IMG/VR virus record: IMGVR_UViG_3300017527_000493
Location: 1-48,085 of that record
Strand: one strand, 5' to 3'
DNA: 48,085 bases
Source: a virus
In this document: positions 1 through 48,085 of the stretch, in pieces
Numbering within the stretch: the first letter of the stretch is position 1
How the letters are laid out: every line of letters starts with the position of its first letter
Notes under the pieces: generated by a model
Database searches by the model: none
Told to the model about the DNA's origin: nothing
Seen by the model: the letters and a program-made list of their open reading frames with translations, nothing else
Translations under genes and position numbers: made by a program

Positions 1-113
1 AAGAACACAAGACTGCAAACACGAGCCTGTGTTGACACGTTTACAAATATGAAGGGGTGGGGTAAACAAAACTACAACCTACAACACTACAACATACAAC
101 ACACAATATCTGC
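1..113. repeat. Left-end copy of a diverged terminal inverted repeat
   Basis: Read on the plus strand, this resembles the minus strand of 48004-47887. Shared landmarks appear in the same order: AAGAACA, then CTGTGTTGACAC, then a G-rich run before GGTA, then AACTACAA, several CTACAA units, and finally CACACA followed by TATCTGC. The similarity is patchy (small indels), so the copies are related but not identical. It could be a true terminal repeat of a linear genome or an origin-type repeat cluster split by the contig ends. Confidence 0.55.
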
Positions 114-344
114 ACCTGAACAACATATACCTGTACATATATCTGCCGTTCGGCGACCAAGACAATATATGATATACCTGCATATGTTTATGAGGAATAT
201 ATTTATAAAGAAGTGTTGCATATTATATGATATGGTATTAAATTGGTATATTGTACTGCCTGTTGAATGTGAAGACTGATATTGTGAGTATGCAGAAAAG
301 GCAGGTTATTTGAAAATTTGACTAACAAACAAAAAGGAGTATAT
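114..344. other. Non-coding left end with leader of the first gene
   Basis: No credible gene is seen here. The only long frame (49-279) has no ribosome binding site and runs through the repeat. Near the right edge, GTTATTTGAAAATT (305-318) recurs exactly at 1169-1182. Both copies lie about 25 bp before a start codon, so the element is probably regulatory. Confidence 0.5.
305..318 (+). promoter_or_regulatory. Repeated 14-bp upstream element, copy 1
   Basis: GTTATTTGAAAATT occurs here and at 1169-1182, 26 and 23 bp before start codons. Its core TTGAAAATT is also the centre of the dispersed 17-bp palindrome, so it may be a half or degenerate version of that site. The function is inferred. Confidence 0.4.
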
Positions 345-560
345 ATGAAGACACGATTCATATTCGCTACAATTGAAGAATGTGGTTGTATAGTAATATG
401 GGATAGGAAGTTGAATATCCTGCTTGATAGTCCACTATCTACTGATGGTAGTATTAGTGGGGAATTAGGCGAAGTTACTGCACCTGATAAAAAGTTCCTG
501 CGGAAGTGTAATGCTATATTTGGAACTAATTTCAAAATGTCTAATTTCGCTGGGAGGTAG
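345..560 (+). CDS. Small protein of unknown function (71 aa)
   Basis: This is the first gene of the rightward arm. The ATG at 345 is chosen because AAAAAGGAG lies just upstream with good spacing; an in-frame TTG at 318 lacks a binding site. I do not recognise the product. It starts with a hydrophobic beta-like stretch (FIFATIEECGCIVIW) and has a Gly/Ser-rich middle, with no catalytic motif visible. The gene abuts the next start and is probably co-transcribed with it. Confidence 0.7.
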   Translation: MKTRFIFATIEECGCIVIWDRKLNILLDSPLSTDGSISGELGEVTAPDKKFLRKCNAIFGTNFKMSNFAGR

Positions 561-563
561 ATG

Positions 564-851
564 ATGGATTTGCCTGATAAGATATATGACTATAAGAAGA
601 GAGTATATCATCAACGAATAGAAGAATCAAAGATGCCTCATGATGGTGTTGCTATTGAAATAAAGGTATATGAAAAAGGCACGCATATTGAAACTGTGGA
701 GTTTGATTCTATTGGTACACAGGAATATCTCAAGCGTCTACATAATGAACCCTATTGTGATATTACTGAAATCATTGGAGATATGTCACGAAAGACTATT
801 GAAATGCTTCTGAAATATGAAACCTATATTGCTGAAGGAATCACACCATGA
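564..851 (+). CDS. Small protein of unknown function (95 aa)
   Basis: Two ATG codons stand in tandem at 561 and 564. GGGAGG at 552-557 gives 6 nt spacing to the second, which I prefer. The product is charged, Lys/Glu-rich and soluble, and ends in a helical segment (TIEMLLKYETYIAEG). No family is recognised. Its stop overlaps the next start. Confidence 0.7.
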   Translation: MDLPDKIYDYKKRVYHQRIEESKMPHDGVAIEIKVYEKGTHIETVEFDSIGTQEYLKRLHNEPYCDITEIIGDMSRKTIEMLLKYETYIAEGITP

Positions 852-1108
852 AGGACTATATAATGACGGAGACAGAAAAAAACTCACTGCTTAAGGATTT
901 GCAGATGGAACATTTGAAGTCTCAACCAAAGTGCAGAAACGATGAATGTGAAGAGTTTGCAACATACACTGTACGTGTTGGAGTAGCAACTTCACAACTC
1001 TGCAATAAACATGCCCTCAAACAGACAGAAGTCACAATAAGAAATGGCTTCTATATTGAGTTGCTACCTATTAAGAAGCCTAAGACCACTGAAGAGTCCT
1101 TGAAATAG
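848..1108 (+). CDS. Small putative zinc-binding protein (86 aa)
   Basis: The start overlaps the preceding stop (ATGA type) and has GAAGGA 8 nt upstream. The sequence has CRNDEC followed by CNKH about 20 residues later, a plausible Cys/His metal site. The zinc role is inferred from spacing only. It is the last gene before a 97-bp gap with a strong hairpin. Confidence 0.65.
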   Translation: MKDYIMTETEKNSLLKDLQMEHLKSQPKCRNDECEEFATYTVRVGVATSQLCNKHALKQTEVTIRNGFYIELLPIKKPKTTEESLK

Positions 1109-1114
1109 GACGAA

Positions 1115-1144
1115 ACACCTTGTCTACACACAAGGACAGGGTGT
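1115..1144 (+). promoter_or_regulatory. Bistable hairpin between genes
   Basis: ACACCTTGTC (1115-1124) pairs with GACAGGGTGT (1135-1144), 10 pairs including one G-U. The alternative hairpin CCTTGT (1118-1123) with ACAAGG (1130-1135) uses the same bases. The two folds exclude each other, as in attenuators. No U-tract follows, so it is not a standard terminator. Confidence 0.4.
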
Positions 1145-1168
1145 CTGGTTACAGATACAAATTTGTTA

Positions 1169-1182
1169 GTTATTTGAAAATT
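1169..1182 (+). promoter_or_regulatory. Repeated 14-bp upstream element, copy 2
   Basis: Exact copy of the 305-318 element, 23 bp before the ATG at 1206. See copy 1. Confidence 0.4.
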
Positions 1183-1205
1183 AGTAAACAAGTAAGGAGA
1201 AGAGT

Positions 1206-1664
1206 ATGAATAGGAAACAATACAACAAGCTCGAACGGCACAGTATAGTATGCAGGTGTGGTGTGAAAGTCTCCACAAGAAGTGTGGCATATTCCTGCCC
1301 TATATGTGGTACTACTTTATGTGACCCTGTTGGTAGAGGAGGCACAGCACATATGGTCTTCGATTATAAAGAAGATATTGAGAGGAAGGATAATAAAAGC
1401 ATAACCTCTAAAAACATAGGGAAGGTTGTTGGCACACTCTTTGCAGATGCTGAAGCAATCAGACTGCACATAATAAAGAATGTTAATAGTATAGGTATTG
1501 TCCAAACAGAGAAATACCTCACCTACTCAATAAAGAATGACTTTGCACAATTCAAGAAGGATTTTGGAAAGGCAAAGGGTAGAATAGTATTGCTGATTGA
1601 CGCTGATATACACACCATACTGACGGCGATGAAGGAAGATAAAAGAAAGGAAAAAGATGAGTGA
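1206..1664 (+). CDS. Zinc-ribbon-type protein of unknown function (152 aa)
   Basis: AAGGAGAAG precedes the ATG at 1206. The N-terminus has a Cys-x-Cys pair (CRC, about residues 16-18) and then CPIC and a further Cys at about 31-39, a zinc-ribbon arrangement that suggests nucleic acid or protein binding. The C-terminal two thirds are Lys-rich and helical, with a short beta-like stretch (RIVLLIDADI) near residue 128. The family is not recognised. It overlaps the next gene by 8 bp. Confidence 0.7.
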   Translation: MNRKQYNKLERHSIVCRCGVKVSTRSVAYSCPICGTTLCDPVGRGGTAHMVFDYKEDIERKDNKSITSKNIGKVVGTLFADAEAIRLHIIKNVNSIGIVQTEKYLTYSIKNDFAQFKKDFGKAKGRIVLLIDADIHTILTAMKEDKRKEKDE

Positions 1665-1968
1665 GAATAAAAAACAGATAGCGGTAATTATGGATAGGAA
1701 GAAGATACATGACTGTTTCATGATAAAGTCACCTCCAGAACCAGGCTCCAAGCGAACGAAGCTTACATATAAGAAGATGTCTTTTTACATATACCCTCTT
1801 CCATTGCGAGGCAGTAAATATGAGTATCTGGTTGAAGCAGAACAAGCGATTGACTGGGGAGATATGCAGAAGTATATCAACAGACCAAAGTTGCAGAATC
1901 TGTCTTTTGAAGAAAGAGATAAAAGAGACACAAAAAGATGGCTGAAAATCAGGAGGAGGAGACAGTAA
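1657..1968 (+). CDS. Basic protein of unknown function (103 aa)
   Basis: It overlaps the end of the upstream gene and is translationally coupled to it. The product is strongly basic, especially the C-terminal tail (about 15 residues of mainly Arg/Lys ending RRRRQ), which would favour nucleic acid binding. No catalytic motif is visible. A long hairpin follows its stop. Confidence 0.65.
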   Translation: MSENKKQIAVIMDRKKIHDCFMIKSPPEPGSKRTKLTYKKMSFYIYPLPLRGSKYEYLVEAEQAIDWGDMQKYINRPKLQNLSFEERDKRDTKRWLKIRRRRQ

Positions 1969-1980
1969 TACTCCGGAAAT

Positions 1981-2026
1981 GAGAAGCCCTATATCAACAG
2001 GCAATATGTTGGTGTAGGGCTTTCTC
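1981..2026 (+). terminator. Long hairpin after the first gene cluster
   Basis: GAGAAGCCCTATATCAACA (1981-1999) pairs with 2007-2026 around a 7-nt loop, with two G-U pairs and one bulged T. It is stable but not followed by a clean U-tract, so it may be a weak terminator or an RNA-processing site. Confidence 0.4.
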
Positions 2027-2064
2027 TGCTTATAATAACACAGAACTTATAATAATATAGGCTC

Positions 2065-2081
2065 TGTTGAAAAATTCAACA
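2065..2081 (+). promoter_or_regulatory. Dispersed 17-bp palindrome, site 1
   Basis: TGTTGAAAAATTCAACA, with 7-bp perfect arms around AAA. Identical at 7683, 16501 and 24867; centre variants occur at 30428, 36333 and 47850. It ends 30 bp before the ATG at 2112. Likely a protein-binding operator or promoter element, or an RNA hairpin in the leader. Confidence 0.75.
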
Positions 2082-2111
2082 CAGTCTACACTAAAGAAAA
2101 AGGAGATACAA

Positions 2112-2291
2112 ATGACATACAAAAGCAAAGTTGCTATTGTTACAGGTACTATAGCAGGTACAGAAGTTAAATTCAGAGCCCAACTTCATAATTGGGCTAC
2201 AAAGGAAATAGAAGATTATGCGGAAGACATGAGGAAAAGGTTAGGAAAACTTGCTGGGCGTAAAAAAGTAATAATTGTGGTAGACAAATGA
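2112..2291 (+). CDS. Small basic protein of unknown function (59 aa)
   Basis: The ATG at 2112 follows AAAGGAGATACA. A longer frame from a TTG at 2067 would begin inside the palindrome and has no binding site. The product alternates beta-like and helical stretches and ends with a Val/Ile strand (KKVIIVVDK). It is not recognised. It is the first gene downstream of palindrome site 1, so probably the first gene of a transcript or regulated segment. Confidence 0.7.
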   Translation: MTYKSKVAIVTGTIAGTEVKFRAQLHNWATKEIEDYAEDMRKRLGKLAGRKKVIIVVDK

Positions 2292-2491
2292 ACATACCTA
2301 ATGATGAAATCACTACTATTGATTTAGGAGATGATTGGAAAGAACAAGGTCTTGAAGGTCAATTTGCATATGTCTGCGACAATTGTGGACAGCAATCTTT
2401 TGTCTCAAAAGAAAAGATAAAACATGCCAAGAAGTGTAAAGCTGGAGAATGTAAAAAGTGGCAGAAGTATTATGAAGAGGAAACAAAATGA
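2288..2491 (+). CDS. Small zinc-finger-like protein (67 aa)
   Basis: ATGA overlap with the previous stop. The acidic N-terminus precedes VCDNCGQQ (Cys-x2-Cys, about residues 29-32) and then H-x3-C and a further Cys near 46-55, a plausible single zinc site. Function is unknown; such small zinc proteins are frequent in phage early regions. Confidence 0.65.
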   Translation: MNIPNDEITTIDLGDDWKEQGLEGQFAYVCDNCGQQSFVSKEKIKHAKKCKAGECKKWQKYYEEETK

Positions 2492-2613
2492 AGAACTGGT
2501 GGATTGAAGGTGGGTATCTTGATACCTATGAAATAGTAGTAATTGGTATACTGCTGGTGCTATTTATAGTATCAGTTGTATATGACTGGAAAGAGAATAG
2601 GATAAATAAATGA
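2488..2613 (+). CDS. Tiny single-span membrane protein (41 aa)
   Basis: This short gene links its neighbours by ATGA overlaps at both ends (2488-2491 and 2610-2613), which is strong evidence that it is translated. The product begins MKNWWIEGG and has one hydrophobic helix of about 19 residues (IVVIGILLVLFIVSVV) before a basic tail (KENRINK). It is predicted to sit in the inner membrane, tail in the cytoplasm. Role unknown. Confidence 0.65.
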   Translation: MKNWWIEGGYLDTYEIVVIGILLVLFIVSVVYDWKENRINK

Positions 2614-2804
2614 GTATTATAGTAAAGGTTCAATTCACAGCAGGAAGTGAGTTTGAGCAAGCGTTAACTGAGGCAATTAGATTAGCAGAACAACTTAACA
2701 CTCTTGTTGAATTTAGTTTCAATGGAGTTAATATGCAAGTAGCAGGCTGTTCTGATTTTGATAAAGCCTTATTACATTATGAACATAAGTTAAAGGAGAA
2801 GTAA
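2610..2804 (+). CDS. Small protein of unknown function (64 aa)
   Basis: Start overlaps the preceding stop. A beta-like start (SIIVKVQF) is followed by an amphipathic helix (FEQALTEAIRLAEQL), a second strand and a second helix, a compact alpha/beta layout. No motif is recognised. Confidence 0.65.
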   Translation: MSIIVKVQFTAGSEFEQALTEAIRLAEQLNTLVEFSFNGVNMQVAGCSDFDKALLHYEHKLKEK

Positions 2805-2805
2805 A

Positions 2806-2985
2806 ATGAAAGTAGCAATAAAAGACAATAAATTGATTATAGAAATAGATATGCAGAAACCAGCTCCAAGTAGAAGTGGCAAAACCTTAGTAGTTGCGAC
2901 TACCAGCGGTATAGTACCAACAACTGCAGAGGTAGATGGAAAAACTGTAAAGATTGGACTTAACGCATTTATAGCAAAATCATAG
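2806..2985 (+). CDS. Small conserved-looking protein (59 aa)
   Basis: The ATG at 2806 follows AAGGAGAAG and lies 1 bp after the previous stop. The product reads as a short beta-rich protein: NKLIIEIDMQKP, then PSRSGKTLVVATT, then VDGKTVKIGLNAFI. I associate this pattern with short single-domain proteins found in many bacteria and phages, but cannot name a family. SGKT here is not in a P-loop context. Confidence 0.6.
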   Translation: MKVAIKDNKLIIEIDMQKPAPSRSGKTLVVATTSGIVPTTAEVDGKTVKIGLNAFIAKS

Positions 2986-3003
2986 AATAGAAACTGTTCT
3001 CAG

Positions 3004-3059
3004 AGTTACGAAACTTGTGTAAACAAATGAGTTGTAATTTACATATAGTATTCGTAACT
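3004..3059 (+). promoter_or_regulatory. Nested inverted repeat in the leader of the next gene
   Basis: AGTTACGAA (3004-3012) pairs with TTCGTAACT (3051-3059). Inside, TGTAAA pairs with TTTACA, giving a two-part stem. It lies 26 bp before the start at 3086, so it may control translation or act as an operator. Confidence 0.4.
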
Positions 3060-3085
3060 TTGGGAACATTGTAAGGAAGGAAAAT

Positions 3086-3454
3086 ATGAAATACGACAGA
3101 AAAATAATAGCCTCCACAAGAACAGACCTTCGTATTCTTGCTTGTATTGCTATATTCTATAGAGATAATCAGTCTCTGTCCAGAACCAAGTCGTCTTTAA
3201 TAGGCGACGTTCTTGAAGACTTCGCTCTCATATTAGAGAAACAGAAGAAGTCTATCATTCCAATAGCACATACAAAAGCACTTAAGATTTTAAGGGAATG
3301 TAATTTTAACTTTTATGACAAATCAGAATCTGGTGGACTTGCTCGTGATGTTGTAGAAACTTTAGCACAGGAAGAGTTTGCATTAGTAGAACATGAAGAA
3401 GTAGATATAAGGAAGGCTGTCTTAGATACACTTGAAAAGAAGGGGAAAAAATAA
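3086..3454 (+). CDS. Protein of unknown function (122 aa)
   Basis: AAGGAAGGA precedes the ATG. The product is mostly helical, with a basic first third (RKIIASTRTDLRILACIAIF) and an acidic C-terminal half, ending in a Lys-rich tail. No family is recognised. The stop is followed one base later by the ATG at 3456, so the next gene is probably coupled to it. Confidence 0.7.
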   Translation: MKYDRKIIASTRTDLRILACIAIFYRDNQSLSRTKSSLIGDVLEDFALILEKQKKSIIPIAHTKALKILRECNFNFYDKSESGGLARDVVETLAQEEFALVEHEEVDIRKAVLDTLEKKGKK

Positions 3455-3455
3455 A

Positions 3456-3786
3456 ATGACTGCAAGTGAAAAGAAACCTTGCATTGTATATGATTTTATG
3501 GTTAGATTTATATATTATGGAAAAGAATCCTAATTATATATCAGCAGAAAATTTTGAAGGCATTGATAAAGACCTATTAAAAATGCTCGATAAACATTTG
3601 CTTACAATTATCAAAGAGTATGATAAGGTAGACACTCTTGAGTTAGAGGCAAGTGAATTGAGGGAGAAGGTTTTGACCAAAGAGTTAAAGGTCAGAGCAT
3701 ATTCGAGAGCAATCTCTCCCACCTTCTTCGAAGAAAGGAAACTCTATTTATTGCATAAGTATAAGAGAAAAGTAGACTTGCATTAG
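3456..3786 (+). CDS. Protein of unknown function with an apparent frameshift
   Basis: The expected start is the ATG at 3456, directly after the upstream stop and preceded by AAGGGG. That frame gives MTASEKK and stops at 3533. The long frame lies +1 (from about 3466 to 3786) and reads RNLALYMILWLDLYIMEKNPNY and onward, with no good start of its own: the GTG at 3466 and ATG at 3520 lack binding sites. Removing one A from the AAAAGAAA run near 3470 would join them. The body is helical and charged, about 105 aa. It is a one-base error, a recent mutation or a +1 recoding site. Confidence 0.55.
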
Positions 3787-3823
3787 GTAGAGAATTTACA
3801 AAGTAAACAATAAGGAGCCAGAA

Positions 3824-4213
3824 ATGGAACTTAGAGTACATGTAGGTACAGAAAATAAAGGTAAGTTTGACAAAGACGGTAAGTCTTTAGAAATCACTTA
3901 CGACAGAACAGTTATTTTAGACTTCCAACCTCCAACAACTATTGAAGAAAAGATAGAGGCTTGGGGAGCAGATGTTTGTAATGAACTCTGTAATAGAGCA
4001 GGAGTTATATCAGGTAGAAACCAAGTTACTAATTGGATTAGAGCTGAGAAATCAGATGGCGACATTGAGAAAGAATTTGCGTCATGGACTCCACCATTAG
4101 GAGCAACTCGCAGTAAGCTAAGTAAGTTAGAGAAAGCTAAGCAAGCTGTATCTGGAATGACTGCTGATGAAGTCAAGGATTTGATGAAAGAACTGAAGTC
4201 CTTACAAGGTTAG
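3824..4213 (+). CDS. Protein of unknown function (129 aa)
   Basis: TAAGGAGCC precedes the ATG. The N-terminal half is beta-like (ELRVHVGTENKGKF, LEITYDRTVILDF) and the C-terminal half helical and Lys-rich, ending with a coiled-coil-like stretch (MTADEVKDLMKELKSL). No motif is recognised. It ends a transcription unit: a strong intrinsic terminator follows. Confidence 0.7.
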   Translation: MELRVHVGTENKGKFDKDGKSLEITYDRTVILDFQPPTTIEEKIEAWGADVCNELCNRAGVISGRNQVTNWIRAEKSDGDIEKEFASWTPPLGATRSKLSKLEKAKQAVSGMTADEVKDLMKELKSLQG

Positions 4214-4254
4214 GCTACTTATACAGTAGTATATAGTAGTTGGTGTCCGAGTCA

Positions 4255-4288
4255 GAGAGGGAGCATTAATTTGTTCCCTCTCTTTTTT
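4255..4288 (+). terminator. Rho-independent terminator
   Basis: GAGAGGGAGC (4255-4264) pairs with GTTCCCTCTC (4273-4282) around an 8-nt loop, followed by six T (4283-4288). Confidence 0.85.
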
Positions 4289-4325
4289 CCCACTAATACA
4301 TAATTATATGTTTTTATAAAGCATT

Positions 4326-4408
4326 CAAGGGAAGAGCACATTTCAAAAAGACACACCCCTGTGTCTATTTCATATTGTTACTCCTTAAGCTACACCGCTC
4401 TTCCCTTG
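4326..4408 (+). ncRNA. Candidate structured RNA with 12-bp closing stem
   Basis: CAAGGGAAGAGC (4326-4337) pairs perfectly with GCTCTTCCCTTG (4397-4408). Inside lies AGACACA-CCCC-TGTGTCT (4349-4366), a 7-bp hairpin with a CCCC tetraloop, plus an unpaired stretch containing CTCCTTAAG that could pair with Shine-Dalgarno sequences. It is not followed by a U-tract and sits between a terminator and the next gene, in a gap otherwise without coding sequence. It could be a small RNA or a leader element for the gene at 4474. Confidence 0.45.
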
Positions 4409-4473
4409 TCTATATGCACAAGACTTGATACAACAAGAAAGATAATAATAAACTTAAACCTATAAGGACTCAC

Positions 4474-4815
4474 ATGGAAAGACAACGAAAAGTCTATATC
4501 ATAAATAGAGGAGGACACGACTTCTCTAATGCCAGAGAGTTCGGGGAATTTGTCTACCTTTCAGAAGGAAAGATGGATAGGTATAGTACAGCAAGAATGT
4601 ATAGACAATTTGCTGACATCTTACAATACTCTGAAGAAGAAGACCTCTTATTGCAGACAGGGCTTGGTACTATGACAAGTATTGCCTCTGCAATCTTTGG
4701 CTATCTGCACAATAGGATTAATTTATTACTATATAGAAATGGGAAGTATATTGAACGCACAGTTGTGTTGTCGGAGCTTCTCAAGAAAAGTAAAAGTGAT
4801 AAGGAGATTAAATGA
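4474..4815 (+). CDS. Protein of unknown function (113 aa)
   Basis: AAGGA lies 8 nt upstream of the ATG. The product has a basic, beta-like start (RQRKVYIINRGGHDF), then helical segments and a mildly hydrophobic patch (MTSIASAIFGYL) too short for a membrane span. Not recognised. First gene after the structured-RNA gap; overlaps the next start. Confidence 0.7.
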   Translation: MERQRKVYIINRGGHDFSNAREFGEFVYLSEGKMDRYSTARMYRQFADILQYSEEEDLLLQTGLGTMTSIASAIFGYLHNRINLLLYRNGKYIERTVVLSELLKKSKSDKEIK

Positions 4816-5105
4816 GCATAAATCGTGTGCAGCCTGCAATTGGTAGTGACGATGATTTTCTTGATAGAACAGAGAAAATGATACAAAAACCTTCTTTTGT
4901 TGTTCTTGATTCAAGAGGACATACATTAGTAGATATTAAAGGTTTCCCAATCTTTAGAATAGAGGAAGCAAACACATCATTACTATCACGAGAACAGCAA
5001 GAGGAAGCAAAGGTATATCTTGCTGAATCTGCTGACATCATTCGCAGACTGCTTAGAATAGTTAAAAAAGTAAAGGATACCATAGATGAACACAAAGAAA
5101 AGTGA
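4812..5105 (+). CDS. Protein of unknown function (97 aa)
   Basis: ATGA overlap with the previous gene. A central beta pair (PSFVVLDSRGHTLVDIKGFPIF) leads into a long C-terminal helix rich in Glu/Lys/Arg. No family is recognised. It overlaps the next gene by 20 bp. Confidence 0.65.
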   Translation: MSINRVQPAIGSDDDFLDRTEKMIQKPSFVVLDSRGHTLVDIKGFPIFRIEEANTSLLSREQQEEAKVYLAESADIIRRLLRIVKKVKDTIDEHKEK

Positions 5106-5547
5106 TATACTTAACGACCTTGAAAAAGGATTTGATACAGAAGGAAAGAAATCAACATCCTCACCACAGAGTTTAGCAAAAGCACAAGATGACTTTAAGG
5201 CAGGGAAGGTGGATTCCGCACAAGCCATGAAGCAAGCAGGCATAAAGAAAGATGACTCAAAAGCAAAGATGCCGACCACTAAGAAGAAACCAGTGCAGAA
5301 GAAAAAAGTTCCTGTGAAGAAAGAGAAAGTAACAAAGAAAATTCTTGATAAGAAAGTTACTGTACAGAAAGAAGATGGACATACATACGTAGGGGATAAC
5401 CCAGAGTGTGTAAACTGTGGACTACATAAAAATGATACTACAACCAATTGCTTTGGACAGGAGTTATATCCAGCGATGAAGTATAAGTTTAGTAAAGGAC
5501 TGATTGATTATGTAGACGGAAGTTGGGTAGCAGTAGAGAAGAAATAG
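5086..5547 (+). CDS. Lys-rich protein with a C-terminal zinc-like site (153 aa)
   Basis: The middle (about residues 64-95) is a run of Lys-Pro-Val repeats (KKKPVQKKKVPVKKEKVTKK), likely disordered and DNA-binding. The C-terminus has PECVNCGLHKND and a third Cys about 10 residues on, a short Cys-x2-Cys site. Histone-tail-like segments of this kind bind DNA non-specifically; the role is inferred. It is the last gene before the 451-bp RNA-rich gap. Confidence 0.65.
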   Translation: MNTKKSDILNDLEKGFDTEGKKSTSSPQSLAKAQDDFKAGKVDSAQAMKQAGIKKDDSKAKMPTTKKKPVQKKKVPVKKEKVTKKILDKKVTVQKEDGHTYVGDNPECVNCGLHKNDTTTNCFGQELYPAMKYKFSKGLIDYVDGSWVAVEKK

Positions 5548-5556
5548 AAACATAAA

Positions 5557-5686
5557 GGGCTATGGACAGTTAGATGATAACCAAATGAATCTGCATACCA
5601 GCCTATGCACTCAAGAGTGTAGGGGCAGCAGATGTGGACAGCGTTTGTATGTACTACGCATATGCAGAGTCCAGATTCCATAGCCC
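5557..5686 (+). ncRNA. Structured RNA module A (multi-stem)
   Basis: Closing stem GGGCTATGGA (5557-5566) with TCCATAGCCC (5677-5686), 10 bp. Second stem TCTGCATA (5590-5597) with TATGCAGA (5661-5668), 8 bp. Inside are two hairpins: CCTA-TG-CACT-CAAG-AGTG-TAGG (5602-5623) and GCGT with ACGC (5641-5659). The nested layout around a junction resembles a riboswitch or ribozyme rather than a terminator. It does not match a tRNA, lacking a T-arm before the 3' strand. Confidence 0.5.
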
Positions 5687-5699
5687 AGTAATAAGATAA

Positions 5700-5807
5700 A
5701 GGGGTAGTAGCTAATTGAAAATTAATAACTGTTATTAGATAGTATTGTTTCAATTTAGTGTTTGTTATAGAATGTCTGGAAACATAAAGTAATAAAATGC
5801 TACCCCT
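5700..5807 (+). ncRNA. Structured RNA module B (multi-stem)
   Basis: Closing stem AGGGGTAG (5700-5707) with CTACCCCT (5800-5807). Inner stem CTAATTGAAA (5711-5720) with TTTCAATTTAG (5748-5758), one bulge, capped by TAATAA-CTG-TTATTA. A further hairpin ATGT-CTGGAA-ACAT lies at 5772-5785. The architecture (closing stem plus two arms) parallels module A, though the sequence differs. Confidence 0.45.
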
Positions 5808-5853
5808 CAAGACTTGAATGCTGTGGCTGTTTGTAACAGTTGCTGATGTCGAG

Positions 5854-5962
5854 GCAGGGTAGTGTGTCTTAAACGTTAAAGAACGTGAACATAGACTCCC
5901 CAAAAAACTTCATACGTGGAGACATTGGAGCTAAACCCTATAGGTTATGTTCCCTACCCTGC
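5854..5962 (+). ncRNA. Structured RNA module C (multi-stem)
   Basis: Closing stem GCAGGGTAG (5854-5862) with CTACCCTGC (5954-5962). Inside are ACGTT-AAAG-AACGT (5873-5886) and AACC-CTATA-GGTT (5934-5946), with a possible CTCC/GGAG pairing. Its closing stem shares the GGGTAG/CTACCC core with module B, so the two could exchange partners. It ends 36 bp before the gene at 5999. Confidence 0.45.
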
Positions 5963-5998
5963 AGTCAAACATAATAAGAAAACAATAAGGAGGCTCAT

Positions 5999-6235
5999 AT
6001 GAGCATAAAGAAAAGGGAAGTAACAGCAGAAATTAAAAAGATAGATAGATTGCAGAAGGCTTTCATATCTGTTAGTCAACCTATAAGTGAGCAGATGGGA
6101 CATAATGCTCGAGTTAGAGCAGAAAGAGAAGTCATAGAGTATTTACTTGAAAGAGAAAAGAATGCTTGGGCTAAATATAATGACCTACATGCTCAAACAC
6201 AAACAACAGATAATGAGGAGGTAGATGATGGTTAG
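5999..6235 (+). CDS. Small helical protein of unknown function (78 aa)
   Basis: AAGGAGGCTC precedes the ATG. The product is charged and almost wholly helical (coiled-coil-like ERLE patterns around residues 40-60) with an acidic tail. It is the first gene after the three RNA modules and overlaps the nuclease gene, so any control by those RNAs would act on this operon. Confidence 0.65.
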   Translation: MSIKKREVTAEIKKIDRLQKAFISVSQPISEQMGHNARVRAEREVIEYLLEREKNAWAKYNDLHAQTQTTDNEEVDDG

Positions 6236-7169
6236 TCCTCATGAAACACATCAAATAATAGACTCATCTAAACTGCAGGAGTATATGACCTGTCCTCGTA
6301 AATACTTTTATAGGTATATGTTAGGCTGGAGTGGTACAGGTAGCAACATCCACCTAATATTTGGTGAAGCATGGCATAGGGCATTAGAAACTGTATTGAA
6401 TGAGGGATATAATGAGAAGGCTGTTAAGTTGGGCATGGCTAAGTTTCTTGATTATTATAGACAGTATTACACAGAAGACATGGATTCACAGTTTAGACCT
6501 AAAGACCCTGTATCTGCTTATATGGCTCTAATGGAGTACATTAAACATTATGAAGATGATGATTTTACTGTCTTATATACAGAAGTACATGGTACAGTTC
6601 CAATAACAGAAAATCAAATGTTGACTATGAGAATAGATGCTGTATGTATGGATAAGGAAGATAAGGTATTCGTGCTTGAACATAAGAGTGGTTCATACAG
6701 AGGAGGTACATGGACTAATCAATGGTTTCTTAAGACACAGGTAGGTGCATACATACATGCTTTATATTGTCTGTTTGACCCGAAGAATGTATATGGTCTA
6801 ATCATCAATGGAACATTCTTCTATAAAACAAAGACTGAGTTTGAACGAGTAAGGATTAGGAAACATAAGAGAATGATGCAAATATGGCTTGATAATGTTA
6901 GCTATTATATGAAACAGATAAAAGAGAACACAGAGTTAATGTATGAGGAACAAGGACAGGATAATCCAATCATGAAGTCCTTTCCAATGAATACAGAATC
7001 TTGCACAAAGTGGAATAGAACCTGTATGTTTCATGATTTCTGCTCCATCTGGGAAAATCCTCTCAAGAGGTGTGCTACAGTTCCACAAGGTTTTGTAGAA
7101 AGGTGGTGGAATCCTATGGAGTCTGATAAAAAAGCTACCAAGATGGAAGCAGGAGTGATAGTAAAATGA
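6228..7169 (+). CDS. PD-(D/E)XK nuclease, Cas4/RecB-like, Fe-S type (313 aa)
   Basis: Likely a recombination or end-processing exonuclease. Residue 22 is a Cys in CPRKYFYRY; a GEAWHRALE motif follows near 48; the catalytic core is RIDAV (D137) and VLEHKSG (E151, K153). Three further Cys cluster near the C-terminus (SCTKWNRTCMFHDFC). One N-terminal plus three C-terminal Cys is the pattern that binds 4Fe-4S in Cas4 and AddB. Tandem ATG codons occur at 6225 and 6228; GAGGAGG favours the second. It lies just upstream of the Sak4-like ATPase and DUF669-like partner, a common phage recombination set. The nuclease fold is well supported; polarity is unknown. Confidence 0.85.
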   Translation: MVSPHETHQIIDSSKLQEYMTCPRKYFYRYMLGWSGTGSNIHLIFGEAWHRALETVLNEGYNEKAVKLGMAKFLDYYRQYYTEDMDSQFRPKDPVSAYMALMEYIKHYEDDDFTVLYTEVHGTVPITENQMLTMRIDAVCMDKEDKVFVLEHKSGSYRGGTWTNQWFLKTQVGAYIHALYCLFDPKNVYGLIINGTFFYKTKTEFERVRIRKHKRMMQIWLDNVSYYMKQIKENTELMYEEQGQDNPIMKSFPMNTESCTKWNRTCMFHDFCSIWENPLKRCATVPQGFVERWWNPMESDKKATKMEAGVIVK

Positions 7170-7459
7170 ATAAGCCAAAGATAACAATTGAAATGCTTAA
7201 TTATAAGAGTCTTGCAGGATTAGTGCTTGTAACAGGTACAGCTACTGATGATGAAACGGGAATAAATATGACAGGCTCTGGGAAAGATTTACATTGGTTA
7301 GTAAAGATTGGACATGCTTATGATTGGTGTGTCTATTGTCATTGGGCTACTCATGACTTTAACTTCATAGCATCACAAGGTGATAAGGTACATGGTAAAC
7401 AGAACATAGATAAAATATTAGATATTGATGATGAAGTCTGGGCAAGATATAGACATTAA
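7166..7459 (+). CDS. Protein of unknown function (97 aa)
   Basis: ATGA overlap with the nuclease gene. The product has a beta-rich core (GLVLVTGTATDDETGINMTGSGKDLHWLVKIG) and a Trp/Cys/His patch (YDWCVYCHWATHDF) that could hold a metal ion. The family is not recognised. Its place between nuclease and ATPase suggests a link to recombination, by context only. Confidence 0.65.
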   Translation: MNKPKITIEMLNYKSLAGLVLVTGTATDDETGINMTGSGKDLHWLVKIGHAYDWCVYCHWATHDFNFIASQGDKVHGKQNIDKILDIDDEVWARYRH

Positions 7460-7461
7460 CA

Positions 7462-7761
7462 ATGGCAAGTGTTATAACCAAGACAGTAAGAACACGTACC
7501 TGCTTTATCATAAGGGATGTTCATACACAGGATGCTTATGGTGCCTGTAAGAATATCTTTATAGGTAGTATATGTATATCTGGTTATGGTGGTAGAATAT
7601 CAGAAGCAGGATGGTACAAAGGCGTATTAAGGAACATTAGTAAGAGTAAAAATTGGAAACGTGCTATGTTCTCACGAGTACGTGTTGAAAAATTCAACAA
7701 AGACTTAATAAAGGAGCAAAATAACAATGGCAGAGTTCAATGTAGAAAAACAGATGGCTGA
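7462..7761 (+). CDS. Protein of unknown function (99 aa)
   Basis: The gene starts 2 bp after the upstream stop without a clear binding site. The product is basic and beta-like in its first half (TRTCFIIRDVHTQDAYGACKN). Its 3' end contains palindrome site 2 and overlaps the next gene by 35 bp, so the operator sits inside this coding sequence (encoding VEKFNK). Confidence 0.6.
   Translation: MASVITKTVRTRTCFIIRDVHTQDAYGACKNIFIGSICISGYGGRISEAGWYKGVLRNISKSKNWKRAMFSRVRVEKFNKDLIKEQNNNGRVQCRKTDG
7683..7699 (+). promoter_or_regulatory. Dispersed 17-bp palindrome, site 2
   Basis: TGTTGAAAAATTCAACA, identical to site 1, inside the 3' end of the upstream gene and 27 bp before the ATG of the Sak4-like ATPase at 7727. 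A weaker relative, ACTGAAAATTTCAGT, lies at 7787-7801 within the ATPase gene. Confidence 0.75.
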
Positions 7762-8524
7762 AATACAAGCAGCCTATGATGACACTACTGAAAATTTCAG
7801 TGCCCTTGTACAAGGTGAGCCTGGTGTTGGTAAGACACGGTTCATAGGTACAGGTCGATTACCTATCTTGATTGATAGCTTTGACCCAAAGGGTACTATT
7901 ATTTTAAGGCGTGTTTATGGTGACCTAATGGATAAAGGTCTGTTGTTAGTTAGAACTTTCTGGAATGAATCCTATAAAGACCCAAAGATGTATACAAAAT
8001 GGGAGGGTCTATGGGAAAGAGACATTGCAAATAAGTTCTTTGACAACTTTGGCACATATGGTATTGATAGTCTGAGTACATTCATAGATGCTATGGCAAA
8101 TGAAGTGTCTGATGAGAAAGGTAGAAAAGAAGGTACTTTGGCAATACAGGATTATATCCCCCTGTACAATAACTTAAAGGATATTGTGAAGATTACAGCA
8201 TCTCAAGACTGTGACTTCATATTGACTGGACACCTTGAACCTGTGAAGAATGAAGTAACAGGTGGTGTAAAGTCTGAGTTAGCAGTGTTTGGAAAGTTAA
8301 AAGTACAGATACCTTTGTTGTTCACAGAGAAGTATGTACTAACAACTAAGCCATCCTCAGATGGAACTAAATATATACTGCTAACACAATCAACGCATAG
8401 ACACACAGCCTCCACTCAGTTAGGTGCTGAAGGCGTCTTTAAAAGAGAGGAAGAACCTAACATAAAAAACCTGTTGAAGAAAGCAGGATTACCAACAACT
8501 GATAAAACAATAAAAGGAGAATAA
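7727..8524 (+). CDS. Sak4-like RecA-fold ATPase (265 aa)
   Basis: A P-loop ATPase of the phage AAA_24/Sak4 type, which helps single-strand annealing and recombination. The Walker A motif GEPGVGKT lies at residues 30-37; a hydrophobic strand with Asp (YGIDSLSTF) and CDFILTGH follow as likely Walker B and sensor strands. AAAGGAGCAAA precedes the ATG. The next gene is a DUF669-like protein and the Cas4-like nuclease lies upstream, the usual Sak4 neighbourhood. Assignment to Sak4 rather than another AAA_24 ATPase rests on this context. Palindrome site 2 lies in its leader. Confidence 0.8.
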   Translation: MAEFNVEKQMAEIQAAYDDTTENFSALVQGEPGVGKTRFIGTGRLPILIDSFDPKGTIILRRVYGDLMDKGLLLVRTFWNESYKDPKMYTKWEGLWERDIANKFFDNFGTYGIDSLSTFIDAMANEVSDEKGRKEGTLAIQDYIPLYNNLKDIVKITASQDCDFILTGHLEPVKNEVTGGVKSELAVFGKLKVQIPLLFTEKYVLTTKPSSDGTKYILLTQSTHRHTASTQLGAEGVFKREEEPNIKNLLKKAGLPTTDKTIKGE

Positions 8525-8525
8525 G

Positions 8526-8915
8526 ATGACTTTATTAAAGGTCAATTTAGAGAAGATTCCCGATGAGAAAACAGTACCAAAGGATGAGTACAATCTCGTA
8601 ATTAAGAAAGCAGAAATGCGTGAGTCCAAAAAAGGAAACACTATGCTTTCACTTTTCTGTAACATTATAGATGAACCCGATGCAAAGATGGTAGCACATC
8701 ACTTTATTATTCCAAAGGACGATGATGATAATAAGGTAATGTATCTAAGACGATTGAAGGAATTCTATCAAACAATGGGCTTCGACCTATCAGCTGATAT
8801 TGATGTTGAAGAAGAACTAACAGGCAAAGATTTCTGGGCTGTTCTTGATGAGGAAGAAAGCAAAGAGTATGGTGTTCAGAATAGGATTAAGAGATTCATA
8901 GTTCCAAAGGACTAA
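8526..8915 (+). CDS. DUF669-like ssDNA-binding partner (129 aa)
   Basis: It follows the ATPase by 1 bp, after AAGGAGAATAAG. The pattern is typical of the DUF669 group: YNLVIKKAEMRESKKGNTMLSLFCNII, then a basic/acidic loop, then YLRRLKEFYQTMGFDL. That group has an OB-like fold and is thought to act as a single-strand-binding partner for Sak4. An acidic stretch (IDVEEELTGKDF) lies near the end. A strong terminator follows, closing this unit. Confidence 0.7.
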   Translation: MTLLKVNLEKIPDEKTVPKDEYNLVIKKAEMRESKKGNTMLSLFCNIIDEPDAKMVAHHFIIPKDDDDNKVMYLRRLKEFYQTMGFDLSADIDVEEELTGKDFWAVLDEEESKEYGVQNRIKRFIVPKD

Positions 8916-8930
8916 TACTCTAATAAGATT

Positions 8931-8960
8931 GAGCCCATCATTTTGGTGGGCTCTTTCTTT
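8931..8960 (+). terminator. Rho-independent terminator
   Basis: GAGCCCATC (8931-8939) pairs with GGTGGGCTC (8945-8953, one G-U pair) around ATTTT, followed by TTTCTTT. Confidence 0.8.
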
Positions 8961-8985
8961 ACAAGTTAAATAGGAATAAAGAAGA

Positions 8986-9261
8986 ATGTCACATAATGTA
9001 GTAGGAGGAATAGCAGATATAATTGTAGGTATGTTCTTAGAAGGAAAACAACCTGCTGGAATAGAATTTGGAATAATTGCTTACAAACAATTTGTAGCAG
9101 AAATAGATTTAATTGGAATTGAAGACCCTATCGTAAGAGATATAATGTCCTTAACCTTTAGGGTAAGTAGTATTACACATCCCTATTTTTATAGGGTATT
9201 AACACAAAGATTCTTAGAAATGGAGAAAGAATATGTCACAGGAAGACTCAAAAGAGATTAA
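8986..9261 (+). CDS. Protein of unknown function (91 aa)
   Basis: AGGAAT lies about 11 nt upstream of the ATG. The N-terminal half is hydrophobic and Gly-rich (GGIADIIVGMF, GIEFGIIAYKQF) but not long enough for a clear membrane span; the C-terminal half is helical and basic. Not recognised. It overlaps the next gene by 29 bp. Confidence 0.65.
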   Translation: MSHNVVGGIADIIVGMFLEGKQPAGIEFGIIAYKQFVAEIDLIGIEDPIVRDIMSLTFRVSSITHPYFYRVLTQRFLEMEKEYVTGRLKRD

Positions 9262-9505
9262 AGGTGCACCAGGCTGGATACCTCGTATCACTATTGTGAT
9301 AACAGCAGAACAATTTTTTGATTTAAAGAAGTATATACCCTATGGTATGAAGAGTCCTATCTATCAGAAGATAACAGCAGACCTTATCAAAGTACTAAAG
9401 AGTCCTATAAGAGAAAAAATATTAGGAGCTTTTGCTAACAATATGCTTGACTTAACTCATATAAGTGAGGAGATTATTAATGCAACTGAATCAGATAAAG
9501 AATAG
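9233..9505 (+). CDS. Protein of unknown function (90 aa)
   Basis: The start lies inside the previous gene, with GGAGA upstream. Mixed alpha/beta: WIPRITIVITAEQFFDLKKYI, then two helices, with an acidic C-terminus. No motif is recognised. Confidence 0.6.
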   Translation: MSQEDSKEIKGAPGWIPRITIVITAEQFFDLKKYIPYGMKSPIYQKITADLIKVLKSPIREKILGAFANNMLDLTHISEEIINATESDKE

Positions 9506-9713
9506 TATATCAGACCTTGAAAGGAAAGAAGCTCTTAACCTTATCTTAGCTATTCGAAGAAGCAGAAGAACAGTTAAGGTTAAAGTAAAGAAGAAGTTAT
9601 CTCTTGGAGGTATAAAAAGAAAGGCAAATCCAATGAAAGCTCTTATAAAGGGTATGGATGCTACTAACACACAGGAACTATTAAATTATTTAGAGAGTTT
9701 ACAAGATGAGTGA
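9480..9713 (+). CDS. Small basic protein of unknown function (77 aa)
   Basis: An upstream in-frame GTG (9465) exists, but GTGAGGAG places the ATG at 9480 with 7 nt spacing, so I start there. The middle is very basic (RRSRRTVKVKVKKKL), then a helical, acidic end (TQELLNYLESLQDE). Probably binds nucleic acid or the following methyltransferase; this is inference. It is coupled to the ParB/methyltransferase gene by an 8-bp overlap. Confidence 0.6.
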   Translation: MQLNQIKNSISDLERKEALNLILAIRRSRRTVKVKVKKKLSLGGIKRKANPMKALIKGMDATNTQELLNYLESLQDE

Positions 9714-11094
9714 TATGAAACAAAAGGTAAAGGAAAGGATACATAAATTAAAGCCTCGAGTAAAGATTGTGAAACATGAGGACATTGTAGAGGGAGAAAG
9801 AGCAAGAGAAGAATATGGTGACCTTAAGGCACTTACCCTATCAATAGCAACACATGGCTTAATACAACCATTAGCAGTTGAGGAATTAGAAGAGGGGAAA
9901 TATTATCTGCTTGCAGGTGGTAGAAGATACAGAGCTATGGCTGAACTTAAAGGTATAAAAATACCTGTTAGGGTGTATGGTAGTGGACTTGATAATAGGG
10001 AAAGAAAGATTATAGAGTTGGAAGAGAATCTCAGAAGAGAAGACTTAACATACCAAGAGCAGTGTAAGCTAACAAAGGAAATACATAATGCACTTGCATC
10101 TTTATTAAGTAATAAGGGAAAGAAACATAGTATGAGAGATACAGCGAAGATGCTTAATGTAGATGTAGGTACAGTATCAAAGGACATCACACTTGCTACA
10201 GCAATGGAGGTCGTACCCATATTAGCTGAACAAAAGAATAAGAATGATGCAAATAAAATGCTAAAGAAGATGGAAGAGAAAGCGGACATACAGAAGATAG
10301 CAAAAGAATTAAGAAGTGAAAAGGCAAAGACACCAGAGAAGAAAGCAAAGTCAGAGTTGATGGATGCTTATCTTGTATCAGACTTTTTCAAGGGTGTGAA
10401 AAATATACCTGACAGTAGTGTAGGCTTCCTTGAGATAGACCCAGATTGGGCTATTGGATTCAAAAGGAATAGGAAAGAGAAGGATACAGAAGTAGATAAC
10501 TATGAAGAAGTAGAGCAGGAACAGTTTATAAAGTTCGCAAAGAAAATTGCTGATGAAGCTTATAGAGTTATGAAAGAGGGAAGTTGGGGAGTACTATTTC
10601 ATGGCTCAGAGTGGTCAAACATTCTGTATGAGCTATTCCTTCATAAAGGTTTCTTTGTTGAGAAGTATCCTGCCCTATGGATTAAAGATAAGGGCGGTAA
10701 TAGGAACCCGGACATTAGGTTATCAAAAGCATATGAACAGTTTTTATATTTTAGAATTGGACAAGCAAGGTTGTCAAGTGATAAGCTTGGTAGAAGTACA
10801 AACTTTGAATTCAGACAGCCACCGAACCAAAGTAGAATACACCCAACAGAAAAACCAATAGAATTATGTGAAGAAATACTTAATACATTTATAGGAAATA
10901 CAAAACGAGAGTTTGTATTGTCATGCTTTGCTGGCAGTGGTAACTGGCTACTTGCTTCTCACAACTTAGGTCACCTTGCACTTGGCTTCGATACATCACA
11001 AGCGTATAAGGATAAGTATACAGTTAGAGTAGCAAATGGAAAGTTAAGACAATACAAATCACTTACAGAGAAAAAGGAGAAAAGAAATGACTGA
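9706..11094 (+). CDS. ParB-domain / DNA methyltransferase fusion (462 aa)
   Basis: Residues about 20-115 form a ParB/Srx-type N-terminal domain (LSIATHGLIQPLAV, LLAGGRRYRAM, ENLRREDLTYQE). An HTH follows near 143-165 (MRDTAKMLNVDVGTVSKDI). The C-terminal half is a beta-class amino-methyltransferase: catalytic region IDPDW (D245-W248), HPTEKP near 386 and the AdoMet loop FAGSGN (408-413). The usual catalytic tetrad is (D/N/S)PP(Y/F/W); here the second Pro is Asp, so specificity or activity may be altered. Such phage fusions are thought to modify DNA for anti-restriction. The ParB/HTH half might instead recognise the dispersed palindromes. Start is coupled to the upstream stop. Confidence 0.85.
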   Translation: MSDMKQKVKERIHKLKPRVKIVKHEDIVEGERAREEYGDLKALTLSIATHGLIQPLAVEELEEGKYYLLAGGRRYRAMAELKGIKIPVRVYGSGLDNRERKIIELEENLRREDLTYQEQCKLTKEIHNALASLLSNKGKKHSMRDTAKMLNVDVGTVSKDITLATAMEVVPILAEQKNKNDANKMLKKMEEKADIQKIAKELRSEKAKTPEKKAKSELMDAYLVSDFFKGVKNIPDSSVGFLEIDPDWAIGFKRNRKEKDTEVDNYEEVEQEQFIKFAKKIADEAYRVMKEGSWGVLFHGSEWSNILYELFLHKGFFVEKYPALWIKDKGGNRNPDIRLSKAYEQFLYFRIGQARLSSDKLGRSTNFEFRQPPNQSRIHPTEKPIELCEEILNTFIGNTKREFVLSCFAGSGNWLLASHNLGHLALGFDTSQAYKDKYTVRVANGKLRQYKSLTEKKEKRND

Positions 11095-11272
11095 AGATGA
11101 AAGAACAAAAGCAACAGCAATAAGACATTATGCAGGATGTGCTCTTAATGCTATTGACCATTCACTTGTAAAGAAACCAGAAACTGTTGCAGATAGATGC
11201 TTTAAAATTGCAGAAGCTATGTATCAAAGAGAGCAAGAGTTGTCAAAGGAGTCAAAAGATGATGAGATATAA
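11087..11272 (+). CDS. Small protein of unknown function (61 aa)
   Basis: AAAAAGGAG precedes the ATG, within the end of the methyltransferase gene. The product is helical: a short acidic start, then ATAIRHYAGCALNAIDHSLV and a second helix. It resembles small helical accessory proteins of phage operons but has no named family. Confidence 0.6.
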   Translation: MTEDERTKATAIRHYAGCALNAIDHSLVKKPETVADRCFKIAEAMYQREQELSKESKDDEI

Positions 11273-11510
11273 GTGTGATGTCTGTGAAAGGGCATGCACT
11301 GACAATGAACCAGGCTTTGAAATCTTCCCTAATGATACGATTGTATGTAGTGAAGCCTGTAAAGATGAAGCACAGAAGATGTGCGAGCATAATGGTCCAA
11401 TGCCTCATGATGTAATTGAGCATGTATGGGATAAGAAGAAACATGTTCTGTTACATGTATGTACAGAGTGTGGTTATGTCTTTGATGAATCAAAGGGATT
11501 AGACATATGA
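11259..11510 (+). CDS. Small zinc-finger protein (83 aa)
   Basis: AAAGGAG sets the start at the ATG at 11259, within the upstream gene. It carries a dense Cys set: CDVC and a Cys at 6-13, two more near 38-42, and CTEC near 70. This could hold two zinc ions, resembling treble-clef or zinc-ribbon proteins. The partner is unknown. Confidence 0.65.
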   Translation: MMRYKCDVCERACTDNEPGFEIFPNDTIVCSEACKDEAQKMCEHNGPMPHDVIEHVWDKKKHVLLHVCTECGYVFDESKGLDI

Positions 11511-11869
11511 GAATAGTTTTTACAGAATATGAAGGCGGTCTGCTACAGCAAGCCATACTATTAGAAGTTGCAAGTGAAGACGCCTTAAAGGATTGGTTGG
11601 CAAAACTTCCTTTGGGTGATGATATACTTAAACTGAATACAGCTATCAAGTTTCCAACAGCTCTTAAGAAGAATAAAAGAATAGCTGGAGTGCTGTCAGA
11701 CTGCCTTATATTCCATAGCATATACATGCCAAATCTAATTAGGTATGATAGTAAAAATGGTTTAGAGCATAAATATATGAAACAAGGAAACTTTGGTATG
11801 CCCTGTCTTGATTTTGTACAGAAGTGGAAAGCTGCTGCACATCATAGACCAACACATCAAAGAATATAA
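11507..11869 (+). CDS. Protein of unknown function (120 aa)
   Basis: ATGA overlap with the zinc protein gene. The first third has a strand-helix pattern (RIVFTEYEGGLLQQAILLEV, EDALKDWLAKL); the remainder is basic with several aromatic residues. No family is recognised. Confidence 0.6.
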   Translation: MRIVFTEYEGGLLQQAILLEVASEDALKDWLAKLPLGDDILKLNTAIKFPTALKKNKRIAGVLSDCLIFHSIYMPNLIRYDSKNGLEHKYMKQGNFGMPCLDFVQKWKAAAHHRPTHQRI

Positions 11870-11870
11870 G

Positions 11871-12143
11871 ATGAGTATAAAAGTATTGCTAAAGATAAAG
11901 GGTAGGTGGGAGCCTATCTTTGTGGACACAACCATCTTTACATTCAAGAGGGTTATGGCACGACACAGCAATCCCCGCTTCAAAGTATCGTCAGTCATAT
12001 ACCCTAACAAATTTAGAAGTAGAACAATTCCAAAGGTAGATTTCATGACAGAAGAAGAGAGAGACTTCGCAAACCATTGGAGTCCAGCGGGGAAGGCTGC
12101 ACACAAAAGATACATACAAAAAGTAAAATATAAGGAGAGATAA
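11871..12143 (+). CDS. Small basic protein of unknown function (90 aa)
   Basis: I start at the ATG at 11871, one base after the upstream stop; an open frame extends upstream inside the neighbour but lacks a binding site. The product is basic with beta-like strands (SIKVLLKIKGRWEPIFVDTTIFTF) and a Lys-rich C-terminal helix (AAHKRYIQKVKYKER). It shares its last base with the polymerase start. Confidence 0.6.
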   Translation: MSIKVLLKIKGRWEPIFVDTTIFTFKRVMARHSNPRFKVSSVIYPNKFRSRTIPKVDFMTEEERDFANHWSPAGKAAHKRYIQKVKYKER

Positions 12144-14587
12144 TGGAACAGATTCTGATTCGGGAAAAACCTAATCTTGTTCCTCCTGAAGGCTCATTAA
12201 ACTGTAAGATAGCATTTGTTGGTGAAGCACCTGGCTCTGCTGAAGAAAGATTAGGCAAGCCATTCATAGGTGCTTCTGGTAAACTGTTGGATAGCGTAAT
12301 GAGAAACGCAGGTATCAATAGAGGTGCTTGCTATATGACTAATGTAATAAAGGAAAGACCAAAAGGTAATGTTATAAAACCCTTTATTGATTTGTCAAAG
12401 AAAACAGTTGTTGAGTCTGAAGCATATAAAGTATATGTTCAACATTTAAGGGAGGAACTTGATAAGTGTACTGCCAATGTAATTGTCGCAGTTGGGGCTG
12501 TGCCCCTTTACGCCCTATGTGGTTTAAAGGGCGTAACAAAAAGGAGAGGTTCTATTTATGAATCCTCCCTATTAAAAGGTAGGAAAGTTATACCTATCAT
12601 ACATCCTGCTGCAGCATTAAGGCAGTATACATATACTCATTTAATTGAGGCAGATTTAAGAAGGGTAAAGGAAGAATCCTATTATCCAGAAATCAAGCTA
12701 CCAAAAAGGTTATTGAAAATTGAGCCTACCTTTACAGAGTGTATGGGTGTACTTGAAAGTCTATTAAATGCACCTGTTGCTAATGTAGATATAGAAGTAT
12801 TGAATGAGGAAATGTCTTGCATTTCTTTTGCAAGCACACCTTATTCAGCCATATCAATTCCCTTTATACAAAAAGGTATCGAGTACTTCACTCCAGAACA
12901 AGAGTTGGAAATTATGTTAGCTATTACAAAAGTACTTGAAGACCCAAGAATATTAAAGATTGGACAGAATATTGTATTTGATGCTTCTTTCCTATTCGCT
13001 AAATATGGTATAAGAACTTCCCCAATGGGATGTACTATGATTGCACATGCTATTGCATTCCCAGACTTTCCAAAGGGCTTAGATTATCTAACATCTATAT
13101 ATACAAAAGAACCATACTATAAGGATGAAGGAAAGTTTAGAATTAAATATGGTGGAGGTTCTGATAGAGACTTCTGGGTATATAATGCTAAAGATAGTGT
13201 TGTATTGGCAGAAATATATCCCGAACTTCTTAATGACTTGGCACAACTTAATAATATTGAGGCTTATAAGAGACAGGCAAAGCTGATAGAGATACTTATA
13301 TACATGGGTACTCTTGGTATTAGGATGGATACTGAAGGTATGAAAGAGATGTCTCTAACAATAGAGAAACAAATTGAAGAACTGCTTACAAAGATACAAG
13401 AAGATAGTAATGGAAGAATAGATAATCCTAACAGCGTTAAAGAGTTAAAGGAATACTTCTATGTATACAAAAACATTGCACCTTATAGGAACAAGGGCAA
13501 AGTAACAACAGATAGCAAAGCCCTATCACGTCTGGCAGCTCGTGGCATCAAACCAGCTCATGATATTAAAGAGTATAGAAAGTTAGTTAAGAAGAAGAGT
13601 ACCTACCTTGACATGAAGCTTGATACTGATGGCAGACTACGAGCTTCCTTTAATCCTGTTGGTACTGTGAATGGAAGACTGTCAAGTAGTAAGACAATAT
13701 TTGGAACTGGAGCAAATCTGCAGAACCAGCCCTATTGGATGAAGAAGTTTATGTTAGCTGATAAAGGATATGTGATATATGATTTAGACTTATCACAAGC
13801 AGAGAATAGAATTGTTGCCTACATTGCACCAGAACCTACCATGATTGAAACCTTTGAAAGGGGTGAGGATGTGCACTCAAAGACAGCCGGTCTTATCTTT
13901 AACAAACTTCCAAAGGATGTGAGTAAAGAAGAGGGTTCAAGTGTATTAGGTAATGGTGAGCAAAGTGAAAGGTATTGGGGAAAGACTTGTAACCATGCTC
14001 TCAACTATGCTATGGGTGCTATGACATTCTCACTTGAGTATGAACTTCCTATGTCTGAAGCCAAACAATTAAGGGGTAAGTATTATAAAGTCTATCCAGG
14101 AGTGGAAATGTATCACAACTGGATTAAAGACGAACTGCAATTGAATAGAAGATTAGTAGACCTCTTTGGTAAGACAAGGTATTTCATGGATAGGTGGGGT
14201 GAAACACTATTCAAACAGGCATACAATTACATACCTCAATCAACAGTAGCTGGTATGATTAATGAGTGGGGTATGATATATGCCTACTATAATCATAAAG
14301 AGTTTGAACACATGCAACTACTCAATCAAGTACATGACTCTCTTGTCTTTCAAATACCAATAGATATTGGTTGGAATGAGCATGCAAGGATGATTGGACT
14401 ATTGAAAGATAGCTTGGAACAACCACTTAAGTTTAGGGCAAGAGAATTCTCTATTCCTTGCGAGCTTAAGATGGGATTTAACTTACTTGATACAGAAGAA
14501 ATTAATTTGAAAGGAGGACACCTTGAAAATGAATTACAGAAGGCTCATGAAAATCTTATACAAGATAGCAAAGAAACCAAAGGATAA
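12143..14587 (+). CDS. Uracil-DNA glycosylase / family A DNA polymerase fusion (814 aa)
   Basis: Replicative polymerase with three parts. Residues 1-180 are a family-4-like uracil-DNA glycosylase: GEAPG (27-31), GKPFIGASG (38-46), IHPAA (H154). A DnaQ-like 3'-5' exonuclease follows with DIE (D216, E218), NIVFD (D280) and Y347-x3-D351. The PolA palm has motif A DLSQAE (D549, E554), motif B R610-x3-K614-x3-H618-x3-Y622 and motif C VHDS (H731, D732). The position equal to E. coli Phe762 is His here, and the last motif C residue is Ser rather than Glu; both affect nucleotide choice or metal binding in known enzymes. The family 4 Fe-S Cys set is not obvious. A DUF3987-like ATPase lies downstream. 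Confidence 0.9.
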   Translation: MEQILIREKPNLVPPEGSLNCKIAFVGEAPGSAEERLGKPFIGASGKLLDSVMRNAGINRGACYMTNVIKERPKGNVIKPFIDLSKKTVVESEAYKVYVQHLREELDKCTANVIVAVGAVPLYALCGLKGVTKRRGSIYESSLLKGRKVIPIIHPAAALRQYTYTHLIEADLRRVKEESYYPEIKLPKRLLKIEPTFTECMGVLESLLNAPVANVDIEVLNEEMSCISFASTPYSAISIPFIQKGIEYFTPEQELEIMLAITKVLEDPRILKIGQNIVFDASFLFAKYGIRTSPMGCTMIAHAIAFPDFPKGLDYLTSIYTKEPYYKDEGKFRIKYGGGSDRDFWVYNAKDSVVLAEIYPELLNDLAQLNNIEAYKRQAKLIEILIYMGTLGIRMDTEGMKEMSLTIEKQIEELLTKIQEDSNGRIDNPNSVKELKEYFYVYKNIAPYRNKGKVTTDSKALSRLAARGIKPAHDIKEYRKLVKKKSTYLDMKLDTDGRLRASFNPVGTVNGRLSSSKTIFGTGANLQNQPYWMKKFMLADKGYVIYDLDLSQAENRIVAYIAPEPTMIETFERGEDVHSKTAGLIFNKLPKDVSKEEGSSVLGNGEQSERYWGKTCNHALNYAMGAMTFSLEYELPMSEAKQLRGKYYKVYPGVEMYHNWIKDELQLNRRLVDLFGKTRYFMDRWGETLFKQAYNYIPQSTVAGMINEWGMIYAYYNHKEFEHMQLLNQVHDSLVFQIPIDIGWNEHARMIGLLKDSLEQPLKFRAREFSIPCELKMGFNLLDTEEINLKGGHLENELQKAHENLIQDSKETKG

Positions 14588-14756
14588 GATACTGATAGGA
14601 AAGATGTATAGAGGCCCTTACTGGTTTTGGCTACTCAGATGTAAGCTTGGTTTAATAAAACCTGCAAAGATAAAAGGAGGAAGAGGTGTAGAATATATGC
14701 ATCCAGATGCTCCAAAGATGTGGTTACTTGATGATAAGGAGGACGAGAATGAATGA
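14529..14756 (+). CDS. Small basic protein of unknown function (75 aa)
   Basis: It overlaps the polymerase 3' end by 59 bp. AAGGAGG lies 5 nt from a TTG at 14523 and 11 nt from the ATG at 14529; the TTG would add two residues. The product is basic, with aromatic YRGPYWFWLLRCKLG near the middle and an acidic C-terminus. Not recognised. Confidence 0.6.
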   Translation: MNYRRLMKILYKIAKKPKDKILIGKMYRGPYWFWLLRCKLGLIKPAKIKGGRGVEYMHPDAPKMWLLDDKEDENE

Positions 14757-15153
14757 GAAGGAAACCTTAGAAGAGTTTCAAGAAAGAGTATACAAAAATA
14801 AGGATGCTGGAAAGATATTTGCTATACCTAAACACTTAGTAAAGGATGTTAAAAAGTATGGGTTCTTAGTTACTATTAAAGGAAAGAGTAAACCGCTTTT
14901 CACAAACTTAAGACTACAAGTAGGTTATACAAAAATTAGTCCTTTTTATAAACAACTTTTAAAGGATGCTCATAGCCATTTGAAAAGGGGAGAGCCTCAT
15001 AAATTTGTAAAGACACTTGGTGGTGGTATCTACTGTAGATGCTGTTCTTATATATTACTTGAAGATAAAGAAGATATGGACATGTGTAGAGGTAGAACAG
15101 AATTTGTAGAATACTTATTAAAGGAAATAGAAAGTGGCAAGAAAAGCAGGTGA
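14749..15153 (+). CDS. Protein of unknown function with a CxxCC patch (134 aa)
   Basis: AAGGAGG lies upstream of the ATG at 14749. The helical N-terminal third is followed by a basic stretch (KHLVKDVKKYGFLVTIKGKSK) and a Cys cluster (IYCRCCSYILL, then C about 15 residues on) that could bind zinc. Located between polymerase and helicase-type ATPase genes, so a replication accessory role is possible. Confidence 0.6.
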   Translation: MNEKETLEEFQERVYKNKDAGKIFAIPKHLVKDVKKYGFLVTIKGKSKPLFTNLRLQVGYTKISPFYKQLLKDAHSHLKRGEPHKFVKTLGGGIYCRCCSYILLEDKEDMDMCRGRTEFVEYLLKEIESGKKSR

Positions 15154-16357
15154 TTGGATAGACAGTTATTTAAAGTTTACAAAGGACAGCGAACCACCTG
15201 AACTCTATAAGATGTGGGTAGGTATATCTGTACTTGCCTCTGCTTTACAAAGGAAAGTACATCTACAGTGGGAAAAGAAAGTATATCCTAATATGTATAT
15301 TGTACTTGTTGGTCCAAGTGGAAAGTGTAGGAAGGGAACAGCCATGTATCCAGGTGAGTCTTTATTAAGGAAGCTAGGTATACCTTTATCAGCGGAAGCG
15401 ATAACAAGAGAAGCTCTCATAAGGGAATTAGAGAATAGTATGAATGTCTCTGGTGCTGACATAGGTCAAGCACAGCATCTTGTTCACTCTTCCTTGACAG
15501 TATTTAGTAAGGAGTTGACAGTCTTTCTTGGTTATAATAATGTCAATCTAATGGCTGATATGACAGACTGGTATGACTGTGCAGACAACTGGACATACAG
15601 GACAAAGAATGCAGGTACTAATGAAATTGTAAATGTCTTTATGAATATGATAGGTGCAACAACACCAGACCTTATACAAAGTACTTTACCTAATGATGCT
15701 ATTGGTGGTGGTCTTTCAAGTAGAATTATATTTGTATATGAGAACAGAAAGAGTAAGTCTAATCCCGCACCATTCTTGACAAAGGCAGATACAGATTTAT
15801 TTGAAAGATTATTTTTAGACCTTGAAGAAATATCCCTACTGAAAGGGGAGTATGAAATTACATCAGAATTCCTTGATGTCTGGACTGAGTGGTACTTAGG
15901 ACAAGAAGACAACCCACCCTTTAGGGATGAAAGATTTGCTGGCTACTTTCAACGTAGACCTCATCATGCATTAAAACTCTCTTTGATTTTAACAGCAAGT
16001 AAGGGAGATGAGCAGATGATTACAAGTGATACCTTGAAACGAGCCATACAGATATTAGAGCAAACAGAAAAGAAGATGCCTCTTACATTCAGAGGTATGG
16101 GCTCAAGTGACTACTCAGTTATAACAGATAAAGTAATGAAGACTATTGCTAATGCCAGAGATACAGGTATACTGTTCTCAAGGTTATTGGGGTTACATTA
16201 CTATGATGCTGATAAGTTTATACTTGAGAAAATTGTGGATACACTCAGTACAATGAAGTACTGTGTTAAAGTCTATGAAGGAAATGATATGCTAATAAAA
16301 TATATCCACAAAGATAATAGAAAAGAAGATAAGGAGAAAACTAATGAAACAGAATAG
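15134..16357 (+). CDS. DUF3987-like replicative ATPase (407 aa)
   Basis: Begins at a GTG with AAGGA 8 nt upstream, overlapping the previous gene. A P-loop-like motif GPSGKCRKGT (60-69) follows WVGISVLASAL, the usual start of DUF3987 proteins, which have primase/helicase-associated ATPase cores. A strand with acid residues (LTVFSKELTVFLG) and a conserved-looking GGGLSSRIIFVYE stretch follow; the latter resembles the arginine-finger region of these proteins. The C-terminal third is helical, possibly a winged helix. I expect it to act as a helicase or loader with the PolA fusion. No separate primase or DnaB gene is visible. Confidence 0.7.
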   Translation: MARKAGDWIDSYLKFTKDSEPPELYKMWVGISVLASALQRKVHLQWEKKVYPNMYIVLVGPSGKCRKGTAMYPGESLLRKLGIPLSAEAITREALIRELENSMNVSGADIGQAQHLVHSSLTVFSKELTVFLGYNNVNLMADMTDWYDCADNWTYRTKNAGTNEIVNVFMNMIGATTPDLIQSTLPNDAIGGGLSSRIIFVYENRKSKSNPAPFLTKADTDLFERLFLDLEEISLLKGEYEITSEFLDVWTEWYLGQEDNPPFRDERFAGYFQRRPHHALKLSLILTASKGDEQMITSDTLKRAIQILEQTEKKMPLTFRGMGSSDYSVITDKVMKTIANARDTGILFSRLLGLHYYDADKFILEKIVDTLSTMKYCVKVYEGNDMLIKYIHKDNRKEDKEKTNETE

Positions 16358-16532
16358 ATATACAGAGCAAGATAGATATGAGATAGCAAGAAAGGATTCA
16401 ATAGGGTTTCTTGTATATTTCTTATTTATATACATAGTAACTGTAATAGTATCCTTTTGGTTAGGTACAAAATATCCACAGTTGGTTGAAGATGATGCTG
16501 TGTTGAAAAATTCAACAGAGGTTGTACAATGA
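16344..16532 (+). CDS. Small membrane protein (62 aa)
   Basis: Overlaps the ATPase gene end; AAGGAG precedes the ATG. A charged N-terminus (about 20 residues) is followed by one hydrophobic helix (GFLVYFLFIYIVTVIVSFWLG, split by no charge) and a short tail. The last codons contain palindrome site 3 (encoding VLKNSTE). Confidence 0.65.
   Translation: MKQNRYTEQDRYEIARKDSIGFLVYFLFIYIVTVIVSFWLGTKYPQLVEDDAVLKNSTEVVQ
16501..16517 (+). promoter_or_regulatory. Dispersed 17-bp palindrome, site 3
   Basis: TGTTGAAAAATTCAACA, identical to sites 1 and 2, within the end of the membrane protein gene and 11 bp before the ATG at 16529. Confidence 0.75.
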
Positions 16533-16843
16533 ATTCCTTACAGCAAAAAGTACATCAAAGGTTATCAGAGATATTGGGAAAACTTGAATATAAAGGTTGG
16601 GTAACTATACCAATCAAACCTTTTAGATTACGTAATTACACTTTATCACAACTACTGATGGCGATGAATATATTACGAGATAAAAGAAAAGATTTAATAT
16701 TTTATTATGCTTCTTATCCCGACCCTGATAATAAAAAAGGAATTTTTGTTATCAATCAAGAAACAAGTGTAATTGGGTTCGACCTAACAAAATCTGTCCT
16801 TGAACAAGAGGACTTAGAGAAAATATATGAGGTAATTAAATGA
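16529..16843 (+). CDS. Protein of unknown function (104 aa)
   Basis: ATGA overlap; palindrome site 3 lies directly upstream. A helical N-terminus (LQQKVHQRLSEILGKLEYKGW) is followed by strands (LIFYYASYPDPDNKKGIFVI). Not recognised. It heads a run of six small genes of similar size before the convergent point. Confidence 0.6.
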   Translation: MNSLQQKVHQRLSEILGKLEYKGWVTIPIKPFRLRNYTLSQLLMAMNILRDKRKDLIFYYASYPDPDNKKGIFVINQETSVIGFDLTKSVLEQEDLEKIYEVIK

Positions 16844-17025
16844 AAGATAAGTATGTAAAAATGCCGAGAGGCAAAGTAGTACACATAATAAAAGAGTTTG
16901 GTGAATATTGGGATTCATCAATTGGAAGGACTGTTTGTAATCTTAATTTTTATGAAGTTGATACAAGATATAAACAAAAACCTAAAATGCCATTATGCAC
17001 AAATTGTTTAGCAAGGAGTAATTAA
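16840..17025 (+). CDS. Small zinc-site protein (61 aa)
   Basis: ATGA overlap. The pattern VVHIIKEFG, then TVCNLNF, then LCTNCLAR near the end matches a common phage small-protein layout in which one central Cys and a C-terminal Cys-x2-Cys pair (with a His) bind zinc. Role unknown. Confidence 0.6.
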   Translation: MKDKYVKMPRGKVVHIIKEFGEYWDSSIGRTVCNLNFYEVDTRYKQKPKMPLCTNCLARSN

Positions 17026-17340
17026 ATGACTTGGCAAGAAATATACACAAAGTACAAAGATACTAAATTGATGAAAGAGTTTGATAAATACACTCAACAG
17101 TTTTCACTTTTAGAAGTTTGGATTATGACATCTAACATCAAAGACATTTGGGGATATTTAATAGTATTCGCTGAAACGAAAGGTTGGAAATTCTTATTGA
17201 ATGAAGAAGTCGGTACTAAAAGATGGGGAGCAGAAGTAGAAAAGTATAAAGAATGCACTCCTTATTTATTTGAAATATTAGACAATATTGAACAAGCAAT
17301 GCTTTGGTGTGCAGATAAATTCTTTGAGGTATCAAAATGA
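17026..17340 (+). CDS. Protein of unknown function (104 aa)
   Basis: The start directly follows the previous stop; AAGGAGTAATTAA lies upstream. Helical, rich in Trp, Tyr and Lys (MTWQEIYTKYKDTKLMKEF; FLLNEEVGTKRWGAEVEKYKE). No motif is recognised. Confidence 0.6.
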   Translation: MTWQEIYTKYKDTKLMKEFDKYTQQFSLLEVWIMTSNIKDIWGYLIVFAETKGWKFLLNEEVGTKRWGAEVEKYKECTPYLFEILDNIEQAMLWCADKFFEVSK

Positions 17341-17546
17341 CTAAAATACAAACAATCTTATCAAAATACCTAAGCGACATTCCAATGTCTAAACATCGAG
17401 CGGAAAAATTTGTCGCTGAATTGGAAGAGTATGTTGAATCGGAAAAAGAAAAGTTAGAGAAAGAAAATGCTCTATTGTATGACCATCTTTTTAATGTTCA
17501 CTACTGTAATTGTAATATAGACTTTAATCCACCAAAGGAGAAGTAA
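17337..17546 (+). CDS. Small coiled-coil protein (69 aa)
   Basis: ATGA overlap. Residues about 22-48 form a likely coiled coil (FVAELEEYVESEKEKLEKEN). A His/Cys patch (HYCNCN) follows. It overlaps the next start by one base. Function unknown. Confidence 0.6.
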   Translation: MTKIQTILSKYLSDIPMSKHRAEKFVAELEEYVESEKEKLEKENALLYDHLFNVHYCNCNIDFNPPKEK

Positions 17547-17785
17547 TGAAACTAATAGATGATAAAGGAAATATATCACCCTATATAAAAGTAGGTTCAT
17601 ACATAAAGCCTACACTTGAAGGTAGAATATTTTCCATCACAGTAGATAGGTCAGAGATAATTCACTTTGAGAACTTCCCAAATGCTAAGGGCGAGAGAGG
17701 GATATGGATGAATTATGCTGGATACTTAAAGAGTATGATGGCAGACCCAAGCAAAGACATTAACATTAATGAGGAAGAATCATGA
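17546..17785 (+). CDS. Protein of unknown function (79 aa)
   Basis: AAAGGAGAAGTA precedes the ATG. Beta-rich (ISPYIKVGSYIKPTLEGRIFSITVDRSEIIHF) with an acidic tail. Not recognised. Confidence 0.6.
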   Translation: MKLIDDKGNISPYIKVGSYIKPTLEGRIFSITVDRSEIIHFENFPNAKGERGIWMNYAGYLKSMMADPSKDININEEES

Positions 17786-18150
17786 AAACAAATAAAAAAA
17801 GAATAGAACTTTTATCAAAGGAAATAGAACACATAGCTTACAAATTAAGCAAGATTCAAGTTGCTATAGATAAATTAAATAATTGGCTTGCTGATAAAGA
17901 GAACTTTCAAAACAAAGAGCGTGAGGATGTAATGAACTTTTTAGATGATAAGGTACTACCAACTATTAAATCCTGTGACAAACATCTTGCTCCAAAGATA
18001 AAAGAAAAGTGGATTATTGCTGCTGACTTAGAGTGGTTTGATTCTACAGTTGATAAACTATTAGCAGCTGGTATAAAGAATCCTGTACCAAGAGTAGTTC
18101 AACTTCGTACAATTAGAGAGGGTATGGCTAAGAGGGAAAAGAGTGGATAG
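17782..18150 (+). CDS. Helical protein of unknown function (122 aa)
   Basis: ATGA overlap. The product is helical throughout, with heptad-like leucines (IELLSKEIEHIAYKLSKIQ) suggesting a coiled coil. It is the last plus-strand gene: only 7 bp separate its stop from the stop of the 1773-aa minus-strand gene. Confidence 0.65.
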   Translation: MKTNKKRIELLSKEIEHIAYKLSKIQVAIDKLNNWLADKENFQNKEREDVMNFLDDKVLPTIKSCDKHLAPKIKEKWIIAADLEWFDSTVDKLLAAGIKNPVPRVVQLRTIREGMAKREKSG

Positions 18151-18157
18151 ACGTACA

Positions 18158-21100
18158 TTAGCGAGGCTCATCATCAAGGTCATAATCAATAAGGTCATAG
18201 TTCAATAGTATCTTCTCAACTCTTTCGATGAAGTTGTTTGTCATCTTCTCATATTTCACAGGGTCAATATAAGCAGACTTCTCAAGTAGTTTATGTACGT
18301 CACGAGAGAAGGCTGTCTTAAGACTCTTCACACTCATAGTTGCTCTCACAGGTTTTATATCTCGTAAGTAGGTAAAAGTAAAGGGTTGTGTTAAAGCAGA
18401 GAACCAAGCACTTGATTCCTTTGCTAAGGCTCTACGTGCACCTGGCTCCTCAATACCTTGTCCTAACTTAAGTACACCTACAATGTTCACGAGACTGTAC
18501 TTCATGCGTTTCCATAATTTAATTAGAGGGTCATCAAAAGCATAGGTAATAGGGTCTCCATTAGGTTGCCTATTTGCTTGTACCTCAAGTGCTACCCTAT
18601 AAAGAGGATGTATTTCCCACTTGTTACTTGTGGTAAACCGCTTGATACTATTATCTACTTCTGGTTTCATAGCATCTCTTGCTCTATACAAATACTTAAG
18701 GAACATATTGTGAGGGCCTGACCAAGTTAAGACTGATTCCTTTGGACCCTTCTCTGTCTCAGTCTCCTTTACATATCTCCTTCCCCATTCATCCCTTTCA
18801 AAGCCAAGTGAAGTTAAAAGAATATCAAAGCCTCCAACAATTGCAAGTGTTCTCATCATAGACATCATGTTTCTTTTGGCTTGTGTACTTGTTTTTACTG
18901 TTGGGTCTATAGTTTCAGCAGTTCCTTTTAGCATATTAATATACAGTTTACCCATAGCAATCTTAAATGTAGGTGTGAAGAATATCCTGTTAAGATGTTT
19001 TCTTGTATTGGCAGGTACACCAGCATAGTCACCATGAAACAAGGCTGCTCTCTGTGCAGCATCATACTTAGACATACCAACTTTCTCAGTTAGGTATAGG
19101 GCAGAGTTTACTCTTACTACATTATCAAGAAGCCATGCAGTTTTCCAAGACATATTATAATAGGACTTAACCGCTTTAATAGGATTGATACCAACACCTC
19201 TGTATATAGGTATAGTAGAACCAAAGAAGTTAGCAAGATGCAGTTCCATTTCTGAACCATAGACACCTGCTTTCTTTCCTCCTACAAACATAGCGTTCAT
19301 AGCATCCATATGTCCCTTCAAGGGATTAGGGAAGGGTGTAGAAAATAAACCACTTTGCTTGAAGCTTTGATAGTCCTCACCTTGCTCGAGCACCATTTTC
19401 ATAGCTCTATGCAAACGAGTGTATGATTTAGGATTGATTGGATTGAAAGACCCAAGCATAGCAGCCTGTACCATATCATACATAGGTAGAAATACAGGAT
19501 TCCAAAAGGCTGTCATCTTCGCTACATTTAACACCTTTGAAGGTAAGCCAATTGAATCGACTCTCTTTGTTATATCACCTAAGAATTCATTAAGAGAATT
19601 TTTAACAATATAATTCCTAACAAAAGGAAGGTTAGAGGCTGGATGTGCAAATCCCTCTGGTATATGCTTAGACCTCTTCTTCGCTTTTGTAAGTGGATGA
19701 TGTCTAACAGCATCATCTTTAATAGCTGCCTCACGTAATGCTATGTTAGCAAAGTCCTTTCCCTTTCTATATGAGTATGAGGATATGATATCACCAAGCT
19801 TTATATCTTCTCTTTTAATTGCAAACTCCTTAAGAGATTCATATGTACCTTCAGCTTTTATGAGGTCAGCAATCTTCATTGATTTCCTACCTCTTCTCAC
19901 TACGATTGATAGAATTTTCTTTGTTGCTCTTGGGTTATATGAGTATTTACTTTCAAGCCACAGAGCAAGGGGAATTGGTACAAAGTTCATTCTATTTGTA
20001 ATCTTTAATACATCTCTTAAGTCACCAGCTTTCTTTATCCTTTTAGGCGTTGTTGGTTTGCCTTCTACTTCTTGAAGTTGCTCACTAATAGTAGCCTGCA
20101 TTCTTTCCACAAAACCCTGTTTCATTTCACCAGACTCTATATACTCTTGCTTTGATGTCTTAAGATAATCATCAAGCATGTTATAAGCAGGTGTTAATGC
20201 TTCAATCTCTGCATCTGTTAGAATGTTACCATCAAGAGTTTCTTTCTTTTGCTCCCATATATCAAGGTCTTCATATATAAGTACAAGGTCATTTAGCATC
20301 TTGCCCGCATCCTTTCTGGAATATCCCTGTTGTACGAGAGACTTGTGCATACCTCTTACCAGCTGTAAGCCTTGGTCTTGATGATGGCTCATGATTGAAG
20401 CCATTCTTTTTGCTACTGAACCTATATACTTCCAACCAAATCTTTTTGCTTTTGCTTCTATATCTACTCTATCAAGCACACCATAATACATCTTTCTTGC
20501 TATGTCCCTTATGGAATTAGACCTTCCTTCTACAGCACGTGGGTCTGAGTATGGTTCATACTTGTTATTATATAATGAGCTAAAGAAGTCATTCATCTCT
20601 TTGGATACTTCTATGTTAGGGTTGATATTAACTACACCTTCATAGAGATTTATCAAAGCTCTCTGTATCTTCTCAAAGATTGGTATATATTCTTTGTTCT
20701 TTACAGTACCTGTCTTGTGCCACTCTACATAATGTTCAGCAAATGATTCTTCATTAGCTCGTGTCCATACACCACCTTTTACTTTAAAGAGTTTCTCTGC
20801 TTTCTTCAGTTCTGTTTCTGTTAAATCCCTTCTAAGAATGTGACCAAGCTCATGGAACATAGTTTCTGTATTGGCTGATTTGAAAGCATGTATAATAGTA
20901 GGACCATCAGAGTCAAACTCAACTGCTCCTCTATACTCACCAGTGCTTGAACTATGGAAGAATGTTTTATCCTTTCCAAGTTCAAGTTCTTGTTGTAAAT
21001 CCCCTTCATCGCTGTACCTTTTCAGCATTTCTCCATCTTCTGATATCTGCATTACAGCAGCCTTACCAGCATAGACAGGAACTAAATCTCTTTGTTTCTT

Positions 21101-23479
21101 TGTTAGATAGAAGTAGGCTTCAGCATTCACAGCTTCCTGTTCAATGAACATCTTTTTGTATATATCAAGTCTTTCAGGAAAATTTCTCTTAAAGTAATCA
21201 GCTGTACCTTTATAATATTTTGGAAATAAGCTTGCTATCTGTGCTTGAGCTGTATGTCTTTTCCTACCTTGTTCAACAACATCCTTATTATATATAGTAT
21301 TTCTAATGGCAGACATTATTCTATCAACTTGCTCTCTCTGATAGTTATTAGATGCAAGTAGCTGTTCATACCACATCAAAGCCCTATTAATTGCACCCTT
21401 CCTATTAACCATTAGGACATCTCTATAAGGACCATCACCTATAGTTGTTCGTAGTGCTTTATTCAGCAGTCGAGAAAAATGCTGTGTAAAATGATTTACC
21501 TCATTTGTATCAAGAGCAAGTCCATTTCCCATAAGGGTATGATGAAATAGTATAGTCTTTATATGTTTCTCAAGAGTGGAAGATGGATATACTTTAGCTA
21601 TATAATCATCTATATCATAATCTTTCTTCTTAAGAAAGTCTGCAATTATCTTAGAATCATCAGCAAGACCATAGAAATTCTCATACTTTGGCATGTGAAG
21701 AAAACCTTCTCTATCCTGTATAAGATGTTGTATCTCATGTGTGAACATAGCCTTTTGAAAAGTTTCATTAGGCATGGTAGGAAACTTTTGCTTTATTGGG
21801 TTGTTACCTACCTTCCAGGGGTCTATTGTAATTGCCTTATTATAAGGGTCATAAGTACCAAACACTCTTTCTGGTAGATGTCTTAAAGAAACATCAGCAT
21901 CTTTCATGTCTGGATATAAGCGGAACAGGGTTTCATAATCTATAACATCTTGTAATCTTAAGTTGTAGACTTCCTCATTGTTGGATAGTGCATTATGGAA
22001 GGGTTGCTTTATGGTCATAAGTTCTGGGTTAATTCTCAGCTTCCATGCATTATCCTGTTCTGTATAGAACCAACCATACTTCTTGAATACCTCATGCTTA
22101 TTTACACCAGACTGTATTGCTTTCTTTGCTTCATCAAGGTTGTCTTTTTCAATCTTTGTAAGTCTTGAATCCTCTGGTCTTATCATGTTGAATAGAATAT
22201 CTGTATCATACTCTTCCATGAAATGTTTAAGCTCTTCAACTCTACTTTGTACTACCTTTAATTCATCCTCAGCCATGACCTCCGCTATAGACTTATCATT
22301 CTTTGCTCCTCTTACCTTAGCTGACATTATCCACATGTCTATGTGTTCTTCAGACATGTTTGGTATAGCAATTTTTGTCTCTTCTCTAATTCTATTGATA
22401 GCTTCTTGGTCAGCCATATCCTGTGTTAAGGATATAATACTTTCCTTTTGAGATAAGGATATTCCTCGTGCTGCTGGTCCAAGTACACCACCCGCAATTG
22501 CTCCAAACAAAAAGGATTTACCTGTGCCTGACACCATAGCTTCCATAGTTCTAATATCTGGATTGTATGTTGCCTCAAAAAGATTAGAAGTAAAGTTCTG
22601 AAGGACTTCTTCTGAACCCTCAATGATAGCACCTTCAGCAATACTTGCTGGTAACACTTTCATAATCAGCTTAATAGCCTCATCCTTTTGTCCCTTTAAA
22701 TAATGTGCACCTAATTTAGCAAGTGTTGCTGGCTTAACAGCTGTAACTTTAGTAACAAAGGTGAACATACTTAACGCTTCAATACCTACTTGAAGTAGGG
22801 CAGAACCAAGTGCAGTAGATACTTCTCTATAGGTAGAAAAGTCCTTACCTGTTTCAAGTTCTTCCTCCTCCATCTTATAAAGCTGGTCTGCATATTCTGT
22901 TACACCAGTCCACAATAACCAAGAGGCACCTACTACAGCTCCTACAGATGTCTTACCTGCTGCTTTTAGACCATATACAGCAAGCTGTGGTGCAATAGAA
23001 CTTGCTAACTCTCCTGCACTACCAGAAATACCACTCTCATATCTCTTTGCCATTTCCTGCCTTATCCACTTAGACCTTTCATGGTCACCACCTAACTGAG
23101 CCATTGTAGCTTGATATTGGTCAAAGGTATTTGCGTAGAAAGCATTTAAAAAATTAATACCTGCTTTGAAAGAAAGCTCTTCATCATCAGGATTTAGTTC
23201 ATAAGGAGGTCCACCATACTGTCCTTCAGAGAGGAGCCGAGACTGAATCGTGGATAGCGTTCTTTTCTCAGCCCCCTCTAAAGTATCCGATTCAGGAGTA
23301 GGCACGGAGCCATTCTTCTGCAAGGATAAAGGTCCTAAGGGCATTGTTAAAGAGGAAAGAGTTCTTACTCCTTTTTCTTTTTCACCCTCATTAGTTTTCA
23401 CATCCTCATCTGTTATGAGGGCTCTCGGTGTTGGATTCAGCGCAATAGCAATATCTTCTAATGTTCTTGGTTCAGCCAT
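18158..23479 (-). CDS. Giant virion/ejection protein with two HExxH motifs (1773 aa)
   Basis: By size and by position at the end of the structural arm this is a podovirus internal (DNA-ejection) protein, or a polyvalent protein delivered with the DNA. Residues about 150-350 hold Ala/Gly-rich hydrophobic helices that could insert in membranes. Two zinc-peptidase-like motifs occur: HEIQH (581-585) and HELGH (876-880), the latter with SFAEHYVEW about 30 residues on as a likely third ligand. The C-terminal third (after about 1330) is helical and aromatic and resembles large polyvalent protein domains. One or both HExxH sites may cut the cell wall or a host protein. No lysozyme or transglycosylase motif was seen. 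Confidence 0.75.
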   Translation of the reverse strand: MAEPRTLEDIAIALNPTPRALITDEDVKTNEGEKEKGVRTLSSLTMPLGPLSLQKNGSVPTPESDTLEGAEKRTLSTIQSRLLSEGQYGGPPYELNPDDEELSFKAGINFLNAFYANTFDQYQATMAQLGGDHERSKWIRQEMAKRYESGISGSAGELASSIAPQLAVYGLKAAGKTSVGAVVGASWLLWTGVTEYADQLYKMEEEELETGKDFSTYREVSTALGSALLQVGIEALSMFTFVTKVTAVKPATLAKLGAHYLKGQKDEAIKLIMKVLPASIAEGAIIEGSEEVLQNFTSNLFEATYNPDIRTMEAMVSGTGKSFLFGAIAGGVLGPAARGISLSQKESIISLTQDMADQEAINRIREETKIAIPNMSEEHIDMWIMSAKVRGAKNDKSIAEVMAEDELKVVQSRVEELKHFMEEYDTDILFNMIRPEDSRLTKIEKDNLDEAKKAIQSGVNKHEVFKKYGWFYTEQDNAWKLRINPELMTIKQPFHNALSNNEEVYNLRLQDVIDYETLFRLYPDMKDADVSLRHLPERVFGTYDPYNKAITIDPWKVGNNPIKQKFPTMPNETFQKAMFTHEIQHLIQDREGFLHMPKYENFYGLADDSKIIADFLKKKDYDIDDYIAKVYPSSTLEKHIKTILFHHTLMGNGLALDTNEVNHFTQHFSRLLNKALRTTIGDGPYRDVLMVNRKGAINRALMWYEQLLASNNYQREQVDRIMSAIRNTIYNKDVVEQGRKRHTAQAQIASLFPKYYKGTADYFKRNFPERLDIYKKMFIEQEAVNAEAYFYLTKKQRDLVPVYAGKAAVMQISEDGEMLKRYSDEGDLQQELELGKDKTFFHSSSTGEYRGAVEFDSDGPTIIHAFKSANTETMFHELGHILRRDLTETELKKAEKLFKVKGGVWTRANEESFAEHYVEWHKTGTVKNKEYIPIFEKIQRALINLYEGVVNINPNIEVSKEMNDFFSSLYNNKYEPYSDPRAVEGRSNSIRDIARKMYYGVLDRVDIEAKAKRFGWKYIGSVAKRMASIMSHHQDQGLQLVRGMHKSLVQQGYSRKDAGKMLNDLVLIYEDLDIWEQKKETLDGNILTDAEIEALTPAYNMLDDYLKTSKQEYIESGEMKQGFVERMQATISEQLQEVEGKPTTPKRIKKAGDLRDVLKITNRMNFVPIPLALWLESKYSYNPRATKKILSIVVRRGRKSMKIADLIKAEGTYESLKEFAIKREDIKLGDIISSYSYRKGKDFANIALREAAIKDDAVRHHPLTKAKKRSKHIPEGFAHPASNLPFVRNYIVKNSLNEFLGDITKRVDSIGLPSKVLNVAKMTAFWNPVFLPMYDMVQAAMLGSFNPINPKSYTRLHRAMKMVLEQGEDYQSFKQSGLFSTPFPNPLKGHMDAMNAMFVGGKKAGVYGSEMELHLANFFGSTIPIYRGVGINPIKAVKSYYNMSWKTAWLLDNVVRVNSALYLTEKVGMSKYDAAQRAALFHGDYAGVPANTRKHLNRIFFTPTFKIAMGKLYINMLKGTAETIDPTVKTSTQAKRNMMSMMRTLAIVGGFDILLTSLGFERDEWGRRYVKETETEKGPKESVLTWSGPHNMFLKYLYRARDAMKPEVDNSIKRFTTSNKWEIHPLYRVALEVQANRQPNGDPITYAFDDPLIKLWKRMKYSLVNIVGVLKLGQGIEEPGARRALAKESSAWFSALTQPFTFTYLRDIKPVRATMSVKSLKTAFSRDVHKLLEKSAYIDPVKYEKMTNNFIERVEKILLNYDLIDYDLDDEPR

Positions 23480-24841
23480 TTACTCCCCCGCTGTAAAGGT
23501 TCTTATATCAATAAGAGTATTACCATCTTCAGCTACTTTATTAAGACGATATACACCACTCTCATCTACATCCCAGAAGATATCACCTGCCTGTAATCCT
23601 TGATAGGCAAAGGGAACCATCTGCTTCATAACATCAAAGGTAGTTCCAAAAGAATCAAATCTGTTTATATTAGCTGTGAACTTCTCTGCTTTTAATTGTT
23701 TAAATTCTGGTGATAGTGGGGTCATACCTGCTTGCATACCATAGGTAGCACTAAACTCATCCCCTATCTCTGAGTTAAATTGTTTTACTAGAGCATCAGA
23801 AGCTTTAACAATTTTAAGTGGGTCATTTGTTTCAGCTACTTTCAAGTCTATAGCTGCCTTTTCTCTATCTGTCATATTGGCATTAGAAATCTGATTCTCA
23901 TAATATTCAATAGTTATATCTGCTCTTTCGCTATCAATCACTTTATCTTCTATAGATTCACGCTGTTCAATTGTTAAGAGATGTAAAGGTAGGTCTGCTA
24001 TATCTTCACCAGCTAATGCCATTGAAAGAGCATTATCATATATAGTACTTCTCTGTATACCTATAGAAGCATCTGCCAACTTAGTACCAGCACCTTCCCC
24101 TGTTGAATCAAATGCCTTTGCGAACTCTGCAAGTGCTCTATGGAAATTAGGATTTGAAGTGAAATCTTTCAATCTATTTTTTCTATATGCCCATGAAGGT
24201 GAGAACTTCCCATAGTTAATATCTTCTTCTGGTATATGAGAGCCTGGTGTAATGTCAAGACCATCAAGAATACCTTTACCTGTTCCAGCCAGAGCCTGTG
24301 ACATAGCTTCAACTTCTTGTTCCTGTTCAGTAGGAGGTTCACCTAAAGTAAATGCTCCTTGCTTCTTATGTAACACACCCTCTCTAAATATGTTCTTACC
24401 CTCTAAAGATTTTACACCTTTAACAAAAGGGTCTATGTCATTTTTAGCTGCTTGTTTAAACTCGTCAAAGATAGTCACCTGTCTACCTGTGTTTGGTATA
24501 AGTCCTTTACCAAAACCACTTTGCACAGATTTATCTGGAAACAATGTATCTCCTATCATCTCTTTCATAGCATCAACATAAGACATACTTTCCCCTTTGT
24601 AGTTCTTATCTGGAAAGAGTGGACTATCTACAATGGCTTGTTTGAGATTATCAAAGAATCCTATTTGTTTTCCTGTACTCTGTTGAGCTTCTGGAATACC
24701 AGCACCAAAAGGGACAGGTTGACTTGCTTTAAACTGTCCCCACAATTCCTTATACTGTTCATCAGTCATTTCGCTTGTAGGTAAATTCCATAGACCAGCT
24801 TTTTGTAGTTTAATTTTATTTTCTTTGTTTTTTACTGCCAT
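23480..24841 (-). CDS. Virion-associated ejection-type protein (453 aa)
   Basis: Its stop abuts the start of the giant protein gene. The N-terminal third is Gly/Pro-rich with a near repeat: IGFFDNLKQAIVDSPLFPDK and VTIFDEFKQAAKND flank a second LFPDK. The rest is helical (ADITIEYYENQISNANMTDREKAAIDLKV), with beta-like elements at the end. No enzyme motif is visible. Palindrome site 4 lies in its leader, so it may begin a regulated segment holding the two largest ejection proteins. Confidence 0.65.
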   Translation of the reverse strand: MAVKNKENKIKLQKAGLWNLPTSEMTDEQYKELWGQFKASQPVPFGAGIPEAQQSTGKQIGFFDNLKQAIVDSPLFPDKNYKGESMSYVDAMKEMIGDTLFPDKSVQSGFGKGLIPNTGRQVTIFDEFKQAAKNDIDPFVKGVKSLEGKNIFREGVLHKKQGAFTLGEPPTEQEQEVEAMSQALAGTGKGILDGLDITPGSHIPEEDINYGKFSPSWAYRKNRLKDFTSNPNFHRALAEFAKAFDSTGEGAGTKLADASIGIQRSTIYDNALSMALAGEDIADLPLHLLTIEQRESIEDKVIDSERADITIEYYENQISNANMTDREKAAIDLKVAETNDPLKIVKASDALVKQFNSEIGDEFSATYGMQAGMTPLSPEFKQLKAEKFTANINRFDSFGTTFDVMKQMVPFAYQGLQAGDIFWDVDESGVYRLNKVAEDGNTLIDIRTFTAGE

Positions 24842-24866
24842 ATTTTTCTCTTTAAATTATAGTGTT

Positions 24867-24883
24867 TGTTGAAAAATTCAACA
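24867..24883 (-). promoter_or_regulatory. Dispersed 17-bp palindrome, site 4
   Basis: Same 17-mer as sites 1-3 (plus strand), in the 46-bp gap between minus-strand genes, 25 bp upstream of the start at 24841. Confidence 0.75.
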
Positions 24884-24887
24884 CTTG

Positions 24888-26810
24888 CTAATAAGTTGCC
24901 AAGCCTGCAGCAAGACCTACTAATGCTCCAACAGCTATGCCACCAGGACCTGCTAAAAAGCCTACTTCAGAACCTGCAGTCATACTTGCTCCAAGAGTGC
25001 CAGCAAGACTTGCTCCACCCATTGCTCCAGAAAGTGCCTGTCCAACAGGAGATGGTCCATCAGGTATATAACCACCACCTCCAGTGCCTATGGCTGATAG
25101 TATGTTAGCACCATATTGATAGACAGATAAATCCCATAAAGTATCTTTAACATCAGCATGTAACTCCCTTTCCTCATGTTCAGTAGTCATGACCTGTGCC
25201 ATTCTTTCAGTTTCTATAGCATCTTTAACATACTCTGGTACAAATCCCTTTGATGCTTGATACTGATTACTCATGATTCCTATTCCTTGACTGGCTAATT
25301 GCCCTCTAAGCTGTGCCAAAGAGATAAGCATTGTTATCATACCTTTTAAAGCACCAGTTACATATTGAACTCTTCTATCTTCATGTGCTCTGTGTAGGTC
25401 ACCAAGTACAGTTGCTTTTCCTCTATCTATTTCAGCGGATACTCTATTCATATCAGTTAGGAATCCTGTATATAGAGTTTCATAGGACATTGCAAGGCGA
25501 GCTTGTTGGTCTTCATAAGCTGCCATAAGAGTAGCTTTTGTTTTCTCATAATCTGATACAAGTTGAGCAACTAATGTTTCATAGTTACTCATAACACCTG
25601 CCTTTGTCCTCTCATAGTCTAGCATAGCTTGACCATGTACATCTTCATAAGAGGTCATAACTTGTGCTTTAGTATTCTCATAGCTACTCATTAGAGTTTT
25701 TATATTATCTTCTAAAGATATCTTTGACCTATTCAGTTCTGCTGCTCTTTGAAAATCAATAGAACTATATGCTCTTGCAAAAGCTTCAACGTATCTTAGT
25801 CTATCTTGATAGAATTGAATAGCATTCTTAGTATTGTCTCTTCTTAAATCTGCATCTGCTTTTGATAAATCTTTTGTTTTCTGCCTTAGGATAAGAGCCA
25901 TACCAATCATAAAAGCAGAGGAGTTAACAGCATTAATAGATGCCATTCCACCTGCATATTCTGATAGCAGTTTTTCATACTTAGGGTCTATATCATCCTC
26001 AACGCTATCTACAATAGTTTGTATATCAACATCTGATAGTTTATAATCATCTACAGATATAAGAGTATTTATTCTCGCTAGTATATCTGTATAGACAGTT
26101 CCAAATTCATCAACTTCTGCTAAAACAACGGCACTATTATCAACAGCATTACCACTTCTGTCTGTTACGTGACTACTTCTATCTACAATAATAGCAGACC
26201 TATCAGTTACATCACCTTGTCTATCTGTAACATCAGAATGTCTATCAGCTGTATCCCCACTTCTATCATTTGCAGCAGCAATCCTATCAGTTATATCACT
26301 ATCAGCTTTGGCTTTCACCGCTGTATATATACCCGACCATGTATTAAAGTAAGCAGATACTTCTGCTATATGACCACTATTAATAAGAGTAGCAAGTTGT
26401 ACCCTTGCTTGGTCATCAAGGTCTTCCCACTCAGCAGCAACTAATGTTTGTAGTGTCTCAATATCAGCACCAGTATCTGTAGATACCTCTGTAAATGCCT
26501 TATTCAAAAGAGTATCCCAATTAGTTTGAACTGATGCTAATGATTCCTTTTCTGCAAGTAGCAAACCAACAGCACTTCTCATGTTGCTAATTGCTGTAGT
26601 AGGACTTGTATAATCAAAGCCATTATAAGGTGAGGCTGCATCTATTATATCTATCATCAGCTCAGTTACTGTTATGCTTTCGTAAATCATAGAATAAGCA
26701 TTAGCTGGTGGGTCTAAGCTACCTGGAACATTACCAAGCCAGTCCCCATGTGTTTCTCTCATATATTCTGGGAATGTTGAGCTTCCCATAGCAGAACCCT
26801 TTGCGCTCAT
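24888..26810 (-). CDS. Repeat-rich putative membrane-penetrating virion protein (640 aa)
   Basis: Probably a structural or ejection protein. Two distinct tandem repeat blocks are visible. DNA 26288-26121 encodes eight 7-residue units beginning Asp-Arg (DRSGDTA, DRHSDVT, DRQGDVT and so on). DNA 25715-25452 encodes eight 11-residue units of the form YExxxAxxMxS (YENTKAQVMTS, YERTKAGVMSN). Hendecads usually form right-handed or straight coiled coils or amphipathic lipid-binding helices. The last 60 residues are Gly/Ala-rich and hydrophobic (glycine-zipper-like: GFLAGPGGIAVGALVGLAAG), suited to forming a membrane channel. The family is not recognised; podovirus ejectosome proteins are the closest analogy. 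Confidence 0.7.
   Translation of the reverse strand: MSAKGSAMGSSTFPEYMRETHGDWLGNVPGSLDPPANAYSMIYESITVTELMIDIIDAASPYNGFDYTSPTTAISNMRSAVGLLLAEKESLASVQTNWDTLLNKAFTEVSTDTGADIETLQTLVAAEWEDLDDQARVQLATLINSGHIAEVSAYFNTWSGIYTAVKAKADSDITDRIAAANDRSGDTADRHSDVTDRQGDVTDRSAIIVDRSSHVTDRSGNAVDNSAVVLAEVDEFGTVYTDILARINTLISVDDYKLSDVDIQTIVDSVEDDIDPKYEKLLSEYAGGMASINAVNSSAFMIGMALILRQKTKDLSKADADLRRDNTKNAIQFYQDRLRYVEAFARAYSSIDFQRAAELNRSKISLEDNIKTLMSSYENTKAQVMTSYEDVHGQAMLDYERTKAGVMSNYETLVAQLVSDYEKTKATLMAAYEDQQARLAMSYETLYTGFLTDMNRVSAEIDRGKATVLGDLHRAHEDRRVQYVTGALKGMITMLISLAQLRGQLASQGIGIMSNQYQASKGFVPEYVKDAIETERMAQVMTTEHEERELHADVKDTLWDLSVYQYGANILSAIGTGGGGYIPDGPSPVGQALSGAMGGASLAGTLGASMTAGSEVGFLAGPGGIAVGALVGLAAGLATY
25452..25715 (-). 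repeat. Eight 11-residue coding repeats
   Basis: Exactly 264 bp, 8 x 33, encoding LEDNIKTLMSS followed by seven YE-type units. The DNA copies are diverged while the protein period is strict, which suggests selection on structure. Confidence 0.8.
26121..26288 (-). repeat. Eight 7-residue coding repeats
   Basis: 168 bp, 8 x 21, each unit starting Asp-Arg (last one Asp-Asn): DRIAAAN to DNSAVVL. Period and Asp-Arg spacing are strict. Confidence 0.8.
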
Positions 26811-27245
26811 TTAAAACCTCCAATTAATTAAAGTTATATTTGTATCTGCTCCATATCTTTCTGCCAACTGAACAATCTTTGGATTGTTAGCAAAACCACA
26901 TATACCTTTACAATTATTACCTTTTGCAAAAACTGTAAGAGTTTCTATAGCCTCTGATATAAGCTGTATGGGTACTGTCTTTACTGTAAACATAGTATAA
27001 ACATTCAACATCTTATCCCCACCAAACTCGTCATATGTAAAGTTGGTTGTTACTAGTCCATACACAATCTTTTGTTCGTCATCTTCTACAAGCCATCCAT
27101 GAAGGTTATCACTCATAAGAGCCTCCATAATGTTTGTTAGATTTCTTTCATCAAAGCCTGTCCATGTGTTCAAAGCTCCTCTAATCATAGGGTCTAGAGC
27201 CTCCCATACTTGTCCAACTTGACTACTCAATATTTTCGTTAGCAC
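26811..27245 (-). CDS. GNAT-like virion protein (144 aa)
   Basis: The layout fits a small GNAT fold: a helix (QVWEALDPMIRGAL), strands (HGWLVEDDEQKIVYGLVTTNF), a charged central strand, helix (QLISEAIETLTVFAKGN) and ICGFANNPKIVQLAERYGA near the end, which resembles the last GNAT helix and motif. Podoviruses often carry such acetyltransferase-like proteins next to internal core genes, where the catalytic role is unclear. It overlaps the upstream gene by 23 bp. Confidence 0.5.
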   Translation of the reverse strand: MLTKILSSQVGQVWEALDPMIRGALNTWTGFDERNLTNIMEALMSDNLHGWLVEDDEQKIVYGLVTTNFTYDEFGGDKMLNVYTMFTVKTVPIQLISEAIETLTVFAKGNNCKGICGFANNPKIVQLAERYGADTNITLINWRF

Positions 27246-28800
27246 TTAATCCTCTCCTAAATCTTTTATCTATTGCTTTCCAATGTACTAAGATATAATC
27301 AAGGTACACGTTCCAATCCACACTATCCACGTAAGGAACCTTCAAAGCAATCTTGAAGTCTATCCCAGAGACTGGGATAGTTACATGACCTTCTTTATTT
27401 AATATCTTATATGAAGACAGTGTATATGAATCTGCTTTATCATGTCTATAATAAACTGCAGCATATACAGGGTCTTCTGTTTCTATCCAAACTTCAATAG
27501 ACTGTATCATTTTTATACCTCTATGTCCCATATCTATTACATCTGATACACCTATTGCATCTCTTCTTGTTCCTGTAAGAGCTTCTGAAACTCCTACAAG
27601 ACCACCTTCCGCTCTATGAAGAGAAGTAATTAGTTCACTTGTCTGCCCAAGACCCTCGCTTGTAAGGAGGTAACAGTCGGAATCTGAGGAAATATAAAAA
27701 TCCTTTCGCAAAGGGTCTTGGGTAACAAGCATAGAGTCCCCGACCATTCCTCCAATAAATTCTTTATATCCTAATCTCTTAAATGTGAGGCTAGGTTCAA
27801 TAGTCCATACATCACCAGACTGATCAACAAAGGCATGTCCAAAATCATCACCTTCAACAGCACCACGCTCATATATGCCAAAGGGCTTTAAGGGTGTAAT
27901 ACCATATGTGGGTGTAGGCTGTTGAACTTGCCGTAAAGCTGTAATACCATCCTCTTGATATACAATTATATAGTCACCAAGAGGTTTCACACATAACACT
28001 TGTCCCGGAAAAGGCATTGGTACAAAACCACTATCATTCCTTTCAAGAAGAGTAAGAAAAAGTGGGTCAGCAGTATCCTGTTCTTCAGTAGGCCCTTTAA
28101 TCATAAAGTCTGGATAAAGAAGTCCAAGTATATCATACCCTCCAATACCACTCCAGTACACAAAATTCTGTCCAAGTCCAAGTGTGGCATCAAGAGGTAT
28201 ATCTGAATTAACTGCTGTAACAAGTGCGAGGTGTGTATCAAAGAATGTTTGCCAGGCACTGTTCCAAAAATCTGATTCATTAAAGCCACCAACAATATGT
28301 CTACCTCTATGATGACATCCTGTATTCATTGTAACATCATAAACAACACAGACTTTACTTGCATCACCTGAGAACTCAAGGTGTCTACTTTTAAATACAA
28401 TCTCATTTCCATTATAGAGAAACCATGAATCACTTCCAAAATCTACAAAGTGCCATATACCTCCACCTCCCGCTATACTTCTTGTACTTGCAGGTACTGC
28501 ATAATCATAGGTAGTTATCTTTGAGTATGTCCATGCACCAGCTGTTTCTGTAACTTCATATATTGATGTCTGAAAACATAATAGTGTAACTTCTTTTCCT
28601 CTAAAGAGCTGAGGGAAGGGGTAGGAAACAGTAGGGCTTATACTGAAGGGGTTAGTTACTTGTGAGTAAAGTGAAGTGCCCTCAGCTCTTGGAATTAAAT
28701 TCTGCATCTGACTCATATAGGGACTTCCACTTTTCAGCCTTTCCTCTGGCTTAAGTCCACTAGTTATAGCCTTATCTATTTTATAAGTATATTCTCTCAT
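27223..28800 (-). CDS. Probable tail tube or hub protein, beta-rich (525 aa)
   Basis: The product is beta-rich, with repeating Trp/Gly/Asp turns (GGGIWHFVDFGSDSWFLYNGNEIVFKS; SGDVWTIEPSLTFKRLGY) like a beta-propeller. It lies between the head-tail adaptor and the ejection genes, where podoviruses keep the tail tubular B or DNA-stabilisation proteins. Assignment is by position and composition only; no motif is diagnostic. Confidence 0.55.
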   Translation of the reverse strand: MREYTYKIDKAITSGLKPEERLKSGSPYMSQMQNLIPRAEGTSLYSQVTNPFSISPTVSYPFPQLFRGKEVTLLCFQTSIYEVTETAGAWTYSKITTYDYAVPASTRSIAGGGGIWHFVDFGSDSWFLYNGNEIVFKSRHLEFSGDASKVCVVYDVTMNTGCHHRGRHIVGGFNESDFWNSAWQTFFDTHLALVTAVNSDIPLDATLGLGQNFVYWSGIGGYDILGLLYPDFMIKGPTEEQDTADPLFLTLLERNDSGFVPMPFPGQVLCVKPLGDYIIVYQEDGITALRQVQQPTPTYGITPLKPFGIYERGAVEGDDFGHAFVDQSGDVWTIEPSLTFKRLGYKEFIGGMVGDSMLVTQDPLRKDFYISSDSDCYLLTSEGLGQTSELITSLHRAEGGLVGVSEALTGTRRDAIGVSDVIDMGHRGIKMIQSIEVWIETEDPVYAAVYYRHDKADSYTLSSYKILNKEGHVTIPVSGIDFKIALKVPYVDSVDWNVYLDYILVHWKAIDKRFRRGLSANENIE

Positions 28801-29192
28801 TTTTCTGTAAATATAAGTGACAGTTTAATAACTTTAACTTTTGTATTATCTTCAGAAGCTTTCACATACAAAGCTATATCATCAGCAGCTTGTACATCAA
28901 AGCTTGGTATTAACGTTGTACCTTGTCTTGTAGCCATATCAAGAACAAGCTCATCATTAACTTTTACTTGCAAACTACAGTGACCAATCAGCTCTACTAT
29001 CTTTATGGCACCTTTAAGACTTCCTTCTGTTGGTGCCATAAGACTTAAAGATACTTTCTTTTTGTAAAAGGTAGTCTGCGTATGCTGAAGGTTCAATTCA
29101 GCTATCTTCTTTTGTATAGTAATTAGCTCCTTTCGTCTTAACTTTCGAGCACCTCTTCCATGCTCACTTCTTCTAAAGGGTATTTTATTCAT
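28797..29192 (-). CDS. Structural protein of unknown function (131 aa)
   Basis: ATGA-type overlap with the next gene. A very basic N-terminal 25 residues (RRSEHGRGARKLRRKE) could bind packaged DNA; the rest is beta-rich (VSLSLMAPTEGSLKGAIKIVELIG). Probably a minor head or tail component by position. Confidence 0.5.
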   Translation of the reverse strand: MNKIPFRRSEHGRGARKLRRKELITIQKKIAELNLQHTQTTFYKKKVSLSLMAPTEGSLKGAIKIVELIGHCSLQVKVNDELVLDMATRQGTTLIPSFDVQAADDIALYVKASEDNTKVKVIKLSLIFTEK

Positions 29193-29200
29193 AACATATC

Positions 29201-29656
29201 CTATGTAAAGATTGCATACTCAACTGCTGGAGTACCACTACAGGTAAAACCGAAAGTAGTACCACCTGGAGTAGGTAAATAAATTGCTTCACCTGCAGCT
29301 AAAGCAGCTATAGTTTTTGTATTAACTACTATTGAAACCGCTGCTGTATTAACTGTACTTCTATCAATGTACTCATCTTCACCAGCATCATAAGCATAAC
29401 CTGTATGCTTAATCCAAACTCCATTATCACCAGCAGAAGTTACTACAGAACCACCACTACCACTTGCATGATTAGTTAAGACACCATCAGCCCAGTTAGC
29501 AATAGCATTTCCAGCCCATGTAGATGCATTATTACCACCTGTTAAAGCTCTTCCTATTTCCTCATCTACGACATATATTTCTTTTCCCTCAATATCATCA
29601 TTTCCAGAAAGAGGTACTACTGCAATACTTATACTTAATTTTGCTACACTTGCCAT
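29201..29656 (-). CDS. Small structural protein (151 aa)
   Basis: It follows the adaptor gene directly. Rich in Ala, Gly, Ser and Thr, beta-like, with a patterned middle (TGGNNASTWAGNAIANWADGVL). No charge clusters or membrane spans. Likely a tail or head surface protein; not recognised. Confidence 0.5.
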   Translation of the reverse strand: MASVAKLSISIAVVPLSGNDDIEGKEIYVVDEEIGRALTGGNNASTWAGNAIANWADGVLTNHASGSGGSVVTSAGDNGVWIKHTGYAYDAGEDEYIDRSTVNTAAVSIVVNTKTIAALAAGEAIYLPTPGGTTFGFTCSGTPAVEYAIFT

Positions 29657-30412
29657 TTATCCCTCCGACATTTGATTAACGCCTGATATTTCCTCTTCCA
29701 CAAGAGTGTGGTCTATACCAAGCAATAGTTGATTAATATAATTTTCTCTATCCTGCATTCCAGCTGTATTTCTATATGTAGCTTCAAGAGCCAGATTAGC
29801 TGCTTCAATTAATACCTCTGGATATTCAGATGTCCAAAAGTTTATATCACCATCTACTGATAGAGTATTCGCTTTAAATCTTCCTAAAATTTCTACAGTT
29901 CCTGCAGTATCTGCCTTTGGCATCCACCACACTAACCTATAAGAGTAGTGAGGACCATCATCTGTAAATATAATATCTTCCCATCCATAAGTAAAGTGGT
30001 CCTCATAGTTTAAGGAAGTTCTATCTGACTGTTCAGGTGCTAACCTTGCCACAGCCATACACCAATCCGTAGGTGTTCCACTATTACTAACGGCAATAGA
30101 ATAATCTGAATAATAGTCCTTCATATAACCAAGTGATTGTTTGGTTAGTTGTCGTCTATCATCAGCACTATTAACCATCCATACTTCTTTTGCTGATAGG
30201 AGCCCTGGAACTAGAATCCTATGGTCATTTACTACAAAGTCATACTTATACCAAGCATAGGACTTTGGATTCATAGCATGATTATCAAGATACCTAACAC
30301 CAGCATTTATATAATAATCTGCCCCATCATCTTCATAATCAGTAGTATCAACAACAAGGTCAAACCTACCATTCTGCTTTATAAATTGTGTTCTTAACTC
30401 AAGTAGTGTCAT
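29657..30412 (-). CDS. Head-tail adaptor-type protein (251 aa)
   Basis: An N-terminal helix (LLELRTQFIKQNGR) is followed by ADYYINAGVRYLDNHA and a C-terminal helical part, the arrangement seen in phage head-tail connector (gp11- or gp6-like) proteins. It is the first gene after the major capsid gene, with palindrome site 5 in its leader. Assigned by fold pattern and position. Confidence 0.6.
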   Translation of the reverse strand: MTLLELRTQFIKQNGRFDLVVDTTDYEDDGADYYINAGVRYLDNHAMNPKSYAWYKYDFVVNDHRILVPGLLSAKEVWMVNSADDRRQLTKQSLGYMKDYYSDYSIAVSNSGTPTDWCMAVARLAPEQSDRTSLNYEDHFTYGWEDIIFTDDGPHYSYRLVWWMPKADTAGTVEILGRFKANTLSVDGDINFWTSEYPEVLIEAANLALEATYRNTAGMQDRENYINQLLLGIDHTLVEEEISGVNQMSEG

Positions 30413-30427
30413 TAGTTCTCCAGTCTA

Positions 30428-30444
30428 TGTTGAAAATTTCAACA
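30428..30444 (-). promoter_or_regulatory. Dispersed 17-bp palindrome, site 5
   Basis: TGTTGAAAATTTCAACA, 8-bp arms with one central base, 15 bp upstream of the adaptor start. Its edge shares bases with the hairpin at 30442-30485. Confidence 0.75.
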
Positions 30445-30485
30445 CTCCCTATGATAATCATTCCTCGAAAATCAGTAGGGAGTGT
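30442..30485 (-). terminator. Hairpin after the major capsid gene
   Basis: ACACTCCCTA (30442-30451) pairs with TAGGGAGTGT (30476-30485), 10 bp, loop 24 nt. It lies 18 bp past the capsid stop in the direction of transcription, without a U-tract. It may dampen read-through or stabilise the capsid mRNA 3' end. Confidence 0.45.
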
Positions 30486-30503
30486 CTCAAATCAGCTCCT
30501 CAG

Positions 30504-31793
30504 TTAGGCTGTGTTATCATTTCCAAAACCATACAGTTTCCCGAAGGTTAGTGGATGATGAAACTCATACCCATACTCTGTAAGGTATTCCTCTGCTGTA
30601 CCATCTTTACCTATTGGACCACCCTTACGCTCGCTGTCATCAGCCTTAAAGAACGTGTCATCTATATAACGATAAGTCATGTTCTGTGGCTCTGTTATAA
30701 ACATCAAGTTTCTGGTTGTGACCTCATAGGATAACAATGGATGAGTCTTAAGATATACTTTACCAAAAGAGGTTACCCAAGTTGTTAAGTCAATACCATA
30801 AGCTTCTGTACCGCTTGACAACTCATAGTTACCTGTGGCTTTTACCAACTTCTGTAATTGAAGTAAGGCTCCAGACCCACAAATAGCTAACTTTTCACCA
30901 GTTCCATAACGAAACATAGCTTCTAATTTTGTATCTAACCAATCTTCACCACCCTCGAGCCATGTAGAACCAGCCCAATCAGTTTCTGTAGTGAAATCAG
31001 ATACATTATCAGAAGCATATTCATTGATGAAGTAGTTTAAACCTCCACTTGAACGCTCAGGCTTACCATTATCTCCTGTTCCCTCATAAGGAATAGACCA
31101 TATGGTATCCTTTTCCATCTCAATACCATGAAGTTCTAAGGCTTCCCTCTTTGCTTCCTTGTATTGTTCTGGAGTACGAAGTTTGGTTTTCTTCGCAGTA
31201 CGAGTAATCTCCAAAGGAGTCCTCGCAATACCACAATAGTTACTATACTTAGTTGGGTCATATGAGATAGCATCTGGCATTGGAGCACCTTCAGCATTCA
31301 TATTACCTATTACAACAATCCTATCAGCATTCGATAAGTCTGTAGTAGCTCCATTATCATCTGCTTCTAACAACTTAACAGTGATTCTGGAACTTGCTCC
31401 GTTGGTCAGTGACTCAAGCACTTTACACACAACGTCTACATCCATATGAGATGTATCACGAAGAATAACTTTATGTCCTTTACGAATCTCTTTGGCAGTT
31501 GCTTCTGCAACTTTAACAAAGACAACAGAACCAATAGCACCGCCACTTGTATATGCACTTGTCATTGCTGAGTCTGTGTATATATTAGTAATAGCACCAG
31601 CTTGTCCAGCTAAGTTCTTTGTCCACCAATTAAACTCGGGGTCATCAGTCACTTCTTTCTTCATCTTTGACATGATTGCTGTAAGAGGCATTCTACCATT
31701 TGGATACAGGTAGAGCATAGACTCACGATAATTCTTAGGTCGTTGGTCAGTTACCCAATCACCTGTACCTCTCATTCCAAGAAAAGCACCCAT
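30504..31793 (-). CDS. Major capsid protein (429 aa)
   Basis: Resembles the SU10/DUF5309 group of HK97-fold capsid proteins: GRMPLTAIMSKMKKEVTDDPEFNWWTKNL near residues 32-60, a long strand-rich middle (GHKVILRDTSHMDVDVVCKVLESL), then TKLRTPEQYKEAKREALELHGIEMEKD and a C-terminal region with EAYGIDLTTWVTSFGKVYLKTHPLL. The length suits the family. Its neighbours (scaffold upstream, adaptor downstream) support the call. There is a strong hairpin after its stop, consistent with separate control of a highly expressed gene. Confidence 0.8.
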   Translation of the reverse strand: MGAFLGMRGTGDWVTDQRPKNYRESMLYLYPNGRMPLTAIMSKMKKEVTDDPEFNWWTKNLAGQAGAITNIYTDSAMTSAYTSGGAIGSVVFVKVAEATAKEIRKGHKVILRDTSHMDVDVVCKVLESLTNGASSRITVKLLEADDNGATTDLSNADRIVVIGNMNAEGAPMPDAISYDPTKYSNYCGIARTPLEITRTAKKTKLRTPEQYKEAKREALELHGIEMEKDTIWSIPYEGTGDNGKPERSSGGLNYFINEYASDNVSDFTTETDWAGSTWLEGGEDWLDTKLEAMFRYGTGEKLAICGSGALLQLQKLVKATGNYELSSGTEAYGIDLTTWVTSFGKVYLKTHPLLSYEVTTRNLMFITEPQNMTYRYIDDTFFKADDSERKGGPIGKDGTAEEYLTEYGYEFHHPLTFGKLYGFGNDNTA

Positions 31794-31811
31794 AGTACTT
31801 TACCTCCTATT

Positions 31812-32810
31812 CTAGCGTGTTACGGCTAAGCCAAGTGAACCAGTTGCTGCTGCAATAGCTCCTTCCATGAAGATGTTCGCATTATCTGCAGCAGCTACAT
31901 CAGTAGCTCCTATGATAATACAATTCCTTAGGATAACCATACCTCCCGCAGAATTGTGAACGTTCATAGCCTGAGTCATTGTAGTCGCAGTGGACTCTAC
32001 AGAATTTATAAATAGGCAATTGTCAAACAGCACAAACCTATCAATATCTCCAGAGCCATCTATCTTTACAAATAGATGTCCAGCGTTATCGGCAAAAGCC
32101 AAAAATATACAATCTTTAAATACATTTCTATTACTCGCACCAACCATCTCTAATTCAGAATTAGTAGTTGAACGTGCAATAGTGTCAACACCAATAGTAC
32201 AGTTGACAAATGTATTCTCCTCTGCTCCATTTAGATACAGGGAGCAAGCACCTGCTTCATCCGCTGGTGTAGCATGACCCATACCAGCAAAATGTACATT
32301 CTCAAAGTAGTTTCTTCCACCAGAAACCTTTACATTGTAAAGTTCTGTAGCATCATCACCACCTTGAAAAATGTAGAAGTTCTTAAAGACACATCCCGAG
32401 GCTGTTATATCCAACAATGTAGTAATTGTAGTCGTATCATTGAATAGTCTAGCTCTCTGGGCTATACCTGTGGGAGCACATACACCAATAAAGTGTGTAT
32501 AATCTTTAGCCCACGTCAAAGTTGCCACTATCTTTTCAGAAGTAGCACCAGCAATATAGAACAATGTATCGTTCTGGTCTGCCGTTAACTTTGAGTATGC
32601 GTACTCTAATGAAGCAAATGCTTTAGTTGGTGTTCTACCATTATTGCTATCACTTCCGTTAGCAGGGTCTAAAAAGTAAGCGTTTCCTTTTCCAAGAGGG
32701 CCAACAACTCCTCCTTGTGCTTGGATAACTCCTTTATAATTAACCTGCCCATTTTCTATATTGAATCCAGCTCTTCGTAGTGTAGCAAATGTTGCATTAC
32801 TTAATGACAT
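31812..32810 (-). CDS. Beta-helix protein, putative capsid decoration (332 aa)
   Basis: Residues about 40-310 show right-handed parallel beta-helix features: NGSDSNNGRTPTKAFASLEYA (a start common in pectate-lyase-like folds), then short repeats of FxNxxF / NTFVNCTIG / NVFKDCIFLAF / RFVLFDNCLFIN / MVILRNCIIIGA. Such folds usually appear in tail spikes; here it sits between scaffold-side genes and the major capsid gene, so a capsid decoration or head fibre is more likely. No catalytic residues are apparent. Confidence 0.6.
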   Translation of the reverse strand: MSLSNATFATLRRAGFNIENGQVNYKGVIQAQGGVVGPLGKGNAYFLDPANGSDSNNGRTPTKAFASLEYAYSKLTADQNDTLFYIAGATSEKIVATLTWAKDYTHFIGVCAPTGIAQRARLFNDTTTITTLLDITASGCVFKNFYIFQGGDDATELYNVKVSGGRNYFENVHFAGMGHATPADEAGACSLYLNGAEENTFVNCTIGVDTIARSTTNSELEMVGASNRNVFKDCIFLAFADNAGHLFVKIDGSGDIDRFVLFDNCLFINSVESTATTMTQAMNVHNSAGGMVILRNCIIIGATDVAAADNANIFMEGAIAAATGSLGLAVTR

Positions 32811-32822
32811 AAGCTACCCTCC

Positions 32823-33164
32823 CTAGAGACCTGAACTTGCTAAGGTGTGCCAGATAAATCCGTCACTATAAAGCAAGACTTGGTCAGCGGCTAAATTGAA
32901 AGTGATGTCTGATAAACCAGAGTCATCATCTTTGTCTTGTATGGTAATATCGTCAGTACTGTTTCTTGCTACCATATAAAGAGAAAAGATAAGTCCTTTC
33001 GCTTCAGTTACGCTTGGGAGAGTAATGGTAAATGCACCTGTACCTGATACAGTAGAAGCACGAACTACTTGGTCTTGGATAGTCATGGCTAAGGTATCTG
33101 CTGCATGATTTACCTTATCCTTTACATCCTTGAGTGAGTAGCCAGTATCTTTGTTTTCTAACAT
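32823..33164 (-). CDS. Small beta-rich capsid-associated protein (113 aa)
   Basis: A helical N-terminus is followed by strands (GAFTITLPSVTEAKGLIFSLYMVARNSTDDITIQDKDDD) and QVLLYSDGFIWHTLASSGL, a pattern common in phage decoration or fibre-tip domains. It lies between scaffold and beta-helix genes, so capsid decoration is the best guess. Confidence 0.5.
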   Translation of the reverse strand: MLENKDTGYSLKDVKDKVNHAADTLAMTIQDQVVRASTVSGTGAFTITLPSVTEAKGLIFSLYMVARNSTDDITIQDKDDDSGLSDITFNLAADQVLLYSDGFIWHTLASSGL

Positions 33165-33188
33165 TACTAGTCTCCTAGATTTTAGTGT

Positions 33189-34115
33189 TTATGAAATAAG
33201 GTCTAAGACCTCTTTTTCCTGTCCAGATAGGTTTTCGTTTTCTTCCTTGACAGTACCTTTAACCTTAGGTTTCTTTGCAAAAGCAGGCTTCTTACTTTTA
33301 CCTTCTACCTTTGTACTATCTTTAGGACGCATACCTAACTGAACCCTTACATCTGGACCAAGCTCCTCGAACATTTTCTCTGGAGACCAGTCTGGATGCT
33401 TTGAAGCCAGTGTTTTTAACCGACTACCAACAAATGGTCTAAACTTATTTAAGTCGGGATTGTCAGTATAAAATTGATTAACTAATGTTGTAATTCTTGT
33501 TTGCTGTTTCATCTGTCCAGAAATCTGTTTGCTTGTAGTAGCCATTACATCTTGCTTAGCTTTTGCATAAATAGTATTTGCAAACTTATTTAGGAACTCA
33601 GAAGAAACTCCTTCTAAACCAGAAGCTTCAACTTGTTCTTCTGTGATGAATACAATGTCTTTTGATTTCTTTTCTTTCTCCTTTATCCTCTCTTTACTCT
33701 CTTCCTCTTCTTTTGTAGGAATAACTTCTTCATCATCTTCTTCAGTATCAGCAGATAATTCATTGATTGTCTTTCTTAAAGTTGCTATTATCTGTTCAGG
33801 GTCTTCTTCATCTTCCTTTACATCCTCAGCATCTTTTCCTTCTGTGTCCTTTTCAGTTCCCTTCTCATCTGTATCTTCTGTATCTTTTGCATCCTTCTTT
33901 TCATCAGCTTTCTTTGTATCCTCTTCTTTTTTAGTATCCTTAACCTCTTCCTTCTTTGTATCCTCTTCTTCTGATTTTGTATCCACATCCTTATCATCAG
34001 TAACCTCCTCTTTTTTCTTCATTTCCTCTTGGTCACTAAATTCTTTTGCTCCTATTATATCCTCAAGCATGGTATCCACTCCTTCTTGAGCAATATCTTT
34101 TGTTTTTTTAGTCAT
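33189..34115 (-). CDS. Scaffold-like acidic protein (308 aa)
   Basis: Position (portal side of the capsid genes) and composition fit a capsid assembly scaffold. Residues about 25-150 are an extreme Glu/Asp/Lys run with repeats of DTKKEE type; a helical C-terminal half (SSEFLNKFANTIYAKAKQDV) and a basic tail follow, as in scaffolds that bind capsid through the C-terminus. Overlaps the upstream gene by 4 bp. Confidence 0.7.
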   Translation of the reverse strand: MTKKTKDIAQEGVDTMLEDIIGAKEFSDQEEMKKKEEVTDDKDVDTKSEEEDTKKEEVKDTKKEEDTKKADEKKDAKDTEDTDEKGTEKDTEGKDAEDVKEDEEDPEQIIATLRKTINELSADTEEDDEEVIPTKEEEESKERIKEKEKKSKDIVFITEEQVEASGLEGVSSEFLNKFANTIYAKAKQDVMATTSKQISGQMKQQTRITTLVNQFYTDNPDLNKFRPFVGSRLKTLASKHPDWSPEKMFEELGPDVRVQLGMRPKDSTKVEGKSKKPAFAKKPKVKGTVKEENENLSGQEKEVLDLIS

Positions 34116-34384
34116 GACTTCTCCTGTCTTCTCATGTCCCTAACTTCTTCAAGCAGAAGTCTTGGAACATCTAACATTAACTTATCTTCTCTTAGACGTC
34201 CTTGAAATTCCTTCATTTCTAAAGGGTCATCTACATTAATTAAATCGTCTATAAGAACATCAATCCTATCATACAACATTTGTTCTATAGACTTCCAAGC
34301 CCTGTTCTCAAGTAGATTATCAATATCATGTTCCTTTAAAGGTATGATAAACTCATCTACAAAGGGCAACTCTTTTTTGCTCAT
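34112..34384 (-). CDS. Small helical protein beside the portal gene (90 aa)
   Basis: Shares its first base with the portal stop and overlaps the scaffold start. Helical and acidic (IDNLLENRAWKSIEQMLYDRIDVLIDDLI). Unknown; a head-assembly accessory by position. Confidence 0.55.
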   Translation of the reverse strand: MSKKELPFVDEFIIPLKEHDIDNLLENRAWKSIEQMLYDRIDVLIDDLINVDDPLEMKEFQGRLREDKLMLDVPRLLLEEVRDMRRQEKS

Positions 34385-36315
34385 TACTTATTTCCTATTG
34401 GTACTAAATTACCTTTACTAACTTCGCTTTCTACTTTATCATCTGCCATCAATTGAGGTTGTGTATTATTACCTCTTCTAATAAAGTCCTCAACATTCTT
34501 AGCTCCCATCTGTCTTGCTATATGTTTGAATATCCTAACTGTATCAAATTGCTGTGCTATCTCTGGACTATTTCCAAATATCTGAAACAACTGAACCCAA
34601 GCATTTGTGTCCTGTGAGCCTGGCATAGCTCCATCATGAGCAACTACATCAAAGGGAACTATAATATCTTGAGGTCTTACGGGAAACATCATACCTTTTG
34701 GAAAACTATCAACTCCAAATTCTTGTGCAAGTCTGTCCTCAAGTTCACCAGTAATTCCTGTCCAAATTTCCTCTTCCATATATTCCTGTGTATGTACAGC
34801 CATCATTCTTGCTGTAGGTAACATGGACTGTAATGATACAAGCATCGCACTCTTACCAAGTCTGGACATTGAACCCATCTTTATACCCTTTACCTCTTCC
34901 GCTGAAACTCGTTCACCAGCTCTCATTGGAGTATTTTGTCCCATATCACTCGCTGCTGATATCCTACCCATAATTTCAAAGATGATATTAGAATCCTTCA
35001 TATGTCCCTGTGTAACATCCATAATCTTTAACTGTTCAGCAACATCCTTTACACCCCTACCCCAATACTGTCGTCTTGTTCTAACAATTTTACCTGCTCT
35101 TGGATTAGCAAGGTCATTCAAGTTAACTCTTGAAGGGTCTGCTATAATCATATCATTAATTGCTTTCCTAACATTAGCAATATGTGAAGAGAACAACCAA
35201 TCAACTGTATCCTGTAAACCATATAACACTTCCAACCTTGAAGTTGGTGTGATGGAATAGCCATCTGAATCTGGCACTGCAACAGTAACAGGAAACTTCT
35301 CATGAGATAATCCCATAGGTCTTGCTTCCTGTACAATGAGGTCACCACCAACAGCAAACTTCCACTTCTCTGGCATTTCTGAGTCTGATAATTTCCACTC
35401 TCTTGGTATAATATCTATATACATATGTATCACATCAATAGGAGTAGTGAATTCTCCAACAGTAATTGTATCTTGCCTATCTCTCATGTTATCTCTACCA
35501 CCAGCTTCAGAGAACAATGTTGAGGTACAGTTCATTAACTTTTTATAATACCGAGAATTGAAATAATATTCAGGCTGTGCATTCTCTTGCCTCATTAATG
35601 ACAATCTATTATCTCGTTCAAACCATCCTACAAACTCTCCAGCCTGTGGATTCTCTATAGGAACATTTGGGTCTGGTAAATATTTAAAAGGGTCTATGTT
35701 TATAAGTTCATTTCCCTCAAATACTGTGACTTCATTCAATCCTCTTTCACCTGTATCTACATCAAAGTTAGTAAAACTACCTTTCTCTTTTTTCCATGAA
35801 ACAGCTGAAGCACCAAAGCCAAAGGCAAAAGCGTCTCTCCATTGTGTATGTAGGGCAAGACCTGCAGACATATATTCTGTCTGTGCTTGTATAATATGTT
35901 GAAGTAATAAAGCTTTAATTGCATCCTCTGGACTTCTACCACTATATCTATAAATAGGATTGTCAAGAAAGGTTGCTACAAAATAAGTCAGTATTGTTTC
36001 AAGAGTAGCAAAAGTAATGGGAACAATAATAGGACTTGTCTTTTGTTTCTCTTCCCAATCAGTCTTATCATCTGGTCTTGTGTATGCAGACAAAGACCTT
36101 ACTATCTGATTCCAAGAACTGTGTCTTGAGTTCATATAATTATAGGACTCTTTAGCTCTATCTACTATATTATTAACAATAAGAGTATGTAATTTAGAGC
36201 CTGGTTTTAAGTCCAAACCATTAGGATACTCATATCCCATGTTCTCCATATTATATAAAGACTCTGGTGTAGCAGAATTCTGTTGACCACTACTACCTTT
36301 TAAATATACAGGCAT
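34384..36315 (-). CDS. Portal protein (643 aa)
   Basis: The dodecameric ring through which DNA enters and leaves. Length and order (TerL, portal, scaffold, capsid) fit, as do the helical N-terminal region (ASYNYMNSRHSSWNQIVRSL-type), a tryptophan-rich wing (WRDAFAFGFGASAVSWKKEKG) and a long C-terminal helical part with DVTQGHMKDSNIIFEIMGRISAASDMG and Gln/Asn-rich end. No peptidase or nuclease motif. Palindrome site 6 lies 17 bp upstream of the start. Confidence 0.8.
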   Translation of the reverse strand: MPVYLKGSSGQQNSATPESLYNMENMGYEYPNGLDLKPGSKLHTLIVNNIVDRAKESYNYMNSRHSSWNQIVRSLSAYTRPDDKTDWEEKQKTSPIIVPITFATLETILTYFVATFLDNPIYRYSGRSPEDAIKALLLQHIIQAQTEYMSAGLALHTQWRDAFAFGFGASAVSWKKEKGSFTNFDVDTGERGLNEVTVFEGNELINIDPFKYLPDPNVPIENPQAGEFVGWFERDNRLSLMRQENAQPEYYFNSRYYKKLMNCTSTLFSEAGGRDNMRDRQDTITVGEFTTPIDVIHMYIDIIPREWKLSDSEMPEKWKFAVGGDLIVQEARPMGLSHEKFPVTVAVPDSDGYSITPTSRLEVLYGLQDTVDWLFSSHIANVRKAINDMIIADPSRVNLNDLANPRAGKIVRTRRQYWGRGVKDVAEQLKIMDVTQGHMKDSNIIFEIMGRISAASDMGQNTPMRAGERVSAEEVKGIKMGSMSRLGKSAMLVSLQSMLPTARMMAVHTQEYMEEEIWTGITGELEDRLAQEFGVDSFPKGMMFPVRPQDIIVPFDVVAHDGAMPGSQDTNAWVQLFQIFGNSPEIAQQFDTVRIFKHIARQMGAKNVEDFIRRGNNTQPQLMADDKVESEVSKGNLVPIGNK

Positions 36316-36332
36316 ATATCCCTCATAGTATT

Positions 36333-36349
36333 TGTTGAAAATTTCAACA
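36333..36349 (-). promoter_or_regulatory. Dispersed 17-bp palindrome, site 6
   Basis: TGTTGAAAATTTCAACA, identical to site 5, in the 39-bp gap between TerL and portal genes. Confidence 0.75.
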
Positions 36350-36354
36350 TAGTT

Positions 36355-37950
36355 TTAAAAATTGTGATGTCCTAATGATGGAGCAGGATTGAAATTAGTA
36401 AGGTCTAATTCCCTTTCCTGTCTCTCCAACTTTTCAAGGTATTCATATTCTTTCTCTACATCATACCCATCTTCTGCTGTCATGGCTGGATTAAAGTACA
36501 TCATATGCTCTTCCATAACCTGTGTTATGTAGGCTGCTGCATCCATAATATCCCATAACTTAGAACTTGGATAATCAAGTAATTGCATCTCAAGACCACC
36601 AGTATTGTGCTCATTATGATATACAAGACCATCTTTATAGTAGGGTATTAATGAGGCAACCCTACCTGCCTTACCACCATCTCTTCCAGAAAACTCACCT
36701 ACACCCGACCGAGCAGTAAGCCATAGGAACTCAAAGTTGTATCCTTCTTTGCTGGCAGCATTCTCAAAAGGAAACATAATAAATTCTTCCAAGCCTGTCT
36801 TCTCAATAGCGAGCAGACTTGTATTATACCTATGACATAAATCAAAGGCATATTGATACATTTCTTGTGGGTGATGATACTCTCCTCTTGCATATCTAAC
36901 AAACATCTTATTAGTCTCAGTATCAATTCCCCATATAACATAAGCAGTCTGTGCATTTTTAGGATTCTTTGTTTTAGCAGGGTCTACAATAACAACACTT
37001 CTCATATATTCCCTTCTTTCAAGAAAGTCACCATCCTGTTCTGTATAGTATTTAAAATCTTTTGGGTCAAAGGATTTGTTCTCTGGAGAAAGTGGTATAC
37101 ACATTCTTTCTCTTGCAAAGACATCCAATGTTCCATTCTTCCTTGCTATCCTAACTTCCTTATTAATTTCCTCCTGTGTCATATAGTCAGGTGCAAGTGT
37201 TACATATTCTTTTGTACATGCTGGAAGTACGAGAACCTCATAATCCTCTTCATCCATTAGGTTGACCATTAAAGAGTCATGATGTTTTACTGTATCAGCA
37301 TATATAATTTCCCAATCAGCATCAAACTGTGGCACTGCTTTTACAACATCTCCATGCCACCACTCTCTTTGTCTTTTCCTTAATAGTTCATTATCTATTA
37401 GTTTCATATCTTCAAGGTCATCAGATATAATAAGGTCAGGTCTATACCACATAAATATCATACCTCTTATTTGCTGTTCAGCACCACGAGGATTAATAAA
37501 TATATCTCCAAAAGCAGTCCAAGCTTTCTTTGAAAACATCTCCCCAAATTCCGCCATCTCTGGCTGGTCAGCAACTTTAATAGAACCAAATAAACCTCTT
37601 ATATCCCTATTGCCTAACAGTTCCCTTTTAATGTTCTCTGTTTGTGCAATAGCATGTCCTTCTTGCTTTCCTATATATGCAATACAATGTCTCATTCTGT
37701 ATAGTATCTGTCGCATTGTATATGCCCTAAGGTCTGTTGTCTTTCCAAGACCACGAGGAGCAGCAATTATCTTCTTTCGTGCTTCACAATTATCAAGAAA
37801 GTCCCACAGTTGTAGATGTAAAGAGTTCCAGGGACTGTAGAAAGTATCCTTCATGAAAGTCTCTGCAAACTTCTTAGTTGACAAAGAACATTCTTCAAGA
37901 ATATCCTGTAGCTCTAAATCATCTGTAAATAGGGTAGGGTCAAAAGCCAT
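36355..37950 (-). CDS. terL: Terminase large subunit (531 aa)
   Basis: The DNA packaging motor. The ATPase half has Walker A APRGLGKTT (K70) and Walker B LIISDDLED (D177, D178, E180). The RNase-H-like nuclease half shows VIVDPAKT (D323), a central acid strand LLAIEKTGLEE and the C-terminal WDIMDAAAYI. Length and motif spacing fit T7-like or related terminases. The small subunit is not adjacent but at the far end of the arm, about 8 kb upstream, with fibre and lysis genes in between. Shares one base with the next gene's stop. Confidence 0.9.
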   Translation of the reverse strand: MAFDPTLFTDDLELQDILEECSLSTKKFAETFMKDTFYSPWNSLHLQLWDFLDNCEARKKIIAAPRGLGKTTDLRAYTMRQILYRMRHCIAYIGKQEGHAIAQTENIKRELLGNRDIRGLFGSIKVADQPEMAEFGEMFSKKAWTAFGDIFINPRGAEQQIRGMIFMWYRPDLIISDDLEDMKLIDNELLRKRQREWWHGDVVKAVPQFDADWEIIYADTVKHHDSLMVNLMDEEDYEVLVLPACTKEYVTLAPDYMTQEEINKEVRIARKNGTLDVFARERMCIPLSPENKSFDPKDFKYYTEQDGDFLERREYMRSVVIVDPAKTKNPKNAQTAYVIWGIDTETNKMFVRYARGEYHHPQEMYQYAFDLCHRYNTSLLAIEKTGLEEFIMFPFENAASKEGYNFEFLWLTARSGVGEFSGRDGGKAGRVASLIPYYKDGLVYHNEHNTGGLEMQLLDYPSSKLWDIMDAAAYITQVMEEHMMYFNPAMTAEDGYDVEKEYEYLEKLERQERELDLTNFNPAPSLGHHNF

Positions 37951-38342
37951 TATTCTATATCCATCTTTCCTTTTATTAATGCAATATCTTCTTTTATAGA
38001 AACTACTGCCTCAGTTACATCTTTGTTATTCTGAACAAGTATAGCTTGATTTGTCATAAGCTGTATCTGTAAGTTAGATTGTCTTCTGTCCTCTGCTTCA
38101 AGACAATCTATTTCTTCTTCATGTTCCTGTACTTGTACTGAGATTTCATGAGGAGTTAAAGGCTCAGCTTCAACTTTCTCTAAATGTTCATCGAAGTCTG
38201 TCCTTACTTCACCTATATCATGAGTGTTATTTTTCACTTGTGACACAAGAGCAAACCATGTTACTACAGCTGCTACAATAATAGCCAATACTTTAAATAT
38301 TAGTGTACCATAGCTTTTTATAAAATTATCTCCATTTGGCAT
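37950..38342 (-). CDS. Membrane-anchored coiled-coil protein, i-spanin-like (130 aa)
   Basis: One N-terminal membrane helix (TLIFKVLAIIVAAVVTWFALV, about 13-33) followed by a charged helical domain with heptads (EVRTDFDEHLEKVE; IDCLEAEDRRQSNLQIQL). This is the layout of Rz-type inner-membrane spanins. It lies next to the endolysin and holin-like genes. No partner o-spanin lipoprotein gene was found nested in it, so the call is tentative. Confidence 0.5.
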   Translation of the reverse strand: MPNGDNFIKSYGTLIFKVLAIIVAAVVTWFALVSQVKNNTHDIGEVRTDFDEHLEKVEAEPLTPHEISVQVQEHEEEIDCLEAEDRRQSNLQIQLMTNQAILVQNNKDVTEAVVSIKEDIALIKGKMDIE

Positions 38343-38355
38343 AAGTATTCCTCGC

Positions 38356-38706
38356 TTATGTTTCTATAATATGTTTACCTTCCAGATAGGAATAGTGATT
38401 TCCGTCTGGTATTCTAAATCTACCTCCCCAAGTTCCACCTATAAATTCCCAGAACTCTCCAAGAGGTCTATGTGCTTCTGTCTCTTTTTGATACTCTCCA
38501 TCAATGAAGAGATTAAAATCTATTGCAAGTCTACTAAAGTGAAAGGAAGGAGGGTTTGTAGAGTGTACGCCAAACTCTGGTTTTGAATAAGCATCACCAT
38601 GAGTAACCTCATAAACATGACCTGTCTGAGCACTCAGTATTGGTAGATAATTTAATAGTAATCCTACCATTCTAGAGAACTGTCTTTGATGTACACTCAA
38701 ACCCAT
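38356..38706 (-). CDS. M15-type peptidase endolysin (116 aa)
   Basis: A cell-wall peptidase of the M15 group (L-Ala-D-Glu or D-Ala-D-Ala type). Zinc ligands are visible: SFHFSRLAIDF (H56, D63) and WGGRF-x3-DGNH (H104, with D101 as likely catalytic acid). The short length is normal for single-domain phage enzymes. There is no signal peptide, so release needs the adjacent holin-like proteins. Confidence 0.85.
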   Translation of the reverse strand: MGLSVHQRQFSRMVGLLLNYLPILSAQTGHVYEVTHGDAYSKPEFGVHSTNPPSFHFSRLAIDFNLFIDGEYQKETEAHRPLGEFWEFIGGTWGGRFRIPDGNHYSYLEGKHIIET

Positions 38707-38709
38707 AGC

Positions 38710-38958
38710 TTAATTTCCGCTATTCAGTTGTTTAAAGAACTGATGAATAACAACAGCAAGCAAACCATATAGAAATTGTTCAAAACTTCCTAAGTTTGGA
38801 TTTGCTATAAGTTGTGTTATCCAAGCTATAATAGCACTTGAAGAACCTACTATTACTAATAGCCAGATACCTTTAATAGATTCTTTAATCCACTTTACCA
38901 GTTCACCAATAGCCAACACTATTAATGGTGTACAGGCGACAATTAATTGCTCAACCAT
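38710..38958 (-). CDS. Holin-like membrane protein (82 aa)
   Basis: Three hydrophobic segments (about residues 5-18, 31-50 and 62-77) joined by short charged loops, a typical class I holin layout, next to the endolysin gene. Assigned by topology and neighbours, not by family motif. Confidence 0.6.
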   Translation of the reverse strand: MVEQLIVACTPLIVLAIGELVKWIKESIKGIWLLVIVGSSSAIIAWITQLIANPNLGSFEQFLYGLLAVVIHQFFKQLNSGN

Positions 38959-38980
38959 GCTTAACTCCTTTCCCTTTTAT

Positions 38981-39301
38981 CTATAGCTTCTTCATATATT
39001 TATAATGAGCATACATATCTTTTAATTTAACAGCACCTGTTATTGAGGCAAACAATAACATTGTACCTAAAAAATATGGAAAGGCATCACTATTCACATA
39101 TGCTTCAATAAAATAGAATCCTGCTAAAAAGTTAATAGTCGTCAATATCAACAGACTTCCAAATGCCCAAGAGTATTTGGTTATCATAGCAAACCTATTC
39201 TTATTGTTTTCTGTTTTTGCCTGTATTCTAATATTGCCATCAGCAATTTTATCAAGTGCCTTATCAACAATATCAAATCCTTGTAGTAACTTCCAATTCA
39301 T
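38981..39301 (-). CDS. Two-span membrane protein (106 aa)
   Basis: A soluble N-terminal 40 residues is followed by two hydrophobic helices (WAFGSLLILTTINFLAGFYFI and YFLGTMLLFASITGAV) and a basic tail. It could be a second holin or antiholin by position. It overlaps the next gene by 4 bp. Confidence 0.5.
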   Translation of the reverse strand: MNWKLLQGFDIVDKALDKIADGNIRIQAKTENNKNRFAMITKYSWAFGSLLILTTINFLAGFYFIEAYVNSDAFPYFLGTMLLFASITGAVKLKDMYAHYKYMKKL

Positions 39302-40431
39302 TTTTGTGCTTCTGTTATAATCTTTTCTATCTTTATACCTACTGAAACAAGGTCTCTCTTTATATCATTAGCAAGTGCAACTATATCATTATTAACAGGA
39401 GGTGGTGGTGGAGCTACACATTCTTCATACTTAATAATATTACTTAATTTAGAAGGACTGTCTGACTTATAGCACCAAAATATATTACCCTCTACTTTTA
39501 AAGGGTTTTTAATTGTCTTTGTAACACCGACTCCAAGCCATCCCCAATTAGACATTTGACCACCATGACCAACTTGCCAATTATAGACCTTCCCAATCTC
39601 TGGGTTAACAACTTCTAACACATCATCTTCTATAATAATTTTAGGAATTATCATATTCCCTCCATTTGGTTGTAAGGTAAATTTCCACATACCTTCATCA
39701 TTTGATTTCCAATAGTGTCCATCAAAATAGTATTCACCTACTCTACCGTCTTGGTCTTTTGGTTCATACTCTTCTTTCCATATTCCCCCAACTAATTTAT
39801 AAACTACTGCATGCCATATATCACTTTTATCATCATGCGTTGCAGTACCTCTACGGTGTCCGCTTAATCTATTTCCTTTCAAATCATCACAGACCAATCT
39901 ATCACAAAATATTGGATTATTGCTTCTTGCAGTAACAGTATCAGTTTCCAAATCATATGTAAGCTGTCCTACTTTGTAATCATTTTTATCAGCTCTATAT
40001 CTGCCCTCATACAATACCTCCATATATCTACCGCCCTCGTGTTTAAATACAAGACTTGAGATAGAGTAGCTTTGCCATCCTGCACCTTCAGGTTTAATTT
40101 TACATACTAACTTATAATTATCTGTTCCTGCTGGAGCTTTGAATATTCCACTATCATTTTGTTCACCATTACCATTACAGCTCCATTTCTTTATTTCTGC
40201 ACCGAAATAATCATAACCATTAATAATCTTTAACCAATAAACATCTTCCAATCCAGCCTGATTATCTTTACACCACTTGTGCATAAAGGGTTTACGAGTA
40301 TTATTCTTGACATTGACCTTATATAAGAATGTAGTTTCATGTATGTTAGGGTCAGTATGAGAAGTAACAATAAATTCATCGCCAATGAAATTGCTACACT
40401 CCCAATCGAGAGGATGATGATATATCTTCAT
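39298..40431 (-). CDS. Beta-rich protein of unknown function, possibly surface-binding (377 aa)
   Basis: Rich in Trp, Gly, Asp and Tyr with repeated beta hairpins (NGYDYFGAEIKKWSCNGNGE; GEYYFDGHYWKSNDEGMWKF), a proline string (PPPPPV) and then a helical C-terminal tail. There is no signal peptide, unlike the three neighbouring fibre proteins. It may bind glycans or be a fibre tip, or it may have a lysis role; undecided. Confidence 0.45.
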   Translation of the reverse strand: MKIYHHPLDWECSNFIGDEFIVTSHTDPNIHETTFLYKVNVKNNTRKPFMHKWCKDNQAGLEDVYWLKIINGYDYFGAEIKKWSCNGNGEQNDSGIFKAPAGTDNYKLVCKIKPEGAGWQSYSISSLVFKHEGGRYMEVLYEGRYRADKNDYKVGQLTYDLETDTVTARSNNPIFCDRLVCDDLKGNRLSGHRRGTATHDDKSDIWHAVVYKLVGGIWKEEYEPKDQDGRVGEYYFDGHYWKSNDEGMWKFTLQPNGGNMIIPKIIIEDDVLEVVNPEIGKVYNWQVGHGGQMSNWGWLGVGVTKTIKNPLKVEGNIFWCYKSDSPSKLSNIIKYEECVAPPPPPVNNDIVALANDIKRDLVSVGIKIEKIITEAQK

Positions 40432-40439
40432 ATTATTCT

Positions 40440-41249
40440 CTAAGGTACTGTAGTATAGTTAATTATTATTCCCCCACTAATAGATATAGCAGATAACTGT
40501 CCACTTGTACCATCATTGTAGACAGGAATCCAGCCACCAGAGGAAGCTCCATTAAAGCCATTTACATCAAAATTAGAATTTGTTCTAATCTCTCCTGTTG
40601 TTATAAGAGTAAGGTCATTAGGAATATAAGCATCTGCTATTGGAGTTCCTTGCCATGTACCAGTTCCTATAGTTCCAACAGTAGTAATATTTGCTTGTGT
40701 AAAGTGCTCATCTCCTTCATAGTTAGATAGCTGGTCATGGTCTATAGCAGAATCGTCTGTACTAATTTCATCATCTGTAAATGCTATACCTGTACCTGCT
40801 GTAGTATTTGTATAATCAGAAAAGTCAATAGCAGTTGCCTTCCATTGTCCAGCATCTACATCCCCATCACTATCAATATTAAATACAATATTAGAACCAG
40901 AATCCTCAATTAAGAAATTTGTACTACCTGCTGCATCACCAAGCACTATATAGAAATGCTCACCAACACCATCACCTACATCAAAAACAAGATTGTCTCC
41001 TGTAGTGATAGACCATTGTCCAGACACTTCTGTTTGAAAAATTGTACTAAAAAAGGTTCTCCAGTAGGCTGCTCCACCAGAAAGAACTCGAAGAGTATCA
41101 GCACCAAAGTTGTATGTTACAACAATACTTTCAGTATTTAGTGTGCCTGGAATATAAAAGTCTCTATTATCCCAACCGTACTTATCAGTACCAAACTGTC
41201 CAAACAGCACTGTTGTTGTTAGTATAAATATAATATGTTTAATGAACAT
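40440..41249 (-). CDS. Fibre-like protein with an N-terminal signal peptide (269 aa)
   Basis: The first 18 residues (MFIKHIIFILTTTVLFGQ) look like a Sec signal peptide. The rest is beta-rich and repetitive: stretches such as NFLIEDSGSNIVFNIDSDGDVDAG and GTGTWQGTPIADAYIP are common in phage and bacterial tail-fibre-type proteins. Export of a virion protein before assembly is unusual. It overlaps the next gene by 11 bp. Confidence 0.6.
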   Translation of the reverse strand: MFIKHIIFILTTTVLFGQFGTDKYGWDNRDFYIPGTLNTESIVVTYNFGADTLRVLSGGAAYWRTFFSTIFQTEVSGQWSITTGDNLVFDVGDGVGEHFYIVLGDAAGSTNFLIEDSGSNIVFNIDSDGDVDAGQWKATAIDFSDYTNTTAGTGIAFTDDEISTDDSAIDHDQLSNYEGDEHFTQANITTVGTIGTGTWQGTPIADAYIPNDLTLITTGEIRTNSNFDVNGFNGASSGGWIPVYNDGTSGQLSAISISGGIIINYTTVP

Positions 41250-41646
41250 AATCTTCTTCCTCCATTAAAGTTGCTTTTCTTTCACACTTCCAATAAACTA
41301 CATCCCCTGTATCTCCTGTAACTTCTACAGAAACAACAGGAGAAGCCAACGCAAATTCACACTCCCAATCTGTATTATCTGATTGTCTATGTGTATAAAT
41401 TACTCTTTGAATAAGGGTAACTGTTCCTCCATCATTTACAAACATACCATAGAAATGATATACAGCTCCCTCTGAATAATCATCCTTTATACCTACTACT
41501 TTACATTCTATATAATAAACAGTATCTGTATCTGGAGTAAACTCATCAATAGTTTCTGTTACTGCATTTGTAGAATATACTACAGTACGAGCGTAATCAA
41601 CATCTCCATCAGTATACCTCTTTAATACTTTACCATCAATATCCAT
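41239..41646 (-). CDS. Small fibre-associated beta protein (135 aa)
   Basis: Beta-rich domain with VYYIECKVVGIKDDYSEGAVYHFYGMFVNDGG and a C-terminal VSVEVTGDTGDVVYWKCERKA, a pattern I associate with tail-fibre modules found in several phages. There is no signal peptide, in contrast with its neighbours. Translation appears coupled to the fibre gene just upstream. Confidence 0.5.
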   Translation of the reverse strand: MDIDGKVLKRYTDGDVDYARTVVYSTNAVTETIDEFTPDTDTVYYIECKVVGIKDDYSEGAVYHFYGMFVNDGGTVTLIQRVIYTHRQSDNTDWECEFALASPVVSVEVTGDTGDVVYWKCERKATLMEEEDYVH

Positions 41647-41652
41647 TATTGT

Positions 41653-44253
41653 CTACCATGTTGATATTGCTACTCTCTTCCAAGTATCTGTTGCTGTACA
41701 AATATAAATATAATCAGCATCCCAAGTTATAGTTCCTGCAGTACCAGTAGAATTTGCAGCAGCTGGAGCATCACTCTTTATATCAAGGCTACCTATAATC
41801 TCAATATCCTTAGTGGATAGGTTTCCTTTTATAGCTCCACCTATATCAAGTTCGTATGTAGCATCAGCAGCACTAGGATTTACATTATAACCTATTATTA
41901 TATTGTTTGTACCTGTTGTTACATTATCAGCTGCAGCAGAACCAATAAAAGTATTGTTTACACCTGTTGTTACTTTTGTACCTGCTTTTGCACCAACAAC
42001 TGTGTTATGCCCTCCTGTAGTAACAGCAGTTAATGCTTGTGTTCCTATTCCTGTATTACTAGAATGATTCTGTCCAGAAGCTCCTCCTAAAGCACCATAA
42101 CCTACACCTGTATTATAATGTCCTGTAGCATTATATCTACCAGCATAAGCTCCAAGATAAGAGTTCCAAAGCCCTGTAGTATTTGAATAACCCGAGTAGC
42201 TTCCAAAACTTGAAGCTCCAGACCTTTCTGTTAATTTAGCAAGACTATAAGAGCCTACAGCTGTATTGTCAGAACCAGTAGAGGCTTCACTAAGAGCTGA
42301 ATAACCTAAAGCAGTATTATCATCTCCTGTCGTAGCTAAGAATAATGCATTAGCACCTACTCCAGTATTAAAGGCACCTGTTGTTAAAGCTATTAAATTT
42401 CTATATCCAATACCTGTATTATAACTTCCCTCAGAACCAGCACCAGCTCCAGTAAGAGATAGATTACCAGCATCAGCACCTAAGAATGTATTATGTCCTG
42501 CAGTATTTGTATTAGCATATGTATGAAGAAAGGGAGTACCACCTTGTACTAAGTTATGAAAGACATCATTATAACCTTGATAAATAATACCTTGAGTATT
42601 ATTAGTAGGAGGTAGTACTAAGTTGTTTGAGTACACATGATGAAACTTATTTAATTCCTTTGGTAATATAGGGTCAAGATACTCAAGAAGGGTGTACCAA
42701 TAATAATCAGAGTCTAAATGTACATCATCAGTAATAGCCCCAACAGCTTCTAAATCAGTATAACTTCCTATATAGTTATAGAAGTTAAAAAAGCCAACAT
42801 CTCTTTTTATTGCTATAGCTTCAAGAAGTTCTATCTCTGAAGATACTATTCCAGTATTTCTATCTTGTGGAGCAATAATAATAATATCCATTTCTGGTTT
42901 AATAGTTTGCAGTACAGATACAAGACTATCAACATCAGCCATATCATCATAGGAATCTAAATTTACTAATAAACATAGTGAAGCATCAATACTATCAAAG
43001 GCTGTAGTCATTGTGGTTATATCTTTACCATCGTAGAAAGCAGATGTAGGAGCACCACCATCATAAACTCTACCAACTTCAAAAGGTTTATGTTCTGAAG
43101 TAGTATAATCATCATACTTTAAATTAATACCATAAACGAAAGCACTATCCGTTAGCAGTGTAACATATACAGTATCAGTAACAGTTAGGGTTGTATCACC
43201 CCAATCCTTTGACCACCACAATCCAGCACTTGCACCATCAGTATCTATGGTATCTGGAGTTTCACTATTGAGTTTTACTTCAAATGTTCCATGATTAGCC
43301 TTTTGCTTATAGTATATATCCATCTCATTAAATTGCATAGCAGAAAATTTCATTACATCAGTAGGATTAGTAGAATAAGCAAATCTATTTCCAAAGTTAT
43401 AAGCATCATCTCTATCATAACCAAAGTCCCAACTACCATCTAGAAATACAAGGTCATAGCCACTAACAGTAGTTTGTGAGTGTACAAGCATTTCATACCC
43501 TCCACCATAGCCATATCTATCATATAGGTAATGTCGAAGAGGATTTGTGTAAGAAGCTCCAAAACTATCACCTAATACAAGTATCTTAACATTTGAGTTA
43601 TTTCTATAGAATGCATCAATAAGGTCATCTTTATAATAGACCAAATCATTTTGAGGAGTTCTGAAACTTTGTTTCTCTGCTGTTTTTACATCAGCCCAAA
43701 CTTTGTTTTTCCTAACATACAGACTTGAATCAGAAGTCTCACCATCTATATTAGATACTGTTAAGTTAGTAACCTGAAGTGTATCAACAAGAGCTGATTC
43801 ATAATAGGCAAGACTATCTCTACCAAGTACTTCCTCAACACTTGCCTTTTTATATTGGTCAAGTGATGTATCCCATACAAGTAGAGAATCATTATTTCTA
43901 ATTCTATATTCAAAGCCTGGAAGAGATACAAAGTTATCATCATCACATGCTGAAGTCCATAAACAGTCATTAGCCATCAAAGAAAGATTTTCACCTTCTA
44001 TCATTACAGAACTATTTATCTCATCAATTCCCCATGGATAGTATGTATTTTGAAAGTTGAAAGTTATAATAGTATCCTTAAGGTCTTCTACAGCGGGATA
44101 GAATCTAAAGAAGTAAGTTTCATCTAAAGCAAGACTATCATTTCCAGGACCTACAGTTGTAAAGCCACCTGTTTCAGAAGCAAAGGCTGGTATTTGTAAC
44201 TGACTATAACCTATTGTTGTTAGTATAAGTAAAAGTAATATTAACTTTTTCAT
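41653..44253 (-). CDS. Tail fibre with SGNH/GDSL esterase and YadA-like repeats (866 aa)
   Basis: The start is the ATG at 44253, after AGGA. An in-frame extension to 44361 lies inside the neighbouring gene. Residues 1-18 are a Sec signal peptide (KKLILLLLILTTIGYS). About 220-525 is an SGNH hydrolase: LVLGDSFG (Ser230) and TDDVHLD (Asp509, His512), which may deacetylate cell-surface glycans. From about 586 to 800, about twelve 17-residue units of NTxxGxxA type (NTGVGANALFLATTGDD, NTALGYSALSEASTGSD) form a YadA-head-like trimeric shaft. Receptor binding and surface-polysaccharide deacetylation are the likely roles. Confidence 0.75.
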   Translation of the reverse strand: MKKLILLLLILTTIGYSQLQIPAFASETGGFTTVGPGNDSLALDETYFFRFYPAVEDLKDTIITFNFQNTYYPWGIDEINSSVMIEGENLSLMANDCLWTSACDDDNFVSLPGFEYRIRNNDSLLVWDTSLDQYKKASVEEVLGRDSLAYYESALVDTLQVTNLTVSNIDGETSDSSLYVRKNKVWADVKTAEKQSFRTPQNDLVYYKDDLIDAFYRNNSNVKILVLGDSFGASYTNPLRHYLYDRYGYGGGYEMLVHSQTTVSGYDLVFLDGSWDFGYDRDDAYNFGNRFAYSTNPTDVMKFSAMQFNEMDIYYKQKANHGTFEVKLNSETPDTIDTDGASAGLWWSKDWGDTTLTVTDTVYVTLLTDSAFVYGINLKYDDYTTSEHKPFEVGRVYDGGAPTSAFYDGKDITTMTTAFDSIDASLCLLVNLDSYDDMADVDSLVSVLQTIKPEMDIIIIAPQDRNTGIVSSEIELLEAIAIKRDVGFFNFYNYIGSYTDLEAVGAITDDVHLDSDYYWYTLLEYLDPILPKELNKFHHVYSNNLVLPPTNNTQGIIYQGYNDVFHNLVQGGTPFLHTYANTNTAGHNTFLGADAGNLSLTGAGAGSEGSYNTGIGYRNLIALTTGAFNTGVGANALFLATTGDDNTALGYSALSEASTGSDNTAVGSYSLAKLTERSGASSFGSYSGYSNTTGLWNSYLGAYAGRYNATGHYNTGVGYGALGGASGQNHSSNTGIGTQALTAVTTGGHNTVVGAKAGTKVTTGVNNTFIGSAAADNVTTGTNNIIIGYNVNPSAADATYELDIGGAIKGNLSTKDIEIIGSLDIKSDAPAAANSTGTAGTITWDADYIYICTATDTWKRVAISTW

Positions 44254-44263
44254 AGTTCCTATC

Positions 44264-45694
44264 CTATAATTCTCTAATAACAATAGTAAGTTGCATCCAA
44301 ATATTTCTAGTGGCAGGAGAACCAATAGAGGTATCATGTGTAAAGAACATAATATCCTCACCTAAAACTAAAGTAGGCCAGGCTGAAACATCCCAAGAGT
44401 AAAAGTAGTTGCAGTATCCTTGAGCATGAGCTAATTCAAAATCATGTTGTCCATACGCTGCAGAATTAGTGTATGTTCTTGCTCCACCCCAATCATCTAA
44501 TTGGTTACAAAGGACTACTTCAAAGGTATCAACCCCAGTATCACCATTTTGAAAGGCAAAAAAGGCTGATACAACTTCTGCGGAGTCAAATGGACAGGTA
44601 AGACCACTTGCAAGATAGTTCATATTTGGAGGGTCTCCTGGGTCATAGTTCAATATTTCATAGCCATCTCCATATTCATAGTGAAAAGTTCTATAGTCAT
44701 CATCTGCAATTTGTGCCTTTCCAGACCAATCAAAGACATGAGACCTCTTAGCAGTAACAATACCATCAACTAAAAGGTTGCCTGTAATGTGTGCTGAACC
44801 ATTAACTTCTAATGTAGAGTCGGGAGATGCTTCGCCTATTCCTACTCTATTATTATCACCCTCATAAACAAATCCACCGCTATCAATATTAAAATCATCT
44901 CCTGCATCACTTCCAAGAGTAACTCCAATACTTGTTCCCGCATCGGAGGAAATTGTGTCTAAACTAATATCTCCGACATCTGTGATATTTCCATCTGATG
45001 CGTCTAAACTTTTAGCGATTAGATTCCCATCTGAATCTATTGTGGCTACTCTTGTATAGTCAGAATCCCTAATATCAAAATATTTCGCACCTGCGTTATC
45101 GCCTAAAAATGCTACAATATCGTCATCACTTGAAGCAAGAATTAAATCTTGATTTGATACAATCCATCCAGATACTCCACTATTATATATTTTCATATAA
45201 TAACCTGTCCTATCATCATAACCATTAATCTGTATTCCATCATTATCAGCAGATTGGTTGAGAGTGAGTAAATCTGTACTTGTTATTGCACCGCTACCTA
45301 AAGTTCCACCAAGCAAACTATTCCCTGTTATATGAAGTGAACCATTTACTTCTAATGTTGAATCTGGAGCATTTTCGCCTATCCCTACTTTACCTGCTAT
45401 ATTAACATCATCAGAAAAATAAGTAGAATCTTCAACGAGAATAACTGTATTACTATTAACAGCAATTGTATCAACTTCTATTCTTTTAAGAGTTAATGTA
45501 TCAGCACTGATATTAGTAAAGGTAGCATTATCAACAAACAGCGAATCATATTCCCTGCCCTCTTTTCCAAGGTCATAGACTGAATCCCTTCTTGGAACTA
45601 AATTTCCTGTTTTCCTACTTGAAACAATGAACTGTGCATTTACTATGCTATTGGTTGTAAGTAGTAAAAGAAGGAAGATTATAAAATTTCTCAT
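44264..45694 (-). CDS. Fibre protein with signal peptide and VGIG repeats (476 aa)
   Basis: Residues 1-20 (FIIFLLLLLTTNSIVNA, then Gln) form a Sec signal peptide. Two near-identical blocks, VGIGENAPDSTLEVNGSLHITGN and VGIGEASPDSTLEVNGSAHITGN (about 102-124 and 287-309), match repeats of FCB-group surface and fibre proteins. The C-terminal 150 residues hold Trp/Tyr/Asp-rich loops, a likely receptor-binding tip. It is the most TerS-proximal of the fibre genes. Confidence 0.65.
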   Translation of the reverse strand: MRNFIIFLLLLLTTNSIVNAQFIVSSRKTGNLVPRRDSVYDLGKEGREYDSLFVDNATFTNISADTLTLKRIEVDTIAVNSNTVILVEDSTYFSDDVNIAGKVGIGENAPDSTLEVNGSLHITGNSLLGGTLGSGAITSTDLLTLNQSADNDGIQINGYDDRTGYYMKIYNSGVSGWIVSNQDLILASSDDDIVAFLGDNAGAKYFDIRDSDYTRVATIDSDGNLIAKSLDASDGNITDVGDISLDTISSDAGTSIGVTLGSDAGDDFNIDSGGFVYEGDNNRVGIGEASPDSTLEVNGSAHITGNLLVDGIVTAKRSHVFDWSGKAQIADDDYRTFHYEYGDGYEILNYDPGDPPNMNYLASGLTCPFDSAEVVSAFFAFQNGDTGVDTFEVVLCNQLDDWGGARTYTNSAAYGQHDFELAHAQGYCNYFYSWDVSAWPTLVLGEDIMFFTHDTSIGSPATRNIWMQLTIVIREL

Positions 45695-45695
45695 A

Positions 45696-46022
45696 TTACC
45701 AACCTACTGTTATCATTAATCGAGCATGTGCACCTGCACCCTCTGAAACAACTTTAAATTTGCTGGCTGCTGCCCAAGATTGAAGTTTAATAGTATCACC
45801 ATCACCTGCCTTATGTCCAAGACCACCTGCAACAGGTGTAGAGACAAATGCATAAGAGATGTCATTATCAAGCACACCTATCATGACTGAATTACATTTC
45901 TTTGGGTAGTCTCCAGCAGTTGTTAACTTTGCAGAATCAAGAGCAGCTGCTGTATTGGTAGTTGTATAGAGATATGTAGTGCCTGGCTTACCTCCTACAA
46001 TTTGTACATTACCTTGTATCAT
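45696..46022 (-). CDS. Small beta-rich virion protein (108 aa)
   Basis: Ala/Gly/Thr-rich with strands (TTYLYTTTNTAAALDSAKLTTAGDYPKKCNSVMIGVLDND) like phage decoration or fibre adaptor proteins. AGGAGGAATC precedes the start. Not recognised. Its stop is 1 bp from the fibre start. Confidence 0.5.
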   Translation of the reverse strand: MIQGNVQIVGGKPGTTYLYTTTNTAAALDSAKLTTAGDYPKKCNSVMIGVLDNDISYAFVSTPVAGGLGHKAGDGDTIKLQSWAAASKFKVVSEGAGAHARLMITVGW

Positions 46023-46052
46023 AGATTCCTCCTATGAATTGTTATGTATTAT

Positions 46053-46535
46053 TTAATTTATGACTTCAGCTTGTTCAGCTTTGTCAACCCTCGCCTGTTC
46101 ATGACGTTCTTTCGCTCGTTTTTTAATCTTCTCAATATCATCTCGAGTGAATGCACCATTATAGTTAACAGATGTTTTCACTGGACTGTGTCCAGCTCTA
46201 TCCAGAACTCCAAAAGCAGTCTTTATATTATCAGATTCTTTTTCAGTACCATGAGCAAGAATCTCAGCAACCCTCTTTAGGGCAAGTGGAGCAAGTTCAA
46301 TAATATCCTTTGCAATATCAACAGTTGTACCATCCCTTTGTGCTTCAAGTGCAGCAAGTTCTTTCTGAACAAGATGACTGTTCCTTGTGTAGGATACCAT
46401 TGCCTCAGAGATATTAAGGTCTCTCGCAATTTTCACATTCTTCTCACCAAGTATAATACGTCTGGCTATCTCTTTATGAACCTCCCAAACATTCTCTATT
46501 TGATATTTTCTCTCTCCTGTTTGATTTCTTCCCAT
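46053..46535 (-). CDS. terS: Terminase small subunit (160 aa)
   Basis: DNA recognition subunit of packaging. The N-terminal HTH (EKNVKIARDLNISEAMVSYTRNSHL, about 30-55) is followed by helices (ELAPLALKRVAEILAHG; DNIKTAFGVLDRAGHSP) in the pattern of podovirus small terminases. The basic/acidic tail may contact TerL. AGGAGGATAAT precedes the start. It is the first gene of the leftward arm, right after the control region with a CTGTATACAG palindrome. Confidence 0.75.
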   Translation of the reverse strand: MGRNQTGERKYQIENVWEVHKEIARRIILGEKNVKIARDLNISEAMVSYTRNSHLVQKELAALEAQRDGTTVDIAKDIIELAPLALKRVAEILAHGTEKESDNIKTAFGVLDRAGHSPVKTSVNYNGAFTRDDIEKIKKRAKERHEQARVDKAEQAEVIN

Positions 46536-46702
46536 ATTATCCTCCTATGCTGTATACAGTAAGGGTATATGTGTAAGGTTGTGCTTCTGTATATATGAAG
46601 TCGTATATCATGAAGTAATGTACAAATGATACAAACAAATAGCAATATGCAAGATACTGTTGTTGTGTGTATCATTATCTTCTGATACAGATAGCAGATG
46701 CT

Positions 46703-46728
46703 TGTTGTATGTACAGCTGTTGTATGTA
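46703..46728 (+). repeat. Tandem direct repeat TGTTGTATGTA
   Basis: Two exact 11-bp copies 15 bp apart, followed by GGCTGATGATGG. An iteron-like arrangement. Confidence 0.55.
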
Positions 46729-46908
46729 GGCTGATGATGGTTAATATTCAAATAATTTGTGTGACTGCTAATGAACATGATTGCAGGCGGAAAATCCCCA
46801 AGACACCCCCGCCCGATTATTATTATTGTTGCTGGAATGTACCAGCATAAATTTGTTGTGCCTCCATCTGCTGTTATTGTTGAACTTACAGGATATTAAA
46901 TGAATTGT

Positions 46909-46936
46909 TTGACATTAAATATAATTGTTGTAATAT
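46909..46936 (+). promoter_or_regulatory. Promoter (TTGACA-N16-TAATAT)
   Basis: TTGACA at 46909-46914 and TAATAT at 46931-46936 fit sigma-70. The same DNA read as TTTG (46908-46911), 19 nt, TAATATTG fits the Bacteroidetes TTTG/TAnnTTTG consensus with one mismatch. It lies about 150 bp upstream of the gene at 47085. Confidence 0.6.
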
Positions 46937-47084
46937 TGACTGATATTTGACAATTAGGCAGTCACATGAAATCATTATAAATTGTTGAGTATATGTGACA
47001 AACAGTGGCGAAAGTGTAATTGCTGGTCACATCGCCAGTGGCAATCGGACACCAGCAGGTAACCTTAATACAAGGAATGTATCA

Positions 47085-47564
47085 ATGGCTAAAACCACAA
47101 ACGATACAAAGACCGAGACAATCACTGTCAAAGGTGATGACATTGGTAGTGTTAGATTTACGAAATCAGTTAACCCACTTGGCTATGTTGAGAAACAAGG
47201 TACGAAGGCATGGATATTTGAGGACGGTGAAGTAAAGCGTATTGATGTTGAATATGCAATACAGTTTGACCTGTCAAATGCATCACTCGAATTCATTATC
47301 GAACAGGCGGTCAAAAATACGAAGACGGACATCGGAAACGACTTCCGCAAGAAGACGGAGAAAGATGCCAAAGACGGACACAATGCGACATTGGATTTTT
47401 TCAACAGTGTATTGTTGGAAGACAATCAATTAAACATTGTAGGACTGAAGACAGTACTGCCGAAGACACCAGAAAGTCCAGCGCAACGGAAAGCAACCTT
47501 CCAATTAATGTGGTCACAAATGACACCAGCGGAACGGAAGGAATTCATCGCAGACAACAAGTAA
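47085..47564 (+). CDS. Lone plus-strand protein of unknown function, unlike composition (159 aa)
   Basis: AAGGA lies 8 nt before the ATG at 47085, and its own promoter lies upstream. The N-terminal 60 residues are beta-like and Lys/Thr-rich; the middle holds two helices with alternating charge; the C-terminus carries SPAQRKATFQLMWSQMTPAERKEFIADNK. No motif is recognised. Codon use (GAC, AAG, GCG, ATC) is GC-richer than neighbours, hinting at transfer. It is isolated, monocistronic and ends in a strong terminator, like an early moron-type or host-takeover gene; that function is speculative. Confidence 0.7.
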   Translation: MAKTTNDTKTETITVKGDDIGSVRFTKSVNPLGYVEKQGTKAWIFEDGEVKRIDVEYAIQFDLSNASLEFIIEQAVKNTKTDIGNDFRKKTEKDAKDGHNATLDFFNSVLLEDNQLNIVGLKTVLPKTPESPAQRKATFQLMWSQMTPAERKEFIADNK

Positions 47565-47584
47565 GTTGTTCTGATTAAAGAAAG

Positions 47585-47615
47585 TACCCACATCGAAAGG
47601 TGTGGGTATTTTTTT
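47585..47615 (+). terminator. Rho-independent terminator
   Basis: TACCCACA (47585-47592) pairs with TGTGGGTA (47601-47608) around TCGAAAGG, followed by seven T (47609-47615). Confidence 0.9.
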
Positions 47616-47709
47616 CTTCATAAATATATAGTGGAAGGTTTTGCAGGTGACAACATGAAGACTGGTGTGGGGCAGCCTAATTAGGTATGCAGAAGTATTA
47701 TCTGTACAA

Positions 47710-47741
47710 TATCTGTCTCTGTACATATCTGTCTTTGTACA
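47710..47741 (+). repeat. Tandem 16-bp repeat (iteron-like)
   Basis: TATCTGTCTCTGTACA (47710-47725) then TATCTGTCTTTGTACA (47726-47741), one mismatch, preceded by a partial copy TATCTGTACA (47697-47706). Related words occur at 131-145. Confidence 0.6.
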
Positions 47742-47849
47742 TATATAGTGTTAATGTATCGCAGGTTGCAACTCCCCCCGCCTTCAAAGACACACAGGCA
47801 TTTCTGTGTAAGAGTATTGAAGAAGTGGAGGATTTGTTGTCACATGATT

Positions 47850-47866
47850 TGTTGAAATTTTCAACA
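47850..47866 (+). promoter_or_regulatory. Dispersed 17-bp palindrome, site 7
   Basis: TGTTGAAATTTTCAACA, the reverse complement of sites 5 and 6. This is the only site not directly before a gene. It lies 22 bp from the inverted repeat. The flank CAACACAGGCT is the reverse complement of AGCCTGTGTTG at about 25-35 at the left end. Confidence 0.75.
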
Positions 47867-47886
47867 CAGGCTTGATGATGCAGAAG

Positions 47887-48004
47887 GCAGATAATGTGTG
47901 CATTGTAGGTTTGTAGGTTTGTACATTGTAGTTAGGTATACCCCCCCCCCTCGTTTTTCAATGTGTGTCAACACAGACTGCCGATTGTCATATCTTCTGT
48001 TCTT
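47887..48004. repeat. Right-end copy of the diverged terminal inverted repeat
   Basis: Its reverse complement matches the left end (1-113) in the same order of landmarks. It contains the left arm of the perfect 66-bp inverted repeat and most of its spacer. Confidence 0.55.
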
Positions 48005-48085
48005 GTAGAAAAAAAAAAGCGAGGGGGGGGGGTATACCTAACTACAATGTACAAACCTACAAACCTACAATGCACACATTATCTG
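47888..48085. repeat. 66-bp perfect inverted repeat reaching the window end
   Basis: Arm 47888-47953 is the exact reverse complement of 48020-48085, including a run of ten C/G and two or three CTACAAA/GTAGGTTT units. The spacer 47954-48019 (66 nt) begins TTTTTC and ends GAAAAAAAAAAG, so the stem can extend with a bulge. The right arm ends exactly at the last base. It may be a real cruciform or terminal structure, or a fold-back produced in amplification or assembly. Confidence 0.7.

Follow-up and report, generated by a model that had tools for sequence, protein, structure and literature searches.

The window analyzed here, the whole stretch of 48,085 bases of viral DNA, carries the genes of its early half on the + strand. 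Among them is a recombination operon whose first recognizable gene encodes a PD-(D/E)XK exonuclease (6225-7169, +) and which includes a Sak4-like annealing protein (7727-8524) and an SSB-like protein (SSB/DUF669; 8526-8915). Ahead of the exonuclease lie a gene for a lysine-rich protein of 153 amino acids with a C-terminal Cys/His motif, NPECVNCGLHKNDTTTNCFG (5086-5547, +), which had no relative in Pfam, PHROG or PDB, and a gene for a 78-amino-acid protein of no family (5999-6235, +). Between these two genes is a 451-nt gap (5548-5998), the longest unannotated + strand stretch of the early region. The original prediction that this gap holds no gene was borne out: its sole long ORF is antisense (131 amino acids, 5508-5903) and was rejected as a gene based on a non-coding codon score of -0.16, compared to 0.03-0.23 for nine + strand reference genes.

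The gap contains three modules that do not overlap, here termed A, B and C, each closed by a long stem, as had been predicted from perfect stems of 10, 8 and 9 bp; the modules span 130, 108 and 109 nt. Module A (5557-5686, +) forms a four-way junction with three inner helices (z about -4.2) and is closed by a 10-bp stem (GGGCTATGGA/TCCATAGCCC) with a pairing probability of 0.98. Past an A+U-rich linker (5687-5699, +; AGTAATAAGATAA), the likewise A+U-rich module B (5700-5807, +) forms a three-way junction with two inner helices, and its closing stem (AGGGGTAG/CTACCCCT) consists of 8 perfect base pairs, to which two further pairs are added in the minimum free energy (MFE) structure for a total of 10. 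The linker between B and C contains a weak hairpin (5812-5853, +; z = -1.9 on the + strand and +0.9 on the - strand). Module C (5854-5962, +; z = -4.4) has a 9-bp closing stem (GCAGGGTAG/CTACCCTGC) and two inner helices, so that the expectation of at least two inner helices per module holds throughout. Its last helix (GGAGC...GTTCC) is stacked on the closing stem without a linker, in the fashion of a T-arm, an arrangement that only C shows among the three modules. The remainder of the gap is a mostly unstructured leader (5963-5998, +) with an AAGGAGG Shine-Dalgarno sequence ahead of the next gene; this motif lies outside module C, which ends 36 nt 5' of the start codon at 5999.

The array is real and unusual, and its structure is probably at the RNA level. 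The whole gap folds with -129.2 kcal/mol (z = -4.2), which was equaled by none of 100 shuffles, and not one of 4,000 dinucleotide shuffles contained three perfect stems of 8 bp or more that do not overlap. Applied to 318 segments of 451 nt from the window, the same three-stem criterion selected only two, both of which overlap the array. The gap has four perfect stems of 8 bp or more with spans of 80-160 nt, compared to a maximum of three in any of 1,000 shuffles, and the closing stems of A, B and C have pairing probabilities of 0.98-0.997 in the ensemble of the full 451 nt. A fold beyond chance, with exonuclease, Sak4 and SSB genes downstream, thus supports the original proposal of structured RNA ahead of a nuclease/recombination operon. 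Stability is also greater on the transcribed + strand than on the - strand, both for the gap (z = -4.1 versus -2.0) and for each module (A, -4.2 versus -3.3; B, -5.2 versus -3.0; C, -4.4 versus -2.4). Because of this asymmetry, the structure looks to be under selection as RNA rather than as DNA. A large gap ahead of replication and recombination genes might also house a DNA-level element, for example a replication origin or protein-binding hairpins, but we consider this very improbable: the strand asymmetry results from G-U pairs and favors RNA, and the only family of direct repeats around the gap is a single imperfect pair.

Using Rfam 15, no match to the gap was obtained at the gathering score (best sub-threshold hit with permissive settings: U4, E = 2.9), in agreement with the original statement that the array belongs to no known class. 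The families without a match include self-cleaving ones, contrary to the ribozyme-like character that had been suggested, as well as all aptamer and riboswitch families. A cis-regulatory switch for the recombination operon, whether a riboswitch, an attenuator or a protein-bound leader, would account for the position directly upstream of the exonuclease operon, and the GGGTAG/CTACCC core common to B and C would permit an exchange of arms in principle. We rejected the B/C strand swap that had been proposed on this basis, since its pairs have a probability of 0 in the full-gap ensemble. The riboswitch-like character fared no better: none of the modules has a U-run at its end, no intrinsic terminator or terminator-like site was detected in the gap (5548-5998), the Shine-Dalgarno sequence is left uncovered by module C, and most of the relatives inspected have no comparable structured leader before the exonuclease. 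Riboswitch and ribozyme readings of A-C are therefore weak, and a switch of any kind is improbable.

While the gap is structured, as originally noted, it is not the sole structured gap of this genome. Five early gaps of the window are 80 nt or longer, and each of them has z < -3; in a set comprising the relatives and the window, this holds for only 107 of 710 gaps. Structures in the other early gaps are mostly plain hairpins shortly 3' of stop codons, and the distance from stop to structure is about 5-12 nt (1108 to ~1114, 1968 to ~1980, 2985 to ~2995 and, for module A, 5547 to 5557). They include a stem-closed intergenic RNA (2994-3068, +) with a closing stem of ~18 bp that starts ~9 nt past a stop codon (z about -7) and a stem-closed module (4326-4408, +; z = -7.3) with a stem of 12 bp (CAAGGGAAGAGC/GCTCTTCCCTTG). 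Strongly folded early intergenic elements are also present at 1113-1147, 1980-2028, 2058-2086 and 4250-4290, the last of which is likely an intrinsic terminator.

These observations suit a role in cis, as punctuation of the early polycistronic mRNA, with closed stems after stop codons directing RNase cleavage and shielding the upstream message from 3' exonucleases, and with A-C as the most elaborate examples among several. We regard this as a real possibility, if one held at well under even confidence. It is favored by the prevalence of structured early gaps, by the regular spacing from stop codons and by the lack of a terminator-like site in the gap. RNase III processing sites in T7-like early mRNAs are comparable in being structured intercistronic elements of an early operon, but they are single hairpins, whereas A-C are multi-branched and arranged in tandem. 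Three consecutive modules are also more than the protection of one 3' end needs, and the tRNA-like RNAs found at such places in relatives (described below) look like cargo.

Relatives of this phage were identified using DNA polymerase and exonuclease profiles, with polymerase identities of up to 56%; single-protein queries with the exonuclease, the upstream gene or the terminase returned no close relative. DNA matches to the gap were found neither in 50,697 phage records nor among the relatives, and single-sequence covariance models of A, B and C matched only themselves in 1.64 Mb that included the relatives. Based on these two results, the modules may be fast-changing or recently acquired.

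A profile search with the upstream gene recovered a sole homologue, on contig 3300037247_000411 (L010/L091), with 35% identity over 88 amino acids to L091:4483-5112. On this contig, a 123-nt tRNA-like RNA (L010 1840-1962) starts 9 nt past the stop codon of the homologue, a spacing identical to that of module A. It has a 9-bp acceptor (GTAGAACAG/CTGTTCTAC), a D-arm (GCACTAATTGGTAAAGTGC), a T-arm (GGAGGTTCGAATCCTCC) and a non-canonical middle. When the covariance model of module C was applied with filters off to both strands of all 12.9 kb of L091, the top match was this syntenic RNA (13.4 bits, E = 0.058); because matches of 13-15 bits arose by chance in controls, this is only a hint of a tie between the two. 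Given the tRNA-like RNA found at this site in a relative, A-C could also be what is left of decayed tRNA or tRNA-like genes, now without a function. This is the least probable of the explanations that we weighed: decay should have broken the stems, yet those that close the modules are perfect, and the fold is stabler than chance.

Closed modules and tRNA-like RNAs are both in excess among the relatives. Across 323 cleaned intergenic gaps from the relatives and the window, we counted 34 perfect closing stems of 9 bp or more, compared to 1-9 (mean, 4.2) in shuffles; perfect-stem-closed intergenic modules are thus ~8-fold enriched, with three of the 34 in the window. The enrichment appears only when perfect stems are strictly required and the gaps are cleaned: a loose MFE criterion (an 8-bp helix with bulges) gave 74 modules versus 72.5 in shuffles and hence no excess, in part because coding stretches of the other strand were included. 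A T-arm stacked on an acceptor-like stem was matched 31 times in 2.3 Mb, compared to 0-4 times in shuffles. Approximately five of these matches are ordinary tRNAs and most others are tRNA-Leu-like, except that the anticodon and variable arms give way to ~40-220 nt of unusual sequence. The relatives contain ~24 tRNA-like RNAs with a non-canonical middle.

These RNAs define a class, located outside the window, in which a tRNA-Leu-like shell (acceptor, D-arm and T-arm) encloses a hypervariable domain where the anticodon and variable arms would normally lie. Loci include L010 1840-1962 and 5617-5749, L057 499-618, L063 287-395, L096 1838-2030, L101 8417-8526, L120 2904-3012, L144 3218-3325, L154 3087-3213 and L171-L240. 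Using a pattern of D-arm, 45-75 nt and T-arm that left the acceptor unconstrained, we found matches in 65 viral contigs and in seven stretches among bacterial and archaeal genomes totaling 264 billion bases. For 54 of the 59 distinct shell sequences with full flanks, all seven acceptor positions are paired, despite 52 different 5' strands; when acceptor partners were re-dealt among the 59 as a control, the mean was 1.5 and the maximum 6. This pairing is strong compensatory evidence for the acceptor. Of the 59 sequences, 39 have an A immediately after the 7-bp acceptor, and a canonical anticodon arm (5 bp, 7 nt) was present at the tested offsets in only three. The class was not reported by Rfam at eight loci holding shell RNAs, and nothing matching was found in the literature on phage tRNA-like RNAs without an anticodon.

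Modules A-C resemble the shell RNAs in that they are intergenic and that a single long stem closes off a branched, free-form middle, and module C alone additionally resembles them in its 3' helix stacked on the closing stem. When A-C were tested for shell features, they were found to enclose a free-form middle within a perfect closing stem of 7 bp or more. The canonical D- and T-arms kept in the shell RNAs are absent: the D-arm TGGCGRAATTGGTAGACGC was not seen on inspection, and a T-arm with a TTCRANY loop stacked on the acceptor stem was not found. Consistent with this, ARAGORN detected no tRNA or tmRNA in the window, the T-arm search found none there, and neither search nor inspection revealed a T-loop or D-loop consensus in A-C. 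For that reason, A-C are not classed as tRNA-like RNAs, and the only features that tie them to these RNAs are their position, their size and a closed-stem design.

Among known systems, T4 RNAs C and D come closest as a precedent for structured phage RNAs in tandem. Their annotation (rnaC and rnaD, species 1 and 2; NC_000866 70908-71171) is that of small stable RNAs, with lengths of 139 and 119 nt; they lie in tandem, 6 nt apart, and adjoin a tRNA-Arg gene. They are classed as late RNAs with Northern support (PMC9697503), and their role is unknown (PMC3014915). As with A-C, these are structured RNAs of ~110-140 nt that lie in tandem in a region free of protein genes, and the linker between the T4 RNAs is short; sequence similarity between the two sets was judged by inspection only. 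By contrast, the T4 RNAs adjoin a tRNA cluster and are reported as late, whereas A-C have no tRNA beside them and sit among early-type genes. RNA C also keeps a T-arm, which A-C lack. Folding is unusually stable for RNA C (z = -4.4) but not for RNA D alone (z = -1.0).

In RNA C (L242; NC_000866 70908-71046, - strand), the 3' end (...CCGGGTTCGAATCCCGG followed by the terminal-stem strand) is a T-arm, with the canonical form CCGGG-TTCGAAT-CCCGG beside the terminal stem. Because this arm adjoins the terminal stem, RNA C may belong with the tRNA-like shell RNAs. By extension, A-C could be far-diverged members of a phage-wide family of closed-stem carriers, in which a tRNA-like shell holds a fast-changing cargo that replaces the anticodon domain, T4 RNA C being the known example and the shell in the window being reduced to its closing clamp. 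We consider this wider unification unlikely.

Our best reading, tentative and nearly level with that of cis punctuation, is that A-C are small structured phage RNAs of the T4 RNA C/D kind, released from the early mRNA and acting in trans. It is supported by their multi-branched tandem design and by the tRNA-like RNA at the matching site in the relative; the structure of the other early gaps, mostly plain hairpins after stop codons, speaks against it and suits a cis role. As small trans-acting RNAs, A-C would be transcribed within the early + strand message, and host RNases would cut the A+U-rich linkers to free RNAs of ~110-130 nt. The long closing stem would then serve as a clamp guarding the RNA ends, and the trans-acting part would be the inner branched domain, most likely mimicking a host RNA (for example, a tRNA) or serving as a decoy for it. 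Here, we infer transcription, excision and stability as well as trans action and target. The decoy-like role suggested originally is possible and indirectly favored, given the tRNA-like RNA that occupies the matching site in the nearest relative. Should A-C indeed be tRNA decoys, they would be a pointer to host defenses or regulators that read tRNA. Similar tandem RNAs in a lineage unrelated to T4, together with the tRNA-like forms in relatives, offer many natural variants with which to probe the role of RNAs C and D.

Several further structured elements were observed in the relatives and the window. A common non-tRNA motif (GAGAGGCT...AGCAATCCNCCG) occurs at L014 1132-1212, L015 7231-7309 and L019 7664-7732, and possibly at L025 7900-7955; it sits in a closing stem of 10-12 bp whose sequence differs in each phage, and the first three loci had no Rfam match. 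At L145 614-696, two identical 31-bp palindrome-like repeats (TTTGCTATGTTACA...TGTAACATAGCAAA) lie ~50 nt apart (z = -10.8). A 117-nt closed-stem module at L056 3726-3916 abuts a tRNA-Gln gene with no spacer, comparable to T4 RNA D by tRNA-Arg. Near the right end of the window, a large gap contains a stretch closed by a long stem (46752-46980; z = -3.4 on the + strand). Finally, a 462-amino-acid protein encoded at 9706-11094 of the window combines a ParB N-terminal domain with a DNA methylase domain and has homologues in most of the relatives fetched.
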